NCBI GenBank assembly: GCA_002989075.1
Contig: PSQN01000010.1
Location: 434,001 to 498,000, forward strand
Direction of reading: 5' to 3'
DNA from: Arthonia radiata
Lineage: Eukaryota; Ascomycota; Arthoniomycetes; Arthoniales; Arthoniaceae
DNA: 64,000 nt
Below are positions 1 to 64,000 of this stretch, piece by piece (position 1 is the first letter of the stretch; every line of letters starts with the position of its first letter). The notes under the pieces were generated by a model. That model saw only the letters and a program-made list of their open reading frames with translations, ran no database searches and was not told the DNA's origin. A program made the translations under genes and the position numbers.

Positions 1-540
1 TAGAGATACTACTATATTAATCTAGTTCTAATTCTAGCTATATAGACTCTATATATATATATATAAGCTATAGATAAATTAGAGTCTATTTAGTTATAAA
101 CTAATTTAAACTAATTTACTATATTATAAAGAAATTTAATTATACTTATTTTAGCTATTTTGATTATTAATCTAAATTAAGGAATTAATTTCTATAATAG
201 TAGGTACTTACTTTAAATAAAAAATTTAGCTAATATACTATTTTAGAAATAATTTTTAATGTCTCTATAAGACTTTAGTGTTTCTTTCTATATACTTATA
301 CAACAAATTAGGTAAATAGTATAGAAATTAATTTATAACTCTTTATACAACTTTATAGTTTCTATACTAGATAACAAACTAGATAGAAAGTATTTAAGTA
401 TTAAAAATATACTAGATTACTAAGTATACTACTATAATAGACTTATAACTACTAATAATAGTAAATATTAAAGATTTAAGAAAATTTTTTATTATAAAGT
501 AAGCTTTTAGATTAAATCTACATTCTATAATATTATTAGT
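1..540. repeat. AT-rich repeat remnant, RIP-like
   Basis: This stretch is almost entirely A, T and TpA-rich words (ctatata, taattta, ctaatt) with nearly no CpG, and it ends sharply near base 541, where base composition returns to that of the gene-rich DNA. Such blocks in filamentous ascomycetes are usually repeats mutated by repeat-induced point mutation (C to T, mostly at CpA). No reading frame, terminal repeat or recognisable transposon domain survives, so the element class cannot be named. It touches the window edge, so its full length is unknown. Confidence 0.75.
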
Positions 541-1541
541 AGGGGCCGCTATTATAAGATCTAGGGTTAATAATTTTATTTTTACTCTTAGACCTAGCTT
601 AGCTCAGAGGCTCTATTGATTCTCTGTCATCTTTCCTATTGTAGTCATTTTTGGCTATATCTAGCCGTGTGCAAGGTCTTATGCGCCGTGCTCTTTAGCC
701 TTGGCGCGCTGGTAGGAATAAGGAATGTTGGTGATTGCAGAGCGTTTGAGGCCACTGGGACTACTTGAGAAGGTGCAGAAGTACGATCACCTCACCGTGA
801 ATCTTATTTGTCGACAAAATTGGTGTACCAGTGCCATTGAGCCACCGAAAAAAGTAAGCGCGTTGACAATGCCATGCAGCTGACAGGCATGTACAGCTGC
901 CAAGATCGAAAGTGATCGGATAGGGCAATGTTTGCGACTTCGTGTCGATACCACCTCCTCGTACAGCGTTGGGTGAGCGCTGCATTCATCTGGCCCCGCT
1001 GTGATGCTGGAAGTGAGCAGGCCGAGTTCTTTCAGATACGGTACACGGCTGGAGTTTATATCGTCCTGAAATAGTCCGCCAACTGGGAGCTTTGGTAGAA
1101 ACCAAGCGCGAGAATGCAATCGAACGTTCAGAATATGTCCGCCATGATACAATGGGTTGGTTCCTCTCGAGCAGTCTAGTATGCTAGGATCGAAATGGCT
1201 ACAAGATGCCCATATCAGCTCAACCGCCTGCGAGCCGCGTATATGGCGCCGAATTTCAAGGATTCCCCGTTTGGACTCTCACGTAAGCAACAGCGGCCGA
1301 CCTCGTGGCTGGCTGTGGCAAGTAGGGACTGAAACCAGGTATACGCATCCTACGCAAAAGTGCAGCGTTATCGGCCTACGTCTCTATTTAAGAGGGGGGA
1401 TTTGCTCTTCATCTCTCGTTGCTCGCTCACCAATCGATTTGCTTCTCTCCACCGTTCAACAATTTATCAAAATATCGGGCACTGTAAAGTTCAGCAGCCG
1501 CGTCAAAAGCAACAGATCAACTCTCCCAAAACCATCACAGA
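541..1541. other. Stretch without a recognised gene
   Basis: Open frames here on both strands are short, overlap one another and show no recognisable motif. A TATA-like TATTTAAG at 1385-1392 lies about 150 nt before the start of the small secreted protein at 1542 and could belong to its promoter. Nothing else is supported. Confidence 0.4.
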
Positions 1542-1940
1542 ATGCGCATCCCCCTCCTTTTCTCTATCGCAGCCCTTGCAGCCCTAACGCACGCTCAACT
1601 CTCCGTCTCGCTCGGCGACGACAATGACAACCATGATGGTGGCCTAATTGATTTCGACTCCAATGACGACAGAGACTCACGGAAATCCAGCAGCTCCTCC
1701 ATCTCCTCAGTCACCAGCGCCGCGACATCCTCGATTTCTTCGCTGTCGTCTGAACTGTCTACGGCGGCTACCGCGACCGACGCCAGCGCCATCAGCTCTT
1801 CGATTCAAGAAGAAATCAGCCGTGTGAGCAGTTCGGCGTCTTCGGCAACGGCGACAGCAGATGCAGCGGCAGAGACCATGGGTAGTCGAATTGGTGGCGT
1901 GGCGATATTGGCAGCGGCGGGGGTGATGGCGGTGATTTGA
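1542..1940 (+). CDS. Small secreted Ser-rich protein, possibly GPI-anchored
   Basis: A single exon encodes 132 residues. The first 18 form a typical signal peptide (Met-Arg, hydrophobic core, cut likely after THA). An acidic Asp/Asn-rich patch follows (about residues 24-45), then a long Ser/Thr/Ala-rich segment that would be heavily O-glycosylated. The last 20 residues are hydrophobic after a small-residue GSRIGG stretch, which fits a GPI-attachment tail. These features match fungal cell-surface or cell-wall proteins in general; no specific family is recognised. There are no cysteines, so it is not a Cys-rich effector. It lies next to an AT-rich repeat block, as accessory secreted genes often do. 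Expression cannot be judged from sequence. Confidence 0.6.
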   Translation: MRIPLLFSIAALAALTHAQLSVSLGDDNDNHDGGLIDFDSNDDRDSRKSSSSSISSVTSAATSSISSLSSELSTAATATDASAISSSIQEEISRVSSSASSATATADAAAETMGSRIGGVAILAAAGVMAVI

Positions 1941-2547
1941 GACATGATAGAAAATGTGGCGGCTACGGCATGGCGTGCGGCGTCGAGCAAATCAATGGGA
2001 TCCATATAGGTTGACAATCTTGAGTTGAGCTTGAAAACATCGATTCTGTGGTACTCTGGCGTTGCATTGTAGTTGAACTTGAGGCTCGAAACACGATTAT
2101 CTTGCATGGAGCATTATCTAGTCTTGGTGATGTGTTGTGGCGATACTGAAAAACAAGTGCAGCTACTGCGGTATACTCCCAGTTCTTGACATAAATGTTG
2201 TCCAAGGGTAATCGTCGCTGGCAGTGGATTGTGTTATCATAGCACTCTCCCAAAAATGAATGGCGAACGTGCGGGCAGTGCCAGTCTGACCTCCGCGCAG
2301 TGCCCACAGCTCTTTCAGCCGCCAACAAAATTATTGGAGCAGGACCATGCGTGCGATGCGATATTCACACGAGGATAGATGAAGGGTCTCAACAAATTTT
2401 GGGCAAGATCTCCTGGCTGGAACATGATCAGGATGAGCACGGCTGCAATGTGTGTCTCTATTTATGATTTACCGTTGGTGAAGAGGTTGTTGCCTGAGTA
2501 CCTAGCATGATCGAGGACGCTTGTCGAACCATCCTTGTTTCATGCAC
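1941..2547. other. Intergenic, no recognised gene
   Basis: This is the space between the convergent ends of the small secreted protein and the alcohol dehydrogenase. Only short frames without motifs are present. It probably holds both 3' ends. Confidence 0.4.
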
Positions 2548-4527
2548 TCACCACTCTAGTACCGCCTTGATAACAGTCCCACTATGTAGTGCAGCTAGAG
2601 CATCCTTCCACGCCTCTGCTGGGTAGCGCTTTTCGAGCCGGTCCAGAGGGAGCTGCCCTGTCCGATACCAGTCGATCAGCATGGCAATGCTGTGATCTGG
2701 GTCTGCGTCTCCCTGAATGGTGCCGACAAAGTGGATGCCATCTGCATTTGTACGTCAGCCTATATGGTATTGGCGACTTATCCGTTCGGCACAAGAAAGA
2801 CAAGGTGGAAAAATACCACAACCTGGTCATAGGTGACGGTTGTGGGCTTCGAAGCGCTATGCTTACCTTTCATGTGCTCTGGAAGACCTATCGAAAGCGT
2901 AGAGCCAGGGCCACTATTAGTGATTTGTATTACAGTACCAAGCGGACTGACCGCTTTGAGAGCCTCTTGCAATACTGCTGGAATACCAGTAGTATCCACG
3001 ATTATGGAGGGTCCGAGAGGTAGCGGCGCAAAGTGATCGTACGGTGGCAACATCCGTATCTGCGAAGCCAAGCTATTGCCACTGCTTACGCTGCTGCTAT
3101 TGATTTGATGTGTAACGCCGAATTCCTTGGCTTTGTCCAGCCTGGACTGAACTAGATCGATGCCGACAATAGTCTTTACTCCACGAATACGTGCTGCCTG
3201 CGAGAACAAACACGTAAGCTCAAACGTGTCATTTTAAGTTGCTGTTATCGCCAAATAACAGCGCTAACTCCACAAAGGAACCACTTCTAGCTTACCGTGA
3301 CCGCAGATATACCCACCGCTCCGAGTCCAATGACGGCGACTGTATCGGTCACCTCTGGCTTCGCAACGTTGGTGATAGCACAAGCGCCTGTTTGAACGCC
3401 GCAACCTGAACGTTTGAAAGCTCGTGAGCTCGGGAAAGACTGCGAGCTGTGGGAACATGAACTCACCAAGCGGAGCGAAGATGCTCATTTCAGCCTGCTC
3501 GCGAATAAGGAGCTTTGCATTGACCACGGAACTCTCCTTCACTGATGACAAGAATGGTTAGTCTGATTATATTTAAAGCAACGGTTCCGTTTCCGCATGC
3601 TGACCAAGAGCAATACTGCTGAAGCTACTTTGCCCGAAGTAACCTGCTGGAATGATTCGCTTGCGTCCAGTTCCGTCATCGAGTAGTCTCCCATCTTCAC
3701 GGTCATTGGCAAGCATGTAATTGGGTTCGCAAGCATGTATCGTTAAAGGGTTGTTTTGACGGCAATGCGCGGGGTGACCCGTATGACACATATAGCAAGC
3801 TAGAGCAATAGGGGTCAGCACAATGCATTCCGAGAGAGCACATAAGCGGGTGTATTTTGCTTTCAAAATGCGCGTATTCAATCACCGCCTCCTGCTTCAA
3901 CGACTGAAAGCCCTTGGAAAATGAACAGAAGAAACAGTCTGGAGACGGCAGACTTACCCCCGCATCGCGGGAATGACAAGAGCACTGGATCTCCAACCGC
4001 GCATCGACGGACTGATGGATGTGTCCTTAGCACAATACCGGAACCTGGCTACGCCGTTAGAACACTATAAGGAAAGAAACATCAAGCGATCGCGAAGTGG
4101 AGATCTGACAACGGTATGGCTGTGGTGAGAATTGATGGTATAGAAATGCTAGGCAACGGATCGTAGCCGTGCTAGCGTTGCTCATCTCATATGTGCTAAT
4201 GATGTTCTGAGAACCGTAGCAAGTGACCCTATGCTAAGCTTCTAGAACTACACCTGGCTCAACCTTTGCGCGTCTCTGTGGACTAGATACGCGATGCCGT
4301 AGGCGCCACTAAGCGGCTTAGATGGATGACTGACCTTCATGACCCAAGATGCGCGGGCATATGCCACCAACGTTCTGCACATCTGTATGACAAATGCCAG
4401 TCGCTACTGTCTGGACCAGTAGCTCGTGTTCTCCGGGTTCTCGTATTAGCACATCCTCTAATCGCCACTCACTCGGCGAGTAGGTAACGAGGGCTTTGCA
4501 CGGCAGTGCATAGTCTGCAGGCTTCAT
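2548..4527 (-). CDS. Zinc-dependent alcohol dehydrogenase (aryl-alcohol type)
   Basis: Seven exons can be joined (4527-4335, 4044-3958, 3799-3605, 3541-3467, 3405-3296, 3197-2867, 2741-2548) into a 394-residue medium-chain dehydrogenase, the usual family length. It would oxidise an alcohol or reduce an aldehyde with NAD(P). Catalytic zinc ligands are visible in GICHTD and GHEG and in the GCGVQTG motif. The structural-zinc loop reads CGACYMCHTGHPAHC, and the Rossmann motif is GLGAVG. The start at 4527 precedes the conserved N-terminal strand. Intron 1 is long (290 nt). Intron 2 (3957-3800, 158 nt) is a copy of a repeat found twice more at 38.04-38.35 kb and splits the structural-zinc loop between its first Cys-Gly and Ala-Cys. 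The substrate cannot be told; similarity is to aryl/benzyl-alcohol dehydrogenases. Confidence 0.85.
3800..3957 (-). repeat. Introner-like element copy 1, acting as an intron
   Basis: On the minus strand the sequence begins GTAAGTCTGCCGTCTCC and ends with the branch-like GTGCTGAC 19 nt before TTGCTCTAG, so it has complete splice signals. Removing it joins codons GGG G and CT TGC into the dehydrogenase motif CGACYMC. It shares ordered blocks (TTCTTCTGTT, GGGCTTTCAGTCGTT, GCTCTCTC, GCATTGTGCTGA) with two copies at 38043-38352. Other introns in this window do not show these blocks. Introner-like elements are near-identical spliceosomal introns that multiply in some Dothideomycetes; assignment here rests on this window only. 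Confidence 0.8.
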
Positions 4528-4718
4528 GACTAGTGTGTAAAACCAGGCGGGAGAGGGTCGTGACCGTGACAAGCCAGAAAGACGGCATATGTAAGGAAGT
4601 ACAGAACACCCCACGAAGACCCCGGACTAAGTATGCCCCGAGAGCTTTATGAGCTTCATCGACTGGCCTCGGCAGCAAGTGGCTGATGCACATTGACTTT
4701 GTCGCCTGGGAACGTGTA

Positions 4719-5460
4719 CTAAGTGGTGACGCGACTGAACGGACTGGTAGCAGCAGCGGCGTTGGCGTCGAAGCTGAATAGTGTCGTGAGATACAAGGCA
4801 ACAAAGCGGGTGATGTCGTCAGTAACGCTGGTAGACGGACTGACACCTGATAACATAGGAGCGGTTCGTGTTGCAGCAGCCGTGGCAGGAGCAGCTTTGG
4901 GGGTTTTCGCAGTAGTTGAAGTAGACGTGGCAGATGCGCCGGAAAGCGTAGTGCCGCCCAGCACGTATCCTTTGGTACTGAACGCCGAGCTTTGCTTTGC
5001 TGGTGCTTGCGCGGCTGCAGAGGAGGCAGACATGATTGCCGCTCGAAGGGCTGCCGCGTTGGCACCCTTGACTGTGTCTGACACCACACCGTTTCTCAAT
5101 ATTAGGAAGGTGGGCATTCTGCGGAGCAATCAGTAAGAGGCACCCAGCGATGGAGCTATTGAAATTCGTACGCTGATATGCCGTATTGACGGGCAATGTC
5201 TTGTTGACTATCGACATCGACCTTGACAAAGACCAATTTCCCTGGCTTTGCCTCTGACTGCGCAAGTTGCTCGAAGACGGGACTGATCATTTTGCAAGGT
5301 CCACACCCTTGTCGGACACCAATTAGCTTACAGGCAAGAGTCATGTCTCGGGGCTTCGAAGCATCTTACAATCAGCATAAAAGTCCATCACGACGTAACT
5401 GGATGATGATATGATAGCAGACAGGTGTGACGATGAGGTGATGGCGGTGACTGGCGCCAT
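4719..5460 (-). CDS. Thioredoxin with C-terminal extension
   Basis: Three exons (5460-5370, 5307-5172, 5118-4719) give a 208-residue protein. Splicing rebuilds the active site DWCGPCKM exactly at the first intron, and the second intron is placed before the cis-Pro motif AMPTF, both hallmarks of thioredoxin, a small disulfide reductase. The thioredoxin fold ends near residue 110. It is followed by about 60 Ala/Ser/Thr-rich residues and a tail containing a hydrophobic run (FVALYLTTLFSF), making the protein twice the usual 105 residues. The tail might anchor the protein to a membrane; this is inference. The start codon is 230 bp from the divergent Rdh54 gene, so they share an upstream region. 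Confidence 0.85.
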
Positions 5461-5690
5461 GACAACTGCCTTTGGGGATCACGAATTTGGGAGAGCGATG
5501 TTGAGTGTCGCAGCGGCGTGACTTGGATTATCGCTCGACGTTGGGTACTCTATACAAAGATTCACATCCGCGAGCTGAAGAAGAGAAGGTAACCTTTGTT
5601 CATGAAGTGTGACACGTGACTCGTGAGACACGTGACTCGCGCCATGGACGCGTCATGTAGGGCTGAGACGCGTCTGCTATAGAGCAATCC
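5461..5690. promoter_or_regulatory. Divergent promoter with paired ACGCGT and CACGTG boxes
   Basis: Between the thioredoxin and Rdh54 starts lie two CACGTG boxes (5613-5618, 5629-5634) inside a repeated ACACGTGACTCG word, then two ACGCGT boxes exactly 20 bp apart (5648-5653, 5668-5673). ACGCGT is the MCB element bound by the MBF cell-cycle factor in yeasts, which drives DNA replication and repair genes; here it faces a recombination-repair gene. The boxes are seen directly; their use is inferred. Their closeness to 5691 favours the downstream start at 5760. Confidence 0.5.
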
Positions 5691-8609
5691 ATGCATCCCA
5701 CCTCTGTTGCGCTGCGACATATTGCTGCGCTCGCTGGACCGTCTGCATCGACCGTTTCGATGCTGCGCAAACCCTTCAAGCCACCGCTTCTGTCGCAGCG
5801 GCCCTTTGGAAATGCCCGATCCGGAGATGAATTCCCTGTCCCCGACAGCAAGAAGAGGCGCCTCGACCCTCCACAACACATTTCGTCCTCTGTTCCTAGT
5901 GATGGTAGCGACGTTGAGACATCCAGCATATCTATGGCCAGCACCCAAGCAAATCTGAGCTCGCCCATCGCATCTGATCCAAGCGGCGTATCTCGCCACA
6001 CGGAAGATTTCTATAACATACTTTGGTAGGACAGCCACCTCTGCTGGACCTCAGACTCACACACTCACGCATCTTCCAGGCGCAAACCTTCTAACAAGAA
6101 GCATAAGACCTGGGACGGAGATGGCATTTTGACTCTCACGGATACCACAGCCCGACTGTTTGATGTTTCGGGCAAAGAGATGGGCTGCATACGGCACACC
6201 ACACCCATATTCACTGGATCAGTCTTGTACATGTCCGGGAAAGAGGTCGAAGTCGAGTCTTCGATCGCTAAAGCGGAATACTTAGCTGGCAAGCCATTCA
6301 TCGGATCAGCTGGAAAGCCTACAGTGAGAGAGCTCGATGAGCAACTGCGGACGAGCGTAAAGTTCAATTCTAAGCCTTTGACTCCGCGAAAGAACGAGAT
6401 CGCCCACCACGATGACCCTCATGACCCGCCAAAGCCGAAAATTTTTGTGCCCTCTGCGCAAAGCTCACTGAAGTCTCAATACAAAAACCCTATGCAAGAC
6501 AAGAGCGCTGCACCGCAACCAAGTGGGCCAGGTCCAGTACCACGTCATGACGCGGAAGCCGCCGACGCCATCGTAATGACACGATTGCGGGAGGTTCTAA
6601 AAGGCAAACAACTTGTCGACGTGGTCGTCGACCCCATACTCTGCAAGAGTCTGCGGGAGCATCAGAAGCAAGGTGTCAAATTCATGTACGACTGCGTGAT
6701 GGGCTTGAAACCACAAGGCGTCAATGGCTGTATTCTGGCCGATGAGATGGGTTTGGGCAAGACTTTGCAAGTCATCACACTCATCTGGACGCTCATGAAG
6801 CAGAATCCCATCTACAACGATCCGCCGGTGATCAAGAAAGCTGTCATCGTATGTCCGGCAACTGTCATAAAGAACTGGAGAAAGGAGTTTCGGAAGTGGC
6901 TTGGAGAGAGCAGAGTAGGTGTCTTTATCCTCGATGGGCCTAAAGCGCGCTTGAAAGACTTTACGCATGGACGTGCGTACAACGTGATGATAGTCGGATA
7001 CGAGCGGCTGCGGATCGTATCAGCGGAGCTGCAGAAATGTTCCAACATCGATCTTGTAGTGGCCGACGAAGGTCATCGACTCAAGACGGCGAATAACAAA
7101 TCAGCGCAAGCTATCAAGTCCTTGAACACTGACCGGCGCATCCTTCTCTCCGGAACGCCGCTCCAGAACGACCTGAGCGAATTTTTCTTTGCTGTCGACA
7201 TGGTGAACCCAGGCCTTCTCAGCAAAGCGAACACGTTCAAGAAAGAGTTTGAGACGCCCATCATGAGGAGCCGACAGCCCGACGCGACCACGAAGGAGGT
7301 CGAGAAAGGCAAAGCGAGGGCAGCTGAACTCTCTGAGCTAACGAACATCTTCATGCTGCGACGCACGTCGGACATCCTTGCCCAGTATCTACCGCCGAAA
7401 ACAGAAACCATCTTGTTCTGTAGGCCAACTTCGGTCCAGGCGCAAGTCTATCGAACAGTCCTCTCGTCCCCGGTATTTGGCGCGGTGCTGCGCTCACCCG
7501 AGACCGCTTTCAAGATGATCGATACGCTAAAGAAGCTCTGCAACAGCCCGAACCTCTTGAAGAAGAAACGTGATTCTGGGCCAGAAAAGAACGGCGAAAC
7601 TATCGACACGCTTCTCTCGGAAATACCGTCGTCCCTCTTGAACTTTCCTGGGGCTAGCGGAAAATTGCAGGTGCTGGACAGCATCCTTCATCAGATACGG
7701 AACAGGACCGAGGAGAAGGTGGTGATTGTATCTCATTACACGAACACTTTGGACTTCATCGGTGGTCTACTGGAGTCGCTCTCGTACTCTCACCTGCGCC
7801 TAGACGGGACGACTCCGACCTCCAAGCGTCAAGGGATCGTGGATCAGTTCAATCGAAGCGATGCCGACGACTGCTTCGCTTTCTTGCTGTCAGCCAAGGC
7901 TGGCGGTGCAGGCATCAATCTGATCGGCGCAAGCCGATTGATCTTGTTTGATGTCGACTGGAACCCAAGCACCGACGAGCAAGCCATGGCGCGTATCCAT
8001 CGAGATGGTCAGAAACAACACTGTCGCATCTACCGCCTGCTGACGCAAGGTGCTTTAGATGAGAAGATATTTCAGCGTCAAGTGGCCAAGCAAGCGCTTG
8101 CGGAAGCCGTAGTCGATGGCAAGGTCAGCGAGAGCACATTTACTGCCGACGAGCTAAGGCGGCTTTTCGAGCTCGATGAGTCGCCAGTGTGCCAGACGCA
8201 CTCGTTGCTGGGTTGCACATGCGAAGGAAAAGGCTCAGAGGTAATCGAGGAAGCATCAGATGCGACCTTGGATGATGGTGCGAATGCAGACGACCAGTCA
8301 AATGACAAGGGCACCGCCTCTGCTGATGACGAGCTCCTAGACTTGCCTACATTAGTCAAGGCGTCGACGGTGAACATGAACGCGCAGGAGCAGAGGATTG
8401 AGCGACAAAAGCGCAATCCCAAAGGCAGTAACCAGGCGGAGAAGCAGCGAATGCTCGCACTGATGAAATATGAGCACTTCGACCCCAAGCACCTCCAGCA
8501 GGCATCAGTTGAGGACGCGCCGAGCATTTTGGATGATGAGGTCTTGTTTGAGGTGCTGAGAGACACCGAGAAGATCGGTTACATCTTCACTAAGACGAGG
8601 ACGGGATGA
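5691..8609 (+). CDS. rdh54: Rdh54/Rad54B-type Swi2/Snf2 DNA translocase
   Basis: Two exons (5691-6025, 6080-8609) encode 954 residues. The protein is a nuclear ATPase that moves on double-stranded DNA and assists Rad51/Dmc1 strand exchange in homologous recombination. Visible helicase motifs are DEMGLGKT (Walker A, near residue 330), VVADEGHRLKT (motif II), LSGTPLQNDLSEF (motif III), SAKAGGAGINL and the final QAMARIHRDGQK. Rad54B/Rdh54 identity comes from the N-terminal KPFKPP patch, FYNILWRKPSNKKHKTW across the intron, and LIWTLMKQNP. An ATG at 5760 (MLRKPFKPP) matches the usual family start better than 5691 and would give 931 residues. Two ACGCGT boxes lie just upstream. The gene is convergent with the RTA1-like gene. 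Confidence 0.9.
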
Positions 8610-9023
8610 TGAAGCCAATCGATCTCGACTCGATCTCGCCACATGATAAACGGGCGACACATGTAGTGTTATGTTCAGCATAGCGAAGGAGTCAGGCTGG
8701 GCGTATGATGTAAATTATACCGACATCTATTACTTAAACATAGATCAACCATGTCAATAGCTGCGCGAAGAAATCTCACCGCGCAGACTCTTCTCGCGTG
8801 AGGTAACCGTGTCACTGAATGCCTCAGTCGGGCGTGAGATCTGCTTACGGAAGAGCGCAGAACGTCCGCATAGGAAGACAGACACATGACTAGCGACCAG
8901 TGAACGAATAGTGCGAGTAAAAGGGCATGTTGATGGATGGGTAGGACTGAGCTTATCCCAAGCGCGAAATGTGAGTATATCAAGTGACATTCATTGCTCT
9001 GTATTCATATAACAAGGAGACTT
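8610..9023. other. Intergenic, convergent 3' ends
   Basis: This is the space between the Rdh54 stop and the RTA1-like stop. No frame or motif is supported; it should hold both 3' untranslated regions. Confidence 0.4.
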
Positions 9024-10212
9024 TCAGGCTGCCGACTTCTCACTTCCGAGCCTAACAGCACCTCGAGAAGCACCCTCCCCCTCAGCGATAGGCCACTCTT
9101 CCGGCCTCAGCCAGAACTTGTCATGGCTTGGCTGCCCCTTCGTCATGCCTCCAATGTCTAGTGGGTCAATGAAGGTTTCCCACCTAGGGCGCCGGTCAAT
9201 CCAGCCGGGCCCAACACGTTCGGTGGTGGCGTCTACATCCAGATAGGTGTTCTTCGCCCGAGGCAGGAGCGTACCAGGGTGGATGATGTTGAGCCAGTAG
9301 GTGTACACTACCATCTGAGCCGCCTCGAAGACGTAGAGGTACCTGGACGCCTTTATTAGCAATGCTGTCATTGCCGTACGAGGCTGTATTAGAAGGGACT
9401 CACCACTCCTGCCCGGACGTTACCCGACAAACGCTTCCACACTCGTACAGTGACGTCGCGGAAAACGCCTGTATCGCGCGAAACAGACAGCGCGACAATA
9501 TGAGTGTCGAGGTCCCAAACAGCATGAAACACAGCATGCGCACCCGCCGCGTCAAGACGCCCGCTCGCTGCGCGCGTCGGTACATCACCCCCACAATCGC
9601 CAGATAGGTCACCTCCACCACCGCCTGCAGCACCAGGGAGATACTAATCAGCGTCGTGCCAACCTTGTACTGCGTCGCATCCGGCGGCACCTCTGACAGG
9701 CCGTCGGCAATCCTCGGAGCGCCCGCTCCAGTCAAGCTCTCGACGATCATGCCCAGGTAAACGAACACCCAGATGACGCGATACGGATGCAACGGAGCGT
9801 GCATGGGCAGGTACACCATTAGCCGACCCAGGATATTGTATTCGGCTGCGGCGTAGATGGGCGGGCCGGCGTAGACGAGAACGGCCTGAGAGATATAGAG
9901 AGCGCGGTTGAGATCGGAGTTTTCGGTGCGGAACGTGGAGGCGGCGCGTACGATCCAGCCAGTCATGAAGACGAGGCCGCCCCAAACCATGAAGAACATG
10001 AGGCGCCATGATTTGTAGCGGCTGTGAGGGGCTTGTCAGTGGAAGGATGGGGGTGGGAGCTGTAAGGCAGGGAAGATGAGGGTGGCGTACATATTTTGGT
10101 AGATGTGCACGAAGAGCGAGATCCCGATGAGTATGGAGAAGGCGATGGCGGCACCATGGTTGGGCTTGTAAGGATAGAGGCTCGTGGAAGCGTCTTGGTG
10201 GTCTGAAGCCAT
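9024..10212 (-). CDS. RTA1-like multispan membrane protein
   Basis: Three exons (10212-10091, 10021-9404, 9342-9024) encode 352 residues with about seven hydrophobic segments. The order of motifs fits the fungal RTA1 family: a first span in exon 1, SWRLMFFMVWG, then GPPIYAAAEYNILGRLM, the Gly/Ala-rich QYKVGTTLISISLVLQ stretch, RCLFRAIQ, and WYLYVFEAAQM in the last exon. Members include yeast Rta1, Rtm1 and Rsb1, linked to resistance against 7-aminocholesterol, molasses toxicants or sphingoid bases, as exporters or lipid translocators in the plasma membrane. The tail of about 70 residues is polar and cytosolic. Substrate and role in this organism are unknown. Confidence 0.85.
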
Positions 10213-11037
10213 CTTGAATTATTTGCACTATGTTGAACGACGGAGGTGAGGATGTCAGCGGGACCTCATGTCATTCAAATATTGCCTGCGAACATGGAAG
10301 GATGGTAAAAAGACGAGACACTAAGCGAGCTGAGCCATGCAAGGCTCCAGGCTCCAAAATTAGGAGACTCTACTCAGGGTAACCTCGACGAGAGGTCTGA
10401 AGGAGAATAGCGGAGCGTGGATAAGTGCAGTTGACCGATGTTCTTAATTCGCAACCATGCAGGAAATGACAGCTATTGCCCTAAATTTGATCACGCATGC
10501 ATGGCGGAGTGGCCGCTGCTTAGTGGTCTGACGAGGCAGCGAACTCAGGTCCCGTCCTCACCTTCACGAATCACGACAAGCGCGGTCCGTCCGCACGCAT
10601 GTCAGCTTTCACACGGGAAGCTATCCTGACTCCGACTATTGACAGAGGACAACAGGCAAAGGTCAGCGTTCCGGTGAAGGGAGATCGTCGTTGCGAGGAC
10701 ATGGCTCAGCACGTGGCAGTGTCTGTATCCCCGTTTCATCACTCCACCCCATGCTAACCAGATCGGGGTCGGTACCGCGCGACTGGATGAGACAGCCCAG
10801 GCTGCACAATTACTCCACGGCTGATCTTTATACCACCGTACTAGAAATCATAATGATGGAAATTTCAAGCCATGATGCGGATATCTTCAAGACTGTCCAC
10901 ACCTGGTGTGCTCTTCGAGATTCACTAGCCGGCCTGAAAGACTGATCAGCGGTCGTATTCACATTGCAATGCCATGCTAATTCCAACGCCATTGCCATGC
11001 TGTTCCAAATTCACACGCCCTCCTCCTTCAAGATCAC
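10213..11037. other. Intergenic, no recognised gene
   Basis: This separates the RTA1-like start from the Hsp104 stop. Several short frames exist but carry no motif and no plausible splice partners. No tRNA with a proper B box was found. Confidence 0.4.
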
Positions 11038-13836
11038 CTAGTCGTAGAGATCCATACCGTTCGGCTTCTCGTCCTCAATCTCCAATATGGCATCCTCATC
11101 ATCCGAGTATCCATCCTCCATTTCCCGATCCTCGTCTTCGCTGTCGCCGTGGTTTGGCACCACCGCAATGTGACCATCGTCAATGATCACTTGAGCCGCT
11201 TCTCCGTCTTTGATACTGCCTCGCAGAATCAAAACGGCCATGCGATTGAGCACCTCCTTCTCAATCAGTCGCGCCAGTGGTCGAGCGCCGTATGCTGGCG
11301 AATATCCTGCATTGCCCAAATAGTCGCGTACTTCGTCCGTCATGTCGATGATGACATTGCGTCCATTGGAAAGAAGTCGCTTCTGAATCTCTTTCATCCT
11401 CACATCCACAATTTTGCGGATCTCTTTCTTCGTCAGCCGATTGAAGATGACGATGCTGGAGATACGATTAAGGAACTCCGGCAGGAAGTAATTGCGCAAT
11501 GCCCCCATGACCATCTCAGATGTCGTTGGGTCGATCTTGCCGTCGGGTGCGTTTGGACGAGCAAGATACTCGGCGCCCAAGTTGGAGGTCATGACAACGA
11601 TGCAGTTCTTTGCGTCCACGATACGGCCTTGCCCGTCAGTGATGCGACCGTCGTCCATGAGCTGCAGCAAGACAGTGAGAACCTCTTTAGCGGCCTTTTC
11701 GACCTCGTCGAACAGAAGTATCGAGAATGGTCGTCGGCGGAGTGCTTCCGTCAGTTGCCCACCCGCGTCGTGTCCAACGTAGCCCGGTGGAGCACCAATC
11801 ATACGGCTGAGAGAGTGTCGCTCTTGGTACTCTGACATGTCGAAGCGGATCATCGCTCGCGCGTCGTCAAATAAGAATTCGGCGAGGGCTTTGGTTAACA
11901 ACGTCTTGCCAGTACCCGAAGGACCACAGAAGAGAAAGCTTGGCGGCTGATTTGGGTTCGCAAGACCAGAGCGTTGGAGGCGAATCGCGTTTGAGACTGA
12001 GGTGACGGCTTCTTTTTGACCAACAACGATGTCTCCCAAGTTCTTCTCCATTCGTAGCAATTTGTCTTTCTCGGTCGTCCGCAATCGGGTCACAGGGATG
12101 CCAGTCCATCGCGCAACGATCTCATTGATCTGGTCGGGTCCTACCGCGTCCGTCAAGAGCGATTCGGCCTCCATAGAGCCGCGACGCGCATATAACTCGA
12201 CCTCTGCTCTCGCCTTGTCGGCTTCAAGCTGTTCAATGCGGGCTTCGACATCAGGGATAGCGTAGTACTTCAGGTCGGAGGCAGTCGCCAAGTCTCGGTT
12301 GCGCTCAGCTTCTGCGCACTTCGTTTTGAGGTTGTCAAGCTTCATGCGCGCCTCTTGGATATCGGCGCTACGCTGCTTTTCGCTCTCATACTTTTCGCGG
12401 AGGGGCTTGAGCTCTTCATTAATATTCGCAGACTCTGCCCTGGCCTCTGCGAGCCGTGCTCTGGAAGCCTCGTCCTTCTCTCGCTCAAGAGCGTGGATCT
12501 CGATCTCAAGCTGACGCTGCTTTCGTTCTAGATTGTCTAACGCCTCCGGCTGTGACTCGCGTGTGACTCGCACGGCGGCCGCAGCCTCATCGATGAGGTC
12601 GACCGCCGAGTCTGGCAACCGTCGTTGCGTGAGATAACGTGCAGCGAGAGTAGAAGCTGAGACAATTGCAGCGTCCAGAATAGTGACACCGTGATGGACT
12701 TCGTACTTCTCCTTCAGTCCACGAAGAATTGAGACCGTCTCGGGTATGGATGGTTCTTTTACGAGGACTTGTTGGAAGCGTCGTTCGAACGCTTGATCCT
12801 TCTCGATGTGTTTGCGGTACTCGCTGAGTGTTGTCGCCCCGATACAGTGCAGTTGACCACGAGCCAGCATCGGCTTTAGTAGATTGGCCGCGTCCATTCC
12901 TCCTTCACCGCTGGCGCCAGCACCCATCAGCAGGTGCATCTCATCCACGAAGAGAACTATCATCTCTTTAGTATCTTCAATTTCTTTGAGCACGCCTTTC
13001 ATACGCTCTTCGAACTCCCCGCGATATTTGCTGCCTGCGACTAAAGCGCCTACATCTAGTGACAAGAGCTTGCAAGCAGCGAGATTGGCCGGCACGTCGG
13101 CGTTAACGATGCGCGTTGCCAGTCCCTCGACGACTGTGGTCTTTCCAACACCTGGTTCGCCGATGAGGACGGGATTATTCTTTGTCCTTCGAGTCAAAAT
13201 CCGGATGACACGTCTGATTTCATCTTCGCGTCCAATGACGGGATCGATCTTGCCCTCTCGCGCAAGAGAAGTCATGTCGATTGTGAACTTCTTCAGGTTC
13301 TCGTTCTCTGTCTCGTCGTCGGCAGTCTTCGAGTCCACGCGCTTCGTGCCGCGAATTTGCGATATTGCATCGTCTATGAGTTTTGTTTTTGGAACGTTCG
13401 CTTCTTGCAGACAACGTTGAATGGTCTCGTTTTGGCAAAGGGCCGTGATGAGATGGTCGATTGCAATGAAGCTGTCTTTCTGAGTCTTGGAGAGGTCATG
13501 CGCAGCGCGCAGCACCTTTGTGAAGGACGGTGCCATTGACACATGCTCCGGCGGCGGATCCTGGCTCGGCATGCGGACTAGCTGCTTCTTCATGGCGCGA
13601 TCGAGCGCCTGTGGGTCGCCGTGCGCTCGCTCTACTACCTGTTTGAACAGGGAAGCCGAAGAGTGAGAAGCGTTGCCATGGTTCTGTTGATCTTTGGAAA
13701 GGTCTGGCGGTGGGTCGAGGAGAGAGACTGCCAGATGCACGGGTGCGATTTGAGAATGTGAATACTGAGTTGCCAGGTCCGAGGCATCACTCAGTGACTG
13801 AGTGGCCCGGTCGGTGAAGTTCATGTTGGCCGTCAT
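11038..13836 (-). CDS. hsp104: Hsp104 protein disaggregase (ClpB family)
   Basis: One uninterrupted frame of 932 residues from ATG 13836 encodes the cytosolic AAA+ disaggregase that threads aggregated proteins with Hsp70/Hsp40. Parts in order: the N domain ([26 protein letters not shown]), ATPase 1 with GEPGVGKT and FVDEMHLL, the coiled-coil middle domain, ATPase 2 with GPSGTGKT and LLFDEVEKA, and an acidic C-terminal tail. The frame is open 41 residues further upstream (to 13959), but that part is unlike the family, and a CTAAC..GCAG signal just before MTAN suggests a leader intron, so the shorter start was chosen. The tail lacks the DDLD end of yeast Hsp104. An AGAAGCTTCT word at 14303-14312 could be a heat-shock element; this is weak. 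Confidence 0.92.
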
Positions 13837-14663
13837 TGAGAGTCTGCGCCCACAGGTTAGAGCAAGCGTGCAAGAGTGGGCGGAAGTGAGGAGAGTAAAT
13901 GGGCAAATGAATGCGAAGAAAGAGGGGAAGCGGAGGTGCAGACATGAAGGTGCAAGCAAAGCAGCATTAGAGTCGAGTTAAGACACCAATGGACCAGCTG
14001 GCTCTCAGACGGCCAGACGCGGCGAGCAACGACGACGACGAGGGAGAGCTTTCCAGAGCCAACTCGACGACGCTGGACCCTTCGACGTCATTCTTTCCGT
14101 TTGTAGAAAGTGTATATGCACGTTTGCTGTCACTTCGACCTCTCACCACGTGACCATCTTGACAACCCTTCTCTCCATCGCTTGGCCGCTGCAACGTCCA
14201 ACTTATCGTATCCGCGGCCCTGCGATGACCATTGGTTCCAAGTGAAGCCACGCAATGCTGTGGGCATGGCTTCGCTTCCCTCGTTGGCACTACTTTGGCT
14301 GGAGAAGCTTCTTGCTCTCAGACTCTATCTAGTAACGCGTCCTCATCCACGGTCATTGGCTTCCACTGTGAACATCATCTGTCGGAGTCGATAAAGCGCC
14401 TGTCTTAGGTGTCGGTCAAGCTTGGCCTGCCAAAAGTTTGAGAATCAGCTGCGATTATTCAGCGTGTAACTTGTACTGATGCTGGGGTCATAGATCAAGC
14501 GCACCCCAGCTTTGACCGTTCGACTCTATACATCATCATCTTCGTCTTCTAATGTCGAGGACTACTGCCATCGCCGATCAGCGGAGACGTATCATTGGAA
14601 CTTCCGTCTTTATGCGGTCGTGCAAGGAACTGCGTAAGAGGATACCGGGTGACATTCCGCGTC
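13837..14663. other. Intergenic, Hsp104 leader and promoter
   Basis: No protein is supported here. The stretch holds the Hsp104 5' leader with a possible leader intron ending just before 13836, the upstream region with one heat-shock-like word at 14303-14312, and the 3' end of the Vps3-like gene. Confidence 0.4.
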
Positions 14664-17600
14664 TTACTCTCCGGTAACCAAATCATTATTTCCTGCCTGT
14701 AGAATTGCACCAAGCGACTCAATCTTCTCTACGACTTTTGCGCTAGAAGAAAGGTTCTCGCTGCTTGTAAGTGCACGGAAGACAAGCTGTTCGCACCGTT
14801 CACTCTGCAGTACCCTCAGCGCGTTCTCGAAGAATGACGAAACGCGATCTGTGGACCAATCTTCTGGTATCGTCGATAGGACCTGTCATTGGGTCAGCAT
14901 GTTGATCAAAACACTGCTCATGCTATCGACGCACTTCTTCGATTGTGAACCATCTAGAGAAACGTCCAAGGAGCTCTCCAGTCTGCACGATCCCAGTACT
15001 CAAGTCCTCAACGGATAGAAACTCTCGCAACAGGTGTCTAAAAAGCTGCGATTGCTCGGTATGTGAGGGCAGCATTGAGTTATCTCCCTTGCCGTCCACT
15101 GGTCCATAGGTCCCCGCGCCGCCAAGCACGCAGTAGCTCACGGCCGTGTCGAAGTCGCCCAGACCGTGTACGAGCAGTTGGATTGCATCATCATGTCGTC
15201 TCTGTCGTCCGCTGAGAATGATCGACTCGGGCACTAGCAAATTCTTGTACGGCTCGATGCGGTCAAGTATGCCCACAGTATCATATTGCGAAGCCGCGGC
15301 ATGACTGCCTCCGAGGAGCTGTAACAAGCGCAGGCGGTTCGACCACCAAGCAGCGTTTATCGCGTTGTCTGTCGCAAACTGGTTGTAGGTAGGTTTTGGT
15401 GCCGCCAGGGCTCGATAGGTCTCGTAGGATGTCCTCAATGCCTCTTTGGCCTCCTCTGAACTCTCGACTTCACCTAGCACAGAGTCTAGATAGTAGCCGA
15501 TCAAGTCATTGGCGTATTGCGAAAGCTACACTGGATCAGCCACGGCCTTTACAAGGAAAGGAAGCTTACATTGTTGCCAAACACGAGTCGCTCTAGGTAC
15601 TCCTTGACGGCGTTCGGAGCGCGTGCCTTCAGAAGCTCAATGACTTCGCGCGCATCAAAGCGCACTTGGCTTTTCGTATCCGCAAAGACGCGCACTCCCA
15701 TTTGCGGATTCCGCAAAGCGAGCCATGTTCCATACTCGCGGACCATCTCCTTATCTTTCCGTTTGATCAAATAATCGCGAACTTCCTCTTCTCCATCGCC
15801 CAGTTCGCCGCCCGCGTCCGTCGCTCCTTCGACAATGCGCTTCCAAGTTTCCAGAACCTTAGGGTACTGGCGACGGCCTTGATACAGACGACTTAGAATG
15901 TATAAGCGATCATGTCTCTCAAAAAGCTCGACAGCCCGATCAAAGCAATCCACGCCTTCATCGACCACAGTATTGAGCTCAGATCTTGCAGAGCCTTTGA
16001 TGGCTCGTCCTCGAGGATGATTACGGTCCAGCATGAGCAGTATCTGCAACAATGCAAAATCGACCGACTCAAATAAGGCGCCATCTTCGGCAACGCTACC
16101 AAAGCCTTTCTTGCGACGCCAGCGCATCAGGTATCGCTTCAGTATCTGTAGCAAGCTTTCCCAGGAGCGACCTTGCAAGTCTGGCGACGAGTTTGCGGCT
16201 TCACATTGCTCGAACATCAGCCAAGCATCATTCAAACCCCTCTGCAGCCAAATGCCCTCATTACCGATTTTGATGTCGTCACGTAGATCGGCAATGCTGG
16301 CAACGAGAACGCGCGGGTCGACATCGCCTTCCGCCATCAGGTGCTCCGTCAAGTTTCGGTCACGATCGTAGGTCATAATGCCAGCTGCAGTCTGAACAAC
16401 AAGATCGAGGAGCAGAATTAGGGATGCTTTCTGCCGTAGGTATCGATTGCCAATGAACACTAGCTCGTCCGGTGCTGTTTGACGGTCTTCCCGCGTTTGA
16501 ATCCGAACCAAGACCCGTACAACTGCGTCGCGGCTGACGAACGTTGCAGATTCTTTCCCATGAGCTTCAATAGCCTGATCAAGCTCTGCATCCAATTGAC
16601 CCCAGATGGAAGCGGGTGCCACCCACCATATGGAGTCTGTGGTCCATAACAGATTTTGCGCGGTTGTTGCACTCAGCTGGCGCGTGAAGTGTGATTCCGA
16701 GCCATGCTTGTTCAGCGGAATTGACTTATTGGAGGTTTGTCCCATTGTTACCAATGTACCTTGAAAATTACAGAGCTCAAGCTTGGTGGCAATATTTGGC
16801 AGACGTACACTCTTGCTCGACGTAGCCTTGCCGATGCCAAGGCTGCTAAGTTCCGACGGTTGTGATGAGAACGACTCTTCTATCCCGGGGTCCAAGATGC
16901 ATGAGGCGCCCTCTTCGTCCGGTGATTTGCTGAGGTCGTGTATCTCTATACACCTTGTCCAGCCACCATCATTTCGCTTTTTGACAACGGCGAGGACATT
17001 GTCTTGATCGGGAGAAGCAAGCGGGGAGCCCGACAACATCCGCGAAGCTGTTGCAGCTTCCATCCTCTGCGTGTCTACGATGAGAGACTCTGGATAGCTG
17101 CCAAATTGCAGCGTTCCACGGACGACATCGCCATCGTGGTTGACAAAAATGCCTACTCCTGGGTCATCTAGCGACGTGCCTGTCGTTAGCAAAAATTCCG
17201 AGTCATTCAAGGCTACGACAGTCGGATTGAGCCTGGCATGCTGCGTGCTTGAACGACGCTGACTGCTGGCGCGGCTTCCGCCAGTACTGAGCTCCCGTGC
17301 AATGCTGGACGGTCGATCTGCGGTGTGCGAGCTCCTTGGATCGCCACTCTGCATTTCAGCGTTTAAGGAGGACGTTCGCGGCGGGGGAGCGTCTGACGTG
17401 TTTTGGTGTTCTGCCTTATGGTCCGCTGGAGCAAGGTCCTGCTGAGTGTCCGTAACAGCCGGAACTTGCTCAGTGGTATGAGCTGCTTGCAGGTAGCTCT
17501 GAGTATCACTTCCTCCGTGTATTGAGCTGGTAGGTGGACCTGGCAACGGCTTTTGGGGTGTTTCAGGCAAATCACCACTAGATTGCGGGTTGATCTCGAA

Positions 17601-18337
17601 CAAGGGAATCTGCTGCTGTTCGACGATGTCTAACAGAGAATACGAGCGGCTATTGGCTACACAGGCAATCCCACCCGAGCATGCTGCTCTCAAGCAGCCA
17701 CCCAGCTGAATGGTGCGTACTTTGCGAGCTCTCTCACCAAGCCGAATCAACTGCACGCGCGTGTCGACGCAGATCATGAGCAGCGTCCCGTCTTCGGTTT
17801 GTGTAGTACCACCAGCCTCGTGCTGGACGATACTTATCCACGCGCATTTCGGGACTTTCACAGACCCTCCATATGCGGGACTTAGCTCAGGCAATGAGTA
17901 GAATGTGAGCGTGCTATTGCTCAAGATGCATGCTTTACCTGGCTCAGGCAGGATGGCAATCTGCTGCACGCCTTGCGAAGAGCTTGATGCTGCTGCTGAA
18001 GACTCGGGTCGCAGCCGCGAGGCTAGAATAAAAGTTGGGGAATCCGCTGCCTCGTCTGAAGGCGGGAGGAGGACGTAGTGGAGGATCTCCCCATCAGAGG
18101 TTCCAATGTACAAATTGTCGTCTACGCAGACTGTTAAGGTACTGACGCGTAGTATAGATGGCAAACAAACTGACTCCAAAAATCCACACACGTGATTCTG
18201 ACGCTGCGGTCACTGCCATCACTTTCTGTGAGAGAGACATTGTCAAGCAGGCTTATGAGGGTGTAAGGTGCAGCAGGTGGACGTCCGTGTTCGTCCTGTC
18301 CCACGCTTGACGCCCCTCCATCGCTTCGCGTTGACAT
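14664..18337 (-). CDS. vps3: Vps3/TGFBRAP1-like CORVET tethering subunit
   Basis: Four exons (18337-18190, 18130-15570, 15525-14935, 14882-14664) encode 1172 residues. The N-terminal half is a CNH-type beta-propeller (NLYIGTSDGEILHYVLLPP near residue 55). A long disordered Ser/Pro-rich insertion follows (about residues 215-310), then a helical clathrin-repeat region (FIGNRYLRQKASLILLL) and a C-terminal Vps39-2-like domain (GNNLSQYANDLIGYYLDSVL joined across intron 2). This is the plan of Vps39/Vam6 and Vps3, which bridge Rab5/Rab7 endosomes and vacuoles in the HOPS and CORVET complexes. TGFBRAP1-like features favour Vps3, but Vps39 cannot be excluded. Intron 1 uses the unusual donor GTGTGG. 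Confidence 0.82.
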
Positions 18338-18719
18338 GCTTCATCCTCTCAGGCTAGTCGGCGGGTGGCGTCTTCTTTCGCTGCCAGCTTCTGAAGATAG
18401 TGCTGGGGTGAGGTTTTGATTGATATCTTGATCGAGGTGCGAGCGATATTTATCGTATCATATCGGCCGAGTCACGCCTGCAGACACATCCCCGTCCCCG
18501 ACACTCCTCAAACTGTTCATCTTGTGCACTTGAGCGCCTCTTCCTTCGTGTCTTGCGGAGTTCGAGTTCTAGAAGGAATCCGTCGGTACTCATCAACCTC
18601 GCTCCGTCGCTCCGTCGCTCCGTCCCTCGTCACGCTTCAGACACTTCCTCTCGATCCGCTCCATAAATCACTTCCGATCAGCTCCAGCTGTATGGCACGG
18701 AGGCTGAAGAGGCCTGGAA
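18338..18719. promoter_or_regulatory. Divergent upstream region, vps3 and coy1
   Basis: This 382-bp spacer separates the starts of the Vps3-like and CASP-like genes, which face away from each other and both act in vesicle traffic. Around 18600-18625 the 8-bp word CTCCGTCG/GCTCCGTC is repeated three times. No known factor site is recognised. Confidence 0.45.
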
Positions 18720-20926
18720 ATGGAAGTGGCTGCGGAAGCTCGTGAGCGGTCGAAAAGCCCGGGTTCTGTCAAGCCGCCTGTCGACTCGAGCGCTGGTCAT
18801 GACGAGGCGGAAGAGCAGAGCTCGACAGACAACAAGTTTCAGCGAGCCATATCATCATGGAGAAGTCCGTTCTCCGGTCGCGTCGGGAAAGTAGCTCTTA
18901 CTAATGCAAGGTTACAGACATCGATCTCACGAAGCTGGTGCCCACGCTGGACACGACCGCATCCGATCTGGTAGCACAACAGCGAGATGCCCTTGTTGAA
19001 AGAAAGGAGCTTGCGCAGAAGACCAAGGACTTTCGCAAGCTTGACGATGCCAGCAAGCTTTCGGACGTCAAGGGCCTTTTGAAGGCCTACCAGGCGTACA
19101 TTGACTTGATCACGAATCAATCGAAGACAGCACACAATTCGTTCCTTCATGTGTACTCGCTGCTCTCCGAAGCGCCCGACCCATACCCACTTTTGGAAGC
19201 TTCTGTGGAGTCTCTGGTAACAGCAGATGAGACCGTTCCTAAACTAGAAGCAGAGAACAAACACCTCCAGTCCACCACTGCGAAGCTTTCGACTCAGCTG
19301 GAAGATACAGAGCAAAGGCTGCAAGAAGAGATCAAGGCGCGCCAGACTCTGCAGGATCAAAGTGACGCGAGGGCTACGGATGTCGAGGAGTCGTGGTCGG
19401 CTGTGCTCACAGAGAAGCAAGACAATTGGTCGGCGAAAGAGAAAAGCCTGGAGGAGCGCGCCGAAAACCAAGAACGGCTAGTGAAGGAGCTGAAAGCGAG
19501 CTATGAGGTCTCCCAGCGGCTGGGTAAAAGCGAGGAGTCTGAAGCGCATGGCGGTGCGTCCGCGGCTGAGCTCGAGATTCTCAACGCTGATCTGGAGCGC
19601 GTCAACAACCGGCTCGCGGAAGTGGAGACAAGAAATGAGCAGATGAGGTTTGAACTCGCTCAGAAAGCAACTTCAAATGCCCCCGAGTCGCGAGCTGTGC
19701 CTGTCGAAGAAGATGCTGCGTTCCTACGCTTGCGCTCAGAGAACTCGTCATTGATGCGCAAGGTGGATCAAACGCGGTTTGAGAGGGAGGCGCATCAAAG
19801 AGATGCAGAGAGCAATCTGCGTGCACTGAAGCGCGAAGTCGCAGGATTGGCAGAAGATCGAAACAATTTAAAATCCAAGATCGAGAGGTGGCAGGATTAT
19901 GAGGACGTGAAGCGCGAGCTCGAAGTGTTGAAGTCTATCGAGTTTTCAACGGAAGACAACGACGAGGATGGTGAGAATGAGCAGAATGGCAAAGACGCCG
20001 ACTCCGCCACAAAGAAGGGCGATGACGGGCAGGCGCTAGAGAAGCTGCTCATGGCACGAAACAAGAAGCTCAACAACGAGGTCACCGTGATGCGAGTGTC
20101 GCACCAAGACCTGGCAAGCCAGCTAGATAACCTCAGGGCTCAGCTCGAGCATGGCACCTCAGAGCTCGACAGACTGAGGCAGCTGAACGCAACCTTAGAG
20201 AATGACTTGTCGAGCATGCAGTCCGAAGGCGCTACTCCTGGCCCTGCTATGTCAGTCGCTGGCACCTACACGTCCAGGCATCCTGCGGGCTCTCTACCTC
20301 GACGCGGTCGAGGTTCACCGACTTCCTCCATCATATCCGGCTTTGATGGCCATCGAGGCGGCGGTGAAGGCTACGGCGGAGGCTCTGGTATGTTGCCGAT
20401 GATTACGGCGCAGCGCGACCGCTTCAAGAAGCGCATCACCGAGCTCGAAACCGACAACTCGAAAGCCTATCAGACGGTAACGTCACTGCGCTCTGAGATC
20501 GCAGCACTGCAGAAAGACAACCTCAACCTGTACGAGAAGACGCGATACGTATCTTCGTACGGCCGCGGCCAGCCTGGTAGCACCGCAGCGACACTCAATC
20601 CCAACCCTTCGACAGTACAGATGCCAGAGAATGGCGTGCCCATGGATCGCTACAAGTCCGCCTACGAGTCGCGAATATCGCCATTCGCGGCTTTCCGCGG
20701 GCACGAGTCGATGCGGGCGATGAAGCGCATGAGCTTGCCCGAGCGCGCATTCTTGCAGACGACAAAAGTGGTCCTCGCGAACCGCATCAGTCGCAACGTC
20801 TTTGCCATCTACTTGTTGCTGGTTCACGTAATCCTCGTCAGCTTGCTGATCTCGGTATCACGTGGCTCTGACGCGGAGATACCACGTCAACTCGTTCAGC
20901 GCCTGAGCGACGACGGGAAGCGATGA
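18720..20926 (+). CDS. coy1: CASP/Coy1 Golgi membrane coiled-coil protein
   Basis: Two exons (18720-18864, 18918-20926) encode 717 residues. The splice rebuilds SSWRNIDLTKLVPTLD, the conserved start of the CASP family. Residues from about 65 to 500 are long coiled coil rich in Glu, Lys, Leu and Gln. A Gly/Ser/Arg-rich break follows, then the signature LYEKTRYVSSYGR, MDRYKSAYESRISPFAAFRG, MKRMSLPERAFLQTTKVVL and a single C-terminal membrane span (FAIYLLLVHVILVSLLISV). CASP proteins are tail-anchored golgins; yeast Coy1 interacts genetically with SNARE Gos1 in intra-Golgi retrograde traffic. The short 53-nt intron and start follow the family. It ends 98 bp from the convergent DUF3455 gene. Confidence 0.93.
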
Positions 20927-21024
20927 GCCATTTGAAGACTCATGATCTGTATATTCCAAGGGTATCAGATACTGTACAAGAAGCCCAACCATGTTGGTCC
21001 TGAACACCAGTTCCGATCATCGCT

Positions 21025-21898
21025 TCACCTGTAAAACCAATACTCCGCCGCATACTCTACCTCAAAGGTGCCGGGCATCCCCTCACACGTACTCGGCGGC
21101 TGCCCACCCGCTGTGTTCAGTCGCATAACTTCACTGAAGCTCGGCTGACCTCCAGCCTTCCCACTCTTCTGCGGTAACGTTAACCACGGCACAGCACCAT
21201 ATCCCTTCCCGTTCTGCCCGACAGGCGCGCCACTGGGCGCTGGCGCCTTATCGCCAGACTTGACTTCCACGTATCCGGCGTCTCCATTGCTGGTGGCCAG
21301 ATCGAACGTCGGCGTCTTACTGTCGACGAAGTAGTGATGACCGAGCAGTTGCATGGACACCAGATCGTCGTTCGAGAACGTGGCGGGCTTGGGGAATTGC
21401 AGCGTAATGAGCGGCATGAGGTTCATGAGGAAGCCGTGCTTGCCGGCGACACATGAGGCGTCGTAGAGATTCGCGACGGCCCCGGCGGCGACTGGGGTGG
21501 AGCTGGGTTTGGAGGCATCGCAAGTGTAGTTTTGCGTGCCGCGGCCGATTGCGACGTAGGAGAGCGTGCCGGACGGGGAAGGCAGGGGAGATGCGCCTGA
21601 TACTGAAATGGACATGAGTATGGCTTGAAGGACAAGAGGGGAGCGAGAGGCGTGCAATGGATTTACCTGTTGGCAATTTTGCGTGGCCGAGATCACAAGA
21701 GCTGTCTTTGTTTGGACCACCGCCATAGCCTCTGGTCTTCGCGTTGCTGATGGCGGCTACGGCGAAGACATTGTCTGTGAGGCTGTCGGGAGCGGGTTCG
21801 CGGGCTTCGAGTGTCCGGCTTGGTGCGTTAGACGGCGTCGGAAGAGCAGAGACCAAGGCACTGCCTAGAATGAGGACGGAAAGGATGACCTGGAGCAT
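21025..21898 (-). CDS. Secreted DUF3455 protein
   Basis: Two exons (21898-21667, 21602-21025) encode 269 residues. The first 18 are a signal peptide (MLQVILSVLILGSALVSA). The mature part carries motifs of the DUF3455 family: LSYVAIGRGTQNYTC, GHHYFVDSKTPTFDL, GAVPWLTLP and a C-terminal EYAAEYWFYR. The family is common in ascomycete secretomes and sometimes mislabelled malate dehydrogenase; its biochemical function is unknown. At least four cysteines remain in the mature protein and could form disulfides. The frame is intact and the single 64-nt intron is ordinary. Confidence 0.85.
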
Positions 21899-22814
21899 CG
21901 TGACCGCGTCGTCGGTGAAGGCTATCAGGTAGTCGTGGAGAAGATAGTATAACTATCGAGGTCTTCAGCAAAGAAGCCCCGAACAACGCGATTGCATTAA
22001 GAACCTGGCAGAAGAAATCTGAACCCGCAGAAGTCGTCTCGAAAGCAAATGGCTGGCAAAAGCAAGGAAAAAAATGACCATCCCCGCCGCAAGCTTGACG
22101 TCCAAGCAAGGTTATAACACAGGCAAGCGGACATCGCACCTGGAAATTGCACCCCTGCTCATCCGAAAACCCCGGCCAGCAAAGGGCATGTTGGAACAAG
22201 AATAGGGCATGATCAGGGTGGTAAGCGCATGGCGAGTGGCTGGCATTGGAGTGGGACTGAAACGCGCATCGCTTGCGGTGGCACAGGGTGGACCCGGCGC
22301 TTATGCACGCCTGCTATTTCTCGGGTACGGAGGTACCTACAGCGTGGACATCATCGTCGAGGGTGCGCTCGTCGCAGGAAGAGTGGTACCAGCTCTACAG
22401 AGTCTCGGCGGGCGCTTGCAGGTTTGGAGAGTGTGTGATTGGTCAGCTGCAAAGCTTGGGTGGACGACATGTCTGCAGGGCAGGTGGCTGCGTACTTTCA
22501 CGTCTGCTGTATGTGGTAAATACCTGAGACCTGCGGAAAGCCTACGGTCAGTGAGAGTTGCGATGATCAATGTTCGTGTCGCGTGCGATCGAGACTGCAA
22601 GTAAAGTCGGTCACTTGGCAGCGGCAACGACGAAAATCAATGTTGGAGAAGAAGCTTTGCACCTGATCATCAATGGTGTGTTCGCTCGGGCTTCGTCTCT
22701 CGAATGGCAGATGAAGCTTACACATCGAGGCGACTCCACTCCTATGCATCTGTAATCTATCGTCGTGAGTGGTCAAATCATGAGCAGAGAGCCGCAATCT
22801 CATTCAATGGCGTA
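21899..22814. other. Intergenic, no recognised gene
   Basis: A plus-strand open frame at 22209-22604 overlaps other-frame ORFs of similar length and has no family motif. It is not supported as a gene. The region should include the DUF3455 promoter and the 3' end of the CDF gene. Confidence 0.35.
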
Positions 22815-24396
22815 TCAGTGCCAGAGACGTTCGAAATCATGTCTAAAGCTCTTTCTTGAGGAAATGCTCCGGCGCATGACTGGTTTCGAAATCGACCTGC
22901 AATATCTGTCAGCTTCAGCCCAGCGAGCTGCCGTAAGCGCCTCATTACGTACGTGAACATAAGCTCTGTCTACGTTGGGCAGGCTCTCCAGCTTCATCTG
23001 GAGCTCCTCTGCAACGTCATGAGTCGCCCGAAGCGTTTCATCCGGGTTCATGACGATGTCGACCTCAACAATCAACCGTGGACCCGAATGCCATGCTCGA
23101 ACAGTGTCCAGCGCTATGATATCCGGACTGTGTGTGATTGAGATATATGTTAAATGCTGTAGGATGTTGGGATTGGCTGTCACGCCAATGAGGAGTTGGA
23201 ATTCAGAAATGGCTGTCTTGAGCCAGAGCGTGATGATCAAAAGCGATAGGCAGATGGCACCGATGGGATCGATGTACCATCTTACCTTGCTGCCGAGGAT
23301 AGAGGTGCAAAGACCAAGACCGTTGATAATGATATCGTTTCTGTGATCTCTGTTGGCCGTCAGTCAGCACGCGCGCCTTGTGAGCATGCCTGTGGAGACC
23401 TCGACTTACTCCCAAAGAATCTCGACCTGTGAGTACTGCTTGCGTAGCGGATAGCAGTAGAGAAACAATAGCTGCGTGAGCGTTGTCAGTAAGTGTTTGA
23501 CAATCTATCGATGCATTACGCACCAGCTTTACGACGAGCGCGACTGAGACAGCGATGATAGATGGCAGATGGAAGTCACTTGTCAACTTTTCGGAGCCGC
23601 CTGCAAGATCTCTTGCTGACATGACAATAATGACGAGCGAGACTGCACACATTAAGAAGCAGAAGGAGATGTTGCCCGCAGTCTCAATCCTCGCTTTGCC
23701 CTGTGGAAACCTGCGCGGGTTGACGTTCCTCACTGCGCGATGGCTGAGCAGGAGCATCAGATTCGACAAGGGATCGAAGAGCGCATCTGCCATCGTGGTG
23801 AATAGCGACAGTGACCCGGAAGCGACAGCGCCGTACAGCTGAAGTACGGCCAAGCAGATGTTGGCGGCGAAGCTCGCATGGACCGCAATCTTGTAGTGAA
23901 GCGCATTGCTCTCGTTGAGCTCTTTCGCTTCGCGTCGATGGTCGTCGACAGGCTTCAGAAAGCGTGAGATGTTCTGGTTTTGCTCCTCGTAGAAATCCCC
24001 AACTCTCTTTGCTTTGGCTGCTTCTCTTGTCAAGTTGAGTGTGCCGACAAGACTGTTGCGGCGCGAGATGTTCTTCCGGATGCCGCTGATCTCATCTGTG
24101 GTCTTCAACCTTGATGACAGCAGAAGCGGATCGTTCTCGCGAGTATAGCTCGGTCTGGGTTGGCTTTCAAGCTCCTCCTCGTTTGGGCTCGTCGTGTTAC
24201 GTCGGATTGTCGGATCCTCCCCAGCATCTTCAGCATCGATTGCAGTACTAGTTCCAGTCTTGCCTCTAGTGCTTGGAGCGGTAGCTTGCGGCGTTTCGGT
24301 GCGGACAGGCGTTTGACTTGGCTGAGGCTCCGACTCTTGCGATATCATCATAGGATAGGGATGGAGGGTTATAGCGCTGTTCATGTTGAAGTCCAT
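22815..24396 (-). CDS. Cation diffusion facilitator, Mn2+ type
   Basis: Three exons (24396-23524, 23471-23410, 23349-22815) encode 489 residues. A polar N-terminus of about 160 residues leads into six spans and a C-terminal cytosolic domain (VRAWHSGPRLIVEVDIVM, ESLPNVDRAYVHV). Metal-site motifs are DALFDPLSN in span 2 and DHRND at span 5, restored by the second splice. A DxxxD pair in both helices is the mark of the manganese branch of the CDF family (plant MTP8-11 like) rather than HxxxD zinc transporters. The likely role is proton-coupled Mn2+ removal into the vacuole, Golgi or out of the cell. No regulatory site was recognised. Confidence 0.88.
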
Positions 24397-25029
24397 GATG
24401 AAGGAAAGAATGCGCCGTTGCCAGGCGCAAGTGCAGGCGACACAGACAAGGCGAAGGTGGAACGGTCACACGATTTGACGGTACGCCAAATGCTAGGTGA
24501 TTGTTTCTGTATCCGGGGAGATTGAAATTGGGGCAGCAGCTGGGCAGGAAGGCGCGGCAACGCTTTGCGATCAGTGAGCGCTCGCTCAATCTTTGGACCT
24601 ATTCATGGACGGTTGTAACGAGTTGCACTGCTTAGTGACGGACGCGTTGTGTGAAAGAAAGAGATAAGGCGAAAACGTCCTGCGCGACTGCGGCCGCGTC
24701 TCCATCTTGGCGCACGACAACCCATTGGCATAGGAATCATATTAAGCTCAACGAGAACTCGAACGAGACCGCGGATGGGGAGCCATTGAGGCTTCTTCAA
24801 TGACAGTCAAATATGCGCATAGCAGATCACAAGGGGAAGAGAAGAAGCAAGGAAGTCAGCGTTCCTATTTTATTTCGTCTCATCCTGGTCGTGTCCTGTG
24901 GTGTCTATACCCCTGCCATCTCTGAAGGACACTTCTCCCTTCCATCTCTCACACATGACGCTGCAAGTTGCCGCATAGTTGAGGGCTAGCGCACTCGAAA
25001 ACACTGACAGGACGAGCGCAACTCATTAG
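24397..25029. other. Divergent upstream region, CDF and DENND11-like genes
   Basis: Both flanking genes start here and face outward. No coding frame with motifs is seen. A CT-rich tract at 24936-24952 lies before the start at 25030, a common feature of fungal core promoters. Confidence 0.4.
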
Positions 25030-26837
25030 ATGGCAGCTTCAAACTCCGAAGCTGGAGAACCAGACGCTCAACTCCCACCCTTAACCGCCCTCGTCGTCGT
25101 CTGCTTCCACCCAAGACGAGGTAACTCCATAACATGGCAAAAAGTCAATGGAGGCTGTGATACCACGGGCTTTGAATTCAAAGCCCTGCCGTCCGGACTT
25201 CACACTGTAAAATCAGACCTCATGTAAGTCCCGCGGTGATGACGTCCGACTTCTGAAGTGACTGACCCGCAGTCGATACAAGTTACTTTGTTCATAACGA
25301 GCGAGCCGGGATAAGCGCGTTTGTGAATACGCCTGATGCGTTGGCAAAGCGTGGTGCTTCTTTCTATGCTGTGGCGGCTCTCACAAGCAGAGCTGGCGGT
25401 AGACTTGGGAAGGTATGGCTACATGCACCACAGCTTGAGCGCCTGGCTGCGGATCTTGTGGCTGCAACAGATGACCCTGCAGCGTTGGAGCAGGGTTCAG
25501 ATGAGGCCCGAATTGGTGCAAAAGCAGCCCGAGCGCTTGACGAATACTGGGAGCGGTACCAGCAATCACAAGCAAGCAATGACGAACCACCATCAACCCC
25601 AAACGCACAGCGAGAGAATGTCCAAAACCCTCACCATCGGCGGCGGCGTAGCAGAGCAGCATCAGAGCTTATGCCAATGACAGCCGCACCGGACTCTCAT
25701 CCAGTGAATACTGTATCCCTGTTTCTGGACACGTTTGGACCTCTCCTCTACCCTCTGCAAAGATGTGCTCTACTACGCAAGCGCATCCTCTTCGTGCGCA
25801 AACCGCCCATCAAAGAACTCTGTCATTTTGTTTACCTCCTCTCCATATTTTCCAGCCTTCCAACAGGCATTGTCGAAAGCCTACCAATCTCTCAAATGCA
25901 ACATGAAACTCTATTCACGGTTGGCGTCACCGACATAGCAGATTTGGAAACCCGCCGCAAGCAGCCAGAAAGACCAAGCTGGATAGCATGTTCATCCGAC
26001 GAGCTTCTCGCCACCAAAAGCCACCTCTACGACATCAAAGTCGAACTTGCTCCGCCCACGGACGACGAGACCAGCTCTCCATGGCCGACCATCACAACAA
26101 ACGACGGCACCCCCATCAAAGCCACCCAGCGCGACCTCCGCCATTACAAAGCTCTCCGCACCTACATGAATGCGCTTTACAAGCCCAACGATTCACTAGA
26201 GACCTACCATGACGAGTACGACAGTAATGACGCCGCATCCAATGAGGTGGAAAACGCACATCTCCTCCCGCATGCCCAAAGCGACACCCCGGGAGCCGAT
26301 CCCGCCACCTATCCGGTCGACTCCGAATCCGACCTCGCTGAGCCCCAGCCCTGGGCCGCCATCGCCTACGACAGTTTCATCTGGTGGGCCAGCGCCGGCG
26401 AAAGGGACGCGGATTTTCAAGAAGAGCGCGATTTCGACCAGGATCTGCTGGACGCAGTGTTTAGCGAGCGCGCAGAGTCGCCGACGCCGAGGCGGCGTAG
26501 TAGTGGTATGAGCATGAGTGGGCGCTCGAATGCGTCACAAAGTTTTGAGACGGGGCTGGTAGCATACTTTCATCGGGTTACGGGCTGCATGCTGGGACGG
26601 TTGGGTGAAGTGCTGCCTCTGGATAGAGACAGTAGCATCGGTCAAGAGCAGGAGGGCGGTTTGACAGAAGGGGAGGCAAGTGCTTTCGTGAGTAAGGATG
26701 ACCTGATAAAGATGGGCCTGGATGTGTGGAGCAAAAGCGATCGCACGTTTGTGCAGCAGTTGGCGAGGACGTATTTTGGGGCAGAGGTGGAAGTACAGGG
26801 GAAGAGCGTGGACTGCTGTGGTGTGCGAATATATTGA
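25030..26837 (+). CDS. DENND11/LCHN-like protein (DUF2347-DUF4484)
   Basis: Two exons (25030-25223, 25283-26837) encode 582 residues. The N-terminus matches the LCHN/DENND11 family: PLTALVVVCFHPRRGNSITW, FEFKALPSGLHTVKSDLIYF across the intron, and VHNERAGISAFVNTP. The middle has IKELCHFVYLLSIFSSLP. The C-terminal quarter (QPWAAIAYDSFIWWASAGE to the end) fits the DUF4484 region. Animal LCHN is a DENN-related protein linked to Rab10 exchange; S. pombe Anr2 is a relative. A vesicle-traffic regulator is therefore likely but unproven. The acceptor CAAG at 25279-25282 was chosen because it restores DLIYFVHNE. The stop is 5 bp from the stop of the convergent NRDE2 gene. Confidence 0.78.
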
Positions 26838-26842
26838 ATTTA

Positions 26843-29800
26843 TCAAGCAGCCGTGGGAAATGTGTCTGCATGAAATCTGATGCCACGATCTTCCAGCGCG
26901 TAGAAAAACCCGGCCGCCTCGTCTACAGTGAAGGCGTCTGGCATGATCTCCATGGCGAGCACGAACCAATCTTTAACAAAGGCGAGGTTATGGTGGCCTT
27001 TAAGCCATACGTCACGCGCTTGTTTGAGGGAGCTCATGCGTTTTTCTCGTTGTCGCTTGTCGTTCGGTGGATGCTCCGGAGAGGGTTGCTCGACCAGCGA
27101 GACTTCCCAGCGTAGCCACCATGCCCAAAGCGCGGGACAGTGCCTTCCTTCTTCACTATCGGTCGCTCTCTCGAATTGCCTGCGAGCAGCGACTTGGGTG
27201 CCGCCAAGTTCCGCGCCGCGTTGCAGTTCTTGAGAGATGGTAATCGACCACAACGCCAGATTTGAGGGCGCGTCAACGAGTCCCCTGGCTGACGGCATAA
27301 GGGCGCGAATGCGATCAGTCTTGGGTGCAAGCTCGTTGAAAACCTCTTGGAAGCATGTGTTATGAGAATAGGTGGAGACTGCATGTCGTAGAGCATCCAG
27401 AAGCTTGTGATACGTCACCGGTGCGAAGGCTCGACCATATGTGATGATATGATGATGAATCAGATAGGCAAGAGATTGCCGAAGCGACTCTTGTACAGCA
27501 GTCGGCGATCGTAAGTCGACATTGTTGACGACATCTTCATGAGCCTTGAGCGCCAAGCCGAGATCAGGTTGAGTGCCCTCGAGAACGGTCGGTTGCCTGA
27601 AAGGGGAGAGGTAGCAATGCAGTGCGAACAGGTCAGACTTAGCCTTTGCGAGATCATACGCTTCGCACCGCGCTGCGTCCAGTATATCTGCCAAAAATTG
27701 CGCCTGAGTATTTCCTTCCCCTACGCACTCCAAAGCTTCTTTGCCGCGCTTCTGGTGCAGTAACGACCAGGTCAAGGTTCTTCGCAGATAGTGAAAGTCC
27801 TCAGTGCACCGAGGCCCCGACATCTTGCTTCCGACTTCCAGAGCTGTGGTACAAATTCTCTCGGATTTCCGCAAGTTTGCTTGGCCTGACTCAAACAAGG
27901 CGAGACAATCGTACAGCCAGAGTTCGGAGGGTCGAGACTTCAGCAGGCTCTTCATGAGCTTGCGCGCTTGTTTGGGAGAGATTGCCGCTCGTAAAGCCAC
28001 ACAGTACCTGATTAAATCGTTCATTTCTGGAAGCTGAGCGGTGCGAAGCTGCTCAAGGGTGATAAGTGCAAAGCCGAAAAATGGATTTTCGGCATTGCAG
28101 CCCCAGCGAAATTGTTGGAAAGGAGAGACACTACCTGCGAATAGCGTGTTGCTCGTAGTCTGGACGCATCGAAAATGACTTGATTCTAGTTCGGCTCCGG
28201 AAGTATTAGCACGCGGTATGAAGAACTGTCTCGGCGCTGCGGCCGCTGTCCCTCCACATAGAAGTTTCGGTAGATTGCAGAAGCCCAAGAAAGCGTCAAT
28301 GATCATACAAGCATCAAAACGAAGGGTAAGGACTTTCATGAAGGGCTCCAAATCAGAGAAAAGAACAACGTGCAGAGGTTCATCTTCATCGTCAGTAGTG
28401 CGGCCTGGCATGAGCATTGCACGTGCCTTGCTTTTTTCTTGGATTGCCCAATCACGCAATGTTGCTCTTGAATAAGTCGGTTCTGACTGCGCTGCATCCA
28501 TTAGAGCATTGAAGTGGTTGCTGTCTGGTAGGCTGCAGTCCCAGCCATGGGCGCCAGTCTCGCCGATACGCGCGCACTCGCTCTCCCAGAACTCCCCAAA
28601 GGCGCTCGATACCTTCTGCAAATCCATTGTAACGCTATTTGCCTCTTGTAGATGAGCAGGACGAAAGAAATGTATCTCAAAAAGTGCTTGCCAAAGCGCA
28701 ATGGCACGCTCGCCGTGTCCGTGCTGGTAGAGAAAGCTGGTAAGGCGGCTGAAAGTGTGCAGGATTTGGCCGCGCTCTGTGGCATGAAGATTGGCTGTGC
28801 TGGAATGCTCGAAATATTGCAGATATTGCGACTGAACGTACTCGCAGTCATAGCTGGTGTCGGCCTCGAGATGCTCAAGAAAACTTGCCCAAAATCTGGG
28901 TGCGGTCGGGTCTCCCTGGGCAAGAATCCTCCATCTTTCGCGCAAATCATCTGCAGGTAGCACAATCTGAAGTTCAGGCATCAAGACCAGTAACAGATCT
29001 TCCACTCCCCTGCTTTGAATAGACGCCAAGTGCTTGATACCCTTCTCTAGAATTAATACCTTCAACTCTGCAGCGGTTCGCTTGCTCGCAGTCCTCTCAC
29101 GTCGATCCGCATCGTTTAGAGTACTTTGCAGACCACTCTGCACCCACTCATCCTGGAAGTGTGAGAGTTCAAGCCATGCAGAGACATCATGGGGAGAGTT
29201 TCGGAGGCGCCGCTCCAGTGTCTGCATTCTGGAGCGTAGTTGAGAAGCGCCATCCAATTGATTCGGAGATTGATCATTTTTATTGGATTGACCATCAGAC
29301 GGATGTTCTTCGTCTGAGGACGGAGTGGACCGATCGTCCGCCTGACCAAGGGCGTCAGTGGAGCGATGTCTTCGCTTTCGTTTCCCAAGAACAGACAATG
29401 GTACAAAGTCGGACGTTGGCCACGCAGCATTGCTTTCATCGATTCGCCTCGCATGTCTCCCTTCTTCGCGTGCTACGTCCACATACATGTTCTTCACCTC
29501 ACGGCGATTGAGGCCAGTCAGCGGCCTGTCGTGGATCACTGGAGGAGGTCTAGGATCACCGCCGATTCGGCGATGCGTGAAAAGGCGATGTTTTGGGATG
29601 TGAGAAGAGTCAGATGTGCCGTATTGTACAATCCCTATGTCGCCCTTGGTATCGACCCTCCACGCTTGTGAGCTTCCACCTGCCGATGTTGACGACGCCG
29701 CGTGCGACTTCAAGCCACGAGCAGGTGATGCAGTACGGACACGTGATGCTAAAGATCCGAAAGGCGGCCGTTCGGTATCACTGTGTTCGCGATGTCTCCT

Positions 29801-29911
29801 TCTCCGTCTTTCGTGGTCATCGTCTCGCTTGGGTAGGTTCTCAGCCTTCGACGAGGCAGGCTTCGGATGCGGAGGTCTGAAGCTCGCAAACTTCGGAGTC
29901 GGGGCGGACAT
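26843..29911 (-). CDS. nrde2: NRDE2 nuclear RNA surveillance / silencing factor
   Basis: A single frame gives 1022 residues from ATG 29911. The order fits NRDE2: a basic disordered N-terminus, the conserved block TKGDIGIVQYGTSDSSHIPKHR, LNRREVKNMYVDVAR, then NPHDVSAWLELSHFQDEW opening a long run of HAT/TPR-like helical repeats to the C-terminus. NRDE2 works in nuclear RNA interference in nematodes and with Mtr4/exosome and heterochromatin RNA control in fission yeast and mammals. The frame is open to 29953, but GTATGT..ACCAG just before MSAPTPKF looks like a leader intron, so the internal ATG was used. It is head-to-head with utp10 (273 bp) and tail-to-tail with the DENND11-like gene (5 bp). 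Confidence 0.85.
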   Translation of the reverse strand: MSAPTPKFASFRPPHPKPASSKAENLPKRDDDHERRRRRHREHSDTERPPFGSLASRVRTASPARGLKSHAASSTSAGGSSQAWRVDTKGDIGIVQYGTSDSSHIPKHRLFTHRRIGGDPRPPPVIHDRPLTGLNRREVKNMYVDVAREEGRHARRIDESNAAWPTSDFVPLSVLGKRKRRHRSTDALGQADDRSTPSSDEEHPSDGQSNKNDQSPNQLDGASQLRSRMQTLERRLRNSPHDVSAWLELSHFQDEWVQSGLQSTLNDADRRERTASKRTAAELKVLILEKGIKHLASIQSRGVEDLLLVLMPELQIVLPADDLRERWRILAQGDPTAPRFWASFLEHLEADTSYDCEYVQSQYLQYFEHSSTANLHATERGQILHTFSRLTSFLYQHGHGERAIALWQALFEIHFFRPAHLQEANSVTMDLQKVSSAFGEFWESECARIGETGAHGWDCSLPDSNHFNALMDAAQSEPTYSRATLRDWAIQEKSKARAMLMPGRTTDDEDEPLHVVLFSDLEPFMKVLTLRFDACMIIDAFLGFCNLPKLLCGGTAAAAPRQFFIPRANTSGAELESSHFRCVQTTSNTLFAGSVSPFQQFRWGCNAENPFFGFALITLEQLRTAQLPEMNDLIRYCVALRAAISPKQARKLMKSLLKSRPSELWLYDCLALFESGQANLRKSERICTTALEVGSKMSGPRCTEDFHYLRRTLTWSLLHQKRGKEALECVGEGNTQAQFLADILDAARCEAYDLAKAKSDLFALHCYLSPFRQPTVLEGTQPDLGLALKAHEDVVNNVDLRSPTAVQESLRQSLAYLIHHHIITYGRAFAPVTYHKLLDALRHAVSTYSHNTCFQEVFNELAPKTDRIRALMPSARGLVDAPSNLALWSITISQELQRGAELGGTQVAARRQFERATDSEEGRHCPALWAWWLRWEVSLVEQPSPEHPPNDKRQREKRMSSLKQARDVWLKGHHNLAFVKDWFVLAMEIMPDAFTVDEAAGFFYALEDRGIRFHADTFPTAA

Positions 29912-30184
29912 CTGGTGATGATGAGTAGAGTCTTTGGGGCTGGGGTTGAGCATTGAACATACCTTGCGGGAAAGAAGAAAGGTGCCTTCTACACGGTTGC
30001 AAGTGAGGCATGGGAGGTGCTAGCGGAGTCATCTCCGGGGCTAGCTTCTTCGGAAGGAAGTTTTTCGCGAAGGCAATTCTCCGTCCACCTCGACACTCAT
30101 GTAATGTTCTACAGTAGCTGTACGATGTGATCTCACTTCGAATCCTTTGCATGTTGCACGACGTCGCGTGCGTTCTTGACCATC
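29912..30184. promoter_or_regulatory. Compact divergent promoter, nrde2 and utp10
   Basis: Only 273 bp separate the two starts, and part of that is the NRDE2 leader with a likely intron. Any promoter elements must be shared or interleaved. No named motif is evident. Confidence 0.4.
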
Positions 30185-33100
30185 ATGACCTCCCTCCAGA
30201 AGCAGCTGGCTGTCATCGCCTCCAACAGCCACAATGAGCTCGATCTCAAAGCTCAGAAGACTGCTCACTCCAAGTCGTTGCTTTTCGAGCCTGCCGTCGC
30301 CTCAACCCAGTCCTTCGACGTCCTATATCAAATATGTCTGGAAGGATTTGAAGAGCTTTGTGGACTCGATAAACGTTTTCTTCGTTTCAGTCGAAGCCTG
30401 TTCAGCCCGCAGAGCCGGACAGAAGACCGCATGCAACTTACTGCTCAGGAAAATAAGGACCTGGACCATGTCGTCGAAAGTTTCCTTGCAGGTGTGAGCG
30501 GTCGGCTGCTTCTGCGACCAGGTTTGAAAGCGGTAGAATGGCTCATCAGGCGATTTCGGTACCCATACTTCGTCTAAGCTCAATCCCGTGGCGCAAGCTG
30601 ACATTGATATGCAGGATTCATGACCTCAATACTGGCGCGACTATTCTCGCCTTTCTACCACATCATACCAACCCCTTATTCACAGCGTTGTTGTCGATCT
30701 TACCCAAACAACTTCCACCGACCTTCAAGTTCTTGCACTCGTACAAGAGCACGCTATCGAATCCTCCTCTCAGCGCCATCGTGCAAAGTGCTGTCCACAA
30801 TCAAAGCTTCTTCATGACTCTGAACAATCATGTATTGACTGGTTGCAAATCGAAGTACCCGAGCTCTGCGCTGCTATCGTTATGGGCGACAACTGCGGCG
30901 CAAACGGTCGACACACGCCTAAGCTCAGCACGATCTGGCAGAGCAGCGGTACAAAATGAGAAGACGGAAGACTTGCTCATGCAGCTTCTTCCGATGCTCA
31001 GCGAGGGGCTCAGCATAAGAAAAGTGCCCGATTATGTGCTGGGCTGCTACATGATTATCGTCATCCTTGTCTCGAAGATCGACCTGGATGACAGAACGCT
31101 TGTCGCTCTTTTAGCGGCCGTCATCACAAGCTGGTCTGCTGAAACCTTTGAGTCGGGTCTAAGCTGCGCTGCGGCGATTGCGCAATGCAAAGAGCACCCC
31201 GCGCTGCCGGAATCGACAGTCAAGACGGCCATGAGATTTGAAGGGTTGGCGGTAAAGCTCGGGGGCTTGTCGCAGCATCAGAATGTGCATGCCTTAGTCG
31301 CGGGCCTTGTTGAAGGCGCTATTGTGGGCCTAAGCCTAAGCTCGGTCTTTTCGCAGGAGGCAGCAGACTTTTGTGTTGGCGTTGCCCGGCTGGGTCTCAT
31401 CAACAGGTCGGAAGTCGACCGGGTAAGCGGCAGCATAGAGACAGCAACAAGCAGCGACGCGGCACGCGCGCCGAACGAAGGACCTGGACGACAAGAGACG
31501 AGTCGGCTTCTATCCGCAATGAAGGAGTGTTTGCGCGAGACTCAATCGCCAGAACTTTCACTCCCCGCTCCTGAGCATTTCGCTCTGATGGACGCAACCA
31601 ATGGCGCCGCTTCTGAACATGAGAATTTAACCTACAACTTTGAGCAACTTCCTAAGAAGCTGAATATTCGATCATTCCTCAGCACTGCTGCGAGCAGCGT
31701 AGTGAACCAATTTGTCACCTGTTTTGAGCAGGCATCTGACTCTCAGGCCGAATTAAAAGCTTTCACGAATTTAGACGTGTGGACTCAAGACCACCATTCA
31801 TCTTCACAACTCATCTGTTCGCTATATCTGAAGGTGCTCTGCAGCTCAAAGCGAACGCAGACGATATCGACAGCTGCCAAGCAGCTTTCTGTCCTGGTTC
31901 GAGACACTTCTGCGAAAGACCTGGATTTTCAAGCCCTCATCATCTACTCACTCCTAGCTCTATCCGATAAGAATCACCGCGTGCGTCGAGATGTTGCAGA
32001 ACTCGTCACATCAATTGCTAAGCACATGGAAGCTGCAGAAGACGAACTATCGTCTTCTTGGCGGCTTTACGGGCATAGCAGTCCTTTGCCTAGCCTCAGC
32101 GGAAGAACTCTCCAGAATTTCGTCAGAAGAAGCCTCCTCAAAGAGCTCGAAGAATGCGTTGCTGACCCGCAGCAAGTCGGTCGACTATTGGAGCATGCGA
32201 TGCGAGGGTCATCTGCCAACCCTAGTCGTAATGAGGACACTGGCAAGCGACTGAAATCTGCTCAGCGCGAGGAGCTCTTCAGGCTTCTGAGTGGACATAT
32301 CGATCAAGTGCCAGACGCTCACATCAAGACTAGACTTTTACGGCTTGTCGTCTCAGTCGACAGAATTTCTGGACGGCCTCGCTCGACGTTCTTACTGCAG
32401 GCGTTCAAGTCTTGGGTGGGTGAACAGTCCCTACAGTATTGCACAAGTGCAACAAAAGAACATTCATACCTATGTCATGCTTATGTGGACGTCGCGCATC
32501 CGAAAGACGATGAGTTTGTCAGTTATCTGGTGAGCATCTCCATACAACATGGACTCGAAACTAGCCCTGATCTCCAACTCGCTGCATTGCGGCGTTTTCA
32601 GGAGATATGGGTCCAGTTGAAAAGCCCCATGCAGTCCTGTATTGCGACGAGATTATTGCAAGCTTCACGACTCGTAGCCGAAGACGTACGATCTCACGAA
32701 GCTTCCAAGCAAGCAGCGGGCTTATTGCGAAGCTTGCCAATACCCACTGAAATTCTGAGCGACCTTCTTTCGGCTCTCCTCACACCTCTAGAAACCAGTA
32801 CTGAACCAGCTACTAAAAGACGACGTACAGGAACGCGGACTTCTATACAGTCAAATCAGCCAGAGTTCTCTGCTAAGCTCGAGCACGACCTCCGGCAGCT
32901 GAGTCTTTGTCTCGAATTAGTCGATGCAGCGCCCGCAAGCCCCGACCTGAGATTGTTTTACCAGCTTTTTAACGCTCTCCAAGCGCTCCAAAGCTACCAA
33001 ACCCGAACAGCAGCGGAGATTGATTTCCCTCAGGTCCTTGCATTGAACAATTTACTGTCTTTAGCGAGGTCGATACGATCATCCCCGCAGAAGATAACAG

Positions 33101-35670
33101 TGGACACGTCACTGGTGCGCGTTGACCCAGTGATCGATTGTATGAAGAAGACCTCCAATTCCCAAGCACGCAACGCGGCTATCGGGCTGTTGTCAATATT
33201 GTCCGAGTCTGTTCCCAAAGATGTTCTCCATAACATTATCAGCGTTTTCACTCTAATAAGCACCACTACAATGCGGCAAGATGATGAGCATTCGATACAG
33301 CTTGTCGACCAAGCTATTCAGGAAATCGTTCCACGACTTGCAGATGCCCTCCGAAAGCAAAAGGTAGACGTTGTGGCCTCTACAGAGGACATTATTTGGA
33401 GTTTTGCAGCAGCCTATGAGCACATCCCTCATGTACGCCGGTTACGACTTTATCGCCTATTAGCTTCTTCTCTCGGTCCGCAAGACTGTCTCTACGCCAT
33501 CATTGCTTCTCTGGCAGACAGATGGCCCGCTAATGCGCGGGTGGATAGGTTTGCAGCAGCGCTGATGAAAGAGTTCTCGCCTGAGGTCGGCTTCGAGACG
33601 CTGCATAAGTATGCCAATCTCATGTGGTCTGCTCTCACTTACGACCCGACACGCAGCAAGCTTTTCCTGGTGTTACCAAAGGCAGCTGCAGAACGCAGTG
33701 AAAAGCTTTCGGCGTGGCTCCGTGTTCTGACCGGCATGGCTAGAGAAGGTTGGAATGGTGGTCTTTTTCGTCACACCGACACAACGGATAGCTCAAGACA
33801 GCGAATAAAAAGCCTGTTCCGACAGACACTGCAGACAGTATTGCAGCTGTCTAGTTTTCTCAGTAACGACGAAAATGTCAAAGATGTAATCCCTCAGACG
33901 CTCGAGCATCTCCTAAGATTATTGACATTGGACGATTTTCTCGACTCCATCGCGCCTTTGCTGGCCAACTCCAATGAAAACGTCTCTCGCAGTGTCCTCA
34001 AAGCGCTTGAAGTGCAGCTTCGCCTTACGAAGAGCGCAGGCTCTGCTGCGAAAAGGTCTGCCCTCAACTTCTTACCAACGCTGTCTGCTATAGCAAAGTC
34101 TCGGAGCAAAGGTACAGCACTCAGACTGAATGCGGTCGTCTGTGTTGATCGTATTTGTGAAGATTACGGCAAGATGGACGCCGAAAAGACGTTCGCTACC
34201 GCGCAAATCATCACGTCTTGCTTGGACGACGAGGACACCCTAATGCGCGCTTTGTGCATGCATTGCCTTGCGTCGATGGTGGAAGTCTTACAAGATCGGT
34301 TCATTCCACTTCTGCAAAAGTCATTGCAAACAGCCTCTGATTGCTTAGCTCAGACCCTCAGCAGAGCGCACTACGACGCTCGTCTTCACAACGCAGCTCT
34401 GTCCCTAATCATATCCATTACTGAGCATTTATCCTACATGATCTCACCTGCAACGCTTGTAGGTCTGATGGAACACGGCCTGTCTTCGGTCTCAGCCAGC
34501 ACCGGAAGTGAAGCCAAGGAGAACCGACAGCACCTTTTCAGAGTCATCGCCGAAAAGATGGAGGCCAGAACGGTCTTTGAAGCAGCCAGTCAATCTTGGT
34601 CTCATGCCGTCTCTCAAGGCCCCGCGGCGCTACACGAGCTCGTGGCACTGCTGAAATCATCGGCGGATCTTCAGCCAAAGTCAGCCATCTCGAAACAAGC
34701 GCGCGCCCTACTCAGCACCTTCCTTACGTTCTTCGACCTGCGGCGGATCGTCGCTCTCAAAATTACTAACAATAGTGTCACTGATGTACAGCTAACTTCG
34801 CTTGAGCGTGAGGTCATTGCCGTTCTGCTCAGCCTCATTCTGAAGATCACCGATGCCACATTCCGTCCCTTCTTCGTCCAGCTTGTCGAATGGACGACAG
34901 AGAGTCCATCAAGTGACAAGCAGGGCCAGCAACAGCGACTGATCACGGTCTTCTACTTCATACACACCATGTCTGATCGGCTCAAGTCGCTCGTTACACC
35001 CTACTTTGCTTACGTGATCGAGCCGGCAGCAGAAACGTTGCGCTCAACCACCGACGTGCCGAAAGCGGGCAACGCAGCCCATCAACTCACTGTCGCTGCA
35101 CTTGAAGCACTCAAATCGAGCTTCCAATACGACCAAGAAGATCTCATATCGTCTCCGCCGCGCTTTGCGCTCCTGCATCCAGCTGTGATCGCACAGCTAC
35201 CGCTACACAATCCAGCGCCTAACTCGAGTCTGACGCAGACGCATGCCATACCCGCTCTGGTTGCGTTCGCATCTGCCATTTCCTCGGTTCCTGACCACCT
35301 TAACCAACTCAACGCATCGCTCCTTGCACTTCTTAAAGGTCATCAACCAGCCGTATTAGTGTCTGCTTCTGGTGACTCCAACGCACTCGTCAACGGCGAT
35401 CATGACGACGCAGCATCCAAGCGCGCCACCAAGACCGTACGCTGGACCGACAAGAAACTCGCACGTAACGGCAAGCTGGCAGCTGTGATGGCGATGCGGG
35501 CTCTCACGCGAGAGCTGGGTGAGGAGTGGTTGGGCATGCTGCCGCAGATGCTGCCGATGGTGAATGAGCTCATGGAAGATGGCGATGAGCGCGTGGCGGA
35601 CCAAACGGCAAGATGGATCAAGGAGATTGAAGCGACTATAGGCGAGAGCATAAGTGATATGCTCGCATGA
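30185..35670 (+). CDS. utp10: Utp10/HEATR1, small-subunit processome protein
   Basis: Two exons (30185-30558, 30615-35670) encode 1809 residues, the normal size for Utp10. The protein is a HEAT-repeat solenoid of the t-UTP subcomplex in the nucleolus, needed for rDNA transcription and 18S rRNA processing. The N-terminus shows the family blocks LDLKAQKTAHSKSLLF, FDVLYQICLEGFEELC, GRLLLRPGLKAVEWLIRRFR, continued across the 56-nt intron into IHDLNTGATILAFLPHH and LPPTFKFLHSYKS. The C-terminal third contains the BP28CT-like region and ends with repeat-type helices. The ATG at 30185 was chosen over an upstream TTG in the same frame. No break is seen in either exon. Confidence 0.92.
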
Positions 35671-36403
35671 GATGGGGACTTTGTTTCGGTGGGTAGGGGT
35701 GGTGTTTGATGCATAGCGATGGCGTAGCGGGAGTCATGGCGGCATATACACAGCGTCGGCGATTTAGGACTACTATATAATGCAAACATTGCAGACCACG
35801 TTCAGCTTAGATCTTGAAGTTCAACATAAACATCTCTGCGCAACACGCTTTGCTGAATGTCGATGTGCGCTTCAGGTCTTCTGAGCAGCGGCCATGCACA
35901 GGCTGCTGTTTCGTGTCCTCCAAGCAAGATGTCGAACAATGCCGATGCCGAAAGGGTCGCGAGATACCAGAATCGTGTACGATACAGCTTTGCTTTGTAG
36001 TTGCACTCATACTTAGCAAGAAGACTGTTCCCATGAGGCCAGCGCTCATCCAACTCACAGAAAAGCTATGGGAACGCGCCGCTCTGCCGACGTAGCAAGC
36101 ATTCTCACTCATCATTAACAACTCAGGGGCGACTCCGCAGGAAAACTCACCCTCAAGAAAACTTCGGGCCTGTCACCTCACCCAGGAAATCTAATTCTCG
36201 CCTGAAAGAGTCAACGGCACTCTGGCGCAGTCAGTCGCCCGCCTGCTTCAGCTTCTCATATGATAGCATTCGTTGGCGACTTGCTTTTGCTTGCTTGATG
36301 ATGATTTAGGTCTGATGCCGATGTAGATTGAAGGCTGTAGTGAAACAGGAACATATTGTGGGCGAACCTAGACTTCTGAAAGCATGTCGAGGATGCGGCC
36401 GAG
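35671..36403. other. Gene-poor spacer
   Basis: After the Utp10 stop only short, motif-free frames occur on both strands, for example about 100 codons on the minus strand at 35807-36121 that resemble nothing known. Confidence 0.35.
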
Positions 36404-36577
36404 GAGGGAGTGTGGCTGGAAGAGAGCATAGCTAGGAAAGGAAATGGCTGAGAGAGAGCGTAGCTAGGAGAGAGCGTAGCTGGGAGAGAGCGTAGTTGGG
36501 AGAGAGCGTAGCTGGGAGAGAGCGCAGCTGGGAGAGAGCGTGGCTGGGAGAGAGTGTGGCTGGCAGAGAGTGTAGCT
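36404..36577. repeat. Minisatellite, 16-bp unit
   Basis: A unit close to GAGAGAGCGTAGCTGG is repeated head-to-tail about ten times with small changes (cgtagctag, cgtagttgg, cgcagctgg, cgtggctgg, tgtggctgg). The copies are best kept in the middle and fade at both ends, as expected for slippage or unequal exchange. It lies outside any supported gene. Confidence 0.85.
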
Positions 36578-36895
36578 ATCTGACAGCTTAACTAGCGGAG
36601 ACGACACTTAGATTGCTGGGCAGAGCGCGCTGCCAGCAGAGAAGACAGCTGAGCAATGCTTATACTCAGAGGCAGATACTAGACACTGTTTTGTATCTAT
36701 CTTTGATTTGGCCATTTTGAGTTCAGGAAAGAAGATCGGGTTCCATGGACCTCTTGCAGATGGCGTAGATCCCGACGGTAGACAAGCTAGTATGAGGAAC
36801 GATACACGTTTGGACTAGAAAGCTCTCTGATGCATTACATGGATTTGCATTAGTTGTAGTCGAACAACTATACTTGATAACCGCTAACACAGCCC

Positions 36896-37451
36896 ATGAG
36901 TGGAGCATTCATGCAGGGTCACTTAGATATCGCCCTCGAGCTCTCCTTGCGAGGCCGGGTATTTGGCGAAGGTGTAAACCTTCTTGAAGCAGATTCGATG
37001 CTGTATAGATGCTCGAGCTGCCTCAGAGCTCGAGCAGATTTGTGCGTCGAATCTCACCCGGTGCGAAATAAGGATAGATGCTCGTTTCCCTCGTTGCAGG
37101 CACTATTGGGAGGTAAGAGATTGGGAAAAGCCCAGTCATGTCGAAATACTCGTAAGCTATGCATCTAAAATATTTTCAGACGTAATGGTTAGACATTTGC
37201 GCCCTGCATTGGCGCGCCTACAATACAGAGTGGTATCCTTATACACATTGCGGCTCGGAGTCTCCTCAAATCATGCAGCCAAGGTGATGCAAGAGTGCTG
37301 CGTGACGCCTGCCGCGATGTGTCCGCTATGTCGCGAGCTGCTGAGTAGACTATCAAGCATGCCAGACAGGCCTGTCAGCCCGTAGATTCATACCAATGAA
37401 AGCACTTAAGTTCCGCGGAAGCAAAAGAGCTTGTGGGCTACATGCTCTGAG
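36896..37451 (+). pseudogene. 5' pieces of an unrecognised, MITE-split gene
   Basis: Protein-like frames occur here: one at 36984-37385 (ICASNLTRCEIRIDARF, CRHYWEVRDWEKPSHVEILV) and a short open stretch at 37410-37451. They could be exons of one gene, but a full splice path could not be built. The short stretch runs in frame up to the target duplication of the MITE at 37452 and would continue into the frame beyond it. No family is recognised. Coding status is a guess based on residue composition and frame continuity. Confidence 0.3.
37444..37451. repeat. Left 8-bp target-site duplication
   Basis: GCTCTGAG directly flanks the left end of the MITE and is repeated exactly at 37821-37828 on the right. 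An exact 8-bp duplication is typical of hAT transposition. Confidence 0.85.
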
Positions 37452-37820
37452 CAGTGAAGTTAATGGAGCGGATCTGGCCTTACCGCCACTAATACCGCTA
37501 GGATCCAATCCGTCTGCCCAAAACCTGGACCAGAACCGGCAGCTCCAATAGGAACCGGATACTATTGGGGAACTATCAGGCGCGCGTTAAGTACGCGCAT
37601 TTTTGCGTTTTGGCCTGTACGCAAAGCTAGTAAGGGGATAAAACTGTACTAGACAAGGTAGTATACCTTAATAAACCGATCTAGAACTAGACTGATAGCA
37701 GAACTATCTAGTAAAGGCTAGAACTAAACCGTACTATTACCAGGATAGCAAAAACTGAACCGCCTAAAGCGGATCGGTATCCAGAACCGTGTATTAGGAA
37801 CCGCTCTATTAACTTCACTG
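37452..37820. mobile_element. hAT-like MITE, 369 bp
   Basis: The left end reads CAGTGAAGTTAATGGAGCGG and the right end is its inverted complement CCGCTCTATTAACTTCACTG, with a single mismatch over 20 bp. An exact 8-bp duplication GCTCTGAG flanks both ends. The inside has no coding capacity, so this is a non-autonomous miniature element mobilised in trans. The exact duplication and near-perfect ends suggest a fairly recent insertion. It lies within a reading frame, which is continuous if the element and one duplication are left out. Confidence 0.88.
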
Positions 37821-37828
37821 GCTCTGAG
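37821..37828. repeat. Right 8-bp target-site duplication
   Basis: This is the exact second copy of GCTCTGAG, next to the right terminal inverted repeat of the MITE. Confidence 0.85.
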
Positions 37829-37999
37829 CAGTGGCGGGTGACGGCAATCGATGAGGAGTTCATAGCTGCCAATATCGAACCCTCGGCGCTTACTAGGGAG
37901 TATCCCAGAGCGCTCTTTAATACGCATGGACTACCTTGCCGTGGCAAGAAGTTTGACTTGACCAATCCGGAGAGTCTGGAACGCCATGTTCGTTTTTAA
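37829..37999 (+). pseudogene. 3' piece of the MITE-split unrecognised gene
   Basis: The frame right of the MITE reads QWRVTAIDEEFIAANIEPS, then TREYPRALFNTHGLPCRGKK and NPESLERHVRF before a TAA. It looks like real protein (balanced composition, charged and hydrophobic alternation) and is in phase with the open stretch left of the MITE (KSLWATCSE). The family is not recognised. Whether it is the true C-terminus or only an exon end is unclear. Confidence 0.35.
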
Positions 38000-38042
38000 C
38001 CACTGGACATCTTGTGCGGGTCGAGATGAGTTTCTGGCAGTG

Positions 38043-38196
38043 AAGCGCTACGTTTCAGCACAATGCTTCCTGAGAGAGCATATACACGAGTTTGTTTCGC
38101 TTTCATAACGGGCTTGTTCAGACAGCGCCTCCATCTGAACGACTGAAAGCCCATCAAAACATAACAGAAGAATCGGTGTGAGGGCTGTAGCTTCAC
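38043..38196 (-). repeat. Introner-like element copy 2
   Basis: On the minus strand this copy begins GTGAAGCTACAGCCCTC and keeps the family blocks TTCTTCTGTTATG, GGGCTTTCAGTCGTT, GGAGGCGCTGTC, ATGCTCTCTCAGG and GCATTGTGCTGA. Its 3' end (AGCGCTTCACTG) lacks the clean CTCTAG acceptor of copy 1, so it may no longer splice. It abuts copy 3 head-to-tail. No minus-strand gene was found around it. Confidence 0.75.
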
Positions 38197-38723
38197 TTAG
38201 AGCGATATGTGTCAGCACGATACACCCACGAGAGCACACACACGAATATGTTTGGCCTTCGAAAAGGGCGTATTCGGACAGCGCCTCCATTTTCATGACT
38301 GAAAGCCCCCGAATGAACAACAGAAGAATAAGTGTGGAGGCTGTAGACTTACCAGAGCATCTTGAGTCGGAAATTAATTTTGGTCAAGCGTTGGCGCTGT
38401 CACTGTCTTATCTCGAAAGTGGGCATGTCGATGTTGAAGAGCTGGCGTTCTATCTAGAGCACGCGAAGCGCGGAACCTCCATGTATGGATGGGAGCTCTT
38501 ACGAACGACAGTCCTCACTGCTAGATCGCTAGCGTATACCATCATTTGCAGTATTGACACTCCACTATGGGGATTTGAGACGCGAAGATCAGTGCCGGGG
38601 GGTAGTGTTCCGCGGTATATCAGTAGAACCAACGTTGCTCGTGCATCGTGCAATGCTAGAGATAGTGTTGCGCAGTTGCTGCCTCGAGCAGTCGATTGTT
38701 CGACCGACGACAACGAGATCTGA
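38178..38723 (+). pseudogene. Unrecognised ORF next to introner-like copies
   Basis: The frame is open for 181 codons, but its first 60 lie in antisense to introner-like copy 3. From about 38355 the sequence looks protein-like (NFGQALALSLSYLESGHV, VEELAFYLEHAKRGTSMYG, ELLRTTVLTARSLAY). It could be a further piece of the split gene upstream or a separate fragment. No family is recognised, and no convincing start or splice partners were found. Confidence 0.25.
38196..38352 (-). repeat. Introner-like element copy 3
   Basis: Minus strand: starts GTAAGTCTACAGCCTCCAC, contains TTCTTCTGTTGTTC, GGGGGCTTTCAGTC, GGAGGCGCTGTCCG, TGTGCTCTCGTGGG and ends GTGCTGACACATATCGCTCTAAG. Donor, branch and acceptor are all present and the length (157 nt) equals the spliced copy 1. 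Its last G is the first G of copy 2, so the two are in exact tandem. The flanking minus-strand sequence is not recognisably coding. Confidence 0.78.
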
Positions 38724-38730
38724 TGGAGGC

Positions 38731-39100
38731 GCAGAGGAGATTGGCACGATCGGTGGCTGGAAGAAGTCTCATGGCGATGCCAAGGCTGGCCTGAGAAACA
38801 AAGTTGCCGGTGACTTCGGCGTTGCCACTTCTCGATGCCATTGGCGGCGGCGAGGCTTATAACACTTCTAGAACAGCTAACGTGGACAGATTTTACCTCT
38901 CGCGATGCGATTGATAGCGGCGGCAAGGCTTCAGTTCACGTTTAAAAGAACCAAAGTGAACAAATTGTAGTATTGATGAGTCTATGTTCATCATTTCATT
39001 TGTATATAGTACAAGATCCAAGGACCACATGCCATGTTGCCAACTGTACAAGGCGGCTCAACCTCTTCAATATTGCTTTTTGACGAAACGACCAATCCGA
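38731..39100. other. Intergenic, no recognised gene
   Basis: No motif-bearing frame is present. The stretch should hold the 3' end of the ferric reductase gene, whose stop lies at 39101. Confidence 0.35.
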
Positions 39101-41044
39101 TCAATACGTGAAGGCTTCCTCAACAAAGGTAACGGAGCCTATTTCGCACAGCCGTCGGGATGCTTGTCGCACGCTGTCTGCAAAAGGGCCTGGACCACAT
39201 ACCGAGACCGCCATCGCACCCTCTCGCTCCAAGAATTCCTTCTCCACGATCGTCTGAGGCGAGCAGCGACCAGGATACATCGCTACCGAGCCCGTCGACG
39301 AGGAAATTTCACTGCGCGAGCGAGGCTTTGTGACAAACAGCATTATCTTCAACACTTCCCTTCTTCCAGGGTAGCGGAGGATCTCGTCCATATAAAACCG
39401 GATCCACTCCAGGCTTTCGGTGGTTGGAACAGACCAAACAAGGATTACCTTCTTCGCAGCGACGGTACCAGTGCTGGATCCAGCAACAAGTTGACGGATA
39501 TAAGGCAGTTGATGCGTAATGCCGACACCGCCCGCGAACAACAGGACCGTACCGAACGAATCGAGAGACTCGTGACCACCATATGGGCCTTCGATTGCAC
39601 CCCATGTTGTGAATGTACGGTTCGGTGCTTTGCATGCCGCCTTGTAAATGTTGCCCGTCATACCAGTGAAAGAACGAACAATGAGCGACACATCAGTCCG
39701 CACATTACCCGAGCGTTGAAGTTCGAGTTCGTTGGCCCCGATCGGGCCAGTCGTTGGCAGCTTTTCCTCGTCCGAAAGTGATGTGCGGAGGTGGTTTTCA
39801 GACCAAGCAACTGAGAAGGGGTGACTCGACCACAGCGAAAATTTTGGTAGGTAGGCGTGAACATGTGTACCAGGGGTAAAGTTCCAAGGTCGCGCTAAAT
39901 GGTATGTGATGCGACATGCATCTGCAGGAAGCGCTTCAATGGTGACACGCGTAAAACCACGTTGGCGCGACCAGTTCCGGAAGACGATGCGGCCTGTCCG
40001 CCAGACGTACTCTGAAGCCCAGAGTACAATGCAGATGACCACATACGAAAGCTCTGGAAGCTTGCCAGCAGTGCAATGAATGTAGACGCCAACTATTGCT
40101 GCGATAGCCGCAAGTTTGTGGATGTTGAGGAAGGTCTCGTAGAATGCGTGTCGAAGTGGTGACCACGCCTGCAGACCCATGAAGATGAAGACTAGCGTGC
40201 CCACGGTTCCCCACATGAGGAAGTCCGACTTTGGGACGCTCTTTTCGACCGCTTTCCAACCTCCCATCTTGACCTTAGGGATGAGCCACGCCAGAGTGTG
40301 GAGGATTGACTCAATGATCACGATGCGTGCCAGCCATCGGTGGAGAAGGTTGAACGTGTCGTAGCTGACCTGGAGGAGGGGAATGAGAGGGTTGTTCCGC
40401 AGTGCGAAGAGGAAGCAGGGAATCAGATTGATTGTCGCAAGCATGCCAGTGCGGCCGCGCCATTCTGCATAGACGGCCTCTGTCTTCTTATTGCTGTAGT
40501 CCAGTACAGCGCAGTAAGCCAGGTTCATGGCCACCAGAACAAAGATGAGGATAGAATGGAATCGTGAGGGTAGCGTGCCGAAAGTGACCACAGACGTCAG
40601 CTTGATGACTTGATTGTGACGCTTGCTCCAGAACGGCGCGTATAGTATATGTCGCTTGATCCATGGCCACCACTCTGTACGGTTCGTCTTCCAGTAGATT
40701 TGCTTCTCCCGTCCAGGTCCAGTTGCGTGTAGAAATCGAAGGTGCATGTTTCCAAGATTGATGATCCGGAAGATGAGTGTTGCAAGCATGAGGCCGAAGA
40801 AGACGGCGAGGAGAATGTTAACGAAAAGGTAATTGCTAGTCTGATTCACACCAGTCAGTCCTGAGAGATACTCAGAAGAGGTCCAGGGTTGTGTACTGAC
40901 TTCGTACGGGTCGGGCGGTTGCGCATGCCCACCACCTCCCGACGCTGGCGATGACGCCGCGTGGGAGGCGGCCGCCGACGAGGGCGCTTGCTGTGGCTGC
41001 GAGCCAGACATCGCGCGCCTCTCTCTCTGAATGAATGAGTGCAA
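39101..41044 (-). CDS. Ferric reductase, FRE family flavocytochrome
   Basis: A single exon encodes 647 residues. A disordered Ala/Ser/Gly-rich N-terminus is followed by about seven membrane spans. The two haem-ligand pairs are visible as HRWLARIVIIESILH and HKLAAIAAIVGVYIH (13 residues between the histidines). The cytosolic part has the FAD motif HPFSVAW, an NADPH-binding GPYGG with LLFAGGVGITHQLPYIRQL, and the closing CGPGPFADSVR. These enzymes pass electrons from NADPH across the membrane to reduce Fe3+ or Cu2+ for uptake; some sit in the vacuole. The in-frame ATG at 41011 (MSGSQPQQ) is an alternative start. No iron-uptake partner gene is adjacent. Confidence 0.88.
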   Translation of the reverse strand: MHSFIQRERRAMSGSQPQQAPSSAAASHAASSPASGGGGHAQPPDPYEVSTQPWTSSEYLSGLTGVNQTSNYLFVNILLAVFFGLMLATLIFRIINLGNMHLRFLHATGPGREKQIYWKTNRTEWWPWIKRHILYAPFWSKRHNQVIKLTSVVTFGTLPSRFHSILIFVLVAMNLAYCAVLDYSNKKTEAVYAEWRGRTGMLATINLIPCFLFALRNNPLIPLLQVSYDTFNLLHRWLARIVIIESILHTLAWLIPKVKMGGWKAVEKSVPKSDFLMWGTVGTLVFIFMGLQAWSPLRHAFYETFLNIHKLAAIAAIVGVYIHCTAGKLPELSYVVICIVLWASEYVWRTGRIVFRNWSRQRGFTRVTIEALPADACRITYHLARPWNFTPGTHVHAYLPKFSLWSSHPFSVAWSENHLRTSLSDEEKLPTTGPIGANELELQRSGNVRTDVSLIVRSFTGMTGNIYKAACKAPNRTFTTWGAIEGPYGGHESLDSFGTVLLFAGGVGITHQLPYIRQLVAGSSTGTVAAKKVILVWSVPTTESLEWIRFYMDEILRYPGRREVLKIMLFVTKPRSRSEISSSTGSVAMYPGRCSPQTIVEKEFLEREGAMAVSVCGPGPFADSVRQASRRLCEIGSVTFVEEAFTY

Positions 41045-42517
41045 GGTAAAAGACGACCAGCGCCAAGAAGCTCAGTTGAAAGATTGAATTTGGTGATGTG
41101 TTGTGAAATTTGGTTGGGCAGAAGAGAGAGAGCGGATGTCGGCGGTGCGGACAAAGAACTTTTGAAGAAGTCTTTGATTTGCACAATGCGCCGTTTGAGT
41201 TGGTAAACGGATTCGATCTCCAGGGTCCGGATGGTGCCTGCACAATGATCGACCACGGTTAGCAAAGGTCCAAGAGAATGTGTCCTCCAAGGTGGTGGAG
41301 GTCCAGCGGGTCAATGGGCATCATGGTGGTTGAGGGACTAGAAAAGAAAAGAAGGTGCCTTTTGCTGTCGAGGCCAGCAACAAAGCCAGACAATGGGGAA
41401 GACTTGCCAATGAGGTAGCACCCGAGGTGAAGGCCGACCAAGCAGCAGAAGTGTTTGGCACCTGTTTGACTATCGTCAGTCTTGGCTACTTCAGAAATGG
41501 TGAGGACATAATTTACCTAGCCTAATCGCGTGGCGCGAGCTAGCTCAGCGTTTGAGCTCTGAGCGTTACGACTCCCTTAAACGAAGGCTGGGAGCGTTGA
41601 ACAGGGAGAGTGGGAAGAGAGTCGCTGTGAGTGAATGTAATTACAAGAATGGGGACAGAGAACGATGGAGGCTAGAGCAAATGAATGGGTGCAAGGCGGC
41701 GATCGAGCTGCCTGAAAGACGTGTAGTGGAGGAGAAGGGGAGGTTCGAGATGTGTCGAAGGTGTGTAAGGGTTGGAGAGTGACTTGGGCTTGGCGTCCAG
41801 TACCAGTAAATATACTTTCCTTAGCGCCATCTTCATGCAAGGGAAGCCTACGCAGTGATTGGCTGCGAATGCTCCAATGGCTTCGGGGTCTTCCGGGACT
41901 TTCGTGACGTCGCTGTCTCGAGCTACTGTACCTACCCTTTGCGGTAGTTCCAAACGATCACGAGTTTCACATCCCCTGGATTCCTCGGCGCGTAGGAGCA
42001 GGAGTACAGGGTCACAATAGGATGAGCGACCCAGTCGAGACCGTCGCCGTCACTCAGACCTTTCTATTCTATGCTTCCGCTTCACGAAGATACAGCATCC
42101 GTGCCCCTCGCAGTCAGTTGACCTCACATCACGGATACACGTTGCAGCAGAGGTAGTGCCTCTTCCGTCGAAGGATGGCTATTAACATTCTGTCGTGGGA
42201 AGCTCGTCAGAGCCTAAGGATATACATACAGCGGCCCAGCCGGTCCGAACACTGTTATGACAAGTGTGCGCATGTTCTTTCAAGTCGTCTCGAACAGTAT
42301 CTCAACTCAACACGATCGCCATGCCCTTCATAAACAAGAGGTCCAAGTGGCCCTGGTGGAAGCGCCAAGTACGATGCAAGCTTGTTTCAACCCCGAGATG
42401 ATTGCTCACGTTTCACCCCTGGAACGCCTCGAATCGTGTCTGTTCTCGCCCACCAAAGCCATCTGCCACCCCTCCCTGTGGTCCCTGCCAATCGTGAATC
42501 TCATGCCTGTCGTATCG
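41045..42517. other. Intergenic, no recognised gene
   Basis: A long spacer between the ferric reductase start and the DIP2 stop. Frames up to 93 codons occur on both strands at 41552-41953 and overlap each other, which argues against any of them. Nothing is supported beyond upstream sequence of the reductase and the 3' end of DIP2. Confidence 0.35.
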
Positions 42518-45500
42518 CTACGAATCGTCAGTGTTCGTTACTCGCAGCCCACCACGAGGTGGAGGCTGCGCGTGTCTGTCATCGTCTTCGTCATCAAAAA
42601 TGAAGCTGCCTTTCCCAGTGACCGAGGGAAGGTGCAAGTAGCTGGCTCCTAGGCTTTGATCTCGCGGAGGAGATGAGTGCGCCTGCGAGGAGCCGTGCTG
42701 GGCCCCTGTCGGAAAGTATTCATCGTCGCCTGGCATTTCAATCGGCGAATAGTTCATCGTTCGGTTGATGTGTGGCATTGTGGTTGCCGTAGGCGTCGCG
42801 TCGTCCCTCGGTGGTGGTTCAGCGACTGCAGGCCCCGTCGGCTCGGGCGAGGAGTCCACAATCGAGCTGTCGTCGGCTGGCAACTCCGCAACGCTTTCCG
42901 GTGGCGGCGCGTAGCCTCTGCTTTGCAAATCAGTCAAGCCGGTACTGCTCTCCACATGCTTTAGACTGCTGCCGCCTCGAACGCTGTTGCTTCGGAAGCT
43001 ATTACCGCTGCGCCGACCCATGCCTGTCGCACTATCGTCGATAGGCCCGTCAGGGTCTTTGATACCAAATTGTGCAATCGTCCGCATCTTGCGAGTCACC
43101 CAGCCTGCGAGTATCTTCCCGCGTTGTTTCTCGCCGAGTCGTGATCGTGGAAAATCGCCGCGAGACACGAAGGCCACGATGTCGAGGACGACCTGATGCT
43201 GGTTCAGTACTGCGTTGATGACAACAGGAACGATCGATGCGAGGTAGTTGCGCCGCACGACTTCAATAAGTGCCACAACGAGACCTCCGGCTTGGAAGAC
43301 CGCGCTGCCTCCAGGCGCAATGTTGCGATGGCATGTTTCGATCGACGACTCAATATCAGAGGGAAAATGGCTTAACCCGTTGACATCGAAGGTCTCGCCG
43401 ATGCTGCCCAGCATGAACAATACTTGCATGTCGACGTGAGCGCCTCCAGGTCCAATCGGTCTGCTGAGGTTGTGGAGGAAGCCCAGGTCCCCTGTGCGAA
43501 CATAGCGTACGTTTGGATCGCCGTCCACAGTGCGGCCATTCATCCGTTCAGCGTCGAGCGGGTCTCGTGATCCGTAGAAGGAGTGGGCACAAGCTTCTGA
43601 CTGCACCCATATCTCGCCATATTCGCCAGAGTAGCACAGGCGGTTGGTCTCGGGGTTGACTATTGCGATTTGCGTGCTGACTGGCACCATGCCTGAATCT
43701 TGCAGGTACAGTGAGTGTGGCTCGATCTCCGGATCCACGACTTGTACGAGGCCACGTCGAAGCGCCTGTGAGTCTAACCATATCTCGATCGGCTCAATAC
43801 ACATGTACGAGCGTGATGCGATCATGGGGTTGAGCACGTGCGAGTAGATGGTATTAATTGCGGTCCTGTCGAGCCCGGCTTGGGCAAAGTGCGCTCTTGT
43901 TCTTTGATATACATCCGTGCGCGGTCGAGTGTCGGTCGAGATCATCAGATTCTTCAGTTCGTGTAGTGCGAAGCCCTTACCAGGCACATGGGCCATGGCA
44001 TGATCCAACATTTGACTTGTTGCATAAGTATCTTTGACCTTGTACCGTGCTAGTACCAAGAACAACGACATCGGGTTCTGCGCGAAGTCCACAGGAGACA
44101 CCAAGTATGTCGGTGCCGCCAAGTAGATGCCCATCAGGCACATATGGATGAATCCTAGGCCGACTGTACTGCGCACGCAAGCCAGGATGGGCCGCGTGCT
44201 TGTCATCTGACAGGTCTCTTTTTGGACTTTGCACAAGGCCATGATGGTGTGGTGACCCAGCTGTACAGCAACACGCCTTTGATCAGGAGTCCAGTATACC
44301 CAGATCAGTGCTGGATAGCCTTGTTGTATCCATGCGGGCTTCATGGTCAGTCCTGAATCGCGACATCCATTCGATTGCTTAGAAGGTTTGGAGGTGTTGT
44401 AGGAGCTCGGTATGTTGCACTTGATAACGTTGGCCGATTGCTTCAGATGCTGCGAGACGACTTTCAGCTTGAGCAGTTGCTCCGTGTCGTTGTTGACCAA
44501 AATCGCTTTGATGCGGAAATCGGCTATCATTGACAGTAAAGCTGGCGCATCTTCGCTCAGCCGATTTTGGTCGAGCGGCGCCATAGGTATTGCTATCGCT
44601 CCGAGCACCCAGCATGCGTGTATGGCGTATACGAAGTCCTCTGAGTGCGTGTACATCAGCAGGAGGTGGTCACCTGCCTGAACCTTCACCTTGTTCTTCA
44701 GGTACATGGCGACACCACAAATTTTGAGATCCAGCTTCTTCCAGTTGACTCCTTTGCCTTCCTTGCCTCTGCTGTCGATGGTGCAGTATGACAGCTCCTC
44801 GCTCTGTCGGTTTGCACGCCATTGGAGGAGATCTTGTATGTTCGAGAACGAGTTGAGGGGAGTTGAGGTTCTGTCATCCATTACCTGCACAATATTAGCG
44901 CTGTTAAATCTATTAGTTGATGCAAAACCCTTACCACGGGACGATAGTCAACGCCAGAGTATTGCTTTTCTTGCAGCTGCAGTACGTTTTGACGAGCATG
45001 GGACGACGCAGATGACCAGATACCGCCGAGAACATCATCACCGACCGGGAGATTCTGCACTGCGCGCTCCACCCCGAACTGGACGTGCACGCACGGCAGA
45101 CTGCCGTTGTCGAACTCTTTCCTACAGAGCATATTCCCTATATCTTTGCGGCCATTTTTAACCACGCGTGGGAGGGAGTTTGGCGGATTGATCATCACGC
45201 AATAGACGCGCAGATGATGCTCGTGATAGAGCACTTCCATACATCGCTCCGATAGCGAATCCAGAAGCGCGAGATCGAGCTGACGTGGTGGGCCACCAGG
45301 TACTAGAGGTGCTGTCGATGCTGAAAATGTCTCCAACAGGATTATGGGAAGATACTCTTGGTTCACGTACACGTCGAAAGCTGAACAGTCATGGATTTTT
45401 GGGATGTACTTCATGACGCTGGAAACAATGTGCTGAACGAAGAAGAATCGATGCTCTTGTTCTTGCGCATCTTCGCTCCATTCCACTTTTTGCCGGAGTC

Positions 45501-48050
45501 GATCCTCATACAGGCCAAGCACGTACAGCTTGCCTTCTACAACACAGCCCAAGAGGCCTGTACGTAGGAACTCGACGTCGAGCAGAGCTGGAGTCGGGCT
45601 ACCTTCAAGGAACCTGTATGGGTGAGCATGGAAGATGGACTCTGTATGTTTAGGCAAAGCCCAAAAGCCGCCAGACAACGACGGACTATCGACCCAGATC
45701 TCGCCAATGGTTAGGGGAGAACAGAGCAGGCATGACTCTGGGTCAACAACAGCGAGTGTTGCGTCTGGAAGCGGGTAGCCGAAAGCTCCGACCCGTACCG
45801 TTCCTGGCTCTGATGCCCGACGAGCGACTTCATCACCCGTGGCTAGAACAACCACCTCATTGGTTTTGAGCGCTTCCTTATCCAGGAGAACTTCGCTGAG
45901 ATCACCGGGACTTTCTTTCGTCGATGACTTCCTTTGGAACGAATTGAGTGTGGTCCGAGTTTCGTCGCCCTCATCCGGTCCATCCCCACCTAGAGGACAA
46001 CCCATTCTCTCTGCTCCGCCGAGCCAGTCTCGCACAGAAACAATCATCCCCCCATGTTCCGGTAAAGAGAGCATTGGAGCCACAACCTCACGGGCGCGGA
46101 GATTGTGAAGCGGCTTAAACCACCGATCTGCCAAGATCTCATGGAATTCGCAATCCACGGTCAGAGTGTCAATCAAGCATATCTTGACGGACGCAAACGA
46201 AGGCTCAACGCCCTTTTTGAATCCGCGGGTCGCGAGAGGATCTTCTGCGGGGTTGTCAGTATCGTTGAACACTTCAAGTCTGACTGGGAGTATCTACGCT
46301 GATAGTTATAAGCGCAAAGTTTTAGCCTCGAATAATCTGCAGCCAGGACTGTCGGTTTGTACTTGGTGATCAGGTGAGCGTACAAGCCTGGGTTTTCAAC
46401 ACACGTTGGATCAATGTATACCTAGCCATGGTGCGTCAGTAAAAGTTGGCGAGAGCTGAGACAGTTTGCCCAGGCTCACGGTTGTATGACCACCGTAGAC
46501 GGTTAACAAAACGCCCAATATCATTCCAATGCCCTGTCTGCAATCTAAGTAGCTGAGTATTGTCTCACCAGTACGAGAAGGATTGACGATAGGCTGCCCG
46601 TTGCGATCCCTTAGGTTAGTAGACAGGGTATCGGAAGAATTCGGGATCGCGGACAGTATGGCCGTTAAAGTTGCTGCTTGATGCATAAGCGTCCTGTGGC
46701 TGAGCACGACTCCCCTGAGGTCTCCCGTAGGTGCCCTACTGAATTCGACATGAGCGAGGTCCGGTACTGCCGGCGGTGCCTGCTCATCCTTCTTCTTGGG
46801 ATGGTAGCTGCCAAATTCATTCGTCTTCCACCTAAAATCGGCATCAGAACGACGCGCCACGAGTGGTATGTAAACGCCAGTTGTCCCAAGACTTACCATT
46901 CCACCCCTGCTGGCCATTTAAGCTTGTTCAGAGCTATTTCTCGAGCAAAGCTCTTGAGGTTGTTATCTGTGGTCAAAGCCAGATGCGCTTGAGTTGTGGT
47001 AAGAAGCAAGCTCAGTTTTTGATAGTCTGAGGATGTATTAAGCGGGACGGCTCTATTCGAGCTGTTAGCCCACTACGTCTTGAGAATGAAGTGTGCGGAC
47101 ATCATGACTTACACGACGCCGGCGATGTAGCACCCAATCAAGGCTATCACGAAGTCGATGACCTCCGCGTCGCGGTATATCAGAGCAACTCGATCACCCC
47201 TATAAAGATTGGATTTGTCGCGAATGACCTGCGCAACTTTCTCTGCTTTGCTAGCGAGCTTCTCCCAGGTGATGGAGGCTAGCTCTTTCCCCTTGTTGTC
47301 CAGAACCCAATACGCGGCTTGCCTTGGGTGAGTCTTGCCTCGATACCGCAAGATTGCACCCACGGACTCAAAGTCGGACATCTGCATGCTCGGGTTGTGA
47401 GGGTCAGTTATCGAGAAAGGAATGTCGCGCGGCTCGAGCGGTAGCTGATGGTTTATGATCTGCGCCGAAGGAAGGTCTCTGGAGGGCATCGTGGGTTGTA
47501 TGGCGGTTGGGGACATAGCTTCGGTCTGCGAGTATCTCTGTCGTCCGTCTCCGCCATAGACTTCCTGGTTGCCGTCGCCAAATCCAGAAAAGTACTCTTG
47601 CTGCTGCGAGTCGAGCATCGTGCTCATCCGGCTGTCAAACACCTGGCTATCTTGACGCGGTGGACCACCTGGGCGTCCTCCAGCAGGATATGCAGAAGTA
47701 TCTTCCTCCGGAGGCTGAAACGCATAGTCACTTCGAGCCAGCGTATGCGTGCGTGAACCGTTCTCGTTATAGCCGTCGGACGGCGCCAGGAAGCTGCTCG
47801 ACGACGGGTTCGCGATTCCAAGTTGTCGCTGGCCGGTGGGGGCTCCGTCGAAATGTAAAGGGTCGAGAGAAGGATATGCGCCCGTAGGTCCTGTAGGTCC
47901 CATGGGTGTGGTCTGGTTTTGCTGGTCATATTGGTGGTAGTTGAAATCTTGCATAAGCAGTGTGCGCCTCTTCTCGTAGCCTTTCTGGGTGATCTCGCCC
48001 TCCTGCAGCTCTTCGTCGAGCGCGGCGAGCTTCGCTTGCAAACCCGCCAT
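42518..48050 (-). CDS. DIP2/Cmr2 protein with two adenylate-forming domains
   Basis: Six exons (48050-47113, 47052-46897, 46831-46422, 46387-46298, 46244-44935, 44884-42518) encode 1756 residues. A DMAP1-binding-like helix opens the protein (LAALDEELQEGEITQKGYEK). A Gln/Gly/Pro-rich linker follows, then two fatty-acyl-AMP-ligase-like domains (about residues 235-960 and 975-1590). Blocks include AGVVAVPLN across intron 1, AYNYQQDPLATRGFKK across intron 4, VRTGDLGFLHN and GSIGETFDVNGLSHFP. The tail is disordered. DIP2 proteins are conserved in fungi and animals; yeast Cmr2/DIP2 controls a subset of diacylglycerols. Intron 3 (46421-46388) is only 34 nt but is needed to hold frame. It is housekeeping, not a peptide synthetase. 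Confidence 0.87.
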
Positions 48051-49028
48051 CTTCGTCCGCTAATGTTCCCTCCTTTTCTGCAATCATGAGCACAGTTCAG
48101 TCATCGGCAAGCCCTGAAAAGCGTCCAGCCAGGATGCGATATGGCGCGCTCGCGCAAATCGACACTGAGCGCGCAATTGCGCTGTCAAAGAGAAGGCTCG
48201 AGGTGTCTAATGCCTGTGTAGCAGTATAGAGTATTCTCCGCGATGGCGGTGGCGCGCGCTAATGGTAGTGTTTGGATGAGGTCAAATCGATATTGCGTGC
48301 AATATCATATGCTTCGGCGAGGTCAATTTTCTGTATCGTATGCTATGGTCCAACATCAACGTTGCATACGACGCAATATAATTACACGGAAGTGACGAGA
48401 CGCTAATAAAACCCTGCCGCCGCTACCCCGGCCTTGGCATCCATCGACTGATATATCGAGTCGGCCTACACGCCCACACGCCCGACTACTCACTCATTGC
48501 TTAAACCGTATCCATCCTTCTCCACCATTCGCAGATGATGTACGCTCCGCGACCAAATTCCATGTTCAGCATATGAAGCTCGTTGACTATGCATATCGGG
48601 CCGAGACGCCAGCACGAAGGGAGCGGTGATTGGGGGCCCAAGTGGACGGAACTACTTGTACGGAGTATGGAATTGGCGTTCGAACTGCGACCCGGGACAC
48701 TCAAGCAATATAAGGACGCAGTAGTGAATTAGACTACAACATGGATAGCACCGTGTGACTCTCGATCCATCGTGAGACTCATTTTCGGCGTCCATCACAG
48801 GCCTGCTAATGAAACACCTCTCATCGGGGTGCGCGCATCGTTTCGCCGTCATTAGCCTCGGCTCGGACGCTTTCACAAGTCTTTCGTGATTCCTTGAACG
48901 CTACCCTTCCTTGCTTGCAGCGTAGGACATACAGCTACACGCCTTCACGACGCAACGTACGCCTTCATCTTTCGTTGACTTATAGCCCTTCGTTTCATTG
49001 TAGACTTGCTTTCCGCTATCCGCCAACC
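48051..49028. promoter_or_regulatory. Divergent upstream region, DIP2 and thioesterase
   Basis: Both flanking genes start at its edges. An AT-leaning patch at 48287-48385 repeats words built on ATATTGC/GCAATAT and CATACGACGCAATATA, including the near-palindrome ATATTGCGTGCAATAT at 48290-48305. These could be regulator sites, but no known factor is matched. No coding frame is supported. Confidence 0.35.
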
Positions 49029-50376
49029 ATGGCGACTCTCCTCCGGCCACCGCCCGACAGCCCAGAACTTTCTGTGATGGAGAACACTTTGGAGCTCCGA
49101 TCACTCGCCGACATCTCGCCTAATCTCTTCACGAACATGCGCCCTCTCTGGCATCCTCCCGGCGCTCGCGGGGTATATGGAGGCGCTGTTATCGCGCAGT
49201 GTCTGTCAGCAGCGCAGCATACAGTACCGGATTCCTTCGCCGTTCATAGTATGCACTGCTATTTCGTAGGTTTCGAGCACCATGCATGAGAGAGCCGAGC
49301 TAATCATGCTTATAGGTCCTTGCTGGCAATGCGGACGTGCCAATTATTTACCACGTTGAGAGAGTGAGGACAGGAAAAAGCTTCGCAACACGAACCGTAC
49401 AAGCGCGCCAAGAGGACAGAGCAATCTTCACAACCACCTTGAGCTTTATGAGGGAAGGCAGCGGCGGCGCGAGGACCCTGGAACACGATACCCCCATGCC
49501 GCAAGTCCCTGGGCCTATCGAAGACGAGACCGAAGCCACGATGATCGGACACGGCCCATTCGAGAGCCAGCATTTTGACCTGGGGGTTGCAGATGATGCG
49601 GCGCCACATACAGTCCGATCGAAGAGCTGGCTGCGCGCAAGAGGCAAGATAAGCAAGCAGGGCGGTCATCGGGCGCATTTGAATGCTTTGGCGTATATCA
49701 GCGACTCGTTCTTTATAGGGTACATTCTACTGCCGCATATGCGCGCAAGTACGAGATGTGCAGGGCTAATGAATGGGAAACAGGACGGTCGGACGCGCAC
49801 ATCGCACATGGAGGTCGCCGCCTAGAATCGAGGAGGGCGACAGTGAACAGCGAAAGAGCATCGCGAAGCGATTCAAGCAGAACAATGGGGGACATGACGA
49901 GAATCTAGAGGATAGACCTGAACTAAGCATGATGGTGTCTCTGGTACGAGGTCGCACTTCTTCAGTACATACATGTCTCATGCTGACCGGGGGGGAAAGG
50001 ATCACACAATCTTCTTCCACAGACCGAAGGACTTCGCTGCTGATGAGTGGCTTCTTTCGGAAATGCATAGCCCTTGGGTCAGTGGCTACCCGTTCTCAAG
50101 ACAGAAAGCGTACAGATGCTGACTTTGCTTGATACAGGCAGGAGACGGACGCGGTACGTTAAGACGCGCAGTGCTTGCAACCCTGCAAGACAATATGATG
50201 ATCGCTAAGAGCAGAACGATAGGCTTCGTTACGCAGCGGATATGGACGAAAGATGGCAGGCTGGTGGCATCATGCTTCCAAGAAGTAAGCCGCAGCTATA
50301 TGTGATGGTGAAACGGCTGCTAATAACTCCACAGGGCCTTGCCAGATTGAAGCAGGATTCATCAAGCAAACTCTGA
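49029..50376 (+). CDS. Peroxisomal acyl-CoA thioesterase (TesB/ACOT8 type)
   Basis: Seven exons (49029-49265, 49316-49719, 49782-49944, 50000-50077, 50138-50153, 50223-50284, 50335-50376) give 333 residues of a double-hotdog acyl-CoA thioesterase, which hydrolyses acyl-CoA to free acid and CoA. Family blocks: GVYGGAVIAQCLSAAQHTVP, VERVRTGKSFATRTVQARQ, AYISDSFFIGTVGRAHRTWR across intron 2, MMVSLDHTIFFHRPKDFAADE across intron 3, SPWAGDGRGFVTQRIWTKDG across a 16-nt exon, and ASCFQEGLARLKQ. The protein ends in SKL, the classical type 1 peroxisomal signal, so it should work beside beta-oxidation. ATG 49029 sits in a good context (ACCATGG). Exon borders rest on family motifs and phase. Confidence 0.88.
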
Positions 50377-50516
50377 CGGCGGGCTTCCAGCCTGTTGAGA
50401 GTAGTGGCTTCTGTATTTGACACCACGAAGCTAAACGTCGAGCCCAAGGTGCGAAGCGTGTGCGGCTTTTACAGCCACCATTGACTGTCTATGCAGCCGA
50501 AAAATGCGCGTTTTGG

Positions 50517-51718
50517 CTAACTGTGGCGAACCTTCCTGAAGACGACTGTCGCCTTCTCCAGCACCACGCTCTCACCCATCCCGAAATCTTGCCTGGCAAG
50601 CCCACCACTGATGGTGTAATGCACCTCAGATCCTGGCACGTCCTCATCTCCAAGCTTATCATTTTCAGCACCCTCAACCGTCACCTCATCGCTCTCAACG
50701 TCCGTCAACTGCGCTCCAGGCTGTCTTGTGAAGACCTCGTAGTCCGAGCGGCTGTGTCTCATGTGGAGATTGAGACGGTAAGCTTTGACGCAAAGGTCGT
50801 CAATGTCGTGTTTTAAAGAGTCTCGCACTGCATTCTCAAGATGTAGAAGCGGCTTCGTGTATTTGAACAGGTACTGACTGGTGAACTGGACGCGCTCCTT
50901 GATGTCAGTCTTTGGACCAAGCACCTCAAGGAATCTCAGCGTTTGTTGGCGCCACTCGATTACGGCTCGATCGGTTGTTTCTGACATCTCAGCGTTAGAA
51001 ATGCTGAAAAGAACAAGCTGCATAACAGAACTTACTAGCAGAAAATTCTCCCTCAAGGCTGGCAAGCACTTGCTCACAATCCCTGGGAAGACCGAAACTT
51101 GGCTTGTTGAGGATTTCGCGATGGATCAATCGGAAGACCTCTGCACGCATCCTCCAACGAAACGCCTTTATGCTCAGCGGTTTGTCCTCGCATGCAATGT
51201 AGAAATTCTTGATGTTGTCGTGAACTTGGGGCTTTGGGCTGAGCATGTAATTGTTCGTGATCATCTTCGAGCAGATTTTCTGGATGATGGAAATGATGTC
51301 CGAAAGCGCGCGGGTCAAGTCCGCTTGTTGCGGCTCAAAGCTGTCATCACAGGTCTTGATCATCTATCGCCAATTGGTCAGTGCATCATCCATCACAGCC
51401 GCGAGGCGTCTAGACAGCGCATCTCCGGAGACGCCAAAGGGCTGGCCTTACCATATCCTTCAGTTTCGCGTGCTCCTCTTGGAGCGCCCGCTGCTGTTTG
51501 TTGGTGTCCTTGCGCTCCCCGTCGAGGCGGACCATGCGCTGTTCAAGCTCCGCGTTCTCCTGGCTGAGAGTTTTGTTTCTCTTCGCAGACTTCTGATAAG
51601 CTTCTTCAAGCTCCTCAATCTTCTTCTGCGCTTGTTCGAGCTGATCGTGGACGTGCTGTGCGTCACTGTTGCCACCAAGGCCGAACAGCTTGGAGAGCAT
51701 CCCTTCCTGATCCGACAT
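50517..51718 (-). CDS. Unrecognised coiled-coil protein
   Basis: Three exons (51718-51452, 51363-51036, 50980-50517) give 352 residues. The N-terminal 90 form a coiled coil rich in Glu, Gln and Lys (HDQLEQAQKKIEELEEAYQK). The middle is helical (QADLTRALSDIISIIQKICS, IKAFRWRMRAEVFRLIHREI) and the C-terminal third is acidic and likely disordered (TDVESDEVTVEGAENDKLGD). The second acceptor was set at 50981 because nearer AGs break the frame. I do not recognise the family. Its ATG lies 3 nt after the stop of a same-strand 100-codon ORF, so the two may be one gene with an alternative or misread first exon. Confidence 0.6.
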
Positions 51719-51721
51719 CGA

Positions 51722-52024
51722 TTAGCTCATAAGATTTAGTACACCGGAGTGGTATCTCTGCGAAAGAAAACCTACTCTCGAGGTCCTGTCTACTTCCTTC
51801 CCAACTTCAAATGGGATGCCGACACGCTTGAGAGTCTGCTCAATAATGCTTGTGCGGGAGGTCAAGTCCTTGACTTCGTCGCGTAGCTCTTGCGCATCTT
51901 GGTCACGCTTGCGCTTCTTACTGAGCACTTCGTGTGGATTCTTAGTGTCGTTGGACTCGGTTGTCTGTGGAGGAGATTGAGCCTTGATCTCAACTGGTGT
52001 TTCCTTCTTGACTTGGTCTGCCAT
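51722..52024 (-). CDS. Small Lys/Glu-rich ORF, perhaps first exon of next gene
   Basis: A 100-codon frame from ATG 52024: a disordered start (MADQVKKETPVEIKAQ) with a basic KKRKRDQ patch like a nuclear signal, then a short amphipathic helix (LRDEVKDLTSRTSIIEQTLK). It stops 3 nt before the ATG of the downstream gene. A GTAGGT donor after TSR at 51774 and an acceptor ATCAG inside the next ORF would fuse both in phase, replacing MSDQ. Whether it is separate, bicistronic or an exon cannot be decided from sequence. The family is unknown. Confidence 0.5.
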   Translation of the reverse strand: MADQVKKETPVEIKAQSPPQTTESNDTKNPHEVLSKKRKRDQDAQELRDEVKDLTSRTSIIEQTLKRVGIPFEVGKEVDRTSRVGFLSQRYHSGVLNLMS

Positions 52025-52477
52025 GATGAGGGTAGATTGAGGTGTTGGGTCAATGGCAAGGAGTGAACGTCAGTGAAGTCAGAGAGATCGCAGAGCGACT
52101 GGAGACGAGGAAGAAAAGGGAAAAGAGAAGAGAGAGAACGCTGAGCCATATGAAGAGCGCAGGTGAATGCTCGAGCGCTTGTTCTTGCCGCATTGGTACG
52201 GTGCAGGCGAACTTCTCATGTCGTGCGCAAGTTTCGATCCGCCTGCATTGATTTCACTGCATTTACTCGTTCACCTCCGCGATTGACGGTCACCTATTGT
52301 AATTCTCTGCTTTCACTCTCCTTCCCCATGTTCTTCCACCTTCTTCAACGTATTAAGCCTATTCATTCTGCAACAACTGTTCAATCTCTGCGTCAAGATG
52401 GCACAACCTATGCTCAAGCGCGTCAAGCTCTCTCCAAACGCCCTTGACGCGAAGAGGTCTGTTCGAACGCTCCTGTT
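52025..52477. promoter_or_regulatory. Divergent upstream region of the Hsp70-like gene
   Basis: This 453-bp spacer lies between the small coiled ORF and the Hsp70-like gene. The part next to 52478 includes a 27-codon upstream ORF described separately. CT-rich sequence (CTTTCACTCTCCTTCCCC) at 52311-52328 is the sort of tract seen just before fungal transcription starts. Confidence 0.4.
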
Positions 52478-52481
52478 ATGA
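52398..52481 (+). promoter_or_regulatory. Upstream ORF overlapping the start codon (ATGA)
   Basis: A 27-codon ORF (MAQPMLKRVKL start) in another frame ends in TGA that shares two bases with the ATG at 52478 (ATGA). Ribosomes reading it would stop on the main start and could reinitiate. It matters only if transcription begins upstream of 52398, which is not known. Confidence 0.4.
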
Positions 52482-54788
52482 ATCACCCTCAGAGAATTGA
52501 CTCGCAGCACAGTGCCGATGAATCAAAGGATATTCTCATCATCGGGCTTGACTTTGGAACGACGGTGAGTTCGACCGATTGACTCTGAAGCCCAGGCGCG
52601 AGGATGTCTGCAGCGAACATTGTGTAGCAGCTGTCCGCTGATAATCGTCTGCTACAGTTCTCTGGCATTGCGTTCGCTTTCAGCTACAAAGATAAGCCGG
52701 ACATCATTGTTGTCAGCTCCTGGCCAGGTTTGTCCGTCTCTGCTTCCAGTTGACCGCGCATGCTGACCGTGTCTAGGCGCCGAAGGCCATTCTCAGCCCA
52801 AGGTATGTTTATTGTCTGAATCCACTTCTGCCCAATTCGAGCATGTTTTAGTACGGTTTGATAAGTATAGGAGCTGATATTGATCAAGATCCAAACTCGC
52901 ATCATATACGGGGAAGATGGCAGAAGCATTGTTGCTTGGGGAGCTCAGAAGGGCGAGGGAATTGCTGCTGAAGAATTCAAGATGCTTTTAGATCCGGAAC
53001 AGGAGAGACCTACTGCGGCTTCCAGTGCCAACAGGACAGCACTCCTCAAGCGTCTCGGAAAAACAGCGGGTGAGATCACTACAGATTTCGTCCGCGCGAT
53101 ATACAACCATGCGCTTTCGCACATTTCTTCCAAGGTCCTGAAAGAGTACTTTGACTCTTGTGAAAAGCAGTTCGTGGTCACCGTGCCAGCTGTCTGGAGC
53201 GACAAAGCGAAGAACGAGACACTACAGGTAATGTCCTTGTTTTGGGAGTGATGAGTAAAGTTGCGAAGCTGACCCGTGGTACCCGCAGGCGGTGAAGCGT
53301 GCGGAAATCTGGCCTGTGTCGCTCATCACGGAGCCCGAGGCCGCCGCCTTGTACACTCTCAAAGTTATGCAGAGTTGCGCATTTGAGGTATATTTCACTT
53401 TCCTGCGCTGTATTTCTTTGGACTGACTATAGTCTTACAGGTGGGCGACGCGTTCGTGGTGTGTGACGCAGGTGGCGGCACCGTTGACCTGATCTCATAC
53501 GAGATCAAGAAGCTTGCTCCGGGCATGGAGCTAACTGAGCTTGTGGAGAGCGACGGTAGGGTGCTCCGCTCAGATGACAGCAGGAAGAGACGCTGACAAG
53601 TCGCAGGCGGCATGGCTGGCTCCACCTTCATCAACAGAAGCTTCGAAGAAACACTGCTGAACATCATTGGCGAAGACGCATTCTATCACCTCAAAAAGAA
53701 GCGTGGCTGGGAGCAAGGCAGACAATACTTTGACCGCATTGTCAAACCGAGCTTCAAAGGGGACGATGATGAAACCCACATGATCTCCTTCCCTATGACA
53801 AAAATGGAGGATCACCCGCAGAATGGCATCGAGGATCGCTGCTGGACGCTCAAAGGGTGTGTATAGCCTTCGCGATGTCCCGGTGTAATGCTGACATAAA
53901 GAACTAGTACTGACCTCAAGGAAATGTACGCACCGGTTACAGATCAGATCCTGAAACTCGTCGGCGAGCAAATCAAGCCGATCAGAATGAAGCGCACGAT
54001 GCAGAATTACGCCAAGAAGCTCGAGCCGAAGGCAATCTTCCTGGTTGGGGATTTTGGATCCAGCGTCTACCTGAAGCAATGCCTCGAGCGAAGATTCCCA
54101 CTCATCGAAGTCATCCAGCCTGTGGACGCTTGGTAAGCTAAGAGTCCTGTATTCCAACATGGATAGCGATCAATACTGACCTTGCTGCTTACAGGTCCGC
54201 TATCGTGAAGGGCGCTGTACTCAGTCGCATTCCCCAAGAAGCCTCTGTCAAAAGCAACATCGCCAAGAAGCACTGGGGCGTCACACACATGGTGCGCTGG
54301 GACTCAATCGCGGACGCTGGTCAACCTTAAGTCTGGAGTACGAGTGACCAGCACCACAAAGTCGAAAAGGTTTCGTCAACTATTCACTGCATCGCATTGT
54401 TTAGTCTGCTAACTCATATCAGATGGACTGGTTCATAAACAAGAAGCAAGAGCTCGAGCGCGACAGCAAGGTTGTATCGTCCTTCTACCATGAAATCAAG
54501 AAGACCTTCAAACCCAAGGATCTCATCTTTGAGGAGGAGCTCATTGTCTGCGACGACTTGAAAGAACCTGATCACCCGAAAGATGGCCTTATAAAGGTCC
54601 ATTGCACCGTCAAAGCGGACCTGCGAGACCTGTCCAAGCGGGATCTTCAGTTGAAGAAGGGCGCGGACGGGAAGCAGTACTATCGGGTCGACTTCGACCT
54701 CGCCCTGACGGCAAAGTCTGCTGGCTTTGAATTCTCATTGGAGAGGAATGGCAAGGTCTTTGGAACGGTGGAGGCGAAGTATGATTGA
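52478..54788 (+). CDS. HSPA12-type Hsp70-like ATPase, in-frame stop
   Basis: Ten exons (52478-52564, 52658-52727, 52777-52802, 52889-53227, 53289-53387, 53441-53555, 53607-53856, 53908-54132, 54195-54369, 54423-54788) give 583 codons of an actin-fold ATPase. Motifs: IIGLDFGTTFSGIAFAFSY (phosphate 1), VVTVPAVWSDKAK, VCDAGGGTVDLISYEI (phosphate 2), GGMAGSTFINRSFEE, FLVGDFGSSVYLKQCLERRF (adenosine). The C-terminal substrate domain of true Hsp70 is absent, as in the fungal HSPA12-like family, whose functions are mostly unknown. A TAA at 54328-54330 lies in frame in exon 9. Only a poor 42-nt intron (54320-54361) would avoid it, at the cost of 14 residues. The exon 4 start could also be 52871. It may be a recent pseudogene or hold a sequencing error. 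Confidence 0.75.
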
Positions 54789-55039
54789 GCGCGGAACGTG
54801 AGTGGACGTCAAAGGCGAGGAGAAGAGGATTTGGGATGACTGGCGCACGCTTGCTGGGTGAGAACGGTGCAATACGATTTAGATTGCCACCACACCGCAG
54901 CTTAGGGACGAAACGTCTTTGTTCAAAGCTGTACAGCGTTAGAGCTATTACATGATGCATCGCTAGATACAGCAATATCAGCGAAAGATCGACATTGCAT
55001 ATGCTTGCAATTCTGCTTGTCACCATCTGACATCTTAAT

Positions 55040-57614
<2,575 letters not shown>

Positions 57615-58119
57615 TTTTGTGGTGATTTGTCAAACGCTCTGTATGACGAGGAATCTCACAGCCATGTTACAGGCCTATATTCCACCTTTTGAAGTCTCGA
57701 CAACGTGCGTCACCGGCGATTCGGCGAAGGGCACGCTCGGGGATAGCAATGGCGTGGGATAACCGCCGTCCACGCGCCGGCGCGCTAAGCTCCCGCGTGG
57801 TCTGAGCTTCCCGATGTCGGTCCTTGCTGACTAAGCAGCATCAAGTTCTATCGCAACGCCGGGGAAAGTAGAGGCTTTGCAGAACCAGGATCCCCATTCA
57901 ACATGCACTCTGCCATCTCAATGCAACCCTTTCGCTGACTATACTCTATTGGATTGGATGTCTTCGGAGCTCATGGGATGATTTGCCACACCATCAGTCC
58001 CCCAAAGGCCCTCACTCCCGCTCAATTTGACCCTGAACCATTTCCTTCCAATCAAGGCCGGCGCCGTGGCTGCTGAGCGGACTCTCGCTAATCCCGCTCA
58101 CGGATCACTGTAAAGCCGC
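57615..58119. promoter_or_regulatory. leu4 upstream region with in-frame uORF
   Basis: On the minus strand an ATG at 57665 opens an 11-residue uORF (MAVRFLVIQSV) that stops at 57630, in frame with and 15 nt before the leu4 ATG. Further upstream no coding frame is supported. Words like GCTGACTA (57825 area) resemble half of a Gcn4/CpcA site but are not exact. Confidence 0.45.
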
Positions 58120-60242
58120 TCATGCATGCAAATGATGCCCTTTTTCTCGCGGCTCGCCGTGCGATGAGTGCGAGCCATGATGACGCGAAGTCGGTCGTGG
58201 GCGAGCGCCATCATAGTAGGAGCTCGTGGCGCTCAACTTCCTCTTTGGCACTCCCCCAACGGAATGATATGCGTCAACGTCGCTGTGTGGAACTCTGTGC
58301 GCACTCACGGGCGAGACGGAAGCATCATAGTCCCCAATGGATGATGCTCGCGAGAAGCGACGCATTACGTTCGTCGTCTTTCGGACAAAGTCTGTCGCAT
58401 CCATGAGCTGCTGACGTGGATCTTTACGTCTCTTGAAGTCTCTCCAGTCAATGCGGCGCACTTTGAAAGGTAGGTTCTTCCTACAAGCTTGCGCGATCTC
58501 TTTGCTGAACTTCTCAATATCTTGGTCGTTAAGTTCCGGTTTGTCTAAGTCGAAAACAAGAGTCAATCGGGATCCCTCCTTTTTGGGCTCTACAGGCGCA
58601 TGATTCAGCTCTTGTGGTTGCCTCTTAGGTCCAAGACGAATATGTTGAGCGTCAGCGTCATCGTGGCGGTGCCAGGTAAGGGGTATTCGGCCGTGTTCAC
58701 GAATCCGCCACAACTTTTGCGCGAGATAGTTGGTTGTAAAGTATCCGCTTTGCCCGCTTTGCTGCACGATTAATTCTTTCATCACTTTGATCAGGTCGAA
58801 AGTGAAACTTTTCGTGCCTGGCCGTGGTGTATCCTCAGTTCAACACGTTAGCAGAAGGCGGTAAAACAGCATACACGCAGGAAAAGCTCGTGTGTGACAG
58901 CAGATGGCTTGCCAAGATGGCGTCGCTTCAGCAGCTAGCATATGCTTTGCGAGCTATTTTGTAAAGAGAGCAAAGGGTCCATGGCTTACCCTATCCATGC
59001 CACTACCACACATGTGCTCATATGTGCCGCCCGCGCGGAGATAGGGCTCGGCCTTGACGAGATTCGACGCAAGACAGGTATCGAAGATTGTAAGCACGTC
59101 AGTATTTGACTGCAGAAGGGTGGTCTCAACAACGTTCCAACAAGCCAGTGCTGGGTGTGGAGTCGCTGCTGTGCATGGCTTGTCATCCTACAGAATGCTG
59201 CGTCAGCATAATTTCACCCTGACAGCATCTGCGCCAGGGGCGGCGCCCTCAGGGACCGTGTTGCCCGAGCGATGCTCGTCACTCCATCTTTGGCATTGAT
59301 ACACGACATGCCGCGTGTATATGTCGGACTGACCTAGAGTGGAGTTATTAGCTTATAAAGATTCTACAGCATTCGTTCCGTGAGAAAGGGCCACAGGTAG
59401 TAGCCATATTGTGGCTACGCCGGCAACTAAAACAATGGATAGGTCCTGACGCGGACTCCACTACCAAATACTACTCACCTTAGAAGGAGCAAGGTAAAAG
59501 CTAGAGGTTGACTTCAGTACAGAGAACGCTGAATGATGCTACATTAGGTACTCACAGATCTCTGTCATCGTTGAACTGACCGTGGCCGCTGTAATAAAAG
59601 ATGATGAGATTCTTTTCCGACGGTAGGTCATACTCTCGAACGAGCTCGAGCGTTGCCATTTGCAGTTGGTTATGGGGGCTTTGAACATTAGTGAGCTCGA
59701 CGAGCTTGGTGTCGTAGTGGAACTCGTCCTGAAAAAGCTTCTTGAGCTCGGAACACTCCTCTCTGGTGTTTAGATCATCAAGTTCGTCACTCCATCGGAC
59801 AATCAGCACGCCCACGCGATCGTATTCATCTACTGCTCCGAGATGTTTGTCGATCGATCGTTCCCACCGACTTCGCATCTGGCTCTGCTTGTCGTCGACC
59901 GGCACGACGACCGAGCCACTTCCAGCGCTGAGAGGCCGACTGGGACTTCTGCTAAGCGGTCATCAGCGTGCGTCGCGGCGCGTGTAAGCGGCTTTATGCC
60001 TACAGCATTTGCGGAAACTCCTCAGCCGGGCTTTGCAGCTCTGTCGGGCTTGCATGAAGAGCTCCTTGTAGCGCTACGCCTTGATTTTGGCCAGGGACCG
60101 TCAACGTCACCGAGGGTTGGGCTCTGTGGCGATTGCTGTCGGCTTTGTCTGCATCATGGGCATCGACGGTAGCGTGCTGTGAAGTCCCGGCAGGCTCAGG
60201 CTCTTGTGTGTTCGAAGATGCTGCGCTGATCTCTTCACTCAT
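58120..60242 (-). CDS. Caspase-like (C14) protease
   Basis: Seven exons are proposed (60242-60004, 59927-59556, 59500-59479, 59328-59218, 59187-58990, 58907-58877, 58817-58120), about 556 residues. The p20-like core shows YDRVGVLIVRWSDELDDLN, then NLIIFYYSGHGQFNDDRDL with the catalytic His, and TDVLTIFDTCLASN with the catalytic Cys. Beyond it are SFTFDLIKVMKELI and GYFTTNYLAQKLW, a basic helical part and a His/Ser/Arg-rich tail. This is an orthocaspase/metacaspase-fold peptidase of a type expanded in filamentous fungi, sometimes linked to regulated cell death. Exons 3 and 6 are 22 and 31 nt. The intron after 59218 would be just 30 nt (or 39 with acceptor 59179), so that junction is the weakest. 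Confidence 0.7.
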
Positions 60243-61281
60243 CGTGAACAGGCGGAGCTTTTGCACGCACTAGACTCTGTCCTAGCAAGCTCAGCTTTCG
60301 ACAGCTAGTCTGAATTGGCCCGTCAAACAACCTGAGCAAATAAGTGTGGATGCTGATGACTTTGCGAAGTGTGCGAAGGGTGCCTCTCCAAGGGCATAAA
60401 TCAAGCACTACGAGAGTACAAGTATTTTCACAGGAGATGAAAGTCGACTTTCAGCACCGCGAGGATTTTGCAAGCGCCTACACAACTAGGAATCCGCTTA
60501 TCACCAGAGGATGAGAGCAACGGCAAACTGTCTTCAATCTTGAATTGGAGGCCGAGTAATAATCGGTGTGGCGAAGCGGTCGTCTATGACAAGGCTCAAT
60601 GTTGCGGTAGGCCTCTAAAAGCCGCTACAAATGACTACAGCGTCCTTCTTAACTACTACACGCGGGAAAAGATTTCCCATCGAAGACTTTGGATCGGTCC
60701 GACGCGAGCGCTCATGCAGTTGCAACGGCGGCTCAATGAAGCTGTCTAATAGGTCTCTGCCATCTGATTGGGCGATTTCGAGAAATGTTGCCTTGCCCCC
60801 AAACGCAATGTCAGCAATGCAGCAATGACGGCACAACTGATGCACTCAAAGCGCTTTTCTAAGAAGCATGTGAAGACTCAAGAATAAGCACAAAGCTGTT
60901 GTGCTCGACGTTGGCGGTCTGGCCTTGTACGATGCCTGCAGGCGTCCACCTTCCAAATATGGTCAAGCGCAGATATGCAGGAGCGCTCAAGGCTTGGGCC
61001 TTTTGGCTGTGCCTCATCAGCATGGCTTTCTTCGCGCATGCCCACGCAGGGTCCAAGAAGAAGCTCAAGTCTCACCAATCACACACCAGCAGGTCACGCG
61101 AAGCTTTGATCGCCTGTCTTGCAGGAGGGAAGAGAAATTTCCAATGTTTGAACTACCACGCGTGTTTCCTATCGTAAAGACAGCTGCACGCAAAATACAA
61201 GAAAATTCTCGAATCCACATCGTCCATCATCGAACTTCTGGCGGACCACGGACTTGATTCATTATCCTTAATGGCTTCCAC
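60243..61281. other. Intergenic, no recognised gene
   Basis: Several frames of 65-118 codons overlap here on both strands (for example minus 60615-60845, plus 60901-61257) without any family motif or consistent splice path. None is supported as a gene. Confidence 0.35.
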
Positions 61282-61765
61282 TCATTCCTCGAAATCCTCA
61301 GCTTTGAACCAGCTCTTGTTTCTGTTTGCGGCATCGCAATACACCTTTCCCTGCTGCTCGATCTGATAGTACCTATTTAAAACAGTCAGGGCGCATCAGG
61401 GAGGATGTCTCATTTACGCTTTATCAGGAGCGCCGCTGGAGCGCGGGCGGCAAGTACGACGCAAACACAACTAGATTACTTACCACCTGTTATCGGCCGG
61501 CCTGTGCTGGGTCTTGCAAACTTGAAATTCCTCCCGGCGCTTCATACTCCCTCTCTTGACCACCTTGACGACTTTGTCGCCAGCTGCGTAGTCAGGAAAG
61601 GACTAAAAACGTGTGAGCGGACACAGTGTTGTGTAACAAGCGCAACATCACAAATACGTTTTTCCGCGACCCTGGAGGTACATACGCCTTGCCACCTTCG
61701 TCGTCCGAAAATTCAACATCGCTCAAGTGCTGCTCGGCGCCAGGAGAATTGTTCTCTTCGGTCAT
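61282..61765 (-). CDS. Small unrecognised protein, 105 residues
   Basis: Three exons (61765-61658, 61602-61484, 61372-61282) join in phase to 105 residues. The N-terminus is acidic and disordered (LSDVEFSDDEGGKAYVPPG). The rest alternates in a way typical of a small beta-barrel: YAAGDKVVKVVKRGSMKRRE, FQVCKTQ, WYYQIEQQGKVYCDAAN, KSWFKAEDFEE, somewhat like Tudor/SH3-type folds. This resemblance is by eye only and no family is named. Support comes from clean GT..AG introns at both joins (56 and 111 nt), codons kept in phase, and an acidic stop-proximal end. Neighbours give no clue to its job. Confidence 0.6.
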
Positions 61766-62546
61766 GATTCGTGCAGTCCTGATGAGGATACTATGCTGAC
61801 TCAAGATCCAGATTGCTCGCTAGGATTCTTGAAACTCTTCGATTCTGTGCGTCTCGGCTGACTATTTGAGTGCTCAATGACGAGAGTTGGGACAGCTGGC
61901 CACAAGATTTATAATCCCATCGGACAGGCAGCTGTGCCATATGCCTGCAGCAGGCAACCGATAGGCAAACGATGCCTGCGAGAGTCAATGGCTGTCTTAC
62001 GAACCCGCCCCAGGCACGTTTGCCTGACCATAGGGACCGGCCGCGTACCGTATGACAGATGACAAACCCAAACATCTCCGACTTTCGCTCAACGGCCTGC
62101 ATCGCGTAGAGCAGGTAAGAGATGCCGTGGAGCCGCCAGCCTCCGCACAAGCTGCTGCGTTATGATAACAGCATTCATGCTTTTGCTCAGGTTCTTGATG
62201 ATGACCGAGGCATGAAATGCCGTCTTGAAATGCTACAACTTTCTTTCGCAAGAGTGTAAGGTATGGCTGAGCATTGGGCGGGGTTTGACCGGCAAATACG
62301 TTGCGCCGACGATTGGCGAGCTTAGCCTTGGGATTCCGTGCAGAGCCTCAGCCTGCTTGTACCCTGACTTGTACGTGTTCTGCAGCTAACGGGAAGCTGC
62401 AGCAGGGACAAAGAGCTACCCCAAGCAAGCTTGATGATGCTCCGCCTTTTGCCTTGTAGGCAAGCTGAGCTTACACATGAAACACGGCTGACTTGCGCTT
62501 TACGCCCTCCGTCCTCTTGCTTAGTAGTTGCCACCACACATTCGCC
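61766..62546. other. Divergent upstream region, no recognised gene
   Basis: Both flanking genes start at its edges. The patch at 61930-62000 repeats the word GCCTG(C/A) several times (cctgcagcaggc, tgcctgcg, caggcac, tgcctgac) without forming a regular array. Nothing coding is supported. Confidence 0.35.
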
Positions 62547-63932
62547 ATGGAAAAGTCGAATAGCTTCAGTAGCCCGCCCGACTCGCTCTTGTCGCCACAG
62601 TCTACTGATCTGTCGGGCAAGACTTTGCGAAATGATTCCGTGGACCTGGAGTCACAATCCTCCAAAGATTGCACCACCAAACACAAAAGTCCGTATCAAT
62701 GTCGAGTTTGTGATAGAGACTGGCTGACCATATGAGATAGCACCCTTTTTTCTTAGATTCTTGCGTCAGACAACACAGCCGGAACACAACGATGGCTGTG
62801 ATTCTGATGCTGAAGATGACGCTGTTACTCGTCTCAAGACCCGCAGGAGTACGTCCACTCAATCGTGTGGCCATTGTAGACTCACTAATGAATTCGACTT
62901 AGTCGAGGACAATCCACAAGGCTATCCGAGACTAGCTTGCTTTTTATCAAGCGATCACAACTTCAGCACTTATCGAGGGTTTTCGTACCTCCATGCGCGC
63001 TTACTGCTGAACTTGCAAGACGAGATTCGAGCACTGGAAAAGAAGCTTGACTCTCTCGACGACATGGACGGCGAGAACGCACAAGAGGGAGCGAGGACCG
63101 GGCTGAAGAGCAGAGTGCTTGATGTAAGGTTGTCAGCAGAGCAAGGCGAGGTCTCACGGCAAGCTCTCCTTGCTGAAATCCAGAGGAAAATACTGCAATA
63201 CGGTACGTTGATCATGCTGCGTGGTACACTTACAAAATGTTGACGGCTTCAAAAGACGAGCTCCTGCTCAAGGCGAGAGAAATCACTGCCCTGCAGCAGC
63301 CTTCCAACCGAGACTATCGCAGTGTCCGAAATTGGATCGCGCGAGAAGCTCCCATTGCAGAGACGGAGCAATCATTCATCGAACATCGAGAAGACGTCAT
63401 TACCCTAAGGCACGGTCGTGAATGCGCTGGCTTCGACGGATTGGTCGAAAGCGGTCTACGATATCTTCCTCGAAGACTCACGAGCGTAGGTTGATATCTC
63501 GCACGGTCTTCAGGGACCATTGACTGATGTGAGCTGTACAGAAACTCTTCCTGACGCCAGAGCTACGAGCGAAGACGTCGACTGATATTTGCTACTTCTC
63601 ATCTTCGCGCGTTGACACTCTCGTGAATCTCATCATCACTTCGGTGATCTTCGTCCTGCTGGTCATTCCCGTCATGGCAATGTAAGTCCACTTGTCTTTG
63701 GACATGGGTACACTGCTGACAACCCAGCAGGTACAAACTCACCAGCTATAGCAACAGAGATTCCAAATCCGCAGCATTCCAAGCCATAGGCGTTCTCGTT
63801 GTCTTCACTCTGATCTTCGGCGCAGCGATGTCGATCTTGACTCGAGCAAGGAGGCACGAGCTGTTCGCTGCGTCGGCAGCCTACTGCGCGGTGCTTGTGG
63901 TGTTCATCGGAAACTTCGGCAACCTCAATTGA
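62547..63932 (+). CDS. DUF6594 membrane protein
   Basis: Five exons (62547-62705, 62770-63202, 63256-63485, 63542-63681, 63731-63932) give 387 residues. A disordered Ser-rich N-terminus of about 100 residues precedes the family signature QGYPRLACFLSSDHNFSTYR and FSYLHARLLLNLQDEIRALEKKLD, a coiled-coil stretch, a second helical part (DELLLKAREITALQQ), and three membrane spans at the C-terminus (LVNLIITSVIFVLLVIPVMA, IGVLVVFTLIFGAAMSIL, AYCAVLVVFIGNF). DUF6594 proteins are abundant in Dothideomycetes and other filamentous ascomycetes, often in accessory regions, with unknown function. The first junction (donor GTTTGT at 62706) is the least certain; the others rebuild clear codons. Confidence 0.8.
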
Positions 63933-64000
63933 ACTACGATCATTGCGCATAGCCTTCTAACCGTTGTCCAAGGGGTTTCATGTGACATTGGACACGAGAG

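Follow-up and report, generated by a model that had tools for sequence, protein, structure and literature searches.

The second intron of a zinc-dependent alcohol dehydrogenase (ADH) gene of Arthonia radiata raises the question of whether it is an ordinary intron that belongs to its gene or one copy of an intron that multiplies in the genome and, if the latter, how such copies are made. The first-pass annotation of the surrounding DNA, a stretch of 64,000 nucleotides analyzed in full (hereinafter, the window), had described it as an introner-like element (ILE). The features discussed below are as follows.

2548..4527, minus strand: zinc-dependent ADH host gene (own model: 7 exons, six introns, 394 aa)
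3800..3957, minus strand: introner-like element, a family 1 copy forming ADH intron 2 (phase 1), 158 nt (139 bits, model positions 1-157)
3952..3957, minus strand: 5' splice site GTAAGT (sequence and exon model)
3814..3819, minus strand: likely branch site GCTGAC (T138, G139, C140, T141, and A143 invariant in 24 aligned copies)
3800..3802, minus strand: 3' splice site TAG (sequence and exon model)
38197..38352, minus strand: family 1 copy, 5' member of a tandem pair, dimer F (repeat search, alignment, and profile)
38040..38196, minus strand: family 1 copy, 3' member of the same pair (repeat search, alignment, and profile)

Read on the minus strand, intron 2 (3957..3800) has the form GTAAGT...GTGCTGAC...CTCTAG, and the coordinates, donor, and acceptor that the first-pass annotation had assigned to a 158-nt intron all hold. 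Its claim that excision rebuilds the coding sequence is likewise borne out: the joined exons of the 2548-4527 model encode an intact protein of 394 amino acids in which the CGACYMCHTGHPAHC zinc loop spans the phase 1 junction of intron 2, and the alignment with PDB 5tnx runs over this junction without a gap. Profile comparison of the remaining ADH introns with the models of the two introner families described below yielded no match. This includes intron 1 (window 4045-4334, minus strand), which at 290 nt is about as long as an introner pair, the other introns being 61-158 nt long. Full-length ADH homologs with about 56% identity are present on metagenome contigs and may be uninterrupted open reading frames (ORFs). 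Paralogs sought as a control for intron position included none close enough among the matches.

The two homologous sequences reported to lie 34 kb away are indeed related to intron 2, as repeat search and alignment indicate, but they are the two halves of a single head-to-tail pair (38040-38352). At the seam of this pair, TAA|GTGAAG is found instead of the expected TAG|GTAAGT, and the outer acceptor is lost, with CTTCAC replacing CTCTAG. Neither a codon-usage gene caller nor Pfam revealed a recognizable gene around 38040-38352. Two open frames on the plus strand (window 37715-38723) flank and overlap the pair, which is antisense to both. A Pfam search of both ORF pieces found nothing, and the frames are possibly a broken gene. 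Elsewhere in the window, at positions 36402-36593, a purine-rich 16-nt unit of the GGGAGAGAGCGTAGCT type is repeated head to tail about 12 times. An Rfam scan of the window gave no match at the gathering score.

Size, anatomy, and host genes of family 1

We searched the genome (33,499,693 bases in 16 contigs) by several approaches. A query consisting of intron 2 with short flanks (window 3790-3965) produced 33 other matches (E ≤ 3.6e-8), and an approximate family 1 consensus produced at least 46 (40 scored among 75 candidates). A pattern of 19 nt derived from the 3' end, allowing up to 3 mismatches, hit 66 sites compared with 10 in a reversed control; because the control itself gave 10, the 13 sites found by pattern only were left uncounted. 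Scanning 50 merged stretches (221 kb) with a profile returned 67 matches at E ≤ 0.001, of which 65 were kept as family 1, given that two (C16:1625331 and C1:2427233) fit the second family better. Together with nine BLAST matches outside the scanned stretches, family 1 thus numbers at least 74 distinct copies, a lower bound, located on contigs C1-C7 and C9-C16. The first-pass annotation had held that its reading falls if the genome contains no copies beyond the three known to it, and the count goes far past that number.

Homology among the copies extends from the donor GT to the acceptor AG, and the flanks are unrelated except where copies abut. Most copies begin and end at splice sites. The earlier proposal to inspect the ends gave a similar picture, with GT/GC..AG retained at 38 of the 56 loci; at the other 18, the family ends show decay, a shift, or truncation. 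In the 24-copy alignment, the branch region TGCTGAC hardly varies. Pairwise identity among 63 copies (one of which belongs to family 2) averages 71% and reaches 95% for the best pair, so that family 1 mixes younger and older copies. Two copies, C14:408134 and C14:417526, are altered in length at the same place, just before the GAATGCATTG segment, by 7 additional nt in one and a CT microsatellite in the other.

A family-wide conserved RNA fold was looked for and not found: RNAalifold gave no strong consensus structure (-2.0 kcal/mol), and the single recurrent hairpin, paired in 78% of cells, lacked covariation. Fold strength averaged z = -0.43 over 55 copies. Some consensus-like copies reached z values of -1.8 to -3.5 (C13:750374, -2.45) and others were near 0 or above, and fold strength was weakly correlated with how closely a copy fits the family model (Spearman -0.21, p 0.13).

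Coding continuity was assessed after removal of the copies. The junction falls within a Pfam domain in 6 of the 10 spliced proteins scanned, namely, Helicase_C, RNA_pol_Rpb1_5, midasin AAA lid, adh_short, Glyco_hydro_43, and ATG22; in the remaining four, it lies outside any domain and is evidence neither way. The spliced helicase aligns with human DDX3X (PDB) without a gap over the junction, and the spliced Atg22 had no match in PDB. We rely on domain continuity because the open-frame test discriminates poorly from shifted junctions: with at least 30 codons required on both sides, 34, 28, and 22 of the 56 loci passed for the true, +1, and +2 junctions, and with at least 20 codons, 41, 43, and 38. 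The codon-usage strand caller placed 30 of 56 loci in sense and 2 in antisense orientation, with 24 unclear; 13 of the 30 sense loci had been used to train the caller, and without these, the ratio is 17 to 2 among 43 loci. This sense bias could also stem from selection.

The sequence evidence is best accounted for if the family 1 copies are genuine spliceosomal introns, most of them in sense orientation. At least 74 copies, homology bounded by splice sites, and unrelated host genes support the introner-like reading of intron 2, which we assign to a mobile family of spliceosomal introns, the fungal ILEs, with a probability of about 0.97.

Tandem arrays and related pairs

A second, related family, with units of about 142 nt that start with GTAAGTCTCAGAGC, was met on reading onward from C10:1219250; the corresponding pattern occurs at 147 sites with at most 1 mismatch, compared with 12 in the control. 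Exact head-to-tail pairs or trains are present at 11 of the 55 family 1 loci. Family 2 pairs are found at C1:1006688 (-1006984), C1:2357222, C7:647873 (-648172), C13:1957579, and C15:1954075 (-1954357), these five having been picked because both units appeared in search lists, and two pairs (C9:2191861-2192157 and C1:2427232-2427530) combine the two families. A train on C10 consists of at least 7 units of both families, some of which match weakly and were joined by eye. The region C10:1217830-1220905 opens with an AT-rich stretch followed by this train, a piece resembling an aldo-keto reductase, and further family 2 remnants. A Nup188-type gene (C15:1952572-1954357) apparently contains a family 1 introner and, 1.3 kb downstream, a family 2 pair, that is, three mobile introns.

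The seam between neighbors reads AG|GT in 11 of the 14 arrays inspected, the exceptions being AG|GC, AA|GT, and AG|AT. This pattern identifies complete abutting introns, and an interpretation as [D1,2] stwintrons was rejected on this ground. When whole arrays are removed, the junction lies inside an ATG22, an Ank_2, and a Nup188 domain; in the other arrays scanned with Pfam, no domain covers the junction. The canonical GTAAGT is retained by 6 of 14 inner donors compared with 13 of 14 outer donors (Fisher p 0.013), in a comparison whose rows are neither independent nor unbiased, given that dimers C, D, and F (see below) are related, five arrays were list-picked, and some ends were set by eye. 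Twelve of the 14 inner donors still start with GT. The acceptor AG is present in 13 of 14 inner and 12 of 14 outer positions, so that the inner acceptors are no more decayed. Array boundaries are uncertain at C1:2427 and C13:1957579. Bit scores compared by eye within arrays indicated no age order, neither side being regularly older.

Three pairs are similar to one another as pairs: dimer C (C13:2111094, in what is presumably an ANCHR-like gene), dimer D (C14:915642, Atg22), and dimer F (C6:472040, the pair in the window). Between these loci, the 3' members are 0.87, 0.82, and 0.80 identical and the 5' members 0.82, 0.80, and 0.77. In a tree of 63 copies, the 3' members of C, D, and F form one clade (support 100/98), and the 5' members form another with moderate support (87/82), to which the monomer C14:417526 is the sister (95/80). 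A whole-dimer query recovered the other two dimers at 84 and 82%, followed by the next dimers at 74 and 73%. The 1.2-kb flanks of five dimer loci, including these three, showed no blastn match between loci. Independent assembly of the same pair three times is made less likely by the tree, which contains not a single copy of the 3' subfamily outside the pairs. The relationships of C, D, and F appear best explained by copying of the pair as one unit. A different pattern was observed for the dimers C13:750218 and C10:1143037, which have a young 5' member in common (93.6%) and differ in the 3' member (71%); this likeness limited to the 5' side fits separate insertion beside a resident copy.

Candidate routes of copying

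We lean toward an RNA route, with the excised intron RNA as the copying intermediate and reverse splicing or an equivalent process as the means of return: seamless insertion, abutment at seams, sense orientation, and movement of pairs all fit an RNA intermediate. Under this scenario, the excised RNA would seamlessly enter AG|G-like sites through spliceosomal reverse splicing, or through an equivalent RNA-to-DNA route, and the insertion would subsequently be fixed in DNA. The end of a resident copy (TAG|G) would be a fitting target for the next insertion and, because it offers this sequence, trains would grow there and leave the mRNA unchanged. A pair excised from the first donor to the last acceptor, a mode of removal suggested by the less intact state of the inner donors, would become a new, longer mobile unit. 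We propose only tentatively, as a rather doubtful extension of the RNA route, that insertion at seams builds trains with zero-length exons and that a pair excised in one step turns into a longer mobile intron.

The bases at the insertion sites bear on these routes. Among 38 copies, the donor is preceded by AG in 21 and by G in 33, and AG|G occurs in 14; AG upstream of the donor is also usual in ordinary introns. Direct repeats at the copy ends have a mean longest run of 2.89 compared with 2.84 in mismatched pairs. Target-site duplications of at least 3 nt were found in 1 of 38 copies (2.6%, control 2.4%) and those of at least 2 nt in 4 of 38 (10.5%, control 5.2%), too few to interpret. Terminal inverted repeats amount to 7.6 of 20 matching positions compared with 7.2 in shuffled sequences (n = 38). 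Because both duplications and inverted repeats stay at or close to control values, insertion of family 1 is taken as seamless.

These values weigh against DNA-based introners of the kind known in algae, in which a nonautonomous, miniature inverted-repeat transposable element (MITE)-like element carrying splice sites moves by cut-and-paste or copy-and-paste. Such a mechanism also sits poorly with copies both ends of which are splice sites, with abutment at the splice junction, and with the two-family profile table, where no nesting of one copy within another was seen. We consider DNA-based spread unlikely, even though signs of it are described for most introner families outside the ascomycetes in PMC9860276, a number of copies, the window pair among them, are located outside recognized genes, two loci are called antisense, and a tandem pair could move as a unit without splicing.

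Slightly more unlikely, in our estimate, is uptake of excised intron RNA, or of its cDNA, into DNA double-strand breaks, without reverse splicing, which has been proposed for Hypoxylaceae stwintrons (PMC8469720 and PMC12403724). Break capture is compatible with seamless insertion, and a pair could be taken up as one RNA. By itself, however, it leaves the AG|GT abutment in 11 of 14 arrays to be produced either by breaks that favor such sites or by purging selection.

An array could also form when one intron duplicates locally through the AG-G microhomology at both of its ends, instead of by insertion beside a resident copy. The ends do have this short microhomology in common, and two neighbors in the C10 train are each other's closest relatives (85.5%), so that local duplication occurs as well. 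As the source of the arrays in general, we find it improbable: in the six two-unit family 1 arrays measured, the two partners are 61-81% identical to each other and occupy ranks 3 to 59 among relatives, and some arrays mix both families. Finally, an old, ordinary intron with similarity acquired through gene or segment duplication has nothing in its favor and next to no chance of being the correct explanation, in view of 74 copies in unrelated host genes, the unmatched 1.2-kb flanks at five dimer loci, and no close ADH paralog among the matches.

Comparison with known systems and significance

Fungal ILEs are known from Dothideomycetes, namely, Fulvia fulva, Dothistroma septosporum, Zymoseptoria, and their relatives (PMC4457414). 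Like these, the elements of A. radiata are multicopy spliceosomal introns in unrelated genes, with full-length homology, GT..AG ends, and decay with age, and family 1 resembles them further in carrying neither duplications nor inverted repeats. PMC8469720 attributes an AG/GY insertion preference of ILEs to van der Burgt. The differences are the host class, Arthoniomycetes; a conserved, stable family-wide fold, which was not found here; and, judging from the published descriptions, the exact tandem trains and the pairs apparently copied as a unit. Protein affinity agrees with this class: the ferric reductase encoded in the window is 83% identical to that of Coniocarpon cinnabarinum, followed among named hits by Alyxoria at 59% and Chrysothrix at 56%, and both Coniocarpon and Alyxoria belong to the Arthoniomycetes. 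Collemare 2015 (PMC4457414) describes two ILEs in one gene, 145-626 bp apart, with an exon between them.

A parallel for a two-intron unit that spreads seamlessly as one piece comes from other ascomycetes, the [D1,2] sister stwintrons of Hypoxylaceae/Xylariaceae (PMC8469720 and PMC12403724). In those, the donor of the outer intron is interrupted by the inner one between G1 and U2, whereas here complete introns follow each other head to tail without an intervening exon. The Hypoxylon stwintrons are traced, in PMC8469720, to an ancestor with terminal inverted repeats of 45-55 nt, unlike family 1, in which such repeats were not found. Drosophila ratchet points of recursive splicing are similar in that an acceptor is directly followed by a donor inside an intron, but they are located in long host introns, whereas here the site is the seam of two mobile introns (PMC8605326).

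Family 1 also shares with introners at large likeness over the whole width and copying into many genes (Gozashti 2022, PMC9860276). The same source describes ascomycete introner families without duplications or inverted repeats, and the terms tandem, nested, and back-to-back are absent from its main text. In the literature searched, we found no earlier report of exact introner trains or of two abutting introners that had been copied together, and a search for introners in Arthoniomycetes returned no paper.

How fungal introners are copied is unsettled, the ascomycete families being outliers without the marks of DNA transposons (PMC9860276). Exact trains, and pairs apparently copied as units, tell about the insertion site and the size of the moving piece, which single copies do not. 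RNA data for A. radiata are public (PMC5887037) and could show whether pairs are removed in one step or two. The present findings may extend the range of introner hosts by a class of lichen-forming fungi. If one-step mobile pairs are real, the excised intron RNA would be the mobile form, and short mobile introns would grow into long ordinary ones. The self-copying of an intron family and the apparent movement of some of its copies in pairs bear on the origin of new introns.
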